Source: Melioribacter roseus
GTDB taxonomy: Bacteria > Bacteroidota > Ignavibacteria > Ignavibacteriales > Melioribacteraceae
NCBI GenBank assembly: GCA_020722005.1
Contig: DYLP01000003.1
Span: 1-64,000, forward strand
Direction of reading: 5' to 3'
Length of the DNA: 64,000 bases
Shown here: positions 1 to 64,000 of the stretch, in pieces
Layout of the letters: every line of letters starts with the position of its first letter
Position numbering within the stretch: position 1 is the first letter of the stretch
Position numbers and translations under genes: made by a program
The notes under the pieces: model-generated
Database searches by the model: none
Told to the model about the DNA's origin: nothing
Seen by the model: only the letters and a program-made list of their open reading frames with translations

Positions 1-83
1 AACTATGTTTTTTTATTTATATTGTTTTACCTTTTTAGAGTGAACTCATTTATATTAAGGAAATAGAATCTCGCCTGATTGAA

Positions 84-389
84 ATGGCAGGCGCATATAA
101 AGTACACAAACAAATTCCAATTTCTTCTGCCGACGGAACGCCAGCATATTCGATGCGTGTTTTTACACTTGAACCTACAGGATATACTCCCTACCATAGT
201 CACGATTATGAACATCTGAATTATGTAATAGAAGGATATGGTGTTCTGGTAGATAAAGAAGGACACGAGCATACATTAAAAGAGGGTGACTTTGCGCTGG
301 TACTTCCCAATGAATACCACCAGTATAAAAACATCTCTGAGAATACAAATTTTGTTTTCATTTGTGTAGTACCGAAACAATACGAGTGA
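84..389 (+). CDS. Small single-domain cupin protein
   Basis: A 101-residue protein made of one cupin beta-barrel. The metal-binding motif is visible as PYHSHDYEHLNYVIEGYG (about residues 33-50), followed by the second motif with a proline and histidine (LPNEYHQYKN). Such small cupins usually bind a divalent metal; no substrate can be named. The ATG at 84 has no nearby ribosome-binding site, and the open frame extends upstream to a stop at 36-38 with sequence that looks like the N-terminus usual in this family, so the true start may be a non-ATG codon between 48 and 78. It converges with the pduT-like gene with no spacer: TGA ends at 389 and the opposing stop begins at 390. Confidence 0.8.
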   Translation: MAGAYKVHKQIPISSADGTPAYSMRVFTLEPTGYTPYHSHDYEHLNYVIEGYGVLVDKEGHEHTLKEGDFALVLPNEYHQYKNISENTNFVFICVVPKQYE

Positions 390-935
390 TCATATCATCT
401 CGCTAAGCAATTCTTTGCGTGGTTTGGGAATAACAACTTTGTTGACGAGCAATCCTCTATCTGCAATTACCTTTGCGCCTGCATCGACTGCACTCTGAAC
501 TGCAGCGACTTCGCCCGTTAATGTGCAAAATGCTTTCCCACCAAGTGCCATAGCAAGACGAATTTCGATCAGTTTTACGCTTGCAGCTTTGACTGCTGCA
601 TCAGCTCCTTCAATCAAGGATGACACAGAAAACGATTCAATAATTCCGAGTGCTTCAAGCATGTCAACATTTGAATGACCAGCCAGTGCAGGGAAAATAT
701 CTTTATGAACATTCGGTATAACAAATGTATCAATTATTCCGAAAGATAATTGATTGACTGCGTTTTCCACAGCAGTTTCAACTTCTGCTACTTCACCTCC
801 GATAAGTACCATGTACTTCCCTGAGCAAATAGTGCGTGATAATATCAATTCTACGTTTGATGTTTTTAGCATTATATCTGCAGCTTGCATTCCCGCTGCA
901 ATACTCGTCATTTCAACTAATCCCAATGAGTTCAT
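390..935 (-). CDS. pduT: PduT-like tandem BMC-domain shell protein
   Basis: A 181-residue protein with two bacterial-microcompartment domains (about 1-90 and 95-181), the usual length for PduT, a trimeric shell protein. Cys37 in TICSGKY is at the position where PduT carries the cysteine that binds a [4Fe-4S] cluster in the central pore, so a redox or electron-conducting shell role is likely by homology. Its start shares one base with the stop of the pduS-like gene (TAATG), which implies coupled translation. No signature enzyme or other shell gene lies within the window, so the cargo pathway cannot be identified here. Confidence 0.9.
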   Translation of the reverse strand: MNSLGLVEMTSIAAGMQAADIMLKTSNVELILSRTICSGKYMVLIGGEVAEVETAVENAVNQLSFGIIDTFVIPNVHKDIFPALAGHSNVDMLEALGIIESFSVSSLIEGADAAVKAASVKLIEIRLAMALGGKAFCTLTGEVAAVQSAVDAGAKVIADRGLLVNKVVIPKPRKELLSEMI

Positions 936-2254
936 TATATCCCCTTTTCAATTATTATAAAATTATCTGTAATTTCTTTTATCACACCATCAATCGAAGC
1001 ATGAATTTTTGCTCCAACCTTATCGGGTTCGATATCGGCAACCAGCTCACCTTTGCTAACTTTTTGGTTTAATTTAACTACTGGTCTTGCTGGCTGACCA
1101 GCGTGTTGCTTGAGTAATAATTTTACGCGTTCTGGAGAAAATTTTATTTCTTCAAAAGGCGTTGGTCTGTCGTAATCTGTCAGTTGCAATTTTTTCATTA
1201 ACATTTTTAACGGGACTCTTCTCCCTTCTTTCATAGGATGAACTTTGACTTCTTTCGTTTGATTGTATCTAATACCATTTTTTCTCAAATAATCTTTACC
1301 CTGATTGCAGGCTTCTCGAGGATAGAGGTCTTCCGGACAAGCATAAAGCGAGCAGAGTCCACACGAACAACACAGGTCGGCATATTGATTCCAAACACTT
1401 TCTCCAGTTGTTGTGAATGCCAGCGATCGCATTACCTTATGAGGTTGAACGTCGTATCCCAGCAAATAACGCGGACAAAATTCGGTACAGTAACTGCATT
1501 GATCGCAGGCAGATTTTCCAATCCTGTTCATATCGTGAATTGGGCGTTCCATCCTGTTTATCAGATAATGATTTTTAGGAAGTATAATAATTCCGGCCGT
1601 GGTTTTGGTTACCGGTTCGTCTACATCAAATGTTAATTTTCCCATTAAAATACCACTGACGAAAATACCGTATTCATCCAGTGTAGTTCCACCAGCAAGT
1701 TCTATCAATTCTCTGAAGCTTGTCCCTAATGGCACGAAAAAAGATTTTGGATTTCTTACGGCACCCGTTACAGACAGGAATTTAAATGCAACTGGAATAT
1801 CTTCTACCGCATTTGATATATTGTAAAGAGTTTCAACATTATTAACAAGGCAACCCACATCTAAGGGTAATCCATGCGGAGGAATTAATCTCTTTGTAAC
1901 GGCGTAAACCAGCTCGTATTCATCACCCGCCGGATAAAAATCGCCTAATAGAGAAAGGTTAATCGAAGGATTTTTAATTGAGTCGGTAAACGAGTTAATA
2001 GCTTTTTTATTTTTTTCTTTGATGCCAATAAAAGTTTTTTTTGCTTCGACATGTTTTGCGAGATGCTCAATTCCTTCGATAATTTTTTCGGGAAAATGAA
2101 CCATTAGTTCGTAATCTTTGTGAATTAACGGTTCGCATTCAGCGCCATTTGCCAATAAAAATTCTACTTTGGATCTTGCCTTTATGTGGGAAGGAAAACC
2201 TCCGCCACCGGCGCCAACCACTCCAGCGTTAAAAATTTTTTCTACTAAATCCAT
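935..2254 (-). CDS. pduS: PduS/RnfC-like iron-sulfur flavoprotein (cobalamin reductase family)
   Basis: A 439-residue protein of the RnfC/NuoF-related PduS family. It shows the glycine-rich nucleotide/flavin segment GAGGGGFPSH (about 14-23) and ECEP (39-42), an SLBB-like stretch near 170-215, two ferredoxin-type cysteine sets (CDQCSYCTEFC at 250-260 and CCSCGLCSLYAC at 295-306), and a C-terminal lipoyl-like barrel ending FIIIEKGI. PduS reduces corrinoid cofactor inside Pdu microcompartments and partners PduT. The adjacency and TAATG overlap with the pduT-like gene supports an electron-transfer pair. Whether the substrate here is cobalamin or another carrier is not shown. The start overlaps the stop of the upstream phosphatase gene. 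Confidence 0.88.
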   Translation of the reverse strand: MDLVEKIFNAGVVGAGGGGFPSHIKARSKVEFLLANGAECEPLIHKDYELMVHFPEKIIEGIEHLAKHVEAKKTFIGIKEKNKKAINSFTDSIKNPSINLSLLGDFYPAGDEYELVYAVTKRLIPPHGLPLDVGCLVNNVETLYNISNAVEDIPVAFKFLSVTGAVRNPKSFFVPLGTSFRELIELAGGTTLDEYGIFVSGILMGKLTFDVDEPVTKTTAGIIILPKNHYLINRMERPIHDMNRIGKSACDQCSYCTEFCPRYLLGYDVQPHKVMRSLAFTTTGESVWNQYADLCCSCGLCSLYACPEDLYPREACNQGKDYLRKNGIRYNQTKEVKVHPMKEGRRVPLKMLMKKLQLTDYDRPTPFEEIKFSPERVKLLLKQHAGQPARPVVKLNQKVSKGELVADIEPDKVGAKIHASIDGVIKEITDNFIIIEKGI

Positions 2255-3489
2255 TATCCGTTCCTTTTTATTACAACAATGGTTTTATCGTCCTGATACT
2301 TGCTTTCACCTGTAGAAAATTTTATTACATCGTCAAGAATTGCGTAGGCAACATCTCTTGCAGTAAGATTCGAGTTCTTTTTGATTATGTCTGAAAGTCT
2401 CGACTCACCATAAAATTCATATTTGTTGTTGGCTGCTTCTGTAACACCGTCGGTATAAATAACAAGCAGATCATTTTTGTCGAAATTAATGCTATCGGTT
2501 TCATATTTAGAATTGGGAGCTGGACCGAGCAGCGGACCTGTTGAAGCTAATTTAATAAATGAATTCGTATTCTTTTTGTAGAATAAAGGAGGATTATGCC
2601 CTGCATTGGAATAAAGACAAAGTCCTTTTTTGTCGACAGACAATTCGCAATAAAATAGCGAGACGAATTTATCGTCGCTGAATATTTTATTGACAAGTTG
2701 ATTTAGTCTGAACATCATCGGCGAAATTTTTACCTGAAAAGTGGAAGCCATTCGCACTGCGCCAGAGATATACATTGCTTCGGCTGCTGCCGCAAGTCCT
2801 TTTGAAGCTGCGTCACCCACAACTATGCCAAGCCTCTCTTCGTCCTCGCCAATTTTTAAATAATCATAAAAATCACCGGCTACTGTTTCTGCAGGAATTG
2901 TAACTCCGAATATTTCATAAAAATGAAAATTGTATTGATGCTCTGGAAGTATACTCCTTTGTAACTCTTTTGCTTTGTCGATGTCTTTTATCAGATTTTT
3001 TCTTATTGCTGTTAGATATCGCTCACGCAATTTGGAAGTCAATACTGTGGCTAAGGCATTTAACGTATCCCGTAATTCTTCCCCTATTTGGTCGCTGTTA
3101 ACCGCCAAAAGATATTCGTAATATTTTTTACCGTTTACATTTATTTTCTTACCCACTCCCGATGCCGAATATCTGAAAATTCCTTTCGAAAGCAAAGTCA
3201 TATCGGTTTCATCTGCTAAGATGGTGCGTTCCTTTGCAATTTGTTCCAGAATAGGATTTTCTGTTATAGATAGCATATAATTTTCGGGAATTTTGGTCAA
3301 ATTTCCGATTTGCAATACCAATTTATAAGCAGCCGACGGGGAATCGAGTTTCCAGAGTCTTCCGCCGTTCAGGTTAAATTGCTCTTTGCTTACTATCTCT
3401 TCGAGAACGTATTTGAGCAGTTCGGTATCTGTTTTAAAATTTCCCGATGCAATCGTGTCAAAAGTCTTTATAAGTTTTTTCTGATCCAT
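2254..3489 (-). CDS. GAF-domain PP2C-type (SpoIIE/RsbU) protein phosphatase
   Basis: A 411-residue protein. The first 170 or so residues look like a GAF sensor domain (GGRLWKLD, AYKLVLQIGNL). They are followed by a helical linker with the typical AKELQRSILPE and a SpoIIE/RsbU phosphatase domain. Metal-binding aspartate motifs are intact: VAGDFYDY, GDAASKG, AGHNPP and TDGVTEA. Such enzymes dephosphorylate anti-sigma antagonists or other Ser/Thr-phosphorylated regulators. No STAS or anti-sigma kinase gene is beside it. Instead it lies between an M64 peptidase and the pduS-like gene, sharing stop/start bases with both (TAATG at each junction). The signal sensed is unknown. Confidence 0.88.
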   Translation of the reverse strand: MDQKKLIKTFDTIASGNFKTDTELLKYVLEEIVSKEQFNLNGGRLWKLDSPSAAYKLVLQIGNLTKIPENYMLSITENPILEQIAKERTILADETDMTLLSKGIFRYSASGVGKKINVNGKKYYEYLLAVNSDQIGEELRDTLNALATVLTSKLRERYLTAIRKNLIKDIDKAKELQRSILPEHQYNFHFYEIFGVTIPAETVAGDFYDYLKIGEDEERLGIVVGDAASKGLAAAAEAMYISGAVRMASTFQVKISPMMFRLNQLVNKIFSDDKFVSLFYCELSVDKKGLCLYSNAGHNPPLFYKKNTNSFIKLASTGPLLGPAPNSKYETDSINFDKNDLLVIYTDGVTEAANNKYEFYGESRLSDIIKKNSNLTARDVAYAILDDVIKFSTGESKYQDDKTIVVIKRNG

Positions 3490-4757
3490 TATTCGGAATA
3501 AAAATTAATTACTTTAATAATTGCTCTGCGGCATACCTCATTGAATTCGCTTGAACTGAACGACCTCATCAAACTGTTGAATGTAGGTCTGTAGACTCCT
3601 TTCGAAACATAACCCCCACCCTCAAACACACCAATTATATTCGAGTAGATTGAATCGCTGGGTGTTGGCACAGGTGTAGTTTTGTCGATTAACGATTTCC
3701 ATTTGGAATCAAAATTTACAAGCGTCGTAATATTAGGTTCCCACGGCTCTATATCAAGATTATAAAATTCATTATACGTAGTTGTATCTGCATACTCGTC
3801 TGCAAGTCCAGCTAATCCGTGACCGAATTCATGAACAAAAATTAATTTAGACAATCGATTGTCGGAAGCCGTAACGTTATAAAAATTATAAATTGCACCT
3901 CCACCGTATTTATTCGTATTGACTAAAATAAATATCTGATCATACGGAGCATTCGATGCAACGTCTCTTACACTGTAATAATCTTCAGTCATTAAATATC
4001 GTTCACTATCAAATGTATAAAATCTGGAATTGACAAGAGTATTTTTCCAGATATTTTCTACAGGAATATCAGTGCCGCTTTCTTCTGAAGGGGCTTCAAT
4101 TCCCCAGATGTTAATTTTTCCTCTTAGTTCAGAGAATGGTGAGAATTCAAAAAGATATTGGGTAAATCGGGAACAATCTTTATGAAATTTTTCCATTTCC
4201 CCTGCCGTGTAGCCTTCGGGTATGATAACTATATCAAGTTTTTTGTGATGCTCTCCGCTATAATGAACTTTGAAGGCTTCATATTTTTTCGATTGCTCTT
4301 TAATTATAAAATAATTATTCGGGTCGATTATATAAGAAAATTTATTTAAGAACTTACCATTGCGGTCCCTCTTGTCGATTTCGATTCTAACCTTTGACTT
4401 TGGATATGGAAAGGTAACAGAACATGTGAATGTTTTCACGACAGAGTCGGCTTCGTCGGTAGTTTGCCATTCTTGAAACAAGGTTGAAAAACCCCGTGAA
4501 TAGATTAACTTGTTGGAGTGAAAGTCATATACCTTGAAGAAATAATTTCCCCAAAAAAGCGTGTCGATTAAATTGACGTCTGAGCCGCCCCAATACTGTT
4601 CTTCTATTAATCTGTTAATAGAAATTATCTCATTGTTTTTATCGCCTGTTTCATAGAAATCAATACGTAATGTTTTATCCAGAAAATATTTGTTGAATTC
4701 CACTTGAGGATATAGCGATACAGAGAATACAAAAATGAAAAAAGCAATTTTTCTCAT
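3489..4757 (-). CDS. Secreted M64-family zinc peptidase (IgA-peptidase-like)
   Basis: A 422-residue protein with an N-terminal signal peptide (MRKIAFFIFVFSVSLYPQ). The zinc motif HEFGHGLAGLADEYAD near residue 309 fits the M64 pattern HExxH with a downstream DEY. An N-terminal beta-rich domain (about 20-160) precedes the catalytic part, which begins around DIVIIPEGYTAGE. Members of this family are exported metallopeptidases; the substrate here is unknown. Its stop overlaps the phosphatase start (TAATG) and its start lies 3 bp after pyrE, so it belongs to the same transcription run although its role seems unrelated to pyrimidine synthesis. Confidence 0.85.
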   Translation of the reverse strand: MRKIAFFIFVFSVSLYPQVEFNKYFLDKTLRIDFYETGDKNNEIISINRLIEEQYWGGSDVNLIDTLFWGNYFFKVYDFHSNKLIYSRGFSTLFQEWQTTDEADSVVKTFTCSVTFPYPKSKVRIEIDKRDRNGKFLNKFSYIIDPNNYFIIKEQSKKYEAFKVHYSGEHHKKLDIVIIPEGYTAGEMEKFHKDCSRFTQYLFEFSPFSELRGKINIWGIEAPSEESGTDIPVENIWKNTLVNSRFYTFDSERYLMTEDYYSVRDVASNAPYDQIFILVNTNKYGGGAIYNFYNVTASDNRLSKLIFVHEFGHGLAGLADEYADTTTYNEFYNLDIEPWEPNITTLVNFDSKWKSLIDKTTPVPTPSDSIYSNIIGVFEGGGYVSKGVYRPTFNSLMRSFSSSEFNEVCRRAIIKVINFYSE

Positions 4758-4760
4758 ATT

Positions 4761-5339
4761 TTATTTAATTTTTCTGGAACCTGGTTTTACGAGAGGTATT
4801 TTATTTTCATTACAAAGAGGGCATTCTTCAGGAAGATAAGATTTAACCTCAAGTTGCAATGTACTGAACTGAGGTACACCAAAGTTGACTTGATTATTGC
4901 TTCTGTCGACTATAAAGCCAACTCCGGCTACGATGCCACCTCCTTTTCTAACAATTTCCATTACCTCGAAAACAGAACCACCGGTAGTGACTACGTCTTC
5001 ACATACCAGATACCTTTTACCCGCTTCGATGTTGAAGCCTCTTCTGAGTATGAGAGCTTTTTCCTCGCGTTCGGCAAATATCGATTTCTTATTCAGTTGA
5101 CGCGCAACTTCCTGCCCTACAACAATTCCGCCAATTGCCGGTGAAATTACGATATCGATTTCGTAGTCTATGAAAAAATTTGCGATCATTCCCGAAATTA
5201 ATGAATTATATTCTGGATATTGAAGTACAAGTGCGCATTGAAAATATTGATTGCTATGTCTGCCAGAAGTCAATAGGAAATGACCTTCGAGCAGAGCTCC
5301 TGTTTTCAAAAAAACATTGAGAATTTCCTGTTTATCCAT
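4761..5339 (-). CDS. pyrE: Orotate phosphoribosyltransferase
   Basis: A 192-residue type I phosphoribosyltransferase that joins orotate to PRPP to give OMP in de novo pyrimidine synthesis. The PRPP-binding motif is seen as [14 protein letters not shown], with the flexible catalytic loop region around [12 protein letters not shown] and the N-terminal [13 protein letters not shown] typical of PyrE. A C-terminal CPLC motif is present. The start overlaps the end of phhB by 8 bp. No other pyr gene is nearby. Confidence 0.94.
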
Positions 5340-5622
5340 GAGAGTGTATTATATTTATTGAATGTGCAAGTTTAAAGTCATTTTCAGTAATACCGTTGAC
5401 GCTGTGGGTTTGTAGCGTCACTTCCACATTATTCCATCCGAATATTCTGATGTCTGGATGGTGGTCAATTTTTTCGGCTTCGATGGCTATCCTAACAACG
5501 AATGCAATTGCATCCGAGAAAGAATCGAGCTTAAAATTACGTTTCAAATTATTATTATCATAAGACCACCCTTCTATTGAGGACAGTCTTTCGATAATTG
5601 CTTTCTCGTCGAGTTTATTCAT
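5332..5622 (-). CDS. phhB: 4a-hydroxytetrahydrobiopterin dehydratase (PCD/DCoH family)
   Basis: A 96-residue protein with the pterin-4a-carbinolamine dehydratase signature: [19 protein letters not shown], then the [17 protein letters not shown] block that carries the third conserved histidine. The canonical enzyme recycles the pterin cofactor of aromatic amino-acid hydroxylases. No hydroxylase gene is visible in this window, and in many bacteria the protein is linked instead to molybdopterin or folate chemistry, so the physiological partner is open. It overlaps clpC by 8 bp and pyrE by 8 bp. Confidence 0.9.
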
Positions 5623-8176
5623 TAATTGGGTTTTCTTGTTCGCTGTTTTTTTCTTGTTTATCCGGATTTCTTAGATCGTCGTCTGCTTTGTCCTGAATTT
5701 CTTCATTTTCTTCCTGCGATTTTTTTTCAGGTACAAAATAAAGTTCATCGGTATTCTTTTTATGTTTTACAATGATCTTGTCGCCTTCTTTGAAATGACC
5801 CAGGAGCAATTCTTCTGCCAGCGGATCTTCGATATATTTTTGAATTGCACGTTTCAAAGGTCTCGCACCGAATTTGGGGTCGTACCCTTTTTCGGAAAGA
5901 AATTCAATTGCAGATTTGTGCAATTCGATATTCATCTTATTTTCCTGGATATTTTTAACCAGGTCTTTCATTTCAATGTTGATAATTTGCTTGATGTCTT
6001 CTTTATCGAGACTTCTGAAAACGATAGTTTCGTCAATCCTGTTTAGGAATTCAGGATTGAAGAGCTTCTTCATTGCGTCTTCAACAGTATTTTTTAATTT
6101 AGTATAAGCATCAGTTTCTGTAATATCGCCGAAACCAAATCCTCCGGTAACTTTAATATCTTTCGTACCAATATTCGAAGTCATAATGATTATAGTATTC
6201 TTAAAGTCGACTCTTCGGCCAAGACTGTCGGTCAAAACTCCATCGTCAAGAACTTGGAGAAGAATATTAAAGACGTCAGGATGAGCTTTTTCAATTTCGT
6301 CGAAAAGTACAACAGAATACGGTTTCCTTCTGACGCGTTCGGTTAATTGACCACCTTCTTCATATCCAACATATCCAGGAGGAGCCCCGACCAATCTGGA
6401 TACGGAAAATTTTTCCATATATTCGCTCATATCGATTCTAATAAGTGCATCTTCTGTGTCGAATAAGTAACGAGCAAGTTCTTTAGCTAATTCAGTTTTA
6501 CCAACGCCTGTTGGTCCCAGGAAAATGAATGTACCAATCGGTCTATTAGCACTTTTAAGACCAGCCCTGGTCCTGCGAATTGCTTTCGAAAGTTTTGAAA
6601 CGGCTTCGTCCTGTCCTACAATTCTTTGTTTAAGAGCTTCTTCCATCTTAAGAAGTTTTACGCTTTCAGCCTGAGCAACTCTAGTAGTTGGAATGCCAGT
6701 CATCATCGATACAACAGTTGCAATATCTTCTTCTGTAACGTCATAAATCATATCCTGAGTTTTGGCTTCCCACTCGCGTTTAGCAATTTCAAGGTCGGAC
6801 TGCAACTGGCGTTCTTTATCTCGTAATCGAGCTGCCTCTTCGTAATCCTGCTGCTTGACTACCTGGATTTTCTGTAATTTTACTTTTTCAATTTCTTCTT
6901 CGAGACGCAATATTTCTTCGGAAACGGTAAAATTACCCATATGAACGCGTGATCCTGCCTCGTCAATTACATCGATGGCTTTATCAGGCAAATGCCGGTC
7001 GGTTATATAACGTTCACTCAAACGTACGGCAGCTTCGATAGCTTCACGCGAATAACGTACATGATGATGTTCTTCGTATTTGAATTTAATGTTTTCGAGA
7101 ATTTCAATTGTCTCTTCTGGTGAAGGCGGGTCGACCATAACTTTCTGGAATCTTCTATCGAGGGCGCCATCGGTTTCAATATATTTTCTGTACTCGTCAA
7201 GAGTAGTAGCGCCAATGCATTGGATATCGCCACGTGCCAGTGCGGGTTTGAACATATTCGAAGCATCGAGCGAGCCGGAGGCACCACCTGCGCCAACTAT
7301 CGTATGTAATTCGTCGATAAATAAAATTACGTCGTCGGCTTTTTCGAGCTCGTTCATTAAAGCTTTCATTCTTTCTTCAAACTGGCCTCGGTATTTTGTA
7401 CCTGCTACTAATCCTGCCAGGTCGAGAGTAACAACGCGCTTGTCTTGTAGTATACGAGGCACTTTTCTTTGAACAATACGAAGAGCCAGCCCTTCGGCAA
7501 TAGCTGTTTTTCCAACGCCGGGCTCGCCGATCAGAACAGGGTTGTTCTTTTTCCTTCTACTCAATACCTGAGCAACGCGCTCAATTTCTTTTTCTCTACC
7601 GATAACCGGATCCAGCTTGTCTTCAAGAGCGAGTTTTGTTAAATCCCTGCCGAAATTGTCTAACACAGGTGTTTTAGTTTTTTCGACTTTCTTTGCGGTA
7701 AAAGGTTGTGCAAATGAAGTAGGAGTTTTATGAGTTTCTTTACTCGAAAGTATGTTATTCAATTCCGCTCTTACATTGTCGTAATTAACATTGAATTGAT
7801 GCAAAATTTGTGTAGCAATATTGTCTTCGTCCCTCAGGAGCGAAAGAAGTATATGTTCTGTTCCAATTACGTCGGATTTATAAATCTTGGATTCAATCTG
7901 CGTAATTTTCAACACTTTCTCGGCTTGTTTGGTAAGCGGGATATTACCAATTGTCAGGGTCCCGCCTGATGTTCTGACGGTATCTTCGATTGCCTTTTTC
8001 AATTTTACCAGGTCTACGCCAAGGTTTCTCAATATTTTTACGGCTACGCCCTCTCCTTCACGAATAATGCCCAGAAGCAGGTGTTCCGTGCCAATGTAAT
8101 CATGACCCAGTCTAAGTGCTTCTTCTCGACTTAATCGAATTACTTCCTGTACCCTTTCTGAAAAATTTCCTTCCAT
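5615..8176 (-). CDS. clpC: ClpC ATPase, Hsp100 unfoldase
   Basis: An 853-residue Hsp100 protein. An N-terminal double Clp-N repeat (about 1-145) is followed by AAA domain 1 (Walker [14 protein letters not shown]), a UVR coiled segment ([17 protein letters not shown]) and AAA domain 2 ([13 protein letters not shown]). A D2-small domain and an acidic tail follow. The UVR motif in the middle domain identifies ClpC rather than ClpA or ClpB. The segment GGFGFGDI sits where ClpP-docking loops lie, so it probably feeds ClpP. No ctsR, mcsA or mcsB gene is adjacent, unlike in Firmicutes. It is the first gene of the minus-strand run that ends with the pduT-like gene. Confidence 0.95.
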
Positions 8177-8235
8177 AATTATTATCCTCTTTTTCTTTAA
8201 GTCTTAAACACTAAATCGTCTCAAATAGTTTCTTA

Positions 8236-8264
8236 AATATAAATATTGAAAATTCAGTTAGCAA
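8236..8264 (-). promoter_or_regulatory. Candidate sigma-70 promoter for the clpC run
   Basis: On the minus strand TTGCTA (8264-8259) and TATATT (8241-8236) are separated by 17 bases, close to the -35/-10 consensus (4/6 and 5/6 matches). It lies about 60 bases upstream of the clpC start. The region is AT-rich, so chance matches are possible. No CtsR-type or CIRCE-type inverted repeat is seen in the clpC/floA divergent region. Confidence 0.35.
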
Positions 8265-8371
8265 GGTAATACAAATTAATCTTTTTTTCGTTACTATTTC
8301 GTCTCGTTGGAATTGTAATAATCGGGGTGAATTTATATTTTGTAAAGGGATTAAAAAAAATTGGAGTTAAA

Positions 8372-9370
8372 ATGGAAGCTTTAACGGGGGTATCAATTAT
8401 AATTATTATAGCGATTGTTCTTTTCCTTATGATATTTTTTTATTTCGTTCCGATTGGACTTTACATAACAGCATATTTTTCGGGTGTCAAAGTAAAGATT
8501 TTCAAGGATTTGATTGGAATGCGTTTAAGGAAAGTTTCTCCTCAGGTAATTATCAGGAACTTAATCTCGGCTACAAAAGCGGGAATTGACCTCGATATAT
8601 CACTTCTCGAGGCTCATTATTTAGCAGGCGGAAATGTTACTAAAGTTGTCAATGCACTGATTTCGGCAAACAAGGCAAATCTTGACCTCGGTTTTGAAAA
8701 AGCCGCAGCTATCGATCTGGCGGGTAGAGATGTTCTCGAAGCGGTGAAAATGTCGGTAAATCCAAAAGTAATTGAAACTCCTCTTGTAGCCGCAGTCGCT
8801 AAAGACGGAATTCAATTGAAGGCTATTGCCAGAATAACCGTAAGGACGAATCTCGAACGACTTGTAGGCGGAGCAGGTGAAGCTACAATTTTAGCACGTG
8901 TTGGAGAAGGCATTGTTTCTACGATTGGTTCCAGTAATTCTCACAAAGAAGTTCTGGAAAATCCCGATAGTATCTCGAAAGTAGTTCTTTCCAAGGGGCT
9001 CGATGCAGGCACCGCCTTTGAAATTTTGTCAATCGATATTGCGGACGTTGATGTTGGTACTAATATCGGCGCAATTTTACAGACGGACCAGGCGGAAGCA
9101 GATTTGAAAGTTGCTCGCGCAAAAGCCGAAGAAAGACGAGCCGCTGCAGTTGCACTGGAACAAGAAATGACAGCCGAAGTTGCACGTATGCGCGCCAAGG
9201 TTGTCGAAGCAGAATCAGAAATTCCAAAGGCGATAGCCGATGCTTTCAGAAAAGGCAACCTCGGAGTTATTGACTATTACAACATAAAAAATATTCAAGC
9301 CGACACAGAAATGAGAGCTTCTATTGCCAAGCCTGAAGAAAGCAAAGATAAAAATAAAGAGCAGTCATAA
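8372..9370 (+). CDS. floA: Flotillin-like membrane scaffold protein FloA
   Basis: A 332-residue FloA/YqfA (UPF0365) protein. One N-terminal membrane segment ([18 protein letters not shown]) is followed by a PHB/SPFH-type domain and an Ala/Glu-rich coiled coil (about 230-310) that mediates oligomerisation. FloA organises membrane microdomains. I chose the ATG at 8372, not one 45 bases upstream, because GGAG lies 7 bases before it and the hydrophobic helix then starts in the family position. The usual partner gene nfeD is absent. The next gene overlaps by one base (TAATG). Confidence 0.92.
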
Positions 9371-9789
9371 TGGATAGTTTATTCGAAATATTGATTATCC
9401 TTTTTCTTATTTATTCCGTCGTCAGCTCGATATTTGCTGCAAGGGAAAAACAGGAGAATTCAAGTACGGGAGAAGAAAACTCCCCTCCTCCCGATTTATT
9501 TGAAGATTTATTCGGCTCAAAAATGCCACAGAAAACACAGGATGAGGACACATTTACCTGGAACCCAGAAGAAGAGTTTATTAATGTCAAAAAATCTGAA
9601 AGTACAAGTGCAATCCAGAAAGAAACGGTTGCTAAAACTCCAATAAAAAAATTAAAAGAAACATATCATGAAAAGACTACTATAAATAAGGCAGATTCAA
9701 TCCGTAAGAAAATGAAGAATCCCAGAACAATGCGAGAACTCTTTTTGATATCCGAAATTCTAAATAAACCGAAAGCTTTCCGAAGATAA
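9370..9789 (+). CDS. Small single-pass membrane protein of unknown function
   Basis: A 139-residue protein I do not recognise. Residues 4-24 are a hydrophobic segment (LFEILIILFLIYSVVSSIFAA). The remaining 115 residues are highly charged and low in hydrophobics, with a Pro/Asp-rich patch (PPPDLFEDLFG) and a Lys-rich C-terminal part ending in a short ordered motif (RTMRELFLISEILNKPKAF). It is translationally linked on both sides by TAATG overlaps, to floA upstream and to the helicase downstream. By position it could be a FloA-associated membrane adaptor, but this is a guess. Confidence 0.75.
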   Translation: MDSLFEILIILFLIYSVVSSIFAAREKQENSSTGEENSPPPDLFEDLFGSKMPQKTQDEDTFTWNPEEEFINVKKSESTSAIQKETVAKTPIKKLKETYHEKTTINKADSIRKKMKNPRTMRELFLISEILNKPKAFRR

Positions 9790-11774
9790 TGGCTGAAAAG
9801 TACATACTCAAAAGAATTAATAAACAGGATGTTACAGACGAATCCCGTTTTAGTATTAATTACCGGGAAGAATTAAATTCTTCCCAGTACGAGGCAGTAG
9901 CGGCTGTTGAAGGAAACTATCTCGTTATTGCAGGCGCTGGTAGTGGTAAAACCCGTACACTTGTCTATCGCGTGGCTCGACTTACAGAATTGGGTTATGA
10001 TCCATCATCAATATTACTTTTGACCTTTACACGCAAAGCCGCTAAAGAGATGCTCGACAGAGCTGCTATGCTCCTCGATAACCGATGCTCGAAAGTTAAC
10101 GGCGGAACCTTCCATTCTTTTGCTAATATTACACTTCGTAAATATGCTAAAGCAGTTAATCTGGACAACCGCTTTACCATTCTCGACCAGGGCGACAGTG
10201 AAGACGTAATAAATTTAATTAGAAGCGAACTCAATCCAACTAAAGACAAAAAAAGATTCCCGAATAAACAAACTATTTATAAAGTTCTCAGTCTCTCTGT
10301 TAACACAGGCAAATCAATTGAAAAACTGATCGAGGAGGAATACCCTCATTTCCTCGAATATGCCGATAAATTTAACGATATTAAAAAAGTCTACGATTCG
10401 TATAAAAGACAAAATAATCTACTCGATTACGACGATTTATTAATTTACCTGAGAAATTTTTTGCTTGATTTAACTCCCGCCGCGAAGTCATTCCTCAATA
10501 CAATTAGGTTCGTTATGGTAGATGAATACCAGGATACGAATCATTTGCAGGCAGAGATAATAAAAGGACTCGGTCAGATAAACGAAAATATAATGGTTGT
10601 TGGTGACGATTCTCAATCGATTTATTCATTTCGCGGTGCCACGTTTAAAAATATAATGGAATTTCCAAAATTGTTTAAGGACGTAAAAATTATTACACTC
10701 GAAGAAAACTACCGTAGCACACAGGAAATTCTCGACTTTTCAAATTACATCATAGAGCATGCAATTGAAAAATATCCAAAGCACCTCTACAGCAGAAAGA
10801 GTGGTGGTGAGTTACCCGGAATAATCTGCGCTGCAAATGAAAATATGCAATCCAGATTTATCGTAGAAAAAATTCTTGAATTACGCGAAGAGAATGTACC
10901 GTTAAATGATATGGCAGTATTGTTCCGCTCTTCATATCACTCCTTCGACCTGGAAATCGAATTGAACAAAGCTAATATCCCGTATATAAAATACGGCGGT
11001 ATGAAGTTCATCGAAGCAGCTCACATTAAAGACCTGCTTGCATTTCTAAGGATTGCTTCCAATCCACTCGATTTCGTAAGCTGGTACCGAATACTCCTTC
11101 TACATGAAGGCATCGGTCCGAAAAAGGCTCGGACAATAATGGATAAATTAGCAAAAGGTATACTGACAATTAAAAACTCTCCCGATAAAACTTTAAGCAC
11201 CAGTTATAACGATAAAATTTATAATCTTTTCAATGTATTACACGAAATTCATACAAAGAATACACTTCCGGCAGACAAGGCTGAAATTGCAATGAAATAT
11301 TATCATAATTTATTTATTGAGAAGTACGACGATTGGAACAAACGGAAAAAAGATCTGGATATATTCATCAATATTGCTGAGAACTACAGGAGTCTTGAAA
11401 GCTTTTTAACCGACATGGCGCTTGAACCGCCTCAGGATTCAGTGGCCGATATTGAAGCGACGGATAAAGAGAAAGAAATACTTACCTTATCAACCATTCA
11501 TTCGGCCAAGGGACTTGAATGGCATACAGTCTTTATAATTCACGCAGCAGATGGATTTTTCCCATCGACGCAGTCGTTCGACAAGCTCGAATCTCTGGAA
11601 GAAGAAAGAAGGCTGATGTATGTGGCTTCAACACGTGCCAAACAAAATTTATTCGTTTGTTATCCTATGAATATATTCGACCGATTCCAAGGAATAACAT
11701 TTGCCAAACCTTCCAGGTTTATCGACGGTGTGGGAGAAAATCTTGCCATTCAATGGCTAATAGAAGAGGAATAA
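9789..11774 (+). CDS. UvrD/PcrA-family ATP-dependent DNA helicase
   Basis: A 661-residue superfamily 1A helicase. The motifs run in order: Q-motif region LNSSQYEAV, Walker A AGAGSGKTRT, motif Ia LLTFTRKAAKEM, Walker B DEYQDTN, motif III GDDSQSIYSFRGA, motif IV ENYRS, motif V STIHSAKGLEWH and motif VI RRLMYVASTRAK. It would unwind DNA 3'-5' in repair or replication-conflict resolution. It is slightly shorter than standard UvrD/PcrA and lacks their long C-terminal extension. The start overlaps the preceding membrane-protein gene by one base. Confidence 0.93.
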   Translation: MAEKYILKRINKQDVTDESRFSINYREELNSSQYEAVAAVEGNYLVIAGAGSGKTRTLVYRVARLTELGYDPSSILLLTFTRKAAKEMLDRAAMLLDNRCSKVNGGTFHSFANITLRKYAKAVNLDNRFTILDQGDSEDVINLIRSELNPTKDKKRFPNKQTIYKVLSLSVNTGKSIEKLIEEEYPHFLEYADKFNDIKKVYDSYKRQNNLLDYDDLLIYLRNFLLDLTPAAKSFLNTIRFVMVDEYQDTNHLQAEIIKGLGQINENIMVVGDDSQSIYSFRGATFKNIMEFPKLFKDVKIITLEENYRSTQEILDFSNYIIEHAIEKYPKHLYSRKSGGELPGIICAANENMQSRFIVEKILELREENVPLNDMAVLFRSSYHSFDLEIELNKANIPYIKYGGMKFIEAAHIKDLLAFLRIASNPLDFVSWYRILLLHEGIGPKKARTIMDKLAKGILTIKNSPDKTLSTSYNDKIYNLFNVLHEIHTKNTLPADKAEIAMKYYHNLFIEKYDDWNKRKKDLDIFINIAENYRSLESFLTDMALEPPQDSVADIEATDKEKEILTLSTIHSAKGLEWHTVFIIHAADGFFPSTQSFDKLESLEEERRLMYVASTRAKQNLFVCYPMNIFDRFQGITFAKPSRFIDGVGENLAIQWLIEEE

Positions 11775-11829
11775 TTTTTTTGGTTTAGTAAATTGGATTC
11801 AATTATTTTTCGTATAAAAATTGGTGAGC

Positions 11830-12228
11830 ATGTTGAATAAAAAAGAATTAATTTCAAGAGCAGTTGAAGCAGCTCGAAAAGCCTACGCTCCATATTCAAA
11901 TTTTCATGTCGGCGCCGCATTGATAACTAAAAGCGGTAAAATTTATTTGGGCGCAAATATCGAAAATTCATCTTACGGATTGACAATTTGTGCCGAAAGA
12001 ACGGCAGCATTTAATGCAGTGCTCGACGGTGAAAAAGAATTTGATGCAATTGCTATCGTTAGTGATTCCGGAAATTTTACTCCTCCTTGCGGTGCTTGTC
12101 GACAGGTGCTATCCGAATTATGTGGAAAAAATTTACTCGTTATTATGAGCAATAAAAAAGGCGAAATTAAAGAAATGACTCTTGAAGAATTACTTCCTTT
12201 CTCATTCGATAAAGAAAATTTGATATAA
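11830..12228 (+). CDS. cdd: Cytidine deaminase
   Basis: A 132-residue homotetrameric-type cytidine deaminase that converts cytidine or deoxycytidine to uridine or deoxyuridine. The zinc and catalytic motifs are complete: CAERTA, with the catalytic glutamate, and [10 protein letters not shown]. The N-terminal [14 protein letters not shown] matches the family. TTG and GTG codons 9 and 6 bases upstream are alternative starts; none has a clear ribosome-binding site, and I took the first ATG. It heads a nucleoside salvage set with tdk, nupC and punA, tdk following after 1 base. Confidence 0.94.
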
Positions 12229-12229
12229 T

Positions 12230-12799
12230 ATGGAACCCGTAACACATTTTCATCCAATGGGTAGTGGCTGGATTGAAGTAATTGCCGGCTGTATGTTCAG
12301 TGGTAAAACGGAAGAATTAATACGCAGGTTAAAAAGAGCAATCATAGCCAGACAGAAAGTTAAAATTTTCAAACCCAAAATTGACACTCGTTATTCCAGT
12401 ACAGAAATAGTTTCTCATAATGAACAATCGCTTCCCTCAATTTTAGTTAACAATGCAGAAGAAATTCTGGAACTTGTAGAAGATGCTCAGGTCATTGGAA
12501 TTGACGAAGCTCAATTTTTTGATTTGAAATTGGTCGATGTTTGCAATAAACTCGCAGACGAAGGCAAAAGAGTAATTGTTGCCGGACTCGACCAGGATTA
12601 CAGGGGAGTTCCGTTCGAACCAATTCCACAATTGCTTGCAACGGCTGAATTTATTACAAAAACTTTAGCAATATGTGTTGTCTGTGGAAATATTGCAGAT
12701 AGAACTCAAAGAAAGATTTCTTCAAACGAGAGAGTACTCGTTGGAGCTTCGGAAAGTTATGAAGCTCGACGTCGTAAATGTCATTATATACCGGATTGA
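12230..12799 (+). CDS. tdk: Thymidine kinase, type II
   Basis: A 189-residue type II thymidine kinase that phosphorylates thymidine to dTMP. The P-loop is [12 protein letters not shown] (about 20-31), the Mg/catalytic region is GIDEAQFFD, and the structural zinc site is made by CVVCG plus the C-terminal RRKCH. It lies between cytidine deaminase and the nucleoside transporter, consistent with salvage of imported nucleosides. It begins one base after the cdd stop. Confidence 0.95.
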
Positions 12800-12801
12800 A
12801 T

Positions 12802-14154
12802 ATGGATTTGATTTCACTTTTAAGAGGTATTATCGGAATACTTTTATTAATCGGTATTGCATTCCTCTTGTCGAACAACAAATCGCGTGTCAATTGGCGA
12901 TTAGTTATTTCGGGTTTATTGATCCAGATTATTTTTGCTATTTTGATTCTGAAAGGAGATACGCTCGGAACATATTTCTCCCCGCTCGGATGGCCAAAAG
13001 AATTTTTCAGATTCATCAGTAGTTTTTTCGTATTGATTCTTAACTTCACCTCCGAGGGCGCAAAATTCGTGTTCGGTAATTTAGGACTGGGTCCCGGCAA
13101 CGAAGAAAGTATGGGAGTCTTCTTTGCTTTTCAGGTATTACCTACGATAATTTTTTTCGCCAGTTTAATGTCTGTACTTTATTATCTTGGCATAATGCAA
13201 AAAATTGTCGAAGGGATGGCATGGATAATGGCAAAAGTAATGGGAACAAGCGGAGCCGAATCACTATCCTGCACTGCTAACATTTTTGTAGGTCAAACAG
13301 AAGCGCCTCTGATGATAAAACCGTATTTGAAGGGAATGACCAAGAGCGAACTTTTGACAATCATGGTCGGTGGCATGGCTACAATTGCAGGCGGTGTAAT
13401 GGCAGCATATATTCAGATTTTAGGAATGGCTTTTTCCAAAACTCACAATATCCCTATTGAAGAAGCACAATTAATTTTCGCGACGCATTTATTGGGTGCC
13501 AGCGTAATGGCTGCACCGGCAGCATTGTTGATTTCAAAAATAATTTTTCCAGAAACCGGCGAGCCGGAAACAAAAGGCAAAGTAAAAGTAAAAGTCGAAA
13601 AATCTGCTTCGAATCTAATTGAAGCTGCAGCTGCAGGAGCTTCCGAAGGTATGACACTGGCATTGAATGTTGCAGCGATGTTAATTGCTTTTATAGCTTT
13701 GATTGCAATGATTAATTATTTCCTCGGCTGGCTGGGCGATTATTCGGGAATTAACCCAATTCTTCAAAATAAATTTGAATCCAGACTAAGTCTCCAATTT
13801 CTCTTTGGCTCAATATTACAATTTCTTGCTTACGGCATCGGCGTACCGTGGGAGAGCGCTTATCATTTTGGCAGCTTAATCGGGACAAAAATAGTTCTCA
13901 ATGAATTCGTTGCATATCTCGATATGAGCACGCTAATTCAATCGAACATCCTTACAAATGAAAAAGCAATGTTCATGGCAACCTACGCATTAAGCGGCTT
14001 TGCAAACTTCAGTTCGATTGCAATTCAAATTGGAGGCATTTCACCTCTGGCTCCTTCCCGAAGAAGTGAGCTTGCAGAACTCGGACTTAAAGCCGTAATT
14101 GGTGGCACTCTGGCAAATTTATTAACGGCTACTCTGGCAGGAATTTTAATCTGA
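12802..14154 (+). CDS. nupC: NupC-type concentrative nucleoside transporter
   Basis: A 450-residue inner-membrane protein of the CNT family, which imports nucleosides with H+ or Na+. Family blocks are visible: GQTEAPLMIKPY, FATHLLGASVMAAPAAL, then GVPWESAYHFGSLIGTK and FMATYALSGFANFSSIAIQIGG, within about ten hydrophobic helices. The ATG at 12802 is preferred over one at 12778, which would lie inside tdk. The stop overlaps the punA start (TGATG). The neighbours cdd, tdk and punA make an uptake-and-salvage unit. Confidence 0.94.
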   Translation: MDLISLLRGIIGILLLIGIAFLLSNNKSRVNWRLVISGLLIQIIFAILILKGDTLGTYFSPLGWPKEFFRFISSFFVLILNFTSEGAKFVFGNLGLGPGNEESMGVFFAFQVLPTIIFFASLMSVLYYLGIMQKIVEGMAWIMAKVMGTSGAESLSCTANIFVGQTEAPLMIKPYLKGMTKSELLTIMVGGMATIAGGVMAAYIQILGMAFSKTHNIPIEEAQLIFATHLLGASVMAAPAALLISKIIFPETGEPETKGKVKVKVEKSASNLIEAAAAGASEGMTLALNVAAMLIAFIALIAMINYFLGWLGDYSGINPILQNKFESRLSLQFLFGSILQFLAYGIGVPWESAYHFGSLIGTKIVLNEFVAYLDMSTLIQSNILTNEKAMFMATYALSGFANFSSIAIQIGGISPLAPSRRSELAELGLKAVIGGTLANLLTATLAGILI

Positions 14155-14969
14155 TGTTAAACCTAAAAGATAAATACAAAAACATTGTTGAAAGTATTAA
14201 TAGCCTAATGCCGTTCAAACCGGAAATTTGCATCGTTCTTGGTAGTGGTCTGGGCAATTTTGCAGATAACATTAAAAATAAATTTACAATTCCTACAAAA
14301 GAGCTTCCGGGTTATCCAGCCTCAACCGTCGAAGGTCACAAAGGATATCTTCATTTTATCGAGCTCCACAATAAAAAGATTTTAGTGGTTCAGGGCAGAC
14401 TCCATTTTTACGAAGGTTACAGGCTGTCGGATTGCCTACTTCCAGTTCATATTGCTTCGCAAATTGGTGCAAAGAAAATAATTTTGACCAATGCTGCCGG
14501 AGGCGTAAACAAAAATTTTACACCCGGGGATTTAATGCTTGCTTCTTCTTTCATCTCATTTAACATTAAAAAAGAGATGGCAGAAGTTGTGGGCACCGGT
14601 AATTTTGAAAGTCGAAATCGCAGTTTCCCTTCCGAAGGTCTTAATGAAATAATTAAAAAAGCAGCAGCCGAAGAAATGATAGTTCTCAAAGAAGGAGTTT
14701 ACTGGTTCAATAAAGGTCCTTCTTACGAAACTCCAGCAGAAATTCAAATGGTAGCGAGAATGAACTGTGACGCTGTTGGAATGTCAACCGTTCACGAAGC
14801 TTTTTACGCTCATCTGATGGGAATGGAAACTTCATCGATTTCATGCATTACAAACATGGCGGCGGGTATTTCTCCGAATAAGCTTTCGCACCAGGAAGTA
14901 ATAGATACTGCAGAACTGGTTAAAGAAAAATTTGAACGTCTCGTAAAAAAAACTATTGAATTGATGTAG
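14154..14969 (+). CDS. punA: Purine-nucleoside phosphorylase (trimeric, PNP I type)
   Basis: A 271-residue phosphorylase that splits purine nucleosides into base and ribose-1-phosphate. Seen motifs are VLGSGLGNFAD, the phosphate/substrate loops VEGHKGYL and VVQGRLHFYEGY, TNAAGGVNKNFTPGDLM, and the family signature around CDAVGMSTVHEAFYAH. The residue pattern fits the low-molecular-weight trimeric class specific for guanosine and inosine. It ends the salvage run; its last 17 bases overlap the convergent rsmE gene. Confidence 0.93.
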   Translation: MLNLKDKYKNIVESINSLMPFKPEICIVLGSGLGNFADNIKNKFTIPTKELPGYPASTVEGHKGYLHFIELHNKKILVVQGRLHFYEGYRLSDCLLPVHIASQIGAKKIILTNAAGGVNKNFTPGDLMLASSFISFNIKKEMAEVVGTGNFESRNRSFPSEGLNEIIKKAAAEEMIVLKEGVYWFNKGPSYETPAEIQMVARMNCDAVGMSTVHEAFYAHLMGMETSSISCITNMAAGISPNKLSHQEVIDTAELVKEKFERLVKKTIELM

Positions 14970-15669
14970 CCATAACGCCAGCAGCACTGATTATTGCAGT
15001 TTCACTCCTTAATCTGTTTTCTGTCAGTCTCAAAATTACTGTATTTCCTAATCTATCTATTTCTCCCTTTTCCAGGCCACCTTCCGGACCGAATACAAAA
15101 AAATAATTTCGATTTATATCAAAATTATTATTCAGATAATCCTGAAGTGAAATCTTTCCTTTCTGATCGAGAACTATGATTTCTCCGTGAAAAATAATCT
15201 CGCTTAAACTTTCGAAATAGTTAATAAACGGTTTCCAGCATCTCAGGGATTGTTTCATAGCAGCGAGCGCAATCTTGTTCCATCTCTCTAATTTATCTCC
15301 CCGAGCGACTGTTCTTTGCGATTCAAATATGATGAAGTTGGTAATACCGAGTTCGATCGATTTCTCCAGTGCAAATTCAAATCTTTCCGAATTCTTGAGA
15401 CGTGGTATACAAAAGGTTATATTTTTTAACAAATTTGGATAAAAATATTTTTGTTTTATATCTACATTAACTTCTAGTTTAGAGATATGGCTTATTATTG
15501 TCAGGTAAATATTCCCATTGCCGTCCGTAACGTAAACTTCGTCTCCAATTCTGTGACGCATAACGTTAATAAGATGGTGCGATTCATAGGAAGTTAAAAT
15601 GAGAGATTTGTCTGTGTTGACAAATTCCGAATAATAGAGTTCTACATCTGTAAAATACGACTCTTTCAA
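14953..15669 (-). CDS. rsmE: 16S rRNA (uracil1498-N3)-methyltransferase
   Basis: A 238-residue SPOUT-class methyltransferase that modifies U1498 of 16S rRNA. The N-terminal PUA-like domain (HHLINVMRHRIGDEVYVTDG) and the C-terminal knot (VFGPEGGLEKGEID, LGNTVILRLTENRLRSETA) are clear. I chose a TTG start at 15669 because GGAG lies 9 bases upstream and it avoids overlap. An ATG at 15702 would add 11 residues and overlap the preceding gene by 29 bp. It overlaps punA on the other strand by 17 bp. Confidence 0.9.
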   Translation of the reverse strand: MKESYFTDVELYYSEFVNTDKSLILTSYESHHLINVMRHRIGDEVYVTDGNGNIYLTIISHISKLEVNVDIKQKYFYPNLLKNITFCIPRLKNSERFEFALEKSIELGITNFIIFESQRTVARGDKLERWNKIALAAMKQSLRCWKPFINYFESLSEIIFHGEIIVLDQKGKISLQDYLNNNFDINRNYFFVFGPEGGLEKGEIDRLGNTVILRLTENRLRSETAIISAAGVMATSIQ

Positions 15670-15673
15670 TTGC

Positions 15674-16078
15674 TTATGCTCCGAAGCACATAGAGTGAAC
15701 AATTTTAATGCATTCGTCTTGTATTACCATAATACCGTTTTTAATTAACGGGGCAACTGCTCTGTCGTTTTTGATTCCCTGCTGTAACCATACTGCACGT
15801 GGATTAATTTTCAGGATATCAGGTATAAGTTCTGCTATGTCTTCGGATTTTCGGAAAATATTTACAATATCAATTTTAAGAGGGACATCGATTAGCGACT
15901 TGTAAACGGGAACATCAAATTCATCACAGTTGTATGGATTGACTCCGACTACCAGATATCCGTACTTTATTAGATAGTCAGCAATCATTCTGATAATTTT
16001 AAACGGATTGCGTGATAAGCCTACCACCGCAATCCGTTTAGCATTTTTTAATAATTCACATTTATTGGAATTATACAT
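15674..16078 (-). CDS. CoA-binding domain protein (YccU family)
   Basis: A 134-residue Rossmann-fold protein of the CoA_binding_2 family: AVVGLSRNPFKIIRMIADYLI near the N-terminus, VVGVNP, PVYKSLIDVP and VWLQQGIKND. These stand-alone proteins resemble the CoA-binding domain of succinyl-CoA synthetase. Their physiological role is not settled. It lies between gcvP and rsmE, 10 bases after the gcvP stop. Confidence 0.85.
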   Translation of the reverse strand: MYNSNKCELLKNAKRIAVVGLSRNPFKIIRMIADYLIKYGYLVVGVNPYNCDEFDVPVYKSLIDVPLKIDIVNIFRKSEDIAELIPDILKINPRAVWLQQGIKNDRAVAPLIKNGIMVIQDECIKIVHSMCFGA

Positions 16079-16088
16079 AATCTAATAG

Positions 16089-18965
16089 TCAATCGTATTG
16101 AGATACAGGTGGACAACTGCAAACGAGATTTCTGTCGCCGTAAGCGTTGTTTATTCTACCCACAAAAGCCCATGGTTTATAAATTTTAAGATAACCTACT
16201 GGAAAAGCAGCCTTTGTACGTGAATATGAATGGTTCCATTCATCCAAAGTTAATTCAAATGAAGTGTGTGGTGCATTTTTCAATACATTATCTTCCGTGT
16301 CAAAATTGCCTTCTTCGATTTCTTTTATTTCGTTATAAATAGAAATCATAGCTTCGCAAAAACGGTCGAGTTCATATTTCGATTCGCTTTCGGTCGGTTC
16401 TACCATTAAAGTGCCAGGTACAGGAAAAGATACCGTAGGAGCGTGAAATCCGTAGTCCATTAATCGTTTGGCTATATCGTCGACGTCAATTTTTGCCGAT
16501 TGTTTGAATTTCCTAGTATCGAATATCAATTCGTGAGCAACAAAACCTCTTTTGCCTGAATAGAGAACCGGGAAATAATCTTTTAATTTTTCTTTAACAT
16601 AATTTGCATTTAATATTGCTGCTTTCGTTGCGTGAGTCAATCCCTCGCCGCCCATCATTTTAATGTAAGCGTAAGAAATAATTAAAATAAGAGGGCTACC
16701 AAAAGGAGCGGCAGAAACAGCAGTTATTGCTTTTTCGCCCCCTGTTTTTATAACAGGATGTCCTGGCAGAAATGGCTTTAAATGTTCAGCTACGGCAATA
16801 GGTCCCATACCTGGTCCGCCACCACCGTGTGGAATGGCAAATGTTTTATGGAGATTGATATGACACACGTCCGCTCCAATTTCTGCAGGGTATGCTAACC
16901 CGACGAGAGCATTTAAATTTGCTCCGTCCATATAAACCTGTCCACCGTTGTCGTGAATAATTTTACAAATTTCCACAATATCTTCTTCGAAAACCCCGTG
17001 CGTCGAAGGATATGTAACCATCAAAGCCGATAAATTATCTTTATGCTCTTCTGCTTTTGATTTGAGGTCATTTAGATCAATATTACCGTTTTCATCACAT
17101 TTTACTACCACTACTTTATTGCCTGCCATAACGGCGCTTGCAGGATTTGTGCCGTGTGCCGATGAAGGAATAAGAACTATATTCCTGTTACTCTCCCCCC
17201 TGCTTTTATGATAAGCACGTATAACCATCAGTCCGGTGTATTCTCCCTGAGCACCCGAATTCGGTTGAAATGAAATGCCTTTGAAACCTGTAATTTTCAA
17301 TAAGTCGTTACCCAATTCTTTAATTAACCTGTAATATCCTTCAGCCTGGTCAGCAGGAGCAAAAGGATGAATTTCTGTGAATTCTTCCCACGTAATTCCG
17401 AACATTTCTGTGGCGGCGTTTAATTTCATTGTGCACGATCCGAGAGATATCATCGAAGTGGTCAATGTAAAGTCCTTGACCGTTAGACTTTTGATATATC
17501 TCATCAATTCTGTTTCGGAATGATATTTATTAAATACAGGATGAGTTAGATATGGGCTTTGTCTTATTAATTTTTTAGGGATTGCAAAATAATCGAAATC
17601 AATTTGTTCGACATTCCCGGAATACGAGAGCCCGAGTGCTGCCGAAAAGACATCCACAATCTCAGCTATGTCATCAACCGTAGTCGTTTGTGAAATTGAA
17701 ATTCCAATCTTGTCGTCATCCTGATACCTGAAATTAATTTTTCTATCGACCGCAGTTTTACGAACAGATTCGACATCAGAAGGATTAAGTTTAATAAGCA
17801 GTGTATCGAAATAGGAATCATTTAACTGTTTTAATCCCATCTTTTTAATGTGAAGATTAAGAAGCGAAGTCAAATAATGAATCCGTTTAGCAATATTTTT
17901 AATTCCTTCAGGACCATGGTAGACGGCATACATCGAAGCCATAACGGCAAGCAGCGCTTGAGATGTACAAATATTGCTTGTAGCATGTTCGCGTTTAATA
18001 TGCTGTTCTCTCGTCTGGAGAGCCATACGAAGAGCTCGGTTTCCATGACGGTCAATTGAAACGCCGATAATTCTGCCAGGTACATATCTTTTATATTCTT
18101 CTTTAGTAGCAAAATAAGCTGCATGTGGACCTCCAAATCCCATTGGCACACCGAAACGTTGTGTTGGCCCAATGGCAACGTCGGCTCCGAATTCTCCTGG
18201 AGGAGTAAGCAGTGCCAGACTCATTAAATCTGCAACAACAGCTTTGAGAATTCCGTAATTGTCGGCTTTCTTAAATAATTCTGAATAATCGATAATTTTT
18301 CCAGATGAAGAAGGATATTGAACAAGTAGCCCAAAATAAGATTCGTCAAAAGCGGCATTTTCGGTTGAGTCAATTACAAGTTCGATTCCGAATGGTTCGC
18401 TTCTCGTTTTCAATACATCAATAGTTTGTGGGAATATGTCGCTTGATACGAAAAATTTATTGGCATTTTTCTTTGTAATTTTTTGGAAATTAAAAAGCAT
18501 TGCCATTGCTTCGGCTGCGGCAGTTGCTTCGTCGAGTAAAGAAGCATTCGCAATTGGTAAACCTGTAAGATCAATAACCATCGTCTGGAAATTGAGCAGA
18601 GCTTCTAATCTGCCCTGAGAAATTTCGGCTTGATAAGGCGTATATGGCGTGTACCAATCGGGATTTTCCAGGATGTTTCTTCTTATTACTCCCGGTAAAA
18701 TAACGGGATAATAGCCAAGTCCAATATAATTTTTAAAGAGTTTATTTTTGCTGGCAATTTCGGTAAGCCTTTCAATCATTTGGTACTCGCTTAATGGCTT
18801 GCCGATATCGAGTTTGTTTTTGCTGCGAATTGATTTTGGCAAGGCTTTTTCAACAAGTTCATCGAGTGAGGAAACTGCGATTGTGTCGCACATTTTTTGA
18901 ATATCGCTTTCGTCTGGTCCGACGTGGCGATAAACAAATTTGTCGTTGAATAATGGGGTCTCCAT
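16089..18965 (-). CDS. gcvP: Glycine dehydrogenase (decarboxylating), GcvP
   Basis: A 958-residue single-chain P-protein of the glycine cleavage system. It decarboxylates glycine and passes the aminomethyl group to lipoylated GcvH. Both halves that are separate in two-subunit organisms are fused here. The PLP lysine is K707 in [16 protein letters not shown]. The N-terminal [11 protein letters not shown] and [10 protein letters not shown] segments are typical. No gcvT or gcvH is in the window and no glycine-riboswitch-like structure is evident in the 62 bases before rnc, so regulation is not visible. Confidence 0.96.
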
Positions 18966-19027
18966 ATCAATTACTCTCTTTAATGAAAATGATAAATTAT
19001 TTAGTATTGCTAATATAGTTAAAAGTA

Positions 19028-19786
19028 TTAAGATGAAGAGGGACTGTTTTTAATCTTTGAGAGGGCGTCTTTTGCAGCGTTTTGTTCAGCGGTTTTTTTG
19101 TTTTTACCTTTCCCGCTACCGAGTTTTTCATTATTAACAAAAACATCCACAACAAATTCCTTGTTGTGCTGAGGTCCTGTTTCGCTAACAACGATATATC
19201 TCGGCGAACTGATTTTCTTCGAATGAGTAAGTTCGAGCAATTGACCTTTATAATTCTGGTCCTTTAAAATATTGCCATGTTGTTTCGAGGGAGTAATTAC
19301 GGCTCTTAAAATAAATTGTTTAACGTACTTTAATCCCCTGTCCAGATAAATTGCTCCAATCAGAGCTTCGATTGCGTCGGAGAGAATTGTTTTCATCCCT
19401 TCAGCAGTCTGGTCGATATATTTTTGATTATAGAGTAAAAGTTTAATAATGCCGAGGTTCTCCGCGCATACGAATAAATTGGCTCTGTTTACAATTTGAG
19501 AACGTACTTTGGTAAGGAATCCTTCTTCCTGAGTCGAATAGTTACGAAATAGAAATTCTGCCACTACCATATTAAGTACAGCGTCGCCAAAGAATTCAAG
19601 TCGTTCGTTTGATTTTTCAAATTCTGGAAAAAGCTCGAGGTAGGACCTGTGTGTTAATGCCTTAATGTAGTATTCGCTGTTCTTAACTTTAAAACCGAGT
19701 AAATTTTCGAGCAGTTTGATGTCGATTAGATAGTCTTTTTTTCTTCCTCTTCCGTGAAAAATATTTTTAATATATTTTCCAAACAA
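19028..19786 (-). CDS. rnc: Ribonuclease III
   Basis: A 252-residue double-strand-specific endoribonuclease that processes rRNA and mRNAs. The catalytic signature is [15 protein letters not shown] (about 60-75), with the second acidic site at [17 protein letters not shown]-terminal dsRNA-binding domain ends [16 protein letters not shown]. The start appears to be a TTG two bases after the fabF stop, preceded by a GAAGGG ribosome-binding site. The acpP-fabF-rnc order is common in bacteria and supports co-transcription. Confidence 0.94.
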
Positions 19787-19788
19787 GA

Positions 19789-21033
19789 CTACCCTTCGAA
19801 CTTTTTGAACAAAAGACTTGCGTTGTGACCACCGAATCCGAAAGTGTTGCTGATTGCATATTTAATTTCTCTGTTTATGGCTTTCTTTGGTGTATAATTT
19901 AAATCACATTCAGGGTCGGGTACTTCAAGATTAATTGTAGGTGGAATAGTACTGTTTTTGATCGCAAGAATTGTAGCTATTGCTTCTACAGCACCGGCTG
20001 CGCCGAGTAGATGACCTGTCATCGATTTTGTGGAGCTGATACTTAGTTTATAAGCATGTTCGCCGAAAACCGATTTAATAGCCTTAGTTTCATTGAGGTC
20101 GTTCAATTCGGTTGATGTTCCGTGAGCATTAATATAATCGACTTCTTCGGGTTCAACATCGGCGTCGCGAAGAGCTTCTTTCATAGCGCGAGCAGCGCCT
20201 TCACCATTTGGAGCTGGAGCCGTAATATGATATGCGTCGCCAGTTAAACCGACACCGACAATTTCCGCATAAATTTTTGCACCTCTTGCCAGAGCGTGTT
20301 CCAGTTCTTCAAGAACTAATACGCCTCCACCTTCGCCCATAACAAAACCGTTACGATCTTTGTCAAACGGTCGGGATGCTTCCATGTATCGGTCATTCCA
20401 TGTAGAAATCGCGCGTGCAGAATTAAATCCCGCTATCGACATTGGAGTAATTGGAGCTTCTGAACCGCCGGTAAAAATCAGGTTTGCAGAGCCTCTCTGT
20501 ATGAGAATAAAAGCATCTGCAATTGCATGAGAGGAAGTAGCACACGCAGATACAGTGGCATAGTTTGGACCTTTTAATCCATATTTTATTGAAATATATC
20601 CGGCTGCTATATCCGGTATCATCATTGGAACGAAAAAAGGACTTACTCTTTTTGGTCCGCCATTAACAAAAGCAGAATGTTGCTCTTCGAATGTCCAGAT
20701 TCCGCCGATGCCACTACCAAAAACAACACCGGCCATTTCTCGATTTAATTTGGATAGATCTAATTCTGAATCTTCAAGAGCCATTGCTGCCGAAGCGAGT
20801 GCATAATGTGTGTAAGAATCCATTCTGCGTAGTTCTTTTTTGTCGATAAAATCAGCAGGATCGAAATTCTTAAGTTCACATGCAAATTGAGTGGCAAATT
20901 CGGTAGTATCAAATTTTGTAATTTTGCAAGCACCGTTTTTCCCGGAAATTAAACCTTCCCAGGAATCCTTTATGTTATTTCCAATTGGTGTTACTGCACC
21001 CATTCCGGTAATAACGACTCTTCTTTTCTGCAT
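19789..21033 (-). CDS. fabF: 3-oxoacyl-ACP synthase II
   Basis: A 414-residue condensing enzyme that elongates acyl-ACP with malonyl-ACP. The catalytic triad is in place: Cys164 in [10 protein letters not shown], one histidine in [11 protein letters not shown], and one in [11 protein letters not shown]. The C-terminal [14 protein letters not shown] is typical. It follows acpP after a 63-base gap that contains a stable hairpin, and precedes rnc. Confidence 0.96.
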
Positions 21034-21065
21034 AATATTCCTATCTTTTTTAATAAAAGAAGTAT

Positions 21066-21089
21066 GAGGCTGTCCTGCTGAACAGCCTC
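21066..21089 (-). promoter_or_regulatory. Intercistronic hairpin between acpP and fabF
   Basis: A perfect 8-bp inverted repeat, GAGGCTGT (21066-21073) and ACAGCCTC (21082-21089), with an 8-base loop. In minus-strand RNA it follows the acpP stop by a few bases and is not followed by a run of U. It is therefore better read as an attenuator or 3'-end stabiliser that would let acpP mRNA exceed fabF mRNA than as a full terminator. The role is inferred. Confidence 0.55.
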
Positions 21090-21096
21090 TCTATTA

Positions 21097-21330
21097 TTAA
21101 CTTACTTTTTCTTTGAGATATTTAATCGCATCGCCGACAGTTGAAATTTTTTCGGCGTCTTCGTCTGGAATTGAAATATCGAAAGCTGATTCAAAACCCA
21201 TTACCAATTCTACGATATCCAGAGAATCTGCGCCAAGGTCGTTTGTAAAAGATGCCTCTGGCGTAATTTGTGATTCTTCTACTCCGAGTTTGTCCATTAT
21301 TATTTCTTTTACTTTTGCTTCAATGTCCAT
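21097..21330 (-). CDS. acpP: Acyl carrier protein
   Basis: A 77-residue acidic helical protein. The phosphopantetheine attachment site is Ser36 in [13 protein letters not shown]. It carries growing acyl chains for the fab enzymes encoded around it. Its placement between fabG and fabF is the classic order. Confidence 0.97.
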
Positions 21331-21385
21331 TTATTTACTCCTTAAATGTTATTGAATAATTAATTATTGATTAGAAACATTTATA

Positions 21386-22123
21386 TTACATTACCATACC
21401 GCCATCGACTGTAATAACTTGCCCAGTTATATAGTCCGAATCGCTGCTGCACAAAAAAACTACAGTTTTAGCAATATCTTCGGGCTTTCCTAATCTTTTT
21501 ATAGGAACATTCGCTAATATAGCTTCTTTTTGTTGGTCGGTCAATTTATTTGTCATATCTGTTTCAATAAATCCAGGTGCAACAACGTTTACATTAATAT
21601 TTCTTGAAGCAAGTTCTTTTGCATTCGATTTAGAGAACCCGATGATACCAGCTTTCGATGCTGCATAATTTGCCTGTCCTGCGTTTCCGGTTAATCCAAC
21701 AACCGAGCTAATGTTTACTATTTTACCGTATCTCTGAGAAATCATGTTCTTCAGTACAGCTTTCGTGTAATTAAACACACTCTTGAGATTCGTATCCACA
21801 ACAGAATTAAAATCTTCGGATGACATTCTCAATAATAAATTATCTTTTGTTATTCCTGCATTGTTGACCAGGATATCGATACCACCAAGTTTTTCAACGG
21901 CAAATTTAACCGTTTTTTCTGCATCTTCAAAAGAAGCAGCATTGGCTTTGATGCCATAGACTTGTTGACTCCCGAGTTCGATTTCGAGTTGACGCGCTGC
22001 ATCATCAGAACTATGATACGTGAAAACTACAGAGCACCCTTCACTAACCAGTTCTTTAACTATAGCTCTTCCTATACCACGTGTGCCGCCTGTTACAATT
22101 GCCCTTTTACCCTTTAGTTTCAA
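21386..22123 (-). CDS. fabG: 3-oxoacyl-ACP reductase
   Basis: A 245-residue short-chain dehydrogenase using NADPH for the first reduction of fatty acid elongation. The cofactor motif is TGGTRGIG (11-18), with NNAG (87-90) and the catalytic set Ser140, Tyr153 and Lys157 (YAASK). The start is a TTG with GAGGGG just upstream, inside the last 17 bases of the DUF3109 gene. It belongs to the plsX-fab run. Confidence 0.95.
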   Translation of the reverse strand: MKLKGKRAIVTGGTRGIGRAIVKELVSEGCSVVFTYHSSDDAARQLEIELGSQQVYGIKANAASFEDAEKTVKFAVEKLGGIDILVNNAGITKDNLLLRMSSEDFNSVVDTNLKSVFNYTKAVLKNMISQRYGKIVNISSVVGLTGNAGQANYAASKAGIIGFSKSNAKELASRNINVNVVAPGFIETDMTNKLTDQQKEAILANVPIKRLGKPEDIAKTVVFLCSSDSDYITGQVITVDGGMVM

Positions 22124-22724
22124 TTTTCCCCTCGTTCAATTTTTTGAAATATTCTTCCCTGTATTCAGCAAGTTCTTTATAACCGTCTTCACCTAATATA
22201 TGAATAATTTCGTCTCTGCAAGTTTCGAAAACTGTTGAATGTTGATTTTCTGATTTATTGCAGTAATGAAGACGATTCAAATGTTCGTCGTCAATTGTAA
22301 GAGTTCCTTTAAAAACTACGAGAGGGAAGATAACGCAATAGAAGGGTTTATATTCCCATTTATTAATTCCCTCTTGCATTGCAATTTTTTGGAGTGTGCA
22401 ATATCCTAATTTATCGAGGAAGACACACTTTCCGTTATAAACCTGTGTACCAATGGCAATACCGGATTTAAAGTCTTCATCTTCTTCAGGGGCTTCGAAC
22501 CATTTATCTGGGTCTTTAATCTGGGAATCGTCCATTGCTGCAATAACTTTATCTTTGATTTCGAGAATTTTTTCGGCTTCATATTTATCTGTATAAACGC
22601 CATAGTAACAACACTCGCCTGCACAAATGGAAGCATCGCAACCTCTAACAAATTTTTGAGTAAAAATCAAAGGATCGATATAAAGTCCTTTTATTTTTTT
22701 CTCAAATTTTTTTTCTTCGGACAT
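22107..22724 (-). CDS. DUF3109-family cysteine-rich protein
   Basis: A 205-residue protein of the DUF3109 type, related to the YkgJ family of putative Fe-S or zinc-binding proteins. Cysteines cluster at 29, 34, 38 and 39 (CDASICAGECC), then in KCVFLDKLGYCTL, KPFYCVIFP and near the C-terminus, so a metal or Fe-S site is likely. No function is established. It sits inside the fatty-acid run: its ATG overlaps the fabD stop (TGATG) and its end overlaps fabG by 17 bp, so it is made with these enzymes. Confidence 0.82.
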   Translation of the reverse strand: MSEEKKFEKKIKGLYIDPLIFTQKFVRGCDASICAGECCYYGVYTDKYEAEKILEIKDKVIAAMDDSQIKDPDKWFEAPEEDEDFKSGIAIGTQVYNGKCVFLDKLGYCTLQKIAMQEGINKWEYKPFYCVIFPLVVFKGTLTIDDEHLNRLHYCNKSENQHSTVFETCRDEIIHILGEDGYKELAEYREEYFKKLNEGKIETKG

Positions 22725-23638
22725 CAAAGATACCTTTCTAAGTCTGAATATTTTTCGACACCGAATATATGGACATCTGGATTAATTCTCTTAACCAGAC
22801 CCTGCAAAACTTTACCTGGACCGATTTCATAAAATTCATCGGCGCCGTCTTTAATCATATTAATTATCAATTCTTCCCAGCGAACCGGATTAGTTAGCTG
22901 ATCTAACAATATTGCTTTAATCTCTTCTTTATTTTGAACGGGCTTAGCCGTTACATTTGTATAGACCGGTATTTTTGCATCGTAAAAAGGAGTAGAATCG
23001 AGTGTTTTTTTCAATTCGTCTTTTGCACTTTCCATTAAAGGAGAATGGAAAGCTCCGCTGACAATCAGTTCCTTAACTAATTTAGCTCCTTCCTTTTTTG
23101 CAATTTCCATAGCTTTCTTAACGCCAGTAACAGAACCTGAAATAACTATTTGTCCAGGAGAATTAAAATTTGCGCATTGCACTATTCCTTCTTGACTGGC
23201 AATTTCACAAATTTCCACTAATTTTTCTGAATTAAGTCCAATTACTGCAGCCATAGTACCGGGGTTTTCAATACCGGCTTTCAACATAGCTTTGCCTCGA
23301 GCATGAACTAATTTAATTGCTTCATAAAATTGTACTGCCCTTGCAGCCGTCAAAGCCGTATATTCTCCGAGTGAATGCCCGGCAACAAAGTCAGGCTCGA
23401 TTGTTCTAATCAAACTGCTTAATACAATACTATGGAGATAAATTGCCGGTTGAGTTATGTCCGTTTGCTTTAACGAATCTTCAGGTCCGTTGAGCATCAA
23501 ATTCCTTAATGGTAGACCTGTGGCTTCTTCAGCCGTTAGAATCATTTCTTTTGCTTCGACGGAATTCTCGTATAAATCTTTTGCCATGCCAACATATTGA
23601 GAGCCCTGCCCGGGAAATATGAATGCTTTTTTACCCAT
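22724..23638 (-). CDS. fabD: Malonyl-CoA:ACP transacylase
   Basis: A 304-residue enzyme that loads malonyl groups onto ACP. The active-site serine is Ser89 in GHSLGEYTAL, the oxyanion motif is FPGQGSQ near the N-terminus, and the catalytic histidine is in SGAFHSPLM (about 199). I use the ATG at 23638, which overlaps the fabH stop (TGATG), instead of an in-frame codon 36 bases upstream that lies within fabH. Confidence 0.95.
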   Translation of the reverse strand: MGKKAFIFPGQGSQYVGMAKDLYENSVEAKEMILTAEEATGLPLRNLMLNGPEDSLKQTDITQPAIYLHSIVLSSLIRTIEPDFVAGHSLGEYTALTAARAVQFYEAIKLVHARGKAMLKAGIENPGTMAAVIGLNSEKLVEICEIASQEGIVQCANFNSPGQIVISGSVTGVKKAMEIAKKEGAKLVKELIVSGAFHSPLMESAKDELKKTLDSTPFYDAKIPVYTNVTAKPVQNKEEIKAILLDQLTNPVRWEELIINMIKDGADEFYEIGPGKVLQGLVKRINPDVHIFGVEKYSDLERYL

Positions 23639-24645
23639 CAGTCCATACTCCAGGTTAAATAAATTGCACCCCACGTATACCCGGCACCAAAGGCAGATAG
23701 AATAAGATTATCTCCTTTTTTAAGTTTACCGTTACGATAGTATTCCGTCAGGCAAAGTGGAATTGTAGCAGCAGTTGTATTGCCGTATTTATCAATATTA
23801 ATCATAACTTTATCGTGTGAGATGCCCATCCGTTCCGCAGTTGCCGATATGATACGTAAATTTGCCTGATGCGGTACCAGATAAGCTACGTCTTCAGGTT
23901 TCAAATTATTTTTGGTCATAATTTCGTAGGAAACGTCTGCCATTCCTTTTACGGCTACTTTGAATACAGCTTTCCCGTCCTGATAAATGTAATGAAGTTT
24001 TTTGTCGACAGTTTCGTGAGTAGCTGGCATAAGGCTACCGCCTGCTTTCATATACAAGCTTTCTTTACCTGAACCGTCGCATCGAAGAATTGAATCTTTA
24101 ATTCCATACGACAAATCCTCTGTAGGTTCGAGCAAAACTGCAGAAGCTGCATCGCCAAATAAGATGCAAGTATTTCGGTCGGAATAATCTGTAATAGAAC
24201 TCATTTTATCGGCTCCTACGACCAGCACTTTTTTGTATCTGCCGGATTCGATCAAGCCAGCGCCAGTTTGTAGAGCGAATAAGAATCCTGAACATGCAGC
24301 CGAGAGGTCGAAGCCCCATGCATTCTTTGCACCTATTTTCTCCTGCACCAGACATGCAGTAGCCGGAAAGAACATGTCGGGCGTTACAGTTGCTATGATA
24401 ATAACATCAATTTCTTCTGGATTTAAGCTGGTATTTTTCATCAAATCTTGAATTGCACCAACTGCCATGTCGCTGGTTGCACCATTTTCTAAAATTCTTC
24501 TTTCTTTAATCCCAGTTCGAGTAACAATCCATTCGTCGGATGTTTCAACTATCGATTCGAAATATTTATTATCAAGGACCTTATCGGGAACATACATTCC
24601 CACTGCTGTAATTGCAGCATTTACTGTTTTATTTTGAGTTGCCAT
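23638..24645 (-). CDS. fabH: 3-oxoacyl-ACP synthase III
   Basis: A 335-residue KAS III that starts fatty acid synthesis by condensing acyl-CoA with malonyl-ACP. The catalytic residues are Cys118 in [11 protein letters not shown], a histidine in VPHQANLRI and an asparagine in [10 protein letters not shown]. It overlaps plsX by 17 bp at its start. The plsX-fabH-fabD order is conserved in many bacteria. Confidence 0.95.
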
Positions 24646-25663
24646 ATTCTTTTATTGCTTCCTCAAATTTTTGAATAAGATTTTTTGTGTGCATCTCTTT
24701 GGCTCTAAGTATCATATTCTTAATAGCCAGTGGACTACTGGAACCGTGCCCTATTATAGTAATACCATTCACCCCAAGGAGGGGTACACCTCCGTATGAC
24801 TGATAATCCATATCTGCCAGTGACTTTTTCAATACACTTTTTGTAACGAGTGCCTTAATTTTGTTAAGGAACCCTTCGTTAGCATAATTTTTTATTTTTG
24901 TTTTAAGGAAAGTAAGAACACTTTCACCGAATTTGAGTAATATATTCCCCACGAAACCATCGCAGACAATAATGTCTACTCTACCGTTGAGAATATCTCT
25001 CCCTTCTACATTACCAATAAAATTAAGATTCGAATTTTTAAGAAGTTCATAAGTCGCAAATACAAGTTCGTTACCTTTCGATTCTTCTTCGCCAACGCTC
25101 AATAAACCGATGGAAGGATTTTGAACACCATAAATTTCTCTGGCAAAGATTGTCCCCAATACAGCGTATTCAAAAAGGTGCTGGGGTTTACTGTCCACAC
25201 TTGCACCTGAGTCGAACACCAGACAGAACTTTCCGGCTGCTGTTGGAAAGGTGGCTCCAATTGTAGGTCTGCTTACACCCTTGATTCTCCCCATAATTAA
25301 TGTCGACGCAGCCATAACTGCACCAGTATTCCCTGGACTGACAAAAGCATCTACTTTCTTCTCTTTGATTAATTTAGTGCCAACTACAATTGAAGAATCC
25401 GGTTTCGATTTTATTGCAGAGACAGGAGAGTCGTCCATCTCGATTGTTTGCGAAGTATGGTGAATAAGTGACTCGTCGAGAGTAATCTTTTCCATTTCGG
25501 CAGCTTTAAGAATTTCATCACGATTACCTATCAAAACAATATCAATAGATTTGTCTTCCTTAATTGCATCGAGAGAACCCAGTAGATTATTAAGGGGGGC
25601 ATAATCTCCCCCCATAGCATCAATTGCAATTCTACACTTGATGTCGGAAATATTAGAATTCAT
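24629..25663 (-). CDS. plsX: Phosphate acyltransferase PlsX
   Basis: A 344-residue peripheral membrane enzyme that converts acyl-ACP to acyl-phosphate for phospholipid synthesis. Family blocks visible are [53 protein letters not shown] and [11 protein letters not shown]. It is directly downstream of rpmF in the usual yceD-rpmF-plsX arrangement. Confidence 0.95.
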
Positions 25664-25683
25664 TTAATAAACAATGATTACTT

Positions 25684-25863
25684 TTATGATTCCGGTACAA
25701 ATACTGACTTGCCAGCATAGTATCCGCAATTTGGACAAGCACGGTGACTTAATTTCAGTTCACCGCATTGAGAGCAGCGACTTAAGGAAGGAGCCGAAGC
25801 TTTGTAATGAGTTCTACGCTTATCTCTCCTGCTTTTTGACATTTTACGTTTCGGATTAGGCAT
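25684..25863 (-). CDS. rpmF: Ribosomal protein L32
   Basis: A 59-residue protein read directly from the minus strand, beginning MPNPKRKMSKSRRDKRRTHY and ending GKSVFVPES. The basic N-terminus and the zinc-ribbon cysteines (CSQC then CPNC) identify L32 of the large ribosomal subunit. It lies between the DUF177 gene and plsX, the arrangement found in many bacteria, linking ribosome and membrane lipid synthesis. Confidence 0.96.
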   Translation of the reverse strand: MPNPKRKMSKSRRDKRRTHYKASAPSLSRCSQCGELKLSHRACPNCGYYAGKSVFVPES

Positions 25864-25877
25864 CGTTCGACCTTCGT

Positions 25878-26375
25878 TTAGTTATTGAATTTCAATTTTT
25901 TCAGTGGTTCCCAAATATCGTTATTAACTTTTTCTTCACAATTACAACTTCCTTCGTTTAGATTCTGACCACAATGCGGGCAGAGTCCTTTACAATCTTC
26001 TTTACATAATTTTTTCAGAGGTATTGACAGCTCAACGTAATCGTAAACATCCTTTGTAATGTCAATTTTGTCTTCATCGGGCGACAGATAAAATACATTA
26101 TATTCTTCCAATTGAGTGTTCTCTTTTGAAAAAAGATAGCTCAGTTGAAAATGGTTATGTAAATTCGTTTCGTACTCCGAATTGCATCTATCGCACGTAA
26201 GCCTTGCGCTGGCTTCTACATCGAAATCGATGATTATTTGATGCGAAGACTTATCCATCCTGCAGTTGACTTTAACATTACCAAAAAATTTTTCGTCGAG
26301 CCCGATGTTTTTTGCCGGTTCCTCAAAATTAATCTGATGGATACCGTCTGAAAAATTTGTATATTTTATAATCAT
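25878..26375 (-). CDS. yceD: DUF177 / YceD-family protein
   Basis: A 165-residue YceD/YlbN family protein. The conserved pattern LTCDRCNSEYET lies mid-protein, then a C-terminal CKEDCKGLCPHCGQNLNEGSCNCE cluster rich in cysteine, suggestive of metal binding. The family is linked to 23S rRNA/L32 assembly in some organisms. The ATG at 26375 is chosen; an upstream TTG at 26390 would add five residues. Neither has a clear ribosome-binding site. It is first in the rpmF-plsX-fab run. Confidence 0.85.
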   Translation of the reverse strand: MIIKYTNFSDGIHQINFEEPAKNIGLDEKFFGNVKVNCRMDKSSHQIIIDFDVEASARLTCDRCNSEYETNLHNHFQLSYLFSKENTQLEEYNVFYLSPDEDKIDITKDVYDYVELSIPLKKLCKEDCKGLCPHCGQNLNEGSCNCEEKVNNDIWEPLKKLKFNN

Positions 26376-26460
26376 TTTAACAAAGAGCAAAAAATTACCT
26401 CAAAATATAGTATGTGGTATCCTTATAATCAAGAATTGATAAATATTTGAAAATATTCAA

Positions 26461-27381
26461 ATGTTGATAATAATTTCATTACTTGCTTCGTTTTTGCCAG
26501 CTTTGCTCTATCTTTATTTTATTTGGAAGATGGATAAAAACGAACCAGAACCCATTTCATTCATCATTCCACATTTTATCTGGGGGGCACTGGGAGCAGT
26601 TTTAACAGGTGCAGCGGGAAGTTATTTTATTACGACTCTATTTGGACTGGAAGATTATGCAACTTTATTCGAAGCAGTAATTTCTGCACCAGTTGCTGAA
26701 GAATTTGCAAAAGGTATTTTTCTTCTTTATTCTTTCAGGTCAAAGAAATTCGATAACATTACAGACGGGCTGGTCTATGGAGGCGCAATTGGACTTGGTT
26801 TTGGTATGACAGAAAATTTCATTTATTTTATAACATTTGATGGTCTCCTTAAATACTGGATAGTCCTTATCATTATTCGTACTTTATTTACAATTATTAT
26901 GCACATGATATCGACTTCCGTTTTGGGTGCAATGGTCGGTTTTGCAAAATTTTCGGGACGTTTTTCAAGATTCTATCTAATTTCAATCGGATATCTAATT
27001 GCCATTCTTATTCACGGAGCATGGAATTTTTCCGTCAGTTTTATGGGAACATTCTATTTCGGATTGATTTTTATGATTGCTTTGGCAATATTTTTCATTA
27101 TGTTTTTTAGATATTCTCTAACAAAAGAAGAAATAATTCTTCAAAATGAACTTTTGGAGGAAGATATTCCTTACGAACACAAATTGATACTTTTTTCAAA
27201 TAAAAGATTTCAAAAGGGCTGGGTCGACGGAACTATAAGAAAATTATATGTCAAAACTGCAGTCGGATTGGCTTTCAATAAACATCAATATAAAATGAGC
27301 AATGGTAGCCTGAAGGAATTTTACGCATCCGAAATCGAAAGGAAAAGAGCAATACTTAAAAAAATAATTGGCGAAATATGA
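26461..27381 (+). CDS. PrsW-family intramembrane metalloprotease-like protein
   Basis: A 306-residue polytopic membrane protein with about eight hydrophobic segments. The putative zinc-protease residues of the PrsW family are present: EEFAKG after an Ala/Pro-rich lead-in (APVAEEFAKG, about 76-85), a histidine in IIMHMIS, and HGAWN in a later helix. Family members cleave anti-sigma factors in some Firmicutes; no anti-sigma gene is nearby. A soluble C-terminal tail of about 75 residues is extra. No ribosome-binding site precedes the ATG. The nadD gene overlaps its end by 4 bp (ATGA). Confidence 0.85.
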   Translation: MLIIISLLASFLPALLYLYFIWKMDKNEPEPISFIIPHFIWGALGAVLTGAAGSYFITTLFGLEDYATLFEAVISAPVAEEFAKGIFLLYSFRSKKFDNITDGLVYGGAIGLGFGMTENFIYFITFDGLLKYWIVLIIIRTLFTIIMHMISTSVLGAMVGFAKFSGRFSRFYLISIGYLIAILIHGAWNFSVSFMGTFYFGLIFMIALAIFFIMFFRYSLTKEEIILQNELLEEDIPYEHKLILFSNKRFQKGWVDGTIRKLYVKTAVGLAFNKHQYKMSNGSLKEFYASEIERKRAILKKIIGEI

Positions 27382-27962
27382 GTCAAAAGGTAGGAATCTT
27401 TGGAGGAACTTTCGACCCGGTTCATATTGGTCATTTGATTACAACTCAATATGTACTCGAAAAAAGAAAACTGGATAAAATAATTTTCGTCCCCTGCTAT
27501 ATTTCTCCTCATAAGACGGACAAAAATTTATCAAATCCAATTCACAGACTTAATATGTTACGGCTCGCAATTGAAGATATTCCTTATTTCGATCTTACAG
27601 ATTATGAAATCAGAAAAGGTAATATTTCTTATACTTATGATACTATTCTGGAACTGAGAAAATTATACTCTAACATAGAACTTATAATTGGTTACGACAA
27701 TCTGGTTGTCTTCGATAAATGGCACAAGCCAGAAAAAATAGTCGAGCTATCTAAACTGATTGTAATGAAAAGAGTAATCGATAAGGAAGTTGAAACAAAA
27801 AACAAGTATTTCGAAAATGCCATTATTCTGGATACACCGACAATTGAAATTTCTTCTTCGGAGCTGAGGGAAAGAATAAAAAATAATTTACCGGTCTCAT
27901 TTATGCTTCCTCCGAAAGTGGAAGAATATATTCGGAAAAATAACCTATACAAAGAGTTATGA
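27378..27962 (+). CDS. nadD: Nicotinate-nucleotide adenylyltransferase
   Basis: A 194-residue enzyme that adenylates nicotinate mononucleotide in NAD synthesis. The nucleotidyltransferase signature GGTFDPVHIGHL starts at residue 8 and the C-terminal ISSSELRERI motif is present. It is coupled by 4-bp ATGA overlaps to the PrsW-like gene before it and meaB after it. Confidence 0.95.
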   Translation: MSQKVGIFGGTFDPVHIGHLITTQYVLEKRKLDKIIFVPCYISPHKTDKNLSNPIHRLNMLRLAIEDIPYFDLTDYEIRKGNISYTYDTILELRKLYSNIELIIGYDNLVVFDKWHKPEKIVELSKLIVMKRVIDKEVETKNKYFENAIILDTPTIEISSSELRERIKNNLPVSFMLPPKVEEYIRKNNLYKEL

Positions 27963-28915
27963 TAGACGAAAATTTCATAAAAAAAATCAGAGAGCAGGAT
28001 AGAAAGACAGTTTCACGTGCAATCACGTTAATCGAATCTTCAAATGGTTCGGCGAACCAATTATTGAAATTCCTGTACAAATTTACCGGGAATGCTTACA
28101 GAATTGGAATTACTGGACCTCCCGGCGCGGGAAAATCAACATTAACAAATCAATTGACAAGTTATTACAGGAGTCTTGGCAAAACCGTCGGGATAATTGC
28201 AGTCGACCCGACGAGTCCATTTTCTGGTGGAGCTCTACTGGGCGACAGGATTAGAATGTCTGATATCGGTTGCGACACTGGTGTATTCATCAGAAGTATG
28301 GCTACGCGTGGCAGCCTGGGCGGTTTAAGTAAAAAAGCCGTCGAGGTTGCGGATATACTCGACGCTGCAAAATATGATATTATCATTTTCGAAACTGTCG
28401 GAGTTGGGCAATCGGAACTCGATATTGCAAAGGCTGCAGATACAACGGTGGTTATTCTTGTACCTGAATCCGGGGATTCGATTCAAGCAATGAAAGCAGG
28501 CTTGATGGAAATTGCAGACATTTTCGTAATAAATAAATGCGACCGGCAGGGCGCCGACACAACTTATACAGCTCTAACGACAATTCTTCATCTTTACAAT
28601 AGAAAAGAGAGAGTACCAGAAGTTGTTAAAACTATTGCATCTGAAAACAAGGGGATTGTAGAACTGGCTGAAGAAATCGATAAACATCGCCAATTGCTTA
28701 TCGAGACCAATAAACTCGAATCGAATAGAACAAAAAAATTAAAAGAACGAATTCTTGAAAATCTGAATTACCTAATCAATGAAGAAATTTCAGAAATTAT
28801 CGAATCGAGTTATGTTGACGAATTGGTGGCAATGACTTTGCAAGGGAAACTATCATACGTCGAAGCCTCAGAATTGTTGCTAAAAAATTATAAGCAGAGA
28901 TTACGCGGAAAATGA
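27959..28915 (+). CDS. meaB: MeaB/ArgK-type G3E GTPase (mutase chaperone)
   Basis: A 318-residue GTPase. The P-loop is GPPGAGKSTL (about 52-61), followed by VDPTSPFSGGALLGDRIRM, ETVGVGQSE (G3) and NKCDRQGAD (G4). Members protect and load adenosylcobalamin-dependent mutases such as methylmalonyl-CoA mutase. The mutase gene is not in this window, so the client is inferred from family knowledge only. It starts inside the nadD stop (ATGA), and its own end overlaps the next gene by 4 bp. Confidence 0.92.
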   Translation: MIDENFIKKIREQDRKTVSRAITLIESSNGSANQLLKFLYKFTGNAYRIGITGPPGAGKSTLTNQLTSYYRSLGKTVGIIAVDPTSPFSGGALLGDRIRMSDIGCDTGVFIRSMATRGSLGGLSKKAVEVADILDAAKYDIIIFETVGVGQSELDIAKAADTTVVILVPESGDSIQAMKAGLMEIADIFVINKCDRQGADTTYTALTTILHLYNRKERVPEVVKTIASENKGIVELAEEIDKHRQLLIETNKLESNRTKKLKERILENLNYLINEEISEIIESSYVDELVAMTLQGKLSYVEASELLLKNYKQRLRGK

Positions 28916-29547
28916 AGAATTATTTTGCCGTGCTTATAATTGTCTCTGTAATTTTAACCACTCCTGCTCTAAAAGCCCAATCACTTTATGAGGGTATAAA
29001 CTTTGCATCAGAAGTAATTATTTCCCACAATAATTCCAGTAATAATTTAACGGATATTCAACTCGTAGATACGATTTACAGCAAAGTACTACACTATTAT
29101 GGTGGTAATGTTTCCGAAACGTTTCTTGCATTAACATTTGCCTGTTTGCCTTTTAACAAAATCAAAGTACGGTTTTTATTAAACTCCAGCATAATGATTT
29201 CCTTACCATCACCAGCTGATTCAATATTTAACAAACGACTTGAAAGTTTACCGTCGAAATTATTTTATGATTCCCCATCGACTGACTTCGGCGATAAAGA
29301 TAAGCTTTCGCACTTTTTCGGCAATGCTTTTCTTGCGTATCATTTCGGGAGTTTCAATTTATCGGATTTTATCGGTATTTTTGTGGAAAATATAGAACAA
29401 GAGCTCATAATCGAAGGAGATTACAGTTTTAAAGATATTATTGTAAATGGACTGGGAAAAATTTATGGTTTTAATCTCAGAAAGAACAAAAGTTTAATGC
29501 CTTCGGATTTCCTGAATTTTTATCATTTTATTTTTATGAGGTTTTAG
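28912..29547 (+). CDS. Exported protein of unknown function
   Basis: A 211-residue protein with an N-terminal signal peptide ending near ALKAQS. The mature part has no domain I can name with confidence. The stretch DKDKLSHFFGNAFLAYHFG followed by IFVENIEQ resembles the His/Gly pattern of small membrane-associated DUF2279/VanZ-like proteins, but the match is weak. It is placed between meaB (ATGA overlap) and an NtrC-type regulator gene (2 bases apart), so it is part of the same transcription unit. Confidence 0.7.
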   Translation: MKNYFAVLIIVSVILTTPALKAQSLYEGINFASEVIISHNNSSNNLTDIQLVDTIYSKVLHYYGGNVSETFLALTFACLPFNKIKVRFLLNSSIMISLPSPADSIFNKRLESLPSKLFYDSPSTDFGDKDKLSHFFGNAFLAYHFGSFNLSDFIGIFVENIEQELIIEGDYSFKDIIVNGLGKIYGFNLRKNKSLMPSDFLNFYHFIFMRF

Positions 29548-29549
29548 AA

Positions 29550-30905
29550 ATGAAAAGCGTACTTATTATCGACGACGAAAAAGAAATATGCGAATCGATT
29601 AAAATGATTTTAGAATATGAAGACTATGATGTCGATTACACGACGGATCCGGAGACAGGATTAAAAAAGATCGAATACGGAAATTACAGCGTTTTATTAC
29701 TCGACATACAAATGCCAGCAATAAGCGGTTTTGACATTCTGCAAAGGATTAACACAAAAGAGAACGGACTACAGATAATAATTATTTCAGCACACGCCAA
29801 TTTGGGGAATGCAATTAAAGCAACAAAGCTTGGCGCATTCGACTTCATCGAAAAACCAATCGACCGCGATAAATTATTAATTTCAGTCAGGAATGCTTTT
29901 CTTCAGTATAAACTTCGTAAAGAAAATAAAAAGCTTAGAGCAGATATAGAAAACGAAAATAAAATTATTGGAAAAAGCCGTGCTATTCAATCAATTCTCG
30001 AAACGGTCGAAAGAGTTGCCAAAACCGATGCCCGAATTTTAATAACAGGTGAAAACGGCACAGGCAAAGAACTAATCGCTCAGGAAATTCATAAGAAAAG
30101 CAATCGGGCAAACAAAGAATTAGTCGAAGTCAATTGCGCAGCCATTCCTCAGGAATTGATTGAATCGGAATTATTTGGCCACGAAAAAGGAGCTTTCACC
30201 GGAGCAATTAAAGACCGCATCGGGAAATTTGAACTTGCCGACGGTAGCAATCTATTCCTTGACGAAATCGGTGATATGAGTTTACAGGCGCAGGCAAAAG
30301 TACTGCGTGCTATTGAAGAAGGTAAAATTGAAAAAGTCGGCAGTAGCACCAAAATTGAAGTCGATGTAAGAATAATTTCTGCTACAAATAAAAATTTACT
30401 CGATGAGATTGAAAAAGGTAACTTCAGAGAAGATTTGTACCATCGTTTAAATGTCATCCCGATACATATTCCTCCTCTCAGGGAAAGAAAGGAAGATATT
30501 CCGTTACTGATTCAACATTTTTCTGATTTCTTTTGCAGGAAAAATAAATTTGTTCCAAAAGAATGGACTCCAGATGCGGTGGAGTTTTTAAAAAATTTGC
30601 CGTGGAAAGGAAATGTAAGAGAATTACGGAATTTTGTAGAAAGAGCAGTTATTATGATTCCTCATGAAAAAATTATGAAGGATGACTTACAGCCTCATCT
30701 ACCTGAAACAAAAATAAAAACCGATGAACTCTTTAGTTCTGTTAATACATTTCAAGAATTCAAGGAGAAGTCGGAAAAAATCTTTATCGAAAGGCAATTA
30801 AAAGCCAACGACTGGAACATTAGCAAAACCGCCGAATTGCTCGGTATTCAAAGGAGTCATCTGTATAATAAAATAAAAAAATACGGCATAGAAAAGGAGC
30901 AGTAA
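29550..30905 (+). CDS. Sigma-54-dependent response regulator (NtrC family)
   Basis: A 451-residue three-domain regulator. The receiver domain (1-120) has the acceptor aspartate in LLLDIQMPA. The AAA+ domain has Walker A GENGTGKELI, the sigma-54 contact loop GAFTGA, and ELFGHEKG. A Fis-type helix-turn-helix closes the protein (ISKTAELLGIQRSHLYNKIKKY). It activates sigma-54 promoters after phosphorylation. No histidine kinase gene is beside it, so its partner is unknown. The HIT gene starts on its last base (TAATG). Confidence 0.94.
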   Translation: MKSVLIIDDEKEICESIKMILEYEDYDVDYTTDPETGLKKIEYGNYSVLLLDIQMPAISGFDILQRINTKENGLQIIIISAHANLGNAIKATKLGAFDFIEKPIDRDKLLISVRNAFLQYKLRKENKKLRADIENENKIIGKSRAIQSILETVERVAKTDARILITGENGTGKELIAQEIHKKSNRANKELVEVNCAAIPQELIESELFGHEKGAFTGAIKDRIGKFELADGSNLFLDEIGDMSLQAQAKVLRAIEEGKIEKVGSSTKIEVDVRIISATNKNLLDEIEKGNFREDLYHRLNVIPIHIPPLRERKEDIPLLIQHFSDFFCRKNKFVPKEWTPDAVEFLKNLPWKGNVRELRNFVERAVIMIPHEKIMKDDLQPHLPETKIKTDELFSSVNTFQEFKEKSEKIFIERQLKANDWNISKTAELLGIQRSHLYNKIKKYGIEKEQ

Positions 30906-31255
30906 TGGGAGAAACAATATTCTCAAAAATAATCAGGAAAGAAATACCCGCAGATATCGTTTATGAAAGCAATACCGTGCTTGCTTTCCGCGATATCAAA
31001 CCTCAAGCTCCTGTTCATATTCTGATTATTCCCAAAATAACTGACATTGAGACAACAAAAGATATCAAACCGGCTGAGCACGCTCGATTGCTCGCTGAAA
31101 TGTTCGATGCCGCCAATAAAATTGCAACAGAAATGGGAATTTCAGAAAGCGGATACAGACTGGTTATCAATTCAGGACCTGACGCTGGACAGGAAGTATA
31201 TCATTTGCATATGCATCTTTTAGGCGGGAGGAAATTCAACTGGCCTCCGGGTTGA
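30905..31255 (+). CDS. hinT: HIT-family nucleotide hydrolase (HinT-like)
   Basis: A 116-residue histidine-triad protein. The signature HLHMHLLGG lies near the C-terminus, with IFSKIIRKEIPADIVYE and HILIIPK as expected for HinT, a purine nucleoside phosphoramidase. It ends with a TGA that lies inside a hairpin shared with the convergent purD stop. Confidence 0.92.
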   Translation: MGETIFSKIIRKEIPADIVYESNTVLAFRDIKPQAPVHILIIPKITDIETTKDIKPAEHARLLAEMFDAANKIATEMGISESGYRLVINSGPDAGQEVYHLHMHLLGGRKFNWPPG

Positions 31256-31275
31256 TTTACTCAATCCGGTTTTTT
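31247..31275 (+). terminator. Rho-independent terminator spanning two convergent stop codons
   Basis: CCGGGTTGA (31247-31255), a five-base loop, then TCAATCCGG (31261-31269) and six T. The stem is 9 bp with one G-T wobble, and the U-tract lies on the plus-strand transcript, ending the run that finishes with hinT. The hinT TGA (31253-31255) forms part of the stem, and the purD TAA (31257-31259, minus strand) is in the loop, so terminator and coding ends share bases. Confidence 0.75.
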
Positions 31276-32543
31276 AAGGCTTTGTCGGCTATATCTTTTC
31301 TATAATAAATGCCATCGAAATAAATTTTAGATAAACCTTCGTAGGCTTTTTGTTTAGCTTTAGTTAGATTATTTTCATTAATAAAAGATGTAACATTTAG
31401 AACTCTGCCTCCATTAGTAAAAATATCTCCGTTTTCTTCTTTAGTACCTGCGTGATACACAATAATTTGCGGGTCATCAATATCGAGTCCTCTAATTTTC
31501 TTACCTTTTTCGTAAGAGTCAGGATAGCCTGCTGATGCAGCTACAACACAAACTGACGAGCCTCCGTTATAAGAGACTGCATTTTTATCTATATTTCCAG
31601 AAGCTGCCGTGTAAAGTAGTTTGAGAAAATCTCCCTGCAGAAGAGGGAGCACGGCTTGAGTTTCTGGATCGCCAAATCGGCAATTGAATTCAACAACTTT
31701 CGGTCCTTCTTGTGTTAACATTAAACCGCAATAAAGGCAACCTACGTATTTGTTCCCGGTTTTGTTCATTGCCTCGAGTGTGGGTTTAATTATCGTATTC
31801 ACGATAATTTTCATCATCTTGTCGTCAACAAATGGAGTGGGTGCATAAGCACCCATACCCCCGGTATTTTTACCAGTATCTCCTTCCCCAATTCTTTTAT
31901 GGTCTTGAGCCGCTGGAAGAACTACGAATTCTTTGCCGTCTGTAATTGCAAATACAGAAGCTTCCTGCCCACTCATAAATTCTTCGATTACTACTTTATG
32001 GCCGGCAGGACCTAACGTCGAATGCAAGAAACAATCGTCAATGGCTGCTTTTGCTTCTTCAAAATTTTCTGCTATAATTACACCTTTTCCTGCCGCAATA
32101 CCGTCGGCTTTTATTACTGTCGGGAAAGTGGAATTTGCCAGAAACTTTAATGCATCTTCATATTCATTTTTCGTAAAAGTTTTAAAGCTTGCTGTAGGGA
32201 TATTGAAATCTTGCATCAGTTTTTTTGCAAAAGATTTTTCTCCCTCAATTCGTGCTGCATTTTTATCTGGACCGAATACTTTTATTCCATTGCTTCTGAG
32301 GGCATTTGCCAAGCCGTTTATGAGAGGTTTTTCGGGACCAACAACAACGAGGTCAATTTCCTTTTTCTGGCAAAAGTCTACGATTTCATCATTTTTATCT
32401 AAATCTAATAATATATTCGAGCCTAACTTTTTTGTACCAGGATTTCCCGGAATTATAAAAAGTTGTTCTAATAAAGGGCTTTGAGAAATTTTTAGCGACA
32501 GAGCGTGTTCTCTTCCTCCAGATCCGATTACTGCAACTTTCAT
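31257..32543 (-). CDS. purD: Phosphoribosylamine-glycine ligase
   Basis: A 428-residue ATP-grasp enzyme that makes glycinamide ribonucleotide, the second step of purine synthesis. GSGGREHAL at the N-terminus, VGPEKPLINGL, KADGIAAGKGV and EFNCRFGDPETQ are typical. The start at 32543 (MKVAVIGSG) overlaps the glycosyltransferase stop (ATGA); a start 18 bases upstream would lie inside that gene. Confidence 0.95.
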   Translation of the reverse strand: MKVAVIGSGGREHALSLKISQSPLLEQLFIIPGNPGTKKLGSNILLDLDKNDEIVDFCQKKEIDLVVVGPEKPLINGLANALRSNGIKVFGPDKNAARIEGEKSFAKKLMQDFNIPTASFKTFTKNEYEDALKFLANSTFPTVIKADGIAAGKGVIIAENFEEAKAAIDDCFLHSTLGPAGHKVVIEEFMSGQEASVFAITDGKEFVVLPAAQDHKRIGEGDTGKNTGGMGAYAPTPFVDDKMMKIIVNTIIKPTLEAMNKTGNKYVGCLYCGLMLTQEGPKVVEFNCRFGDPETQAVLPLLQGDFLKLLYTAASGNIDKNAVSYNGGSSVCVVAASAGYPDSYEKGKKIRGLDIDDPQIIVYHAGTKEENGDIFTNGGRVLNVTSFINENNLTKAKQKAYEGLSKIYFDGIYYRKDIADKALKNRIE

Positions 32544-33823
32544 ACTGGTTCCCTCATGCAAAATTGAAATAGCTTTGTTAATTGTTCAGTTAATAATTTT
32601 CTGTCGTGCTTTATAACGAATTCTTCATTTGGTGTGGGAAGATTTTTTTCCGAATAATCGTAATAGATTTTAACTAATGTTTCTTTAATTCCGTTGATAT
32701 CGTCCGGTGCGGTGATATAGGAAGCGCCGTATTCTTTTAATGCTACTTTTGCGGCTCCTTCTGGTACGCAGCCAAGGATTTGTTTACGCGCGCCAAAATA
32801 TTCGAAAAGTTTACTGGTTGATATAGTCTCGGCATTTTTTGTGTTGCCTATCATCATCCAGAGTATATTCGTTGCTTTTAGTTTTTTTATAACTTCTTTA
32901 TGTTCGATGTAACCGTGAATTTTAACTGATTCGTTGAGTCCTAAATCGACAACCAATTTTTTATATTCGTCACGAAATAGTCCAATAAATTCCAGTTCAA
33001 TTTTTGATGCAATATCGGGCCTTTCGATAGATAATTTTTTAAATGCCTTTAAAAAATAGATGGGAGTAATTGATTCGTAAAATAGTCCTGAATATGTGAA
33101 ACGCAATTTTTCCTTACTAATAAGGTTTTCGTCTACTTCTACGTTAAAATCTTCCTGATCATAGCCGTGAGGAATAATGACTACTTCGTCAAAGGTTAGG
33201 AATTGATATGTTTGAATAAGATATTCCTTAATTCTTCTGTTGACCGTAATAACTCTATCGGCAGCGTGTAGACTGCTATATTCGAGCTTTTTATGTCGGG
33301 CTCTGTGATAAGGCGTAGGATAATGAGAAAAATGGTTGTCCAGCCACAAGTCTCGATAATCAACAATTAATGGAATATTAAATTCCTTTTTCAATTTAGC
33401 AGCATATACGAATGTAGAATAAGGAGGAATACTTACAAAGAGTGCGTCGAAATGTTCGTTTTTCAACAAATCATGTGCTTTCTGGTATGCCCGTTGAGCC
33501 CACGATTTTTTATTATCGGGTATGAAAAATATTTTAGAGAAGTTTGAGAATGCCTTTCTGATAAATTCTTTTGGAACGTTAACAGTTCCATATTTTTTCC
33601 CGATGATTGAATTCAAGTCAAATGATTCAGTTCTAATTATTCTAAGGTTTTTAACCTCATCGAGGAGACTAAGGTCGTGAGCATAGTATGCCACTTTACC
33701 TGTAGTTATAATTGTAGGTTCCCAGTTAAAATGGGGGAAATACTTTGTAAATTTTTGTACTCTTTGTACACCGCTCAATCCCATTGGCGGATAATAGTAT
33801 GCAAGAACCAGAACTTTAAACAT
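32540..33823 (-). CDS. Glycosyltransferase (GT-B, family 4-like)
   Basis: A 427-residue GT-B fold protein. The N-terminal donor/acceptor region begins VLAYYYPPMGLSGVQRVQKF, typical of GT4-type enzymes with a loop for the nucleotide sugar. The C-terminal half includes RFTYSGLFYESITPIYFLKAF and IHGYIEHKEVIKKL, with TISTSKLFEYFGARK near the usual sugar-nucleotide E-x7-E position. The sugar and acceptor are unknown. It is flanked by guaB and purD with no other polysaccharide gene, so a cell-surface glycan role is only a general inference. Confidence 0.85.
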   Translation of the reverse strand: MFKVLVLAYYYPPMGLSGVQRVQKFTKYFPHFNWEPTIITTGKVAYYAHDLSLLDEVKNLRIIRTESFDLNSIIGKKYGTVNVPKEFIRKAFSNFSKIFFIPDNKKSWAQRAYQKAHDLLKNEHFDALFVSIPPYSTFVYAAKLKKEFNIPLIVDYRDLWLDNHFSHYPTPYHRARHKKLEYSSLHAADRVITVNRRIKEYLIQTYQFLTFDEVVIIPHGYDQEDFNVEVDENLISKEKLRFTYSGLFYESITPIYFLKAFKKLSIERPDIASKIELEFIGLFRDEYKKLVVDLGLNESVKIHGYIEHKEVIKKLKATNILWMMIGNTKNAETISTSKLFEYFGARKQILGCVPEGAAKVALKEYGASYITAPDDINGIKETLVKIYYDYSEKNLPTPNEEFVIKHDRKLLTEQLTKLFQFCMREPV

Positions 33824-33837
33824 ATCGGTTAACAGGT

Positions 33838-35316
33838 TTAATATTTTTTAGTAATTTGATAATTGGGAGCTTCTTCAGTAATAACCACATCATGTGGATG
33901 GCTTTCTCGCAGTCCTGCTGAAGTGATTTTAACGAACTTTGTTTTATTTTTTAACTCATGAATGTTTTTAACTCCACAATATCCCATCGCGGCGCGCAAT
34001 CCACCAACAAACTGATAGATTGTATCTGCCAGAGAGCCTTTGTATGGAACTCTACCTTCAATACCTTCGGGTACCAATTTTTTAATATCTTCTTCCATAT
34101 CCTGGAAATATCTGTCACCACTACCCTGTTTCATAGCGCCGAGTGAACCCATGCCTCTATATACTTTAAAGCTTCTGCCTTCGTAGAGGACTTTTTCGCC
34201 GGGCGATTCGTCGCAGCCTGCCAGCATACCACCCATCATAACTGTATCAGCACCAGCTGCAATTGCTTTGGGTACATCGCCTGTTTGTTTAATACCGCCA
34301 TCAGCAATTATTGGCACTTTCATTTTAGATAATGCGCTGGCGACTTCAAGGATTGAACTTATTTGCGGAACTCCAACTCCTGCCACAACTCTTGTCGTAC
34401 AGATGGAACCTGCACCGATACCTACTTTAACGGCATCCACTCCACATTCAACCAACTCAAGTGCAGCTTCTTTTGTAACAATATTACCGGCTATTAATTG
34501 AATATCTTTGAATTTTTTTCTGATTTCCTTAATTGTTTTTAAAACACCTGCAGAATGTCCGTGAGCTGTATCGACAACAATCACGTCGGCATTTGCATTT
34601 ACAAGAGCTTCGACACGTTCCATAGTATCTTTAGCAACTCCTACCGCTGCGCCCACTCTTAATCTGCCCAGATCGTCTTTACATGCATTCGGAAATTTTT
34701 TCTTCTTCATAATATCTTTATAAGTGATCAATCCTTTCAATATTCCCGTATTATCGACGACTGGTAATTTTTCGATGCGATGTCGATGTAGAATTTTTTC
34801 GGCTTCTTCAAGTGTTGTTCCTATTGGTGCGGTAATTAAATTATCTTTTGTCATTAATTGGCTTACGAGCAAATTGCGATTCGGTTCGAATCTCAAGTCA
34901 CGATTTGTGAGTATTCCAATTAATTTACCGTTGTTGTCGACAATCGGGATACCGGATATTCTATACTTGGACATAATTTCTTCTGCTTGATAAATCGTAT
35001 GTTCAGGGGTAAGAGTTACAGGATTTACGATCATACCACTTTCTGAACGTTTAACTTTGTCGACTTCTTCAGCCTGTTTTTCGATCGACATATTTTTATG
35101 AATTATGCCAATACCACCCTGAGCAGCCATTGCAATTGCCATTTCTGATTCTGTAACGGTATCCATCGCCGCTGAAATAAATGGAATATTTAATTTTATT
35201 TCACGAGTGAGATATGTTGTAATATCTGTTTCTCTCGGTAATACTGAAGACTTAGCTGGAATAAGCAGTAAGTCGTCAAATGTCAAACCTTCGAATTCAA
35301 TTTTATTATTCTTCAT
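33838..35316 (-). CDS. guaB: IMP dehydrogenase
   Basis: A 492-residue enzyme that oxidises IMP to XMP, the committed step of GMP synthesis. The catalytic Cys306 is in [11 protein letters not shown]. Two CBS regulatory domains occupy about residues 95-210, and the flap region with GRVPYKG is intact. It is isolated in the run from other gua genes but near purD and purC. Confidence 0.96.
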
Positions 35317-35350
35317 AAATCCCCAATTTCTCTTTTTTTAATTTGCAAAT

Positions 35351-36520
35351 TTAAGTAAAAGCTTGGAAACCTGTAATATCTTCTCCAATAATTAATGTGT
35401 GCATTTCATGGGTGCCTTCATAAGTTTTAACCGAATGAAGATTGGCAGCATGCCTCATTACAGGGTATTCATTTAAAATTCCATTTGCTCCTAAAATTTC
35501 ACGGGCAATTTGTGCAATTTCAAGTGCTTTTTCGCAGTTATTTCTTTTAGCCATCGAAATATGTGTATGTTTTACTTTGTTCTGGTCCTTTAACCGTCCT
35601 ATCTGAAGATTTAATAATTGAGATTTTGTAATTTCAGTTAACATATAAACAAGTTTTTCCTGAGTCATCTGGTAAGCTGCAATTGGTTTATCGAATTGAA
35701 TTCTTGACTTTGAATAATCAAGGGCGCTCAAATAGCATTCAATCATTGCGCCTGTAACACCCCACGCTATACTATATCTCGCTTGATTTAGACACATTAG
35801 AGCAGATTTTAATCCCATCGATTGTGGCAATAAATTTTCTTCAGGTATTTCCACGTTGTCCAGTATCAGTTCCGAAGTAACAGAGGCACGCAATGAATGT
35901 TTTCCTTTCATTTCGACAGCAGTAAAACCTTTACGTTCTTTTTCGACAATGAAACCTCTGATGTTACCTTCCAGTTTAGCCCAGATAATTGCAATATCAG
36001 CAATTGAACCGTTGGTAATCCACATTTTTGAACCATTGAGTATAAAACCATTATCAGTTTTTTCTGCTTTTGTCAACATTCCAGCTGGATTTGAACCAAA
36101 GTCCGGTTCGGTTAATCCAAAACAGCCGATCACTTCGCCCTTTGCCAATTTAGGCAACCAATATTCTTTCTGCTTTTCTGAGCCAAAAGTATAAATCGGA
36201 TACATCACGAGCGACGATTGTACTGAAGTAAAACTTCTAATACCGCTGTCGCCTCTTTCTAATTCCTGCATAACCAGCCCGTATACCACATTGTTCATAT
36301 TTGCGCACCCGTATTTCTCTGGAAGTGTAATACCAAAGATTCCAAGTTCAGCCATCTTTGGTACTAAATGGAGAGGAAACTTGCCTTCTTCATAATGTTT
36401 TTCGATTACAGGAATGACCTCTTGACGGACAAATTGATAGATGTTATTTCTAACAAGAATTTCTTCTTCAGAAAGGAGTGAATCTAAATCCAGATAGTCG
36501 ACACCTCGATACGCAGACAT
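35351..36520 (-). CDS. Acyl-CoA dehydrogenase, glutaryl-CoA dehydrogenase-like
   Basis: A 389-residue FAD-dependent acyl-CoA dehydrogenase. The catalytic base is Glu368 in KTYEGTHEMH, and Arg95 (GIRSFTSVQSSLVM) matches the arginine that binds the terminal carboxylate in glutaryl-CoA dehydrogenases. GCFGLTEPDFGSNP and ARYSIAWGV are also of that subfamily. The C-terminal motif reads GEDITGFQAF where the classical enzyme has GRAITGIQAF. A glutaryl-CoA or related dicarboxylyl-CoA substrate is likely but not proven. No electron-transfer flavoprotein gene is nearby. Confidence 0.88.
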   Translation of the reverse strand: MSAYRGVDYLDLDSLLSEEEILVRNNIYQFVRQEVIPVIEKHYEEGKFPLHLVPKMAELGIFGITLPEKYGCANMNNVVYGLVMQELERGDSGIRSFTSVQSSLVMYPIYTFGSEKQKEYWLPKLAKGEVIGCFGLTEPDFGSNPAGMLTKAEKTDNGFILNGSKMWITNGSIADIAIIWAKLEGNIRGFIVEKERKGFTAVEMKGKHSLRASVTSELILDNVEIPEENLLPQSMGLKSALMCLNQARYSIAWGVTGAMIECYLSALDYSKSRIQFDKPIAAYQMTQEKLVYMLTEITKSQLLNLQIGRLKDQNKVKHTHISMAKRNNCEKALEIAQIAREILGANGILNEYPVMRHAANLHSVKTYEGTHEMHTLIIGEDITGFQAFT

Positions 36521-36574
36521 AAATTTACCTTAAATATTAACTTAAAAATAAACAGTCTAAAGTTATAAGCAAAA

Positions 36575-37204
36575 TTAATCGTAGTCTAAGAAATCGTATT
36601 CATTCAAGAGTTTCATAATCAACTCAGATGAGTAACCTTTAGATTTCAAATAGGAAAACAATTTTTGTTTCTTTTTGTGAGGTTCTGTGTTTATAAAAGC
36701 AGAAGATTTGATTTTTTTATTGAGTAATTCACGTGCGTTTTCGATAAGTGTATTTTCATCAATGTTATTCAATACATCCTCGATAGTTTCGTTACTCACA
36801 CCTCTTTTAATCAGGTCATTTCTTACTTTTATGATACCCGATTTCTTTTTTGTTATCGCTTCTTCGGAATATTTTTGTGCGAAGTTGTAATCGTTTAGAT
36901 AATCCTTGTTCGTAAGTTCACTTAATAATTCATTAATCAGTTTAATGTCGAAACCTTTCTTCAGCAATTTCCTTTTTATTTCGGCAGAAGAGTGGTCCCT
37001 TCTGCCAATTAAACTGTATGCAGCAGTTTTAATTTCGAAAAGTTCGTCGGCTTTAAGGAGCTGATTTAATTTATTTTCGTCGAGATCGTCCCCTTTACGC
37101 AGGGCAAATTGCACCACTACATTGTAATTGACATACAAAGAAGAAGAATTCTCGAAAGTAATTTTAACTTTATTGTTTTTTCTTACCAACGAATTGATGA
37201 TCAT
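36575..37204 (-). CDS. recX: RecX-family regulator of RecA
   Basis: A 209-residue helical protein of the RecX family, which limits RecA filament growth. The helical repeats are seen in [38 protein letters not shown] and [15 protein letters not shown]. It overlaps the recA stop by 4 bp (ATGA), the standard recA-recX arrangement. Confidence 0.9.
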
Positions 37205-38250
37205 TTTGATTTTTTCTTCTGTGCTTCATCTTTATTTTCTTCTTCCGGCTGTGTTTCAATCATACCGAGAGAGGTTTTAACTTCAGTCTCCAATTCGGCG
37301 AGAAGTTCTGGATCGTCAAGTAATTTTTGACGAAGTTGTTCGCGTCCCTGATACCTTTCGTCTTTATACGTAAACCAAGCACCACTTTTTTTAAGTATTC
37401 CAATTTCAGTGGCAAGGTCTATCAAATCTCCTGTTTTACTAATACCCTCATTGTAGAGAATGTCGAATTCAACTTCTTTGAAAGGGGGAGCCACTTTGCT
37501 TTTAACGATTTTAACTTTGGTTCGGTTTCCAATAATATTATTGGAATCTTTGATTGCTGCAATTCTACGAATATCGAGGCGAACAGAAGCATAAAACTTG
37601 AGTGCATTTCCCCCGGTTGTAGTCTCGGGATTGCCAAACATAACGCCGATTTTACTTCTTAGTTGATTTGTAAAAATGACGCACGTTTTCGATTTGCTAA
37701 TTGCGCCTGTAATTTTTCTAAGAGCCTGGGACATTAAACGGGCTTGCACAGCCATTTGAGGATCGCCCATATCGCCTTCGATTTCCGAGCGAGGAACCAG
37801 AGCCGCAACTGAATCGACAACAATTACGTCGAGAGCGTTGCTTCTAATAAGTGTATCGACAATTTCAAGAGCCTGCTCGCCAAAATCAGGCTGCGAAAGC
37901 AATAGATTACTTACGTCAACGCCGAGACGTTTCGCATAATTTACATCGAGCGCATGTTCAGCATCAATAAAGGCAGCTATGCCTCCCTGCTTTTGAGCTT
38001 CGGCTATTATGTGCAAACATAGTGTAGTTTTACCAGAAGATTCTGGACCATATATTTCAATGATTCTGCCTCTCGGAACGCCTCCAATTCCGAGCGCATA
38101 GTCGAGCGATATTGAACCTGTAGAGATGGCTTCCACTTTATTAATTACACCATCCCCCAGTTTCATTATGGTTCCCTTACCATAAGTTTTTTCGAGATTT
38201 GCAATTGTATCGTCGAGAATTTTCAATCTTGCATCTCTTTCAAGTGCCAT
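37201..38250 (-). CDS. recA: Recombinase RecA
   Basis: A 349-residue recombinase that forms the DNA strand-exchange filament and triggers LexA cleavage. Walker A is [10 protein letters not shown], Walker B lies in [15 protein letters not shown], and the DNA-binding loops include [13 protein letters not shown] and [20 protein letters not shown]. It sits in the cinA-thpR-recA-recX run, 11 bp overlapping thpR. Confidence 0.97.
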
Positions 38251-38815
38251 TATCCCTCCTGTTAATCAATTTAAAGCTTGCAATCGGTTGATAAACTGAA
38301 CCTGTCGTTTGAAGTATACTCCTGTATAAAGTAATTTCATCTGATATGAATTCAGGTAAATCAATATCAAAATTTGTAAAATTTTTAATTTGATTCAAAT
38401 ACCTATCGTTTTTTATTCTAAGAAGTGTTAAGTGCGTTTTAAATTTTCTTTTTTCTTTTTTGTAACCAAATTTTTCCATTAAGTTTTCAATTTCTTCATA
38501 CATTCTTAAGAGATATTCATTCTCTAAAAAATCGAGATATAAAATCGTAGGTTTGCCATCCCTGTAAAAAAGTCCAGCATTCGATATCTTTAATGAAATA
38601 GGAGAATGTTCTTTTACGAGTTCAGAAAGTGAACTGGTAATGTCGGGGATTAAATTTTCATCGGTATCGCCCAAAAATTTTAATGTAATATGCAATTTAT
38701 TTTTCTCTTCCCATCTTAGCTCGGACGTATTTTTAAAGAAGGAGTCGCGAAGTTCAATTATTCGGTTTAAAATATTTTCAGGTAAATTAAGGGCAATAAA
38801 AGTTCTAATCGTCAT
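38240..38815 (-). CDS. thpR: RNA 2',3'-cyclic phosphodiesterase
   Basis: A 191-residue 2H phosphoesterase (LigT/ThpR type). The two HxT motifs are [10 protein letters not shown] and KTHLTLLRI, spaced as expected. It opens 2',3'-cyclic phosphates of RNA in vitro; the physiological role is uncertain. It overlaps cinA and recA by 11 bp each, so the three are tightly coupled. Confidence 0.92.
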
Positions 38816-40061
38816 ACGGTATACCGAGTAAATTTCTTCTTAACATCTCTAAAGCTGCCTGTGAAGTACGATCTTTATTAAGAAGTCTGTCGTCACCAAA
38901 ACGAAATTCTTTTGCTGTACAAATTGTATCGTCACAAATTCCGATATAAACAAGTCCCACTGGTTTATCTTGAGTTGCACCTGTAGGTCCCATTATACCA
39001 GTTACCGAAAGACCGATATCCGTTCCGCTTATCGATTTTATTCCCTCTGCCATTTGTCGTGCCACTTCGATACTAACGGCACCATATTTAGAAATAACGT
39101 CCTCATCAACTTTAAGTAATTCTACTTTTGCAGCGTTACTGTATACGACTACGCCTCTTTCAAGGAATTTACTGCTGCCGCTTATATTGGTCAACCTGTG
39201 CATTACATACCCGCCTGTACACGATTCTGCCACTGCTAATGTTAGCCCCCTCTCTATAAAAAGTTTGGCAACTACCGATTCCAATGTTTCGTCATCTTTT
39301 CCGTAAATATACTTACCTATTTTAGTCCTCAATTTTTGTTCTATTGCCTCGATTTGGGACTTGGCAGCATTTTCGTCATTATCTTCTACTGTTATTCTTA
39401 GTCGTACGCCGAATTGATTTGGTAGAAAAGCCATTTTAGAATTGCCCAATAATTCATTCAAATCGCCGATGCGTTCGTATAGATGCGATTCCGGAATTCC
39501 TGTTGTAAGCAGATTTTTTCTCAATACTACCTTTTTTCTGCCGCTTAATTTTTCCTTAAGTCTTGGAATCACAAAATTTTCCATCATCAGGTACATTTCG
39601 TATGGAACGCCGGGCATTGCAATAAATATTTTATTGTCCTTTTCGATCCAGATGCCCGGAGCAGTGCCACGGCTGTTTCGAATAGGAACGGCAATTTTGG
39701 GTACAAGTGCTTGCTCTTCGTTTATTTTGGTTAGCTGCCTGCCTCTTTTTTCAAAAAATTTTTTGATGTCGTTGAGTACATCCTGGTCGATAATCAGTTC
39801 AGTCTCAAAAAAATCGACAATAACTTTACGTGTTACGTCGTCGTGAGTAGGACCAAGTCCACCCGTTACTATAACAAGGTCAGAAAAATCAAGAGCCCTT
39901 TTCAATTCTTTAAAAATAGCATCCTCGTTATCAGGCATAACGGACGATCCAATAACATCAATACTAAGTTCAGATAGTTTTTCTCCAATATAGGCTGCAT
40001 TTGTGTTGATAACTTGCCCTATTAGAATTTCATCACCGATAGTAATAAGATGTGCATTCAT
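38805..40061 (-). CDS. cinA: CinA: competence-damage protein / NMN amidase
   Basis: A 418-residue two-domain protein. The N-terminal MoeA/MogA-like domain begins AHLITIGDEILIGQVINTNAAYI. The C-terminal PncC domain is marked by LAVAESCTGGYVMHRLT and VTGIMGPTGA. It acts on ADP-ribose and nicotinamide mononucleotide in NAD recycling. The order cinA-thpR-recA links it to the DNA-repair genes by operon position. Confidence 0.95.
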   Translation of the reverse strand: MNAHLITIGDEILIGQVINTNAAYIGEKLSELSIDVIGSSVMPDNEDAIFKELKRALDFSDLVIVTGGLGPTHDDVTRKVIVDFFETELIIDQDVLNDIKKFFEKRGRQLTKINEEQALVPKIAVPIRNSRGTAPGIWIEKDNKIFIAMPGVPYEMYLMMENFVIPRLKEKLSGRKKVVLRKNLLTTGIPESHLYERIGDLNELLGNSKMAFLPNQFGVRLRITVEDNDENAAKSQIEAIEQKLRTKIGKYIYGKDDETLESVVAKLFIERGLTLAVAESCTGGYVMHRLTNISGSSKFLERGVVVYSNAAKVELLKVDEDVISKYGAVSIEVARQMAEGIKSISGTDIGLSVTGIMGPTGATQDKPVGLVYIGICDDTICTAKEFRFGDDRLLNKDRTSQAALEMLRRNLLGIPYDD

Positions 40062-40075
40062 AATAAAAATCCAAT

Positions 40076-40534
40076 TTAATAAAATAAATTAAATAATAGA
40101 TGGATTAATAAAAAAGTATAGAAGCCCGCTAGTATATCGTCCAGTATAACACCCCAGCCGTTGCCCACTTTTTCCAGTCTCTTTATAGGATATGGTTTCA
40201 ATATATCGAACAGTCTCCATAAAATAAATGCAGATAAAATATACCAAATAATTTTGGGTATAAAAAGCAATGAAATCCAGGTTCCGATAAACTCGTCGAG
40301 TGTAAATTCTTTTGGGTCGTTTCCGTAAAGCTTTTCGAATTTGAGAGCTATTTTTTGACCTGTAAGAATAAAAAAAGAAATCAATGAGAGCATTATTACC
40401 GGGCTTTCGAATCCAGGAATAAGATAAATTAAAAGTGCGATGATACTTCCTGCGGTACCGCTGAAGTACGGGAAGTATCCACTTAAGCAACCAGAGCCGA
40501 TAAATTTTTCTAAACTGTTAATTTTATTTGCCAA
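40076..40534 (-). CDS. pgpA: Phosphatidylglycerophosphatase A
   Basis: A 152-residue membrane enzyme of the PgpA family that dephosphorylates phosphatidylglycerophosphate. GSGCLSGYFPYFSGTAGSI near the N-terminus and DPKEFTLDEFIGTW match family motifs, and several hydrophobic helices follow. It overlaps pgsA by 11 bp, pairing the two consecutive steps of phosphatidylglycerol synthesis. Confidence 0.93.
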   Translation of the reverse strand: MANKINSLEKFIGSGCLSGYFPYFSGTAGSIIALLIYLIPGFESPVIMLSLISFFILTGQKIALKFEKLYGNDPKEFTLDEFIGTWISLLFIPKIIWYILSAFILWRLFDILKPYPIKRLEKVGNGWGVILDDILAGFYTFLLIHLLFNLFY

Positions 40535-41114
40535 TTGCTTTCTTTATCAGTGACCAGTTTGAAATAAAATATGTTAAACCAGTATAAAAGGTGAAAATAG
40601 TAATTACCAGCATTGTATAATAAATAAATTCATGATTTAATAAAAGTTCAGAAAGCCATTTATATTCTTTATGAAATGAATCGAAACTTTGCAGGGTAAA
40701 GACCAGAAGTAAGTAATACTGAAATGCCATCTGGAAAAAAGTTTTCCATTTAGCAGATTTACTCGTAGAAAACGAAATCTTTTTGTAATCAGCCCAGACT
40801 CTCAAACCTGTTATGATAATATCTCTGGAAATAATAAGTAGCACCATCCAGAGTTCGAGAATTCCAACGAGCACAAGAGCAAGAAATGCGGTAGACGTAA
40901 GAATTTTATCTGCCAGTGGATCGAGGAACTTACCCCATTCTGTAATATAATTAAATTTCCGTGCCAGCCATCCATCATACCAATCTGTAATAGCTGCAAC
41001 AATGTAAACTGCAGCCGATATTTGAATTAAGAAAGGTTCACCCGATAAGAACAAGAAAAAAAAGAGAGGAGTTAGAATAATTCTTAATACCGTTAATTGA
41101 TTCGGGAGTATCAT
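40524..41114 (-). CDS. pgsA: CDP-diacylglycerol-glycerol-3-phosphate 3-phosphatidyltransferase
   Basis: A 196-residue polytopic CDP-alcohol phosphatidyltransferase. The active-site motif is DWYDGWLARKFNYITEWGKFLDPLADK, which holds the aspartates of DGx2ARx8Gx3Dx3D. It makes phosphatidylglycerophosphate, the substrate of the adjacent pgpA product. The DUF971 gene precedes it by one base. Confidence 0.94.
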   Translation of the reverse strand: MILPNQLTVLRIILTPLFFFLFLSGEPFLIQISAAVYIVAAITDWYDGWLARKFNYITEWGKFLDPLADKILTSTAFLALVLVGILELWMVLLIISRDIIITGLRVWADYKKISFSTSKSAKWKTFFQMAFQYYLLLVFTLQSFDSFHKEYKWLSELLLNHEFIYYTMLVITIFTFYTGLTYFISNWSLIKKAIGK

Positions 41115-41115
41115 A

Positions 41116-41412
41116 TCAGGTGTCTAGACCATCGATTTGTAGTAAATAATTAAATTCATAGATTCCAGTACCAAGGCCGTCGTTCAAGATAAATTTCAAG
41201 GCATAATTACCTACCTGTTCACTTCGTTCTAATGCAATCTCCTCGTTGGAATAAATCGGGATATAATTTTTGCCAAATTTTTCGGCTTTTGCACGGCAGG
41301 AAGCGTATGGACAAAGAGGTCTCATATTGGCATTTTTAGTCTTAGATATTCTTCCATCCTGCCAATCTATTGTAGTAGTATTTTCGTTTATACTTACTTT
41401 TTCAGGGAACAT
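41116..41412 (-). CDS. DUF971-domain protein
   Basis: A 98-residue protein of DUF971, the domain found at the N-terminus of gamma-butyrobetaine hydroxylases and in stand-alone form in many bacteria. Visible motifs are [20 protein letters not shown] with two of the zinc-ligand cysteines, [13 protein letters not shown] and [12 protein letters not shown]. In some species such proteins assist Fe-S cluster trafficking, but no function is shown here. It overlaps purC by 11 bp. Confidence 0.85.
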
Positions 41413-42301
41413 CTGCTATACCGGTAAGCATTTTAAGCGCTTCAAAATATTTTTTACTTGTATTTACAATCACTTCGTCAGGTAAATGAGGAGCTGGTGG
41501 TTTCTTATTGAAATTAATCGAAAGTAAATAGTCTCTTACGTATTGTTTATCAAAACTATTCTGGGATTTCCCTTTTTCGTAATTTTCGAGTGGCCAGAAA
41601 CGCGACGAATCAGGGGTAAATAGCTCGTCAATTAAAATAATTTTCCCGTCGTAGTATCCGAATTCTACTTTTGTATCGGCTATAATAATTCCTTTTGAAA
41701 GTGCGTATTCAGCAACTTTGTTGTAGAGTTTGAGTGAAATATTTTTTATAAAATTATATGTTTCTTTTCCAACAATTTTAATAGCATTTTCTTCGGTAAT
41801 GTTTTCGTCGTGCAAACCGATTTCGGCTTTAGTTGAAGGCGTAAAAATCGGTTCCGGTAATTTTTCCGATTCTACCAATCCTTTTGGCAATTCAATTCCA
41901 CAAACTTTACCCGTCTTTTTGTAATCATTCCAACCGGAACCAGTAATGTATCCTCTTACGATACACTCGAGTGGTATCAAATCGGCTTTTTTGACAAGCA
42001 TCGATCTTCCATTTAATATCCCTTTATACTGCCTGCATATTTCGGGATATTCATCAACATTTATTGTAACCAGATGATTATCCACAATATCTTTCGTAAA
42101 ATCAAACCAGAAAGCTGAAATTAGATTCAACACTTTTCCTTTATCTGGAATTCCTTCATTCATTATTACATCGAAGGCGGATATTCTATCGGTAGAAACA
42201 ATCAGAAAATATTCTCCGAGATCATAAATATCTCTAACCTTCCCTCTTTTAAATAACTTTATATCTTTAAAATCTGAATAGAGCAATGCTTCATTTTCCA
42301 T
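41402..42301 (-). CDS. purC: Phosphoribosylaminoimidazole-succinocarboxamide synthase
   Basis: A 299-residue SAICAR synthetase of the longer (about 300-residue) class. [15 protein letters not shown] at the N-terminus, [24 protein letters not shown], and [14 protein letters not shown]-like text ([17 protein letters not shown]) are typical. It performs the seventh step of purine synthesis. No other purine step is adjacent besides purD and guaB elsewhere in the window. Confidence 0.95.
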
Positions 42302-42373
42302 GATTTTTTCCTCATCAATGGGTTATTTTTAGGTAAGCAATATAAAAATAGAGGTGTGCATAAAGCAAATTGA

Positions 42374-42417
42374 GGCTGCCAGATTAATCGATATTCTAAA
42401 ATAATAATCCGGCAGCC
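42374..42417 (-). promoter_or_regulatory. Stem-loop downstream of the Trp/Tyr-rich protein gene
   Basis: GGCTGCC (42374-42380) and GGCAGCC (42411-42417) can pair, and an inner GATTA (82-86) pairs with TAATC (405-409), leaving a large loop. On the minus strand it lies just after the 42428 stop. No good U-tract follows, so termination is weak or this is an mRNA 3'-end structure. Function is inferred only from position. Confidence 0.35.
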
Positions 42418-42427
42418 ATCGAATGTC

Positions 42428-43183
42428 TTATCTTCTTCTGATTATATTTTTTTCCCTGTCACGTCGTGTATTTTCATTGTAGTTTCGCTCGCCCTCTTCT
42501 TCGTTTCTTCTAATATGATTTTTGTAATCACGCTTATCGTTACCAATATATCTTCTTTCTTTTTCTTTATAAGAATCGCTGCTCCTCATTCTTTTTTCGA
42601 TATAGTATTTAGGAGGTGGATCGAAGTGACTTTTCTTAAAGTGTGGTTTGTCAAAAATATTTCTAATGTGTCTTTCGTGAATTATATAATCTTTGATATT
42701 CCTTGAATAGAAATGATTGTACGAAACAAAGCACCAATAATCCGGAATTGTAATCCATTTGAATGAAATGTGTATATCGATATCCAGACGGAAATGTGAA
42801 GTATATGGTATAGGAGCCCATCCGATATAATCGTCGTCATATCTCCACTCGACCCAAGCTGGTGCCCATTCATCATCAGGGAACCAGATCCAGCCGTAGC
42901 GAGGATGATATTCCCATCTACCGTAGTGATATACAATTTCTCCATAAGGCTCGTAAGATACCCAGTACCATCCAATCGAAGTCCATTTCCAGCGACCGAT
43001 TGTATACGGCTTCCAATCAATATGAACGTAAGTCGGTCTCCATACATTCAAATTATGACCAAGAGTAATCCATTCACCATATGGTTTGAGAGCCGCATAA
43101 AAGTGAGGACGATTCCGATATGAAGCTTCTGAAGAAATTGTTGTCAGTGTCAGTATGGTCAATATGAATATCATCTTTTTCAT
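42428..43183 (-). CDS. Secreted Trp/Tyr-rich protein (DUF6600-like)
   Basis: A 251-residue exported protein with a signal peptide (MKKMIFILTILTLTTISSEA). The core (about 30-140) is rich in Trp and Tyr in repeated motifs such as YGEWI, YGRWEYHPRYGWIWFP, EWAPAWVEWR and YIGWAPIP. This pattern matches the DUF6600 type that occurs in exported proteins of Bacteroidota and relatives. The C-terminal 70 residues are strongly charged and Arg-rich. The function is unknown. It is transcribed alone, with its own 146-base upstream region. Confidence 0.8.
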   Translation of the reverse strand: MKKMIFILTILTLTTISSEASYRNRPHFYAALKPYGEWITLGHNLNVWRPTYVHIDWKPYTIGRWKWTSIGWYWVSYEPYGEIVYHYGRWEYHPRYGWIWFPDDEWAPAWVEWRYDDDYIGWAPIPYTSHFRLDIDIHISFKWITIPDYWCFVSYNHFYSRNIKDYIIHERHIRNIFDKPHFKKSHFDPPPKYYIEKRMRSSDSYKEKERRYIGNDKRDYKNHIRRNEEEGERNYNENTRRDREKNIIRRR

Positions 43184-43329
43184 GAGAACCTCCTTTTTTC
43201 TATTTTTACGTCAATAAATATGCCGTTATTAAATTGCAATTTTTAATATATGTATGGATTCTGAATTTAATTATGTTCACTAAAGAGTACAATTACGTTT
43301 GTTAAGACTACAATCAAAATGGAGAATTA

Positions 43330-43932
43330 ATGGTGAAGAAATTTTTCCTGGAAAAACGCCCGCATAATGAAATGTCATATGAAGAATATATGGACAATTT
43401 TCGAAAAACAGTCGAAATGATAAAAAACAGTTTACAAGAAATTGAAGATCCTAATCTCAACTATCTATTGATGAATTTTCAAAGGTCGCAAAGAATCGAG
43501 AAAAATTATGTTGTGAATGAGGAACTCTGCAGTGCGATAAAGAAAATTGCTGAACCTCAACTCTGGATGGTTTTAACAGAATATTGGTGTGGAGATTCTG
43601 CACAAACATTACCTTACATAAACAAGATTGCAAAGTGTAGTTCTCTTATTGAACTAAAGATACTCGAGAGGGATAAAAATCTTGATATAATGGACCTTTA
43701 TTTGACGAACAGTTCAAGAAGTATACCGAAATTAGTGGCATTCGATTTTGAAGGGAATGAATTGTTCCAATGGGGACCACGTCCAGGTGAGGCACAGGAT
43801 TTAATTAATCAAGCGAAAAAGCTAGGGAAATCGAAAGAAGAATTTATGAAAGAATTACACCTCTGGTATGGCAGAAACAGAGGCAAAGCTCTCGAAGAAG
43901 AATTAAAGAATATTTTAAATAATCTGTATTAG
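43330..43932 (+). CDS. Thioredoxin-fold protein with a WCGDS motif
   Basis: A 200-residue protein with a thioredoxin-like core. The motif MVLTEYWCGDSAQTLPYI carries a single cysteine (WCGDS) instead of CxxC. Later motifs SSRSIPKLVAFD include the cis-proline region. Such proteins occur in Bacteroidota-like genomes and are probably not classic disulfide reductases. A GGAG site precedes the ATG. It overlaps the convergent TonB-type gene by 4 bases at the stops. Confidence 0.85.
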   Translation: MVKKFFLEKRPHNEMSYEEYMDNFRKTVEMIKNSLQEIEDPNLNYLLMNFQRSQRIEKNYVVNEELCSAIKKIAEPQLWMVLTEYWCGDSAQTLPYINKIAKCSSLIELKILERDKNLDIMDLYLTNSSRSIPKLVAFDFEGNELFQWGPRPGEAQDLINQAKKLGKSKEEFMKELHLWYGRNRGKALEEELKNILNNLY

Positions 43933-45062
43933 TCCTCGTAGCTAAAGGGAAATATGATTCTGACGCGTGATTTTAATTCGCGTCCGTCATTCTTTGCAGG
44001 ATGAAAAGGTGTTTTATATAGTGCCGATTCTACTGCTTCGTCGCAGCCATATCCGATACCTTTAATTATTTTTGTATCAACAACGATTCCAAATTCATCG
44101 ATTTCGGCATCAATAATAATTTCACCTTTCAATTTGAGTCTTTTGGCAATTTGAGGAATTTCTAGGTTATCGTTAATACTTTTTAATCCGCCCTTCGGAT
44201 AAGGACATTCCTCATAGTCGCATTGGATTTCAGTTTTAGTCAAGCTTTCCGGCACATAATTAACCTGAGCTTTATTTTCTTTCTTAGAAATTGCAGGATT
44301 TTTAGCTATTAGATTTCTGTCGAATATTTTAAATTGTATATAAAGAGTAACTCTGCTTTCAACAGGTTTACCGGCAGTTTGTCCTGGAATAAATTTAGTA
44401 TTTTTGACTGCATCTTTAGCCGCTTCGTCGCAACCCAGTCCAAGACCTTTTACAATTTCAACATCTTTAACATTTCCGTTTTTGTCGATGGTAGCAATTA
44501 GTATCACTTCGCCTTCCAGTCCATAAAGGAGTGCATGCTCGGGGTAGACTAGATTTTTTTGAATTGATTCAATTCCATCAATCGGGACCGGACAAATTTC
44601 TGCATCACAAATTAATTCTTGATTTTTTCTTTTAATCACTTCATTCTGCTTATTTCCAGCCAGGAATTCTTCTGGTGATGGTTGATAGTTCGGGTCGATA
44701 TCGAAGAGGTTTTTTCTAATTAATTTTCCTTCTTCGTAGACAGAGATTTCTTTTAACGACCCATTTTCATAGTAAACTCTCTCAGTGCCATCCTTTTTCC
44801 CGTTCTTAACATTGAATTCTCTTTCGACTAAACCATCGGGATAGTAAAAGATTACCCTGCCATGGAGAAGTCCGTTACTGAATTCTTTATAAGATTTTAA
44901 ATTGCCGTTAGGATAATATTCAACGGCAGCTCCGTCGAGGATATCGTTTACATAAGAAATTTCCGAGCGTATACTGCCGTCTGGATAATAACTTCGGCTA
45001 ATGCCATTTTGTGCATGAACACATATACTGATAAAAAATAATGCCTTTATAAACTTTCTCAT
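43929..45062 (-). CDS. MORN-repeat protein with two TonB C-terminal domains
   Basis: A 377-residue exported protein. A signal peptide (MRKFIKALFFISICVHAQ) precedes MORN/YwqK-like repeats (about 20-115), seen as YYPDGSIRSE, YYPNGNLKS, YYPDGLVER and YYENGSLKE. Then two TonB C-terminal domains follow (about 150-250 and 285-377), each led by a Cys-rich CDxExCP motif and each containing IDKNGNVKDV or IDEFGIVVDT and GLGCDEA or GIGYGCDEA. A domain pair of this kind would contact outer-membrane receptors twice, but there is no obvious inner-membrane helix besides the signal peptide. Function is inferred only from domains. Confidence 0.85.
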   Translation of the reverse strand: MRKFIKALFFISICVHAQNGISRSYYPDGSIRSEISYVNDILDGAAVEYYPNGNLKSYKEFSNGLLHGRVIFYYPDGLVEREFNVKNGKKDGTERVYYENGSLKEISVYEEGKLIRKNLFDIDPNYQPSPEEFLAGNKQNEVIKRKNQELICDAEICPVPIDGIESIQKNLVYPEHALLYGLEGEVILIATIDKNGNVKDVEIVKGLGLGCDEAAKDAVKNTKFIPGQTAGKPVESRVTLYIQFKIFDRNLIAKNPAISKKENKAQVNYVPESLTKTEIQCDYEECPYPKGGLKSINDNLEIPQIAKRLKLKGEIIIDAEIDEFGIVVDTKIIKGIGYGCDEAVESALYKTPFHPAKNDGRELKSRVRIIFPFSYED

Positions 45063-45070
45063 TCGTGCAA

Positions 45071-46387
45071 TTAAATTACTTTTAACGAATTGTCGAGGTC
45101 CTGGATTATATCATCTGCATTTTCTAGTCCAACAGCAATCCTGATTCCACCGGCATCGATTCCCCTGTCGGCAAGTTCATCCGGTGGTACAACGGAATGA
45201 GTCATCGAAGCTGGATGTTCAATCAACGTTCTTGTATGACCTAAACTTACTGCGAGAGTCATTGTATAAGCATGCTCAGCCACATAATCCATAAATTTTA
45301 TGCCGTTATTTTTACTTTCGAGAGGAGAATTCCCTTTGAGGACGAAATAAATTAAGCTACCAGGGGCAAAATTACCTTCAAAGTCGAGCATCTGATTTTT
45401 GGCCAGTTCATAGTGTTTGAAATTTTTTAATCCAGGGTAATTGACGAACTCGATTTTGTGATGGTCGTTCAGAAATTCTGCAATTTTTGTGGCTGTTTCG
45501 ATTTGTTTTTGCATTCTAATAGGAAGCGTCGGCAGTCCATAAGTTAAAATTGACCAGGCACTTTTGGGATTGAGCACAGCTCCAAAATCTTTTCTATACA
45601 GTTGCAACATATCCTGATATTCTTTTCTGCCAATTACAATTCCACCCATATCAGTACCAAATCCACTAATTCCTTTTGTAAGCGATTGAACTACAAAATC
45701 GGCGCCATGTTCTAACGGTCTTTGACAGTACGGTGTGGCAAATGTATTGTCGATAACGATCTGGATGTGATCTTCTGGTTTCCGATTAGAGTTTATTTGA
45801 TCAACGACTTCTCTAACTTTCTTAATGTCGATGATCTCCAGATTGGGATTTGCAGGCGTCTCAAAATAGACTACTCTGGTTTTATCGGTTATTTTTGTAA
45901 ACATATTTTCTGGATTGGTCAGGTCAAGAGGTTTCCATTTGATATTATACCGTGGATACCAATTACTTAGCAACGAGAGAGTGCAGCCATACAAAGTATT
46001 GTGAGTAATGATTTCGTCGCCCGATTTAGTTAGAATTCCAAGAATAGCTGAAATTGAACTCATTCCACTTGCAAAACTAACGGCAATTTCCCCTTTTTCA
46101 ACATAAGCAATATTTTCCTCTAGCATGTCTTTATTTGGTTCGCCCAGCCGATCGTATATAAAAATCGGTTGACCTTCCCCAAATATTCTTGTATTTGCAA
46201 ACTGTGAGAAACCCTGCGCTCCCCTTTCTACTGAATCGAGTCGAAACGTAGTAGACGACGAAATTGGCGCGGTTACATGATGTGCGTAATCCCATTTATC
46301 AGTCGTGTATTTTCCGTAGATTAAACGGGTAGCCATCGAATATTTCGATTCATCGAATATCTGGTTTTTCTTTTTTTCGTTTGACAT
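45071..46387 (-). CDS. Cys/Met metabolism PLP-dependent enzyme (gamma-lyase/synthase family)
   Basis: A 438-residue fold-type I PLP enzyme of the trans-sulfuration family. The PLP lysine is Lys238 in VVQSLTKGISGFGTD, with SFASGMSSISAIL and TPANPNLEIID as expected. The fine specificity (methionine gamma-lyase, cystathionine gamma-lyase or gamma-synthase) cannot be read with certainty. The nearby cystathionine-beta-synthase-like gene suggests reverse trans-sulfuration. A ribosome-binding site (AGGAG) precedes the ATG. Confidence 0.9.
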   Translation of the reverse strand: MSNEKKKNQIFDESKYSMATRLIYGKYTTDKWDYAHHVTAPISSSTTFRLDSVERGAQGFSQFANTRIFGEGQPIFIYDRLGEPNKDMLEENIAYVEKGEIAVSFASGMSSISAILGILTKSGDEIITHNTLYGCTLSLLSNWYPRYNIKWKPLDLTNPENMFTKITDKTRVVYFETPANPNLEIIDIKKVREVVDQINSNRKPEDHIQIVIDNTFATPYCQRPLEHGADFVVQSLTKGISGFGTDMGGIVIGRKEYQDMLQLYRKDFGAVLNPKSAWSILTYGLPTLPIRMQKQIETATKIAEFLNDHHKIEFVNYPGLKNFKHYELAKNQMLDFEGNFAPGSLIYFVLKGNSPLESKNNGIKFMDYVAEHAYTMTLAVSLGHTRTLIEHPASMTHSVVPPDELADRGIDAGGIRIAVGLENADDIIQDLDNSLKVI

Positions 46388-46847
46388 GACACACTCCTAT
46401 TTTTTTCTTACCCTTAAATTATGTAATCCCAGCATACTATAAAAATGGAATTAGAATAATTTATTAAGTACACGCTGTAATATTAAAGGCATATATTATG
46501 TCGGTCTTATAAAATTCGAATCTATGGAGAAGATTTTATCTTAAAAGTGAAAATAAAACATTTTTATAAACGTCGTCATCAATCGTAAAAAGGCAGCCTG
46601 TTACAACCAGCTACTTCATTTTTACGAAAAGTAGATGAAGTTGTATCGATTTCTACAGGCAAGTTGTGTGCACTTACAAATTGAGAAGTTCTAAAAAGTT
46701 GGTCAACGGAATATACATCATAAAAATAATTACAAATTAATTTTACTTCGCGTTATTTGAAAGAAATTATTTTATCTATCTAAGAAGGTGAAACCGTAAA
46801 TTAATTTTTAATGAATAAAATCTCTCAATTTTAACGCTTGCCTATAT
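46388..46847. other. Intergenic region of 460 bp between two PLP-enzyme genes
   Basis: No intact gene is seen on either strand. The first 60 bases hold the leader of the gamma-lyase-type gene, with no SAM-riboswitch-like structure that I recognise. The middle, about 46582-46740 on the plus strand, is a decayed T9SS sorting-tail reading frame. Within it, ACTTCAT (46613-46619) and ATGAAGT (46635-46641), and GCCTGT (46596-46601) and ACAGGC (46655-46660), are inverted repeats. They could fold together but may be chance. The rest is AT-rich. Confidence 0.6.
46582..46740 (+). pseudogene. Relic of a type IX secretion C-terminal sorting tail
   Basis: No intact frame exists, but parts of a Por/T9SS type A tail can be read across frames on the plus strand. 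They are PVTTSYFIFTK, then KVDEVVSIS-TG in the next frame, then QVVCTYKLRSSKK back in the first frame, ending LVNGIYIIKIITN and a TAA at 46738-46740. The order of hydrophobic strands, the TG turn and the NGIYIIKI motif match the usual tail. It looks like the end of a secreted-protein gene degraded by frameshifts. The rest of that gene is not recognisable. Confidence 0.45.
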
Positions 46848-47825
46848 TTATAATAGATTGTTTTCCTTGAGCCAATCGTCGTTGTAAATGGTAGAAAAGT
46901 ATTTATATCCACTATCGCAAATAATTGTAACAATATTTGCCGGTTTATCGATTTCACGGGCTAATTTAACTGCAGCCCAGACATTGGCTCCGCTCGAACC
47001 ACCTGCAATTATACCTTCTTCAAAAGCCAGCTTTTTAGTCCAGCCAAAAGCTTTTTTGTCATCCACCTGATACATATCATCGAGATACTGGAATTGAGCA
47101 GTTTTAATTATGAACTCGTCACCCATCCCTTCAATTAAATATCGCGAGGGCTTTATCAATTTTTTATTTTTGAAATAATCATAAAATACAGAGCCTACCG
47201 GGTCGACACCGATGACTTTAATTTCAGGATTTTTTTCTTTTAGGAATCTACCTGTTCCAGAGATTGTACCTCCAGTGCCGAATGCCCCGATTAAATAGTC
47301 GACTTTACCTTCCATCTGCTCCCATATTTCAGGGCCGGTGGTCATATAATGAGCTCCATTATTATCGAGATTATTATGCTGGTCTATGTAATAAACCGAA
47401 GGATTAGCCTTTACATAATTGAGTGCATAGTTGTTATACGAATAAGGATCTTCCGGGGGTAAGTTTGCATCAACTTTTATTACGTCGACACCGAGAATTT
47501 CGAGCATTTTAATTTTTTCTTTACTTGTGGTATCCCGGATTACGATTTTCAAATTATATCCTTTTTGACGACAAACAATAGCCAGACCGAGAGCTGTATT
47601 GCCGGATGAATTTTCGATAATAGTATCGCCGGGTTTAATTTTACCTTCCTTTTCAGCTTTTTCAATCATATACCTGGCAATTCTGTCTTTTATACTTCCA
47701 CCTGGATTCATAAATTCAAGCTTTGCATAAATATCTGCTTTAAGATTCCTGGAAATGTTGTTTAATTTTACTATTGGTGTTCTGCCAATTGCATCAAGAA
47801 TATTTTGATAACAAAAATTTCTCAT
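46848..47825 (-). CDS. Cysteine synthase / cystathionine beta-synthase-type enzyme
   Basis: A 325-residue fold-type II PLP enzyme. The PLP lysine is Lys46 in PGGSIKDRIA, with the phosphate-binding ENSSGNTALGLA and the GTGGTISGTGRFLKE glycine loop. It lacks the C-terminal CBS domains of large cystathionine beta-synthases. It makes cysteine from O-acetylserine, or cystathionine from serine and homocysteine; the ENSSGN motif and the neighbouring gamma-lyase-like gene favour the second. It follows fmt by 10 bases. Confidence 0.9.
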   Translation of the reverse strand: MRNFCYQNILDAIGRTPIVKLNNISRNLKADIYAKLEFMNPGGSIKDRIARYMIEKAEKEGKIKPGDTIIENSSGNTALGLAIVCRQKGYNLKIVIRDTTSKEKIKMLEILGVDVIKVDANLPPEDPYSYNNYALNYVKANPSVYYIDQHNNLDNNGAHYMTTGPEIWEQMEGKVDYLIGAFGTGGTISGTGRFLKEKNPEIKVIGVDPVGSVFYDYFKNKKLIKPSRYLIEGMGDEFIIKTAQFQYLDDMYQVDDKKAFGWTKKLAFEEGIIAGGSSGANVWAAVKLAREIDKPANIVTIICDSGYKYFSTIYNDDWLKENNLL

Positions 47826-47835
47826 ATTATTTCCG

Positions 47836-48738
47836 TTAAATTAATGAATAGCCTCTTAAGAATTCCTCCGAAGTCATGATTTTTCTTCCTTCGGGTTTAA
47901 TTTGAAGTATCTGCAGAGTACCTTCTCCTGTACCGACAAATATTTCCTTTTTTGTCTGAAGTATTTCAGCTGGTCTAAGTACCGGTTCGTTTACTACAGC
48001 TGATTTATAAACTTTATAGACTTTATCATTAAGTATGAAATAAGCACCAGGTTGGGGTGAAAGTCCTCTAATCAAATTATGAATTTTCTTAGCTGGTTTA
48101 TTCCAGTCAAGACGACATAATTCTTTCGTAATTTTGGGAGCCATTGTAACTCGAGCCGAATCCTGCTTTTGGAGAGTGTAATTACCGGTCTCAATTAAAT
48201 CGACTGTTTTTAGGAGAAGTTCAGCTCCTTCTTTTTTCATTTTATTGTATAAAGAACCATAGTCGTCGTCATCTTCGATTTTTATTTTTTGTTGAAGAAT
48301 GATATTGCCGGTGTCAACATTTTTATCGATAAAAAAAGTTGTCAATCCCGTTTCTGTGTCCCCGTTTATTAATGCCCATTGGATTGGGGCTGCGCCTCTG
48401 TACCTAGGTAAAAGTGAACCATGTAGATTAATGGTGCTGGACGGTGGAATTGTAAAAACCTTTTCTGGTAGAATTCGAAATGCTACGACCACAAATAAAT
48501 CTGCTTGTGCATTTTGAAGGTGTTCTATGAAAGAATCATCTGATAAATTTGCAGGTGTTATTACTTCGATATTATGCTTGAGTGCAACTTCTTTGACTGG
48601 AGTTGGCGTTACAATACGACCTCTCCCTCTTTCTTTATCCGGTGCAGTAATAACAAGTTTAACTTTATGTGGACTTTCAATAAGTCGTTCCAGAGATGGG
48701 ACGGCAAAATCGGGTGTGCCCATAAATACTAAATTCAA
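47836..48738 (-). CDS. fmt: Methionyl-tRNA formyltransferase
   Basis: A 300-residue enzyme that formylates initiator Met-tRNA. The catalytic site is in HGSLLPRYRGAAPIQWALINGD, and MGTPDFAVPSLERL starts the N-terminal domain. A C-terminal tRNA-binding domain follows. It pairs with def 17 bases away, the usual initiation-formylation pair. Confidence 0.96.
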   Translation of the reverse strand: MNLVFMGTPDFAVPSLERLIESPHKVKLVITAPDKERGRGRIVTPTPVKEVALKHNIEVITPANLSDDSFIEHLQNAQADLFVVVAFRILPEKVFTIPPSSTINLHGSLLPRYRGAAPIQWALINGDTETGLTTFFIDKNVDTGNIILQQKIKIEDDDDYGSLYNKMKKEGAELLLKTVDLIETGNYTLQKQDSARVTMAPKITKELCRLDWNKPAKKIHNLIRGLSPQPGAYFILNDKVYKVYKSAVVNEPVLRPAEILQTKKEIFVGTGEGTLQILQIKPEGRKIMTSEEFLRGYSLI

Positions 48739-48755
48739 CTATCTCCTCCAAGTAA

Positions 48756-49298
48756 CTAATCCGACACCGGATAATCAGTTTTAATTTCTTTTTTGCGAAT
48801 TTTTTCGAGTTGTTCTTTCAATTGCTTCCTTACATCGTCGGCAACTCTGTCGGGAATCATTTTGCCAATTAAATGGTCGTACTCATGAAGTATAACGCGA
48901 GCCAGCAGATCAGAAGCTTCCATTTCCTGTATATTTTCGTCTGTGTCAAGATAACGTACTTTAATTTCTTTTGGTCTTTCGACCTCAGCATGTAAAGTCG
49001 GTAAACTCAGGCAACCTTCTTCCATCGAGACATATTCGTCCGATTCTTCAATTATTTCTGGGTTAATCATTACAAGTGGTTTGAATTTTTCGTATCCTTC
49101 CACTTCTTTTAAATCGATGACAAAAAAGGAGTTATCTATTCCGACCTGATTTGCTGCCAGACCTATTCCGTATGCTCTGCGCATCGTTTCAAACATATTT
49201 CGGATATTATCAATAACAGTATCATCTATCTGATCGATTTTTTTTGTCTTCTGTCTGAGTATTTTACTTCCATAAATTTTAATCGGTAAAACAGCCAT
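48756..49298 (-). CDS. def: Peptide deformylase
   Basis: A 180-residue iron-type metalloenzyme that removes the N-formyl group from nascent proteins. The three motifs are GIGLAANQVG, EEGCLSLP and HEYDHLIGK, the last holding the metal histidines and the catalytic glutamate. It lies upstream of fmt. Confidence 0.96.
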   Translation of the reverse strand: MAVLPIKIYGSKILRQKTKKIDQIDDTVIDNIRNMFETMRRAYGIGLAANQVGIDNSFFVIDLKEVEGYEKFKPLVMINPEIIEESDEYVSMEEGCLSLPTLHAEVERPKEIKVRYLDTDENIQEMEASDLLARVILHEYDHLIGKMIPDRVADDVRKQLKEQLEKIRKKEIKTDYPVSD

Positions 49299-49313
49299 AA
49301 GAACTCCTTCTGT

Positions 49314-50201
49314 TTATAATTTGTTTATGACTTCAGCGCTTAAGTCTTTGTATAACAAAACTTCGCTGGCATAAAAATACATTCGAATCAACAATCGAAA
49401 AATAATTAAGATTTGTTGAAGAAGAAAGGCAATTGCCAAAAAGTAGTATGGAGTACGTGGCAAAAAGTAGACAATTGCGTTATAAAGCAGAGCTCCCCCT
49501 GCCCCAATTAGTGCAATTATAAAAAATACAATGAAGATAATTCTGAAATTTTTATAAATAAAATGTGCTGCCCTAAAAATGTATTTGAATATTTCATATT
49601 TATCGTTGAGAGCAAGAGATACTTTAGTATAATCTGATACTATTGAGTTTATACCAATTAAAAATATAAGGAATGAATATCTCAGACTCCGTATTAGAAA
49701 TTCTGCCATGACATTTTCTGAATTGCGGAAAAAAAATGAAATTAATTTTCCCAGATAGTCGTTAAGTATAAATGTCAGAGCGTATAATAAAGTCGAAACC
49801 AGTAGTACCTTGAAAAAACGAAAGAAATACTTCACCCCACCGTAAAAAAAATCAACCATATGGTTTTTTCCGTTGTTATTAAAAACAGAAATCAGTCCTC
49901 CGAGGTAAAATGTCTGAATCAAGGTATAAATAACAACAACGATATAAATGAGCAATGGAATTTGTCCAAGTTGAGTTTTATAGAGACTCTGAAACTGAAC
50001 AAACCAGAAATAATCAAACTGTTGATTTAACTGGTCACTAATGATGGAATGACTTAAGCTGTTTTCAAGTAAAGTGAAAATTACCACACTTGTCAAGAGT
50101 GCGAATGCGGAATTTGTAATCCATAGTAAAATGACAAATTTTATATTATAGAATACAAGTCTAAAAGCCTGAATGAGGGCATCCTTTATAGTCAATTTCA
50201 T
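49314..50201 (-). CDS. Polytopic membrane protein of unknown function
   Basis: A 295-residue integral membrane protein with about six hydrophobic segments and no domain that I recognise. I chose the ATG at 50201 (MKLTIKDALIQAF), which overlaps the M1 peptidase stop (ATGA), and not the 25-codon extension that lies within that gene. The layout, with a short N-terminal amphipathic segment then long helices, resembles DUF975/YckC-type membrane proteins only loosely. It lies between the M1 peptidase and def. Confidence 0.75.
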   Translation of the reverse strand: MKLTIKDALIQAFRLVFYNIKFVILLWITNSAFALLTSVVIFTLLENSLSHSIISDQLNQQFDYFWFVQFQSLYKTQLGQIPLLIYIVVVIYTLIQTFYLGGLISVFNNNGKNHMVDFFYGGVKYFFRFFKVLLVSTLLYALTFILNDYLGKLISFFFRNSENVMAEFLIRSLRYSFLIFLIGINSIVSDYTKVSLALNDKYEIFKYIFRAAHFIYKNFRIIFIVFFIIALIGAGGALLYNAIVYFLPRTPYYFLAIAFLLQQILIIFRLLIRMYFYASEVLLYKDLSAEVINKL

Positions 50202-52174
50202 CCGATACTCCCGAGAATTATCAAAGCGTTTTGCACCCAAAAAAACCAGCGTGCTGAAATCGATAAGGAAGCCCAATACCTTTTTTTAATCATATACGAA
50301 TTATTTGCAAAATTTATATCAAGAAGATTTTTTCGGTAAGGGTCTATTTCCGCACCAAGTACTATGTCATCAGTTTCGAAATAAAATATTTTCCACCTCG
50401 ATTCGTTTTCCCATCTCGTGTACAATGTGTCGTTTTCTGTGTAAAATGCGATATCGTTTTTAAAGAATCCATCGCCTTTGCGTTCAGCCGTAACAGCATA
50501 TCGATTATTACTAACTTTGTTGACAGCTGTAATACTGTAATCGAAAATTTTTGAATCGGCATAAAATTCTTTGAAGAACCAATCAATTTCTTCATCGGAA
50601 AATTGTTTGACAAGATTAATAAAATCGTTTGCTGTAACGTGTTTGAATTTATATGCATTGTAATATTCTTTAATTATTTTTTCCATTCTATCAGTACCGA
50701 GATACCTTTCGAGTGTATGAAGCATCAATTCCGGTTTTGAATACGAATTGACCACATAGGCAAGTTTGGTGGGATGAGTAAATGAGAGGTCGGAAATAGA
50801 ACCGATTGTTGGATTTCTGTAGTAATTGGCTGCGCTTTGGGCTCCAAGGTTTATTGGTATATCAGCTACAGTATAAATAATTGGTATTTCACCATAAGAG
50901 AGGAAATTCAGACCGAAAACGGGGATAAATTTGGCAATGCGGAAATAAGCGTAGATTTCAGGGTAATATTTGTACATAAATTTAGTGGCAAAATACGAGG
51001 CGAAACCTTCGTCGAGCCATGCTTCGTATACTTCATTATTTGCAATTATTCCCTGGAAATATTGGTGTGCGAATTCATGTGCAACCAGATATTCAGGCCA
51101 GCCAATCTTTTCAGGTGAGAATAATTCAGCACTCACAGTGAACAATGCGGGATATTCCATCCCACTCGAAGCAGAAGTACGCGGTACATCAACAAGGCTC
51201 AGATTACTATAAGGATAGCTTCCAACTTTATCTTCGAAATAAGTCAAACAATTAATTACAGCCTGTCTGTATCTGTCTTTAAATTTACGCCTCTCCGGTT
51301 GTATAAAAAGATTTACATTAACAATTGTGCCATCCTTTCTTTTATAATATGTTTTTTCATATTCGATATGGTCTGTAACAGCCCATACAATGTCGTGTAT
51401 TCCAGCCTGAACTACTTTATACGTCTTGTAGCCTTCTTTTTCATGCACATCAGTAATTTCGCCGTTAGCTATCAATATAAAGTTCGCTGGAATTGTAATA
51501 GTCAATTTGTATAGACCGAAATCTGAATAATAGTTCAAATACGGATAATACGAACTACAGGTCCATTTGCCATTCTCGAAGACGCCAATTTTGGGATACC
51601 ATTGAGAAATAAAATCAAAATTCCGTCCTCTTGCCGTACCAAGCCTTTTAACCGATACAGGAATTCTTAGCTTGTATTTGATTTCGATTCTGACAGTGTC
51701 CCCCGGATTTGCCGTTTTTTCGAGTGTAAATTTTGCTACTGTACTATCGTGCGGATTGACAATTTCCGGATTAACAAAAACAAGATATTTCTTTAAGCCT
51801 TCTGCTTTTATCGACTCGATTTCTACCCGAGTCATATTCATTTTATTTAGATGATAAGCTTGCGCAAAAAAAGTGTTATTGTTGCTATAAGCGTTTGGAT
51901 ATAAGTGAAGATAAATTTCGTTAGTCGGGAATTTAGTTCTATTAATCCAGTAAATTTCTTCACTGACAATTGTAAGGTTATCAATCGGGTCGTAATTTAT
52001 ATTGAATGAGTAATTTGCAACGGGAATAAAATTTTTAGTTTCTGAAGCTATTAATCCATCATCGTACACCTGATTATCATACGAATAGTGAATATCAAAT
52101 AAAAATTTTTCTTCGGAATAATGTATAATTACTCCGAGCAAAAGAACTGAAAGAATGATATAACGAATTTTCAT
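50198..52174 (-). CDS. M1-family zinc aminopeptidase
   Basis: A 658-residue gluzincin. The zinc motif HEFAHQYFQG (about 365) with the downstream glutamate in EAWLDEGFASY gives HExxH-x18-E. The substrate-recognition region reads SSGMEYPAL, a variant of GAMEN. A membrane-proximal signal segment (YIILSVLLLGVIIHYS) is at the N-terminus, and a hydrophobic stretch (FFWVQNALIILGSI) is at the C-terminus, so it is likely anchored and exposed to the periplasm. Substrate unknown. Confidence 0.9.
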   Translation of the reverse strand: MKIRYIILSVLLLGVIIHYSEEKFLFDIHYSYDNQVYDDGLIASETKNFIPVANYSFNINYDPIDNLTIVSEEIYWINRTKFPTNEIYLHLYPNAYSNNNTFFAQAYHLNKMNMTRVEIESIKAEGLKKYLVFVNPEIVNPHDSTVAKFTLEKTANPGDTVRIEIKYKLRIPVSVKRLGTARGRNFDFISQWYPKIGVFENGKWTCSSYYPYLNYYSDFGLYKLTITIPANFILIANGEITDVHEKEGYKTYKVVQAGIHDIVWAVTDHIEYEKTYYKRKDGTIVNVNLFIQPERRKFKDRYRQAVINCLTYFEDKVGSYPYSNLSLVDVPRTSASSGMEYPALFTVSAELFSPEKIGWPEYLVAHEFAHQYFQGIIANNEVYEAWLDEGFASYFATKFMYKYYPEIYAYFRIAKFIPVFGLNFLSYGEIPIIYTVADIPINLGAQSAANYYRNPTIGSISDLSFTHPTKLAYVVNSYSKPELMLHTLERYLGTDRMEKIIKEYYNAYKFKHVTANDFINLVKQFSDEEIDWFFKEFYADSKIFDYSITAVNKVSNNRYAVTAERKGDGFFKNDIAFYTENDTLYTRWENESRWKIFYFETDDIVLGAEIDPYRKNLLDINFANNSYMIKKRYWASLSISARWFFWVQNALIILGSIG

Positions 52175-52212
52175 AGCAGTTAAACATATTAAGGAGGAAG
52201 GATTAATTCAAT

Positions 52213-52241
52213 AAAAAAGGCTGCCTGAAGCAGCCTTTTTT
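52213..52241 (-). terminator. Rho-independent terminator after hsp20 (first copy)
   Basis: GGCTGC (52219-52224) and GCAGCC (52230-52235) form a 6-bp GC-rich stem with a five-base loop, and the flanking A-run and T-run extend it. The U-run is present on both strands, so it may work in both directions. It lies directly after the small heat-shock gene stop at 52246 and separates it from the M1 peptidase gene. Confidence 0.8.
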
Positions 52242-52245
52242 AATC

Positions 52246-52644
52246 TTATTTTATTTCAATCGTTCTGGGTTTTATCCTTTCGTGTTTCGGCAGTTTGACT
52301 TCGAGTATACCGTTTTCAAGACGAGCTTCGATATTTGATTCGTCGATAGAATCGCCAATTTTGAAGCTACGGTAGAAATTGCCGGTTTCGGTTTCTTTCA
52401 AAACGTATTTTCTATTAACTGCTTCATCGAAATTGATTCTACCCATAATTATGAGTTGTTCGTCTTCAAGTTTAATTTTAAGATTATCTTTTGAAACGCC
52501 GGGTAAATAAGCATTGAGATAAAAATCGTTATCAGTTTCGTAGATATCAACTAAGGGAGCAACCCACGATTCTTTTTCGAGTGCTTCTTCCCAGCTCTTC
52601 TGAGTGTGGCTCTGAACTTCCATTACATCTTTTGTTTCTGCCAT
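52246..52644 (-). CDS. hsp20: Small heat-shock protein (Hsp20/alpha-crystallin)
   Basis: A 132-residue ATP-independent holdase. The alpha-crystallin domain (about 30-125) carries LPGVSKDNLKIKLEDEQLIIMG and the C-terminal ENGILEVKLPKHE. The ATG at 52644 is fixed by a perfect AAAGGAGGTGAT ribosome-binding site just upstream. A GTG codon nine bases earlier would put that site in the reading frame. It follows dnaK in the same run. Confidence 0.93.
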   Translation of the reverse strand: MAETKDVMEVQSHTQKSWEEALEKESWVAPLVDIYETDNDFYLNAYLPGVSKDNLKIKLEDEQLIIMGRINFDEAVNRKYVLKETETGNFYRSFKIGDSIDESNIEARLENGILEVKLPKHERIKPRTIEIK

Positions 52645-52648
52645 AGTT

Positions 52649-52660
52649 ATCACCTCCTTT
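52649..52660 (-). promoter_or_regulatory. Full-length Shine-Dalgarno of hsp20 (first copy)
   Basis: The minus strand reads AAAGGAGGTGAT, complementary over 12 bases to the expected 3' end of 16S rRNA. It is followed by AACT or ACT-type spacer and the ATG at 52644. The same leader precedes the second hsp20 gene at 55093-55104. Such an unbroken match is stronger than the weak sites of most genes in this window. Confidence 0.8.
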
Positions 52661-52678
52661 TTTTATTATTAAACTTTT

Positions 52679-54589
52679 TTATTTATCATCATCGACCACT
52701 TCATACGAAGCATCTTCAACATTTCCTTCTGTTTTGGGTTCGGATTTAGCACTTCCATCACCTGGTGCTTGTTGTGCTCCAGGCTGGCTTTGCTGCTGAT
52801 AGAGTGTTTGAGCAATTTCGTTCCAGACTTTTGTTAAGCTGTCTGTGGCTGATTTAATCTGGTTAACATCATTAGATTTCAAAGCGTCTTCGACTTTCTG
52901 AATTTCGCTTTCGAGTCTACTTTTCTTGTCAGCAGGCAATTTATCACCCAATTCGTTGATCTGTTTTTTCGTTTGGAATACCAGATTGTCTGCGTTATTT
53001 CTAATTTCGGCGGCTTCTTTCTTTTTCTTATCCTCGGCTGCGTGAGACTTGGCTTCTTGCTTCATCTTTTCGATTTCATCTTTCGTTAAACCACTTGATG
53101 ATGTAATTCGTATACTTTGTTCTTTATTTGTTGCTTTGTCTTTAGCAGATACATGCAAAATACCGTTCGCATCGATATCGAATGTAACTTCAATCTGTGG
53201 AATTCCTCTGGGTGCTGGTGGAATTCCATCGAGATGGAATCGCCCGAGTGTTCTATTGTCTGCAGCCATTGGACGTTCGCCTTGTAGTACATGTATTTCC
53301 ACAGAAGGCTGATTGTCGGCAGCCGTCGAGAATATTTCACTTTTGCGCGTTGGAATTGTTGTATTAGCAGGGATTAATACAGTCATTACACCGCCCAAGG
53401 TTTCGATACCGAGTGAAAGCGGAGTAACGTCGAGTAAGAGAACATCTTTAACGTCGCCTGCAAGAACACCTCCTTGGATTGCAGCACCTACAGCTACTAC
53501 TTCATCTGGATTAACCCCTTTATGAGGTTCTTTCCCGAATATTTTCTTGACAATTTCCTGAACTTTTGGGACACGGGTAGAACCACCTACAAGTATTACT
53601 TCATCGATTTGTGAAGGGGTTACACCAGCGTCTTTCATTGCTTTTTCACACGGCTCAATTGTCTTTTGAATCAGGTCGTCGATTAACTGTTCAAATTTAG
53701 CCCTTGTAATTGTAATGTTAAGGTGTTTAGGTCCATCTTGGGTTGCGGTAATAAACGGTAAATTTACATCTGTTTGAGCTGACGATGAAAGTTCGATCTT
53801 GGCTTTTTCAGCTGCTTCCTTCAGGCGTTGCAAAGCCATCGGATCTTTCCTGAGATCGATTCCTTCTTGTTTCTGGAATTCGTCTGCAAGGTAATTGATC
53901 AAACGCTGGTCAAAATCGTCTCCGCCAAGATGTGTGTCACCATTGGTCGATTTAACCTCGAAAACACCTTCGCCAATTTGAAGTATCGAAATATCGAATG
54001 TACCACCACCTAAATCATAAACTGCTACTATCTGGTCTTTATGCTTTTTATCGAGACCGTAAGCCAGAGCAGCGGCTGTAGGCTCGTTTATAATTCTTTT
54101 TACTTTCAGTCCTGCAATTTCACCAGCGTCTTTCGTAGCCTGTCTTTGAGCATCGTTAAAATAAGCAGGCACAGTAATAACAGCTTCTGTTACTTCCTGT
54201 CCGAGATAGTCTTCTGCGGTTTTTTTCATCTTCTGCAAAATCATGGCAGAAATTTCAGGCGGAGAATAAAGTCGATCTCCAATCCTAACACGTGCAGAGC
54301 CATTATCCGAACCAGTAACTTCATAAGGAACTTCTTTTATCTCCTGTTGGACTTCATTAATACGTCTTCCCATAAAACGTTTAATCGAAAAAACGGTATT
54401 CTTTGGATTTGTAATAGCCTGTCGTTTTGCAGGTTGTCCTACAAGAATTTCACCATTTTTAGTAAATGCGACTACAGATGGAGTAGTTCTTCCACCCTCA
54501 GAATTAGGTATAACTACTGGTTCGTTGCCTTCCATTACAGCAACACACGAATTTGTAGTACCCAGATCAATTCCAATAATTTTTCCCAT
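52679..54589 (-). CDS. dnaK: Molecular chaperone DnaK
   Basis: A 636-residue Hsp70. The nucleotide-binding domain (about 1-385) begins [16 protein letters not shown] and has [14 protein letters not shown]. The substrate-binding domain has [17 protein letters not shown]. The helical lid ends in an acidic EVVDDDK tail. It is flanked on both sides by hsp20 genes, but grpE and dnaJ are not nearby. The upstream gap contains the terminator of the preceding hsp20, so dnaK may have its own promoter or be attenuated. Confidence 0.97.
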
Positions 54590-54632
54590 TTTATTCTCCT
54601 CTTATTTATAATGTTTTAGTAATTACCATAAG

Positions 54633-54669
54633 AAAAAATAGAGTTGAAGTGAATTACTTCAACTCTATT
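54633..54669 (-). terminator. Terminator hairpin overlapping the hsp20 (second copy) stop codon
   Basis: AATAGAGTTGAAGT (54637-54650) and ACTTCAACTCTATT (54656-54669) form a perfect 14-bp stem with a five-base loop. In minus-strand RNA it is followed by a run of six U (54638-54633). The hsp20 stop at 54654-54656 lies in the loop/stem, so the last codons of the gene make one arm. It would cut transcription between hsp20 and dnaK. Confidence 0.8.
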
Positions 54670-55088
54670 ACTTTTTCTTTCTTTGGTTTTGGATTCAATT
54701 TTTTCATTTTGATGCTGAGCATTCCATTTTCAAACTTAGCTTCAACATTGTCGGTATCAACATCTGCCGGAAGCGTAAATGACCTCTTGAAGCTACCGAA
54801 TACACGCTCGGAGCGATAATAATTTTTCTCTTTTTTTTCTTCTTCTTTTTTCTTTTCACCTTCTATCGTTAAAATGTTATCTTGCAGTGTAATTTTTACA
54901 TTTTCTTTTTTTACGCCAGGAATTTCGGCAACTACATTAATTGATTCGTTATCTTTAGAAATGTCGATACGCGGATTAAAATTATCGGCTAATGTAAAAC
55001 CGAAGTTGGTGAAATCTTCAAAATATCTCTGTATTCTGTCATGTAAGGTTTCGAGTTCTTTCAAAGGTTCAAATTTTACGAGTGTCAT
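54654..55088 (-). CDS. hsp20: Small heat-shock protein (Hsp20/alpha-crystallin), second copy
   Basis: A 144-residue small heat-shock protein. The crystallin domain includes IPGVKKENVKITLQDNILTIEGE and FENGMLSIKMKKL, and has a Lys/Glu-rich insert (KKKEEEKKEKNYY). The start at 55088 is set by AAAGGAGGTGAT upstream. It is upstream of dnaK and differs clearly from the other copy, so the two are paralogues and not a recent duplication. Confidence 0.93.
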   Translation of the reverse strand: MTLVKFEPLKELETLHDRIQRYFEDFTNFGFTLADNFNPRIDISKDNESINVVAEIPGVKKENVKITLQDNILTIEGEKKKEEEKKEKNYYRSERVFGSFKRSFTLPADVDTDNVEAKFENGMLSIKMKKLNPKPKKEKVIELK

Positions 55089-55092
55089 AGTT

Positions 55093-55104
55093 ATCACCTC
55101 CTTT
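55093..55104 (-). promoter_or_regulatory. Full-length Shine-Dalgarno of hsp20 (second copy)
   Basis: The minus strand reads AAAGGAGGTGAT, a 12-base complement of the expected 16S rRNA 3' end, followed by AACT and the ATG at 55088. It is base-for-base the same leader as in front of the other hsp20. No CIRCE or ROSE-like hairpin was found around it. Confidence 0.8.
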
Positions 55105-55316
55105 TATTGGTTTTACATATTTTCGTTTTATATAGTACAAGATATGCGCCAAACATTAAATATTACACAATTTATTGAAATATAATAAGTTACAAGAATT
55201 TTCATAAAAATTAACAATTTCTGTAACAATGACATATTGCAGTCAGAATTGAGCATATTTTGTAATTATGGCAAAAATGCCCGTCAAATATTCACAAGAA
55301 ATTACGGAGGTATAAA

Positions 55317-56084
55317 GTGTTTAATATTGAAGAATTCGATATTAAGCTCGACACAGAAATTATAGGACGTAATTTTGTTTATTGCGACGAAGTTGAGTCG
55401 ACAAACGACCTTCTTTTGAAATCCAAAGACTTCAATCAGCATGGTACCGTACTGATGGCTGAGTTTCAGACACACGGTAAAGGGAGAAAAAACCGAGAAT
55501 GGATAAGCAATGCCGCGCAGAATCTTACTTTTTCAATATTACTCAAACAAAATTATCCTGAAAAAAAAATTAACATAATTAATTTGCTTTCCTCCCTTTC
55601 GGTAGCTCAGGCGCTTGAAAATTTATACCAGCTAAACATTGAACTGAAATGGCCTAATGATGTCCTGGTAAATAAAAGGAAGATAGCAGGTATATTGCTG
55701 GAATCGGTATCAAAAGGGAAAAAAATCGAGAAACTCGTAGTGGGAATCGGCATCAACGTAAATCAGCCAAATTTTCCAGGCAAATTCGAAATACAGCCGA
55801 CTTCAGTCAGAAAGGAATTTAAATCGATTGTAAGTCGTGAGCGTCTTCTGAGCGAAGTTTTAAATATATTCGAAAATTTACTGGCAACAGCATTCGAAAA
55901 TTCAAACAAAATTTTAAACGATTGGCGTGAACGCTGCAAAATGATAGGCGAAAGAGTTAAAATTATTCAGGACAATAAAACTTTAGTCGGGGTATTTGAC
56001 GATATCGACGAGGAGGGATATTTAATGCTGAAATCAGAAGACAAAATTGAAAAAATTCATTACGGAGATGTAAGTCTAAGATAA
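55317..56084 (+). CDS. birA: Biotin-[acetyl-CoA-carboxylase] ligase
   Basis: A 255-residue biotin protein ligase that attaches biotin to the carboxylase carrier protein. The catalytic domain holds EVESTNDLLL, the biotin/AMP loop HGKGRKNREW, LKWPNDVLVN and KIAGILLE. The N-terminal DNA-binding helix-turn-helix of the E. coli repressor is absent, so it is the non-regulatory form. The start is a GTG preceded by GGAGG. The carboxylase subunit accD lies 1.2 kb away on the other strand. Confidence 0.93.
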   Translation: MFNIEEFDIKLDTEIIGRNFVYCDEVESTNDLLLKSKDFNQHGTVLMAEFQTHGKGRKNREWISNAAQNLTFSILLKQNYPEKKINIINLLSSLSVAQALENLYQLNIELKWPNDVLVNKRKIAGILLESVSKGKKIEKLVVGIGINVNQPNFPGKFEIQPTSVRKEFKSIVSRERLLSEVLNIFENLLATAFENSNKILNDWRERCKMIGERVKIIQDNKTLVGVFDDIDEEGYLMLKSEDKIEKIHYGDVSLR

Positions 56085-56099
56085 CTGAAAGGCAGTCAA

Positions 56100-57254
56100 G
56101 TGAGGAAAATATATCTCGACAATGCAGCAACCACTCCAATGGATAAGAGAGTAATTGAAAAAATGCTCCCTTATTTGAATGAATATTATGGAAATCCTTC
56201 ATCAATTCATTCATTTGGGAGAAAAGCTCGTGTTGCTGTCGAAGAAGCACGCGAAATTATTGCTGAATTTATTAATTGTAAACCAGGCGAAATCTACTTT
56301 ACGAGTTCCGGAACCGAAGCTAATAACTTTGTCTTGTCAGGAATTAGCAAAACGGAATACATCGAATCAGGCAGAAAAAGTATAATTACATCGTTGTCCG
56401 AACACCATTCAGTACTGGAAACATGCGATAAACTGGCAAACGAAGGTTTTACTATTCGTAAATCTGCCATCGAGAAAACTACTTCTGTTCCAATTGAAAA
56501 TGTAACAGGATTAATTGACGACGACACGTCGTTAATTTCAATCATACACATCAATAACGAAACAGGCGTTATTAACAACATAAAACATCTATCAGAGCAA
56601 AAACCGACGAATGTTTGTCTGCACACAGATGGGGTCCAGAGTTTTGGAAAAATTACTATCGATGTCAAAGAATTGGGCGTAGATGCGTTCACTGCATCTG
56701 CCCATAAAATCAGAGGTCCGAAAGGAATCGGGTTTGCTTATGTAAAATCGGGCACACCCATTTCACCTTTAATATACGGAGGCGCACAGGAAAGGAATCG
56801 AAGGGGTGGAACGGAAAACGTTCCTGCAATTGTTGGATTTGCCGAAGCTGTAAAAATTGCTTCAAACGAAATGAAAGAGAATTATGAACATGCAAAATCT
56901 TTACAAAGAAAATTTCTTGCAGGCTTGGAATCGTTAAACGACAATAGTTTTATTGTCAACGGTGAACCGCAGCATTTCCCTTTCATCACGAGCATTACTC
57001 TTTTATCAGATTATTACAACAACGATACAGAAGCAATTCTAATGTATCTTGATATAAATGGCATAGCTGTATCGAGCGGAGCTGCCTGTACTTCAGGCAC
57101 TCTTAAGCCTTCTCATGTTTTATTGAGCACAGGCATGAAATATGAGGATGTAACTGGCACTATACGATTTTCATTCGGAAGTCAAAATACTGGCGAAGAA
57201 ATCGAATACGCACTTGAAATAATTTCAAAATTATTAAAAAAGTTTCGAAAGTAA
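56100..57254 (+). CDS. Cysteine desulfurase (NifS/IscS class)
   Basis: A 384-residue PLP enzyme that transfers sulfur from cysteine to a protein partner. The N-terminus is YLDNAATTPMD, the PLP lysine is in SAHKIRGPKGIGF, and the catalytic cysteine is in SSGAACTSGTLKPSH. The start is a GTG after a GAAAGG site. No iscU or nfu gene is adjacent. It ends exactly at the convergent accD stop. Confidence 0.92.
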   Translation: MRKIYLDNAATTPMDKRVIEKMLPYLNEYYGNPSSIHSFGRKARVAVEEAREIIAEFINCKPGEIYFTSSGTEANNFVLSGISKTEYIESGRKSIITSLSEHHSVLETCDKLANEGFTIRKSAIEKTTSVPIENVTGLIDDDTSLISIIHINNETGVINNIKHLSEQKPTNVCLHTDGVQSFGKITIDVKELGVDAFTASAHKIRGPKGIGFAYVKSGTPISPLIYGGAQERNRRGGTENVPAIVGFAEAVKIASNEMKENYEHAKSLQRKFLAGLESLNDNSFIVNGEPQHFPFITSITLLSDYYNNDTEAILMYLDINGIAVSSGAACTSGTLKPSHVLLSTGMKYEDVTGTIRFSFGSQNTGEEIEYALEIISKLLKKFRK

Positions 57255-58094
57255 TCAGGTCAAATAGTCAATTAACAATGTCAGTTTATCTTTCAGCTCT
57301 TTTCTATTAACTATAAAATCGACGAAGCCATTTTCTAAAAGGAACTCGGAGCGCTGGAAACCTTCGGGCAGATCTTTACCAATTGTTTGTTTAATGACAC
57401 GCGGTCCAGCAAATCCAATTAACGCCTTTGGTTCGGCAATAATCACATCGCCCAACATGGCAAAACTTGCAGTAACTCCTCCGGTTGTAGGATCCGATAA
57501 AACTGAAATATAGGGAATCCCTGCATCAGACAATCTGGCTAAGCGTGAACTTGTTTTAGCCATCTGCATCAACGAAAATGCTCCTTCCATCATTCTTGCT
57601 CCACCACTCTGACTAACAATTATGAGCGGAATTTTATTTTGATAGGCAACATCTGTAATGCGAGCAATCTTTTCTCCCACTACCGAGCCCATACTTCCAC
57701 CAATAAAACGAAAATCCATCACTGCAATAGCTGATTTTATACCGTTAATTTTTCCCGTCCCCGTTATAACTGCGTCATTCAGACCTGTTTTCTTAATTGT
57801 CTCACTAATACGGTCGGTATATTTTTTTGTGTCCTCGAATTGAAGCGGGTTAGCGGAAATCATCTTTTTGTCATATTCTTTGAATGTACCTTTATCAAGA
57901 ATAATGGAAATATACTGGTCGCTTCCAATTCTAAAATGATAATTACATTTAGGACAAACCCATAAATTAGATTCCAGTTGTCTATTGTGTATAATTTCAC
58001 CGCAGTCGCTGCATTTTGACCATTGTCCGTCAGGGATGTCGGTCTTTTTACTTTCGGGCGAGATATTTTCTTTTTTTCTTCTGAACCAGGGCAT
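57255..58094 (-). CDS. accD: Acetyl-CoA carboxylase carboxyltransferase subunit beta
   Basis: A 279-residue carboxyltransferase beta subunit. The N-terminal zinc ribbon is CSDCGEIIHNRQLESNLWVCPKC. The CoA-binding core has SQSGGARMMEG and DPTTGGVTASFA. It makes malonyl-CoA for fatty acid synthesis. Its start overlaps the stop of the DUF1573 gene (TGATG). Confidence 0.95.
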   Translation of the reverse strand: MPWFRRKKENISPESKKTDIPDGQWSKCSDCGEIIHNRQLESNLWVCPKCNYHFRIGSDQYISIILDKGTFKEYDKKMISANPLQFEDTKKYTDRISETIKKTGLNDAVITGTGKINGIKSAIAVMDFRFIGGSMGSVVGEKIARITDVAYQNKIPLIIVSQSGGARMMEGAFSLMQMAKTSSRLARLSDAGIPYISVLSDPTTGGVTASFAMLGDVIIAEPKALIGFAGPRVIKQTIGKDLPEGFQRSEFLLENGFVDFIVNRKELKDKLTLLIDYLT

Positions 58095-58822
58095 CAGCTC
58101 TTCCTTATTATTTTTGCAGATACAGTAATTACTTGTTTTGGATTATCAGGGTCGTTTGTGAATAATAAGACTGTTCTTACCAGTGCGCCCTCTCTTCCTT
58201 TGGTATCGAGTTTTACTTCCATTCCAATTTCTTTACCGGGTTCGATAACAGAATTAGATATTAAAACTGCAGTACAACCGCACGAACTTTTTATATCTCT
58301 TATTTCAAGTTTCGATTTGCCGATATTCTTAATTTTAATTGTGGTTTCTTTTACTGAACCCTCCTCTAATTCTCCAAAATCAATTATGTTTTTCTCGAGC
58401 TTAATTTTAGGAGCCAGTTCAGGATTTTGATTTGACAATTTTGCCACAACATTGGCACGGAAGGTAAGTTTTAAATACGAATTTTCGGGGTCGTTCGAAA
58501 AAACATAGACATGCTTGTATTGTTGTCCGTATCTCCCTTTTGAATCGAATTTTACTTTTATTTTTGCGCTCTCGCCAGGTTCAAGTTCTTTTTTAGTTGG
58601 CATTGCCGCAGTACATCCGCAGGATGCACGTACTCTTTCGATTACAAGTTTCCCTTCCCCGTTATTCTTAATTGCAAATTCATGTTCAACTGTCTCGCCT
58701 TCGATTATTTCACCGAAATCAAATTCCGGTTCAGAAGAAAATATCTTTGGAGCTTTTTCCTGTGCTATTATTATTCCTGTAAAAAAAAATAATAGCAAAA
58801 ATTGATTAATCACTCTTTTCAT
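58094..58822 (-). CDS. Exported protein with two DUF1573 domains
   Basis: A 242-residue exported protein with a signal peptide (INQFLLLFFFTGIIIAQE). Two DUF1573 Ig-like modules occupy about 28-120 and 135-230. Each has the marker SCGCTA (RASCGCTAAMP and KSSCGCTAVLI) and a GE..V....FDSKGR or LDTKGREG stretch. The Cys-Gly-Cys pair may bind metal. It sits in an overlapping run of tsaB and accD, which gives no clear functional link. Confidence 0.88.
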   Translation of the reverse strand: MKRVINQFLLLFFFTGIIIAQEKAPKIFSSEPEFDFGEIIEGETVEHEFAIKNNGEGKLVIERVRASCGCTAAMPTKKELEPGESAKIKVKFDSKGRYGQQYKHVYVFSNDPENSYLKLTFRANVVAKLSNQNPELAPKIKLEKNIIDFGELEEGSVKETTIKIKNIGKSKLEIRDIKSSCGCTAVLISNSVIEPGKEIGMEVKLDTKGREGALVRTVLLFTNDPDNPKQVITVSAKIIRKS

Positions 58823-59468
58823 TTTTTCTCCTGGTTATGAATTTTTTTAAGTACAAAGGTTCGAGATAATCAAAATCCGTGACCTTCTTCCCGAACTCAT
58901 TAGCCCATTTAGCAACATAATAAGCCGTTGGGACTAATATTTTTTTTGTACATGATAAACTATTATTATCGGCGTACACAATATCTGCATCTGTAACTTT
59001 TTTTTCAACTTCTTCTTTCAATATTAGCTGTAAGTTGTCTATAACCTGATAAGTATTTCCGTCGGATAAAAACTTAGCATAGTAAAAATCGTTAATACTC
59101 GCCTTTTTTAATATGCAGAATTTTATTTTCTCAGATAGATTCAGACTTAATTGAAGTGCAGCTGCATCGAAGGTAGGTACTGGAATAATTGGCTTTTTCA
59201 ATCCCATTGCCATTGATTTTGCAACAGTCATTCCAATCCTCAGTCCTGTGAAAGAACCTGGTCCGAAAGATATGGCGATCGAATCGATATCCGAAAGCTG
59301 AATCCCGAAATTTGCACGACCATATTCGATCATATTGAAAATTTTCTCAGAATGAATATTCTTTCTTAGAAAGTTTAATTCAAACGCATCGTTGTCATTG
59401 TTGTAAAAAGCGACACTGCATACTTCGCCAGAAGTTTCGATGCCCAATATCGGCTTGCTATTTTTCAT
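58806..59468 (-). CDS. tsaB: tRNA threonylcarbamoyl adenosine biosynthesis protein TsaB
   Basis: A 220-residue protein of the TsaBDE complex for the t6A37 modification of tRNA. The N-terminal LGIETSGEVCSVAF and the SFGPGSFTGLRIGMTVAKSMAMG motif identify the TsaB half of the ASKHA fold. It overlaps the tsaE gene by 11 bp and the DUF1573 gene by 17 bp. Confidence 0.93.
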   Translation of the reverse strand: MKNSKPILGIETSGEVCSVAFYNNDNDAFELNFLRKNIHSEKIFNMIEYGRANFGIQLSDIDSIAISFGPGSFTGLRIGMTVAKSMAMGLKKPIIPVPTFDAAALQLSLNLSEKIKFCILKKASINDFYYAKFLSDGNTYQVIDNLQLILKEEVEKKVTDADIVYADNNSLSCTKKILVPTAYYVAKWANEFGKKVTDFDYLEPLYLKKFITRRKNEKSD

Positions 59469-59901
59469 TCTCGTAGATTTTAATTATTCTTTTCCCGTTT
59501 TCTTTTTCGTCGACATTATTAATTTCTACAATTAAATAATTTTCAGGCAGAATTTCACTCCAGAGTTCAGCCCATTCGATAAAGATAATTGAGTTTTCGT
59601 CATTCAAATAATCTTCGAAACCGATGTCGTAAAGTTCTTCCAGTTTTTTAATTCTGTAAAAATCAAAATGATAAATTCGATATTTACCTTCATAAATATT
59701 TACCAACGAGAAACTCGGACTCGTTGTTTGGTCTATTATTCCCAGATTATTACATACGCAATTTACAAAAAAAGTTTTGCCGGCACCCAGGTTGCCTTTC
59801 ATTGATACTATTGAACCGGGTTTAAGTAATTTTATAAACTCCGCAGCCACGCTGCACGTGTCGGATTCGGAATTTACTATTTTTTCGTATGGAAGTTTCA
59901 T
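59458..59901 (-). CDS. tsaE: tRNA threonylcarbamoyladenosine biosynthesis ATPase TsaE
   Basis: A 147-residue P-loop ATPase. Walker A is GNLGAGKTFFVN; TSPSFSLVNIYEGKYRIYHFDFYRI and IEWAELW are typical. It powers the TsaBD step. It lies directly downstream of porX and overlaps tsaB, so t6A synthesis is co-transcribed with the T9SS regulator. Confidence 0.93.
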   Translation of the reverse strand: MKLPYEKIVNSESDTCSVAAEFIKLLKPGSIVSMKGNLGAGKTFFVNCVCNNLGIIDQTTSPSFSLVNIYEGKYRIYHFDFYRIKKLEELYDIGFEDYLNDENSIIFIEWAELWSEILPENYLIVEINNVDEKENGKRIIKIYENEK

Positions 59902-59902
59902 T

Positions 59903-61462
59903 TTATCTATTCTCGAGGGTTACGATAGGCAAAATCATTTCTTCCATCGAGATGCCTCCGTGTTGGAAACTATCTTTATAGTAACTCAAATATTTATGAT
60001 ATTCTGTCGGGTAAACGAAATAATAATCTTCTTTTGCAATTATATAACTTATAGTAACGCCTCTTTTGGGTAAGCGGTAGTCGGACGGATCTTTAATGTA
60101 GACAGCATGTTTATCGTCCACTTTCAAATTCCTTCCGAATTTAAATCTTAGATTTGTTGAGGCTTCCCGATCACCGAGCACTTTGGCACCACGCATTGTT
60201 CTTATACTTCCGTGGTCAGTTGTTATGACTACTTTTACTTTTGGAATATTCGAAATGGCTTTCAAGGCGTTGAAAAGATACGAATACTTAAACCAGCTTT
60301 CGGTAAGAGATCTATATGCAGATTCATCGGGAGCAATTTCTTTTAGTATCTGCGAATCTGACCTGCCGTGAGCAATCATGTCGAGAAAATTTACGACCAC
60401 TGCAATTAAATGTGTATTTTTATATGAAAGTACATTTTGTTCAAATGTTCTTCCAACTTCGGGATCGATAATTTTAATATATTGAAGGTCATTTCTTAGT
60501 TTAATTTTTTTTCTTCTCAGAAGATTTTCGAGCAACTCCTTTTCATATTTATTCATACTTCTTTCGTCGTCGTTGCCGGTGCTCCAGAGTGACGGATAAA
60601 ATTTTTCGATTTCCGATGGGAATAAGCCGGCAAACAGCGAATTACGAGCATATGGAGTGGCAGTCGGTAGTATGGACAAATAATACTCTTTTTTAATACT
60701 AAAATAATCTTTCAGGTGTTTTTCCATAACAAGCCACTGATCCATTCTCAAGCAGTCGATGACAAAAAGAAATACAGGATTACCTTCGGTTTCGATTTTG
60801 GGGATGAGCGATTTTTCGAGGATTCGATTTGTTAAGACTGGAGCGTTTTCTTCTTCAACCCAATGTCTGTAATTTTTTTCGACGTATCTGGAAAAGATTC
60901 GATTGCATTCTTTTTTTTGTTCGTTTAAAGTTTGACGTAAATCAATCTCAGGGTGAATATCGAGTTCCATATCCCAATAAATTAGTTTATTGTTAATGTC
61001 GATCCAATCCTCGTAATTCGGTTCGTTCATCAAAATGCGCGTAATCGAATTGAAATCTTCCAGATAATCTTTGGCTACAAACTGGCCCGATATTTTTTTC
61101 TTTTCGAGAATTTTTTTGCAGACCATAAGAACTTGAGAGGGTACAACCGGTTTGATTAAATAATCCGATATTTTGCTGCCGATGGCTTCGTTCATAAGAG
61201 ATTCTTCTTCACTTTTTGTGACCATCACAACTGGAATATTCGGATTGATTTCTTTTATTCTGGCAAGTGTTTCGAGTCCCCCCATACCGGGCATCATTTC
61301 ATCGAGAAAAATCAGGTCGTAATTTTTCGATTTCACCTGGTCGATTGCGTCATTTCCATTGGCGACAGTATCAACTTCATAACCTTTTTCATTAAGAAAT
61401 ATTATATGCGACCTTAAAAGTTCAATTTCATCGTCGATCCATAAAATTCTGCTGGGTCTCAT
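59903..61462 (-). CDS. porX: PorX-type response regulator with PglZ domain
   Basis: A 519-residue protein. The receiver domain (1-120) has acidic Asp10/Asp11 and acceptor Asp54 in LIFLDEMMPG, plus Lys in YLIKPV. The rest is a PglZ/alkaline-phosphatase-superfamily domain, with metal-type motifs FLFVIDCLRMDQW, STGNDDERS and ITTDHGSIR. This is the architecture of PorX, regulator of type IX secretion, whose PglZ part cleaves oligonucleotides in known members. I use the ATG at 61462, preceded by AAGGA, not the upstream in-frame codon. It lies directly after sprA. Confidence 0.93.
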   Translation of the reverse strand: MRPSRILWIDDEIELLRSHIIFLNEKGYEVDTVANGNDAIDQVKSKNYDLIFLDEMMPGMGGLETLARIKEINPNIPVVMVTKSEEESLMNEAIGSKISDYLIKPVVPSQVLMVCKKILEKKKISGQFVAKDYLEDFNSITRILMNEPNYEDWIDINNKLIYWDMELDIHPEIDLRQTLNEQKKECNRIFSRYVEKNYRHWVEEENAPVLTNRILEKSLIPKIETEGNPVFLFVIDCLRMDQWLVMEKHLKDYFSIKKEYYLSILPTATPYARNSLFAGLFPSEIEKFYPSLWSTGNDDERSMNKYEKELLENLLRRKKIKLRNDLQYIKIIDPEVGRTFEQNVLSYKNTHLIAVVVNFLDMIAHGRSDSQILKEIAPDESAYRSLTESWFKYSYLFNALKAISNIPKVKVVITTDHGSIRTMRGAKVLGDREASTNLRFKFGRNLKVDDKHAVYIKDPSDYRLPKRGVTISYIIAKEDYYFVYPTEYHKYLSYYKDSFQHGGISMEEMILPIVTLENR

Positions 61463-61475
61463 TTCAAATCCTTTT

Positions 61476-64000
61476 TTATTGAATAGCAATTCTAACGTCC
61501 ACTCCTGCTTCGTTAGTTGTAGTTGGAGGTACACGTGAAGCACCCTGTGGCTCTATAGTCGACCTTCTGTAAAAGATAGATAAAGTTACGCGTGAACTCA
61601 TTACATATTTAATCTTTGGTTCGAGAACTGTATTAATTTTACCGTCCTGTGGCGTTCCTTGTTCTTTGAAATTATCCATATTATAAACTACAGTTGAATT
61701 TTGTCCGTTTGTGTAGGAGATCGAAATTTCCAGGTCGTTTTTCAACGATATACCGAATAATGGTAAATCGAAACCGCTCTTGGAATAACTCAAAGAAACA
61801 TTGATATCTCGAGAAAACGATTCCGTAATATTTCTTGTGGAAGAACCGAGAGAGTATGAATTTCTGGTAGTGTATCTTATGGTACTTTGCAACGAACCGC
61901 CCCATAAATTATCAAATTGGAAAGTAATTCCCAATAACGGAGTAAATGAATAATCAATTTTCTGCGTTTGTATTTCCTGAATCCCATCTGGATTGATTAA
62001 CCATCCCTCGCTGTAATTAGAAGAATAAGCATGATTTATCGTTATTCTTTTTGCAAACGACAGGAGTTCGTATTTTTCAAGACCCGACCAGGAGAAGCTC
62101 CAGTTAGGCCGAGGTATATATTTGAACAACTTCGAAAGTACCGGTATTTTGCCCAACATCGAAGTAGTCTCGAAACCCCTTACAAATGCATCTGACAAAC
62201 TTTGAGTAGGATTCTCAGCATTTTTATTATAAAGTTCGTGGACTTTTGAAATGCCGTTTCCAAAACCGAATGGAATAAATAAAAATGAGCGACTCAATGT
62301 ACCGGTTGTATTGTAAACTTCTGCATATGCTAAACCATTTTCGTCAGTTTTGAAGTTAATCGATTTATTAATTCCCCATCCTACTTTCCAGCTTATATCG
62401 AGTTGAGCACCTTCCCAGAGTGGTCTCGAAGTTCGCATATCGATATCATTTTTATGTGTATAATTATCCGTTAAATTACCGAAAGGCGACCGTGGACCGA
62501 TGTCATTTGAGAATCCGAGCATAAAGAGCCTCGATGGACCGTTATTCGGAGATTGTTTGAATCCCCAGAAATTATTAAATCCTGTACCCGTACCTTTCAA
62601 ACCACCACCTGTGTAACTGCTTGATTGCGAAAAGTTAAATGAAATCTGGTCGTAGTCAATTAACAACCACTTAATTCCGAGTTTCAAATACTCCAATACT
62701 ACTGTAAAAGTTCCTGGAGCTTCGTTAAGTTCTGTTTCGTTCATTAGTTTGGAAACAAGTGAATCTTTAACTATTGACGAATCTTTAATGGCATTATCCT
62801 GAGCAATTTGTCTGTCGACGTCAACTCCACGCTGTTCATTTGTTCTTCTTGCTCCTTGCCCACGAGTCCCACGCGATGGTTGATTTCGTTGCATAGGCGT
62901 TTGATTGGAATTGCTTTCCTGAAATAGTGGCGCAAAAATCGATTTAAGCCTTACTGTCATCCCTGCAGAAATTCTATTGGAATAACCTGCCGAACGCCCC
63001 AATTCTTCCTGATTGAAATTATAAATCCAGCTGTATGAAACGCCGTATGATGCATTTACATTAATATATCTGTTCAAATCCCAGATGGTCGGTATTTTGG
63101 GATTGGTCCTGATATCAAAATTTTGCTTGTAATTAAAATCCTTTCCAAAAAATTCACCGTTAAAAATATCCCGCCAGATTTCACTTTCGGAACGCTCATA
63201 CAAACTGTCTTTCAAGAGCAAATAAGCCAGCAAAGACTGAACGTCGAAGTTGTATGCAATGCTTAAATTGAGCAGGCCACCTTCTGTGATTGACCATGTA
63301 AATCCTGCATTACGCGAAGCCGTAAAATCCCGTTGAATATTTGGTTTGGTTGCAAGGGTTCGGTTGACGGTATAATTTCGTTTGCGCGTAGTATTTATGC
63401 CTGCGCTGATTGTCTGTGGCAAAAAATAAACTTTCATTTCTTTGTAATCGGTCAATAAATCAAATATACTTCCTATTATCGGAATATCGGCTGGTCGGAA
63501 GAAAAGTTCTCGGCTGAGATTTACTGAGTATGATATACTTCCGTTCCACTGCCAGCTGTTACTGGTTAATATTGTTGGAGATGTATTTGTTGTTTTGTTG
63601 TAATTAAAACTGAATGTGAGATTATTAATTAAATCGCGGATGTACCAGATATCAGTCGGTACTTTGAATTTTATATTTGATAAAGACCACGATTCGGAAA
63701 AACTGTATGTTCTCGTCGAATTAATAAATTCGCTAATAGAATCCTCAATTGCCTGGCTGTCCCAGTTTTGTTCAGTAAGAGCTTGCCTTAACTGCGTTTG
63801 AGCTTCGGAAACTTTTATATCTGTTCCGGGTTTGAAAAGCGGATTCTGTCTTCTTTCGTTGCGTGAATAAACAATTCTGAAGTTACTGCCTGCAAGATTA
63901 AGAGGAATAAGTTTAAGTAAATCAAAATCGACTGAAACACCCCACGAAATTGCTTCGTTACGGGTGCCAAAGCGATCGGTTAATTTGTGGAAATATGGAT
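61476..64000 (-). CDS. sprA: Cell-surface protein SprA, T9SS outer-membrane translocon (partial)
   Basis: The C-terminal 840 or so residues of SprA. The reading frame stays open to the window edge, so the 5' part is outside. SprA forms the large beta-barrel outer-membrane channel of type IX secretion. Seen are barrel-like alternating strands and the conserved RELFFRPADIPIIGSI block near 63460-63510. Further blocks are PNWSFSWSGLEKY and a Gln/Arg-rich insert (about 62790-62950). It lies 13 bases from porX on the same strand, consistent with a T9SS locus. Confidence 0.9.
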   Translation of the reverse strand, partial: PYFHKLTDRFGTRNEAISWGVSVDFDLLKLIPLNLAGSNFRIVYSRNERRQNPLFKPGTDIKVSEAQTQLRQALTEQNWDSQAIEDSISEFINSTRTYSFSESWSLSNIKFKVPTDIWYIRDLINNLTFSFNYNKTTNTSPTILTSNSWQWNGSISYSVNLSRELFFRPADIPIIGSIFDLLTDYKEMKVYFLPQTISAGINTTRKRNYTVNRTLATKPNIQRDFTASRNAGFTWSITEGGLLNLSIAYNFDVQSLLAYLLLKDSLYERSESEIWRDIFNGEFFGKDFNYKQNFDIRTNPKIPTIWDLNRYINVNASYGVSYSWIYNFNQEELGRSAGYSNRISAGMTVRLKSIFAPLFQESNSNQTPMQRNQPSRGTRGQGARRTNEQRGVDVDRQIAQDNAIKDSSIVKDSLVSKLMNETELNEAPGTFTVVLEYLKLGIKWLLIDYDQISFNFSQSSSYTGGGLKGTGTGFNNFWGFKQSPNNGPSRLFMLGFSNDIGPRSPFGNLTDNYTHKNDIDMRTSRPLWEGAQLDISWKVGWGINKSINFKTDENGLAYAEVYNTTGTLSRSFLFIPFGFGNGISKVHELYNKNAENPTQSLSDAFVRGFETTSMLGKIPVLSKLFKYIPRPNWSFSWSGLEKYELLSFAKRITINHAYSSNYSEGWLINPDGIQEIQTQKIDYSFTPLLGITFQFDNLWGGSLQSTIRYTTRNSYSLGSSTRNITESFSRDINVSLSYSKSGFDLPLFGISLKNDLEISISYTNGQNSTVVYNMDNFKEQGTPQDGKINTVLEPKIKYVMSSRVTLSIFYRRSTIEPQGASRVPPTTTNEAGVDVRIAIQ

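Follow-up and report, generated by a model that had tools for sequence, protein, structure and literature searches.

In microcompartments (BMCs) of the PDU and GRM types, PduS is an NADH-oxidising protein with FMN and two FeS clusters that associates with PduT, whose pore contains a [4Fe-4S] cluster (PMC6325248). The FRAG type is an enigmatic BMC whose function is not known; it is reported from Ignavibacteriae, its genes being spread over as many as six genomic places, with a BMC-P triplet and a known AldDh (Sutter et al., 2021; PMC8217296). The main text of that description, as far as available, mentions no PduS-PduT module, no common AldDh tail and no tailed aldolase. The PduS-PduT pair of Melioribacter roseus described here resembles that of the PDU and GRM systems in its domain layout, its tandem genes and its ferredoxin cysteines (PMC6325248). 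Unlike those systems, however, the pair lies outside a BMC operon, within a clpC-pyrE-M64-PP2C run, and its neighbours include no B12 or glycyl radical enzyme.

The window analysed is the whole 64 000-nucleotide stretch (1-64000), the first position of which is the start of its contig. The open reading frames confirm four genes on the minus strand, as set out in the preliminary description: a PduT-type BMC-T shell protein (390..935; tandem BMC domains, Pfam PF00936 twice, E 1e-45; pore Cys37 in TICSGKY), a PduS-type, RnfC-like NADH-binding flavo-FeS protein (935..2254; PF01512, PF10531, PF13534 and PF13375), a GAF-PP2C serine phosphatase of the RsbU/SpoIIE type (2254..3489; PF07228), a neighbour that the pair can do without, and a neighbouring M64-type peptidase (3489..4757; PF09471 and PF16217), which is probably exported given its hydrophobic N-terminus. 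At each of the three junctions between these genes the sequence is TAATG and one base is shared, also as described, an overlap that is specific to the genome of the window; relatives show gaps of a few bases. Upstream on the same strand are pyrE (orotate phosphoribosyltransferase; 4761..5339; TIGR01367, above cut-off), a 4a-hydroxytetrahydrobiopterin dehydratase (5332..5622; NF002017, above cut-off) and, at the head of the run, a clpC-type Clp ATPase (5615..8176; matching ClpB/ClpA-family models), which has the same head position in relatives. The run is thus led by clpC, as proposed. The phosphatase and the M64 peptidase are probably on the same transcript as the pair. Counts of internal promoters and terminators scarcely differ from those in shuffled sequences, and the 64-kb window gave no tRNA, tmRNA or Rfam matches.

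A small cupin gene (84..389, plus strand; PF07883; cluster c59) is convergent to pduT and ends one base before it; a cupin is next to pduT in a same-genus genome too. The neighbours further left were judged from a complete genome of the same genus, in which PduT is followed by genes for a cupin, a short-chain dehydrogenase and an AAA ATPase. A full BMC operon to the left of position 1, which the preliminary description had envisaged as an alternative, was therefore rejected.

Cys37 of PduT is conserved in all 38 distinct homologues compared, and lies opposite a Cys in both of the PduT-PDB alignments examined. The nearest PDB sequences (3nwg, 3pac and 3n79) are all PduT-type shell proteins, and the pore motif C-S-G-K-Y fits the PduT pattern C-P/S/A-G-K/R/S-Y/F (PMC6325248). 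The tandem BMC domains and the pore Cys are present at the sequence level, and [4Fe-4S] ligation is predicted. The match to the NCBIfam model TIGR02526 (E 1e-35, 122.9 bits) falls below the equivalog cut-off of 250.3, so the protein is to be classed as a PduT-type homologue rather than as the PduT of a PDU operon. PduS comprises Complex1_51K, SLBB, Fer4_17 and RnfC_N domains (Pfam), the same four-domain arrangement as in published PduS (PMC6325248), and this set (pfam01512, SLBB, a 4Fe-4S dicluster and RnfC_N) adjoins pduT; its closest PDB relatives are RnfC proteins. The ferredoxin-motif cysteines are kept in 37/37 homologues, the exceptions being single substitutions at neighbouring cysteines in divergent copies. 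Cys37 and both ferredoxin cysteine sets are therefore not only intact, as noted earlier, but also conserved. Judged from coding-sequence comparison, the pair is under strong purifying selection: dN/dS of PduT against the same-genus genome is ~0.01, with dS near saturation, which agrees with the earlier view that the proteins look functional. In another genome of the genus (G035, a single contig), the pduS frame is broken at an A-run near residue 72 (L067:9347-9715, 9652-10659), by either a sequencing error or a pseudogene.

The preliminary description placed a microcompartment elsewhere in the genome, and the search of the other contigs bears this out, with both shell genes and enzymes found. 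Contig C57 carries a full PVM-like locus with a regulator, LUD proteins, AckA, a class II aldolase, an aldehyde dehydrogenase (AldDH), PduL, three BMC-H and four BMC-P, and with no BMC-T and no PduS-PduT (the names other than BMC and PduL were taken from the sequence and the published M. roseus PVM-like locus). Besides this locus, dispersed shell genes are found at three separate places: two BMC-H on C31, two BMC-P on C76 and PduS-PduT on C10. The genome thus holds a BMC-P pair plus four BMC-P in the PVM-like locus; most relatives have three.

The same dispersal is seen across the order, for which 146 genomes were compared. BMC-P was found in 119/146 genomes, mostly as exactly three genes, PduS in 99/146 by the strict list (a threshold of E 1e-60 gives 104, which include divergent copies of the PVM-locus kind) and a PVM-type AldDH in 18/146; a full microcompartment operon is absent from most of the 146. 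In complete genomes the shell genes occupy about four separate housekeeping loci: a BMC-H pair after ruvX (locus A), PduS-PduT (locus B), a BMC-P pair between an RpoD-like sigma gene and deoB (locus C) and a single BMC-P next to dprA, in many cases with a class II aldolase close by (locus D). Shell genes dispersed over several genomic places, as defined for FRAG, are thus found in complete relatives and in the M. roseus genome itself; for FRAG, a BMC-P triplet in many genomes and shell genes mostly remote from enzymes are reported (PMC8217296). Inheritance of the pair follows that of the dispersed BMC-P genes: PduS is present in 92/109 genomes with at least two BMC-P and in 7/37 others (Fisher p 7e-13, shared ancestry ignored), and at a completeness of at least 95% in 64/69 versus 2/14 (p 5e-9, shared ancestry ignored). 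The near-complete genomes G006, G012 and G038 have the BMC-P triplet but no pair, and the pair is therefore not essential. The earlier suggestion of a stranded satellite of a microcompartment located elsewhere holds in that a compartment is encoded elsewhere, but not in implying a main operon: 90 of the 99 genomes with the pair lack a PVM AldDH locus and their shell genes are scattered, so the pair is better described as one piece of a dispersed compartment. We estimate a probability of about two in three that PduS-PduT forms the redox and pore module in a BMC of the FRAG type, the shell genes of which are spread over several housekeeping loci.

Two further observations were made on the shell genes. 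The second BMC-H of locus A (L015:14790-15386, plus strand, and its orthologues) is extended by a variable linker and, at its C-terminus, by a conserved domain of 45 residues, LNVHxLRxLARSFENFPIKGREISKANR; a Rho_N/SAP identity was rejected for this extension (weak Rho_N match at Pfam E 0.004, under cut-off; no convincing PDB match). G042 has three BMC-P (L074:7932-8790, 12374-13147) near a class II aldolase with an encapsulation peptide-like C-terminus and a glucose-6-phosphate dehydrogenase; a PVM AldDH is absent from this locus, which is possibly an add-on.

A second dehydrogenase, found with the PVM AldDH as query at a relaxed threshold, is present in 21/21 FRAG genomes and in 0/4 others (G002, G003, G021 and G068). 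It is 27-31% identical to the PVM AldDH, scores 602.9 bits against TIGR02518 (acetylating acetaldehyde dehydrogenase), just under the cut-off of 620.1, and has an invariant catalytic-type Cys. The tail IEERLRARAGN...GSGISEEEIxKIIxEF was found in all 19 of the sequences read, and consists of an amphipathic segment ending in RAGN, a linker and GSGISEEEIxKIIxEF; this last part appears to be encapsulation peptide-like. An AldDH with an encapsulation-type tail therefore shares the distribution of the pair and the dispersed BMC-P, and the pfam00171 AldDh link of the FRAG type is provided by this tailed TIGR02518-like enzyme. The M. roseus copy is at C22:2202-3833 (= L089:2202-3833), minus strand, with orthologues in L087-L106. 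In the family of the window (f1, probably Melioribacteraceae) the enzyme lies ~15 kb from locus D, and in two other loci ~7 kb from the BMC-P pair. In a further scan of named genomes with the AldDH, the matches listed are from Ignavibacteria. The 878-aa AdhE of G008 (L100) has no tail and was discarded as the FRAG dehydrogenase, as was PduL as a member of the FRAG set (only in 4/25 genomes, those with PVM-like loci). Next to the FRAG pieces examined, no gene was recognisable as an alcohol dehydrogenase.

In two Melioribacteraceae MAGs a tail of the same kind is carried by a class II aldolase beside the usual locus-D genes (L134:1991-2863 and L151:2039-2908, both on the minus strand). These aldolases are ~70 residues longer than their orthologues, and their C-terminal tail is homologous to that of the FRAG AldDH (best scores of 135-141; shuffled sequences reach 76 at most). 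The two are related, with 222/290 columns identical, so a single gain of the tail is likelier than two. The other locus-D aldolases have no tail, so that in most genomes the aldolase is tailless, and some genomes have a locus D without an aldolase; locus D itself was not found in the genus of the window. The scan for further tailed proteins covered the loci analysed here.

A tentative functional proposal can be made from these pieces: the FRAG compartment of Ignavibacteria is possibly an aldolase-fed, aldehyde-oxidising organelle in which a class II aldolase and an acylating AldDH would be targeted by a shared two-helix C-terminal tail, and in which redox balance would be achieved by PduS-PduT electron export to respiration instead of by the conversion of aldehyde to alcohol. 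Inside the shell, a class II aldolase (fuculose-phosphate-type) would probably supply an aldehyde, which the AldDH would oxidise in the lumen to acyl-CoA, forming NADH. By analogy with the PDU and GRM proteins, PduS most likely oxidises this lumen NADH, at the inner face and by way of FMN and two [4Fe-4S] clusters, and PduT passes the electrons out through its pore, where the [4Fe-4S] cluster held by Cys37 would relay them to a cytosolic acceptor. NAD would thereby be regenerated inside, making an alcohol dehydrogenase unneeded. The proposed combination of a class II aldolase with acylating AldDH chemistry is also that of PVM and PVM-like BMCs (PMC4207490). ACI BMCs are similar in having a tailed class II aldolase, a BMC-P triplet and an AldDh on a separate locus, but differ in having a contiguous main locus and in being found only in Acidobacteria (PMC8217296).

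The alternative that fares best is that PduS-PduT works for the PVM-like (fucose/rhamnose) compartment encoded on C57, as a satellite of that full locus. The C57 locus has its own AldDH, PduL and shell genes but no PduS-PduT or BMC-T, in other genomes (G039) PVM-like loci include a PduS-PduT of their own, ~40% identical, and four satellite or satellite-like loci have been listed for M. roseus (Axen et al., 2014; PMC4207490). Yet the PVM-like locus, which is separate and self-contained in AldDH and PduL, is missing from most pair-bearing genomes, the 90/99 without a PVM AldDH noted above, so that the pair does not follow such loci as a satellite would. G039 and G052 hold both kinds of pair side by side, which makes the FRAG pair a separate lineage. 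We consider this alternative unlikely, although the pair could be shared by the FRAG and PVM-like compartments in the genus of the window. The second PduS-PduT, ~40% identical to the FRAG pair, is located in or near the PVM-like locus (G039, L076 9354-11340; G052, C1).

A function of the SPU-like, nucleoside/DeoC kind is suggested by the deoB beside the BMC-P pair and by a nucleoside salvage run in the window. The BMC-P pair on C76 (L016:4308-6704) lies between the RpoD-like sigma gene and deoB, an arrangement kept across the order, and this deoB-flanked position hints at nucleoside-derived sugar phosphates. The salvage run (11821-14969, plus strand) encodes a cytidine deaminase, a thymidine kinase, a NupC-type transporter and a purine nucleoside phosphorylase.

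Coupling of the pair to the GAF-PP2C phosphatase, which would set its level or act through a partner switch, is improbable. The earlier label of a GAF/RsbU-type phosphatase is sound: the SpoIIE-type PP2C domain is matched by Pfam, the catalytic Asp residues are present (invariant positions D206, D209, D226, D347, D400 and D401) and the N-terminus, which has no Pfam match, resembles GAF domains in its predicted structure (Foldseek E 3e-5; VIA-align Z 13-14 over ~140 residues). The order PP2C-PduS-PduT recurs in dozens of genomes, so the arrangement is above chance. Among genomes holding both genes of a junction, PP2C and PduS are adjacent in 55/55 of f1 and 3/3 of its sister family (f2), with gaps of a few bases, but in 0/30 of a third family (f3, probably Ignavibacteriaceae); lack of the junction in relatives, which the preliminary description would have taken as refutation, is thus not what is seen. 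For M64-PP2C adjacency, the counts are 45/52, 5/5 and 32/41 in f1, f2 and f3, respectively. The shared neighbourhood of phosphatase and pair is therefore maintained within f1 and f2. The phosphatase is, however, retained in 40 genomes in which PduS is absent, and its presence has no association with BMC-P (Fisher p 0.40, shared ancestry ignored). Two natural empty sites show that the PduS-PduT pair behaves as a unit: G068 has clpC-M64-PP2C-aspartokinase/homoserine dehydrogenase and G048 has the same with the pair inserted between, while G002 has PP2C-SDR and G010 has PP2C-PduS-PduT-SDR. Both BMC-P and the tailed dehydrogenase are missing from G068 and G002, which keep the phosphatase and M64; since the pair lies elsewhere in f3, phosphatase and pair are mutually dispensable. 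The claim that the phosphatase regulates the pair is accordingly unsupported, and the phosphatase and the M64 peptidase are long-standing chromosomal neighbours rather than parts of the machine.

Most improbable of all is a repurposed redox pair acting free of any compartment, for example as a soluble RnfC-like NADH oxidase: PduS is RnfC-like, and in G088, G089, G119 and G127 the pair occurs although at most one BMC-P was found, but most of these exceptions are fragmented or incomplete MAGs, the PduT shell fold and pore Cys are kept in 38/38 and loss of the pair accompanies that of the BMC genes.

Read as part of a FRAG-type BMC, the pair belongs to a type that is already known, and the findings that most merit further work are the tailed AldDH and aldolase. 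The FRAG name was given without a function, since the genes of these compartments do not lie in clusters with enzymes. That a redox pore pair and a tailed AldDH accompany FRAG compartments, and that an aldolase can bear the same tail, allows substrate and redox balance to be proposed in testable form, and illustrates that gene neighbourhood alone overlooks whole microcompartments. Electron transfer across a BMC shell would become testable in a group with isolates (Melioribacter and Stygiobacter).
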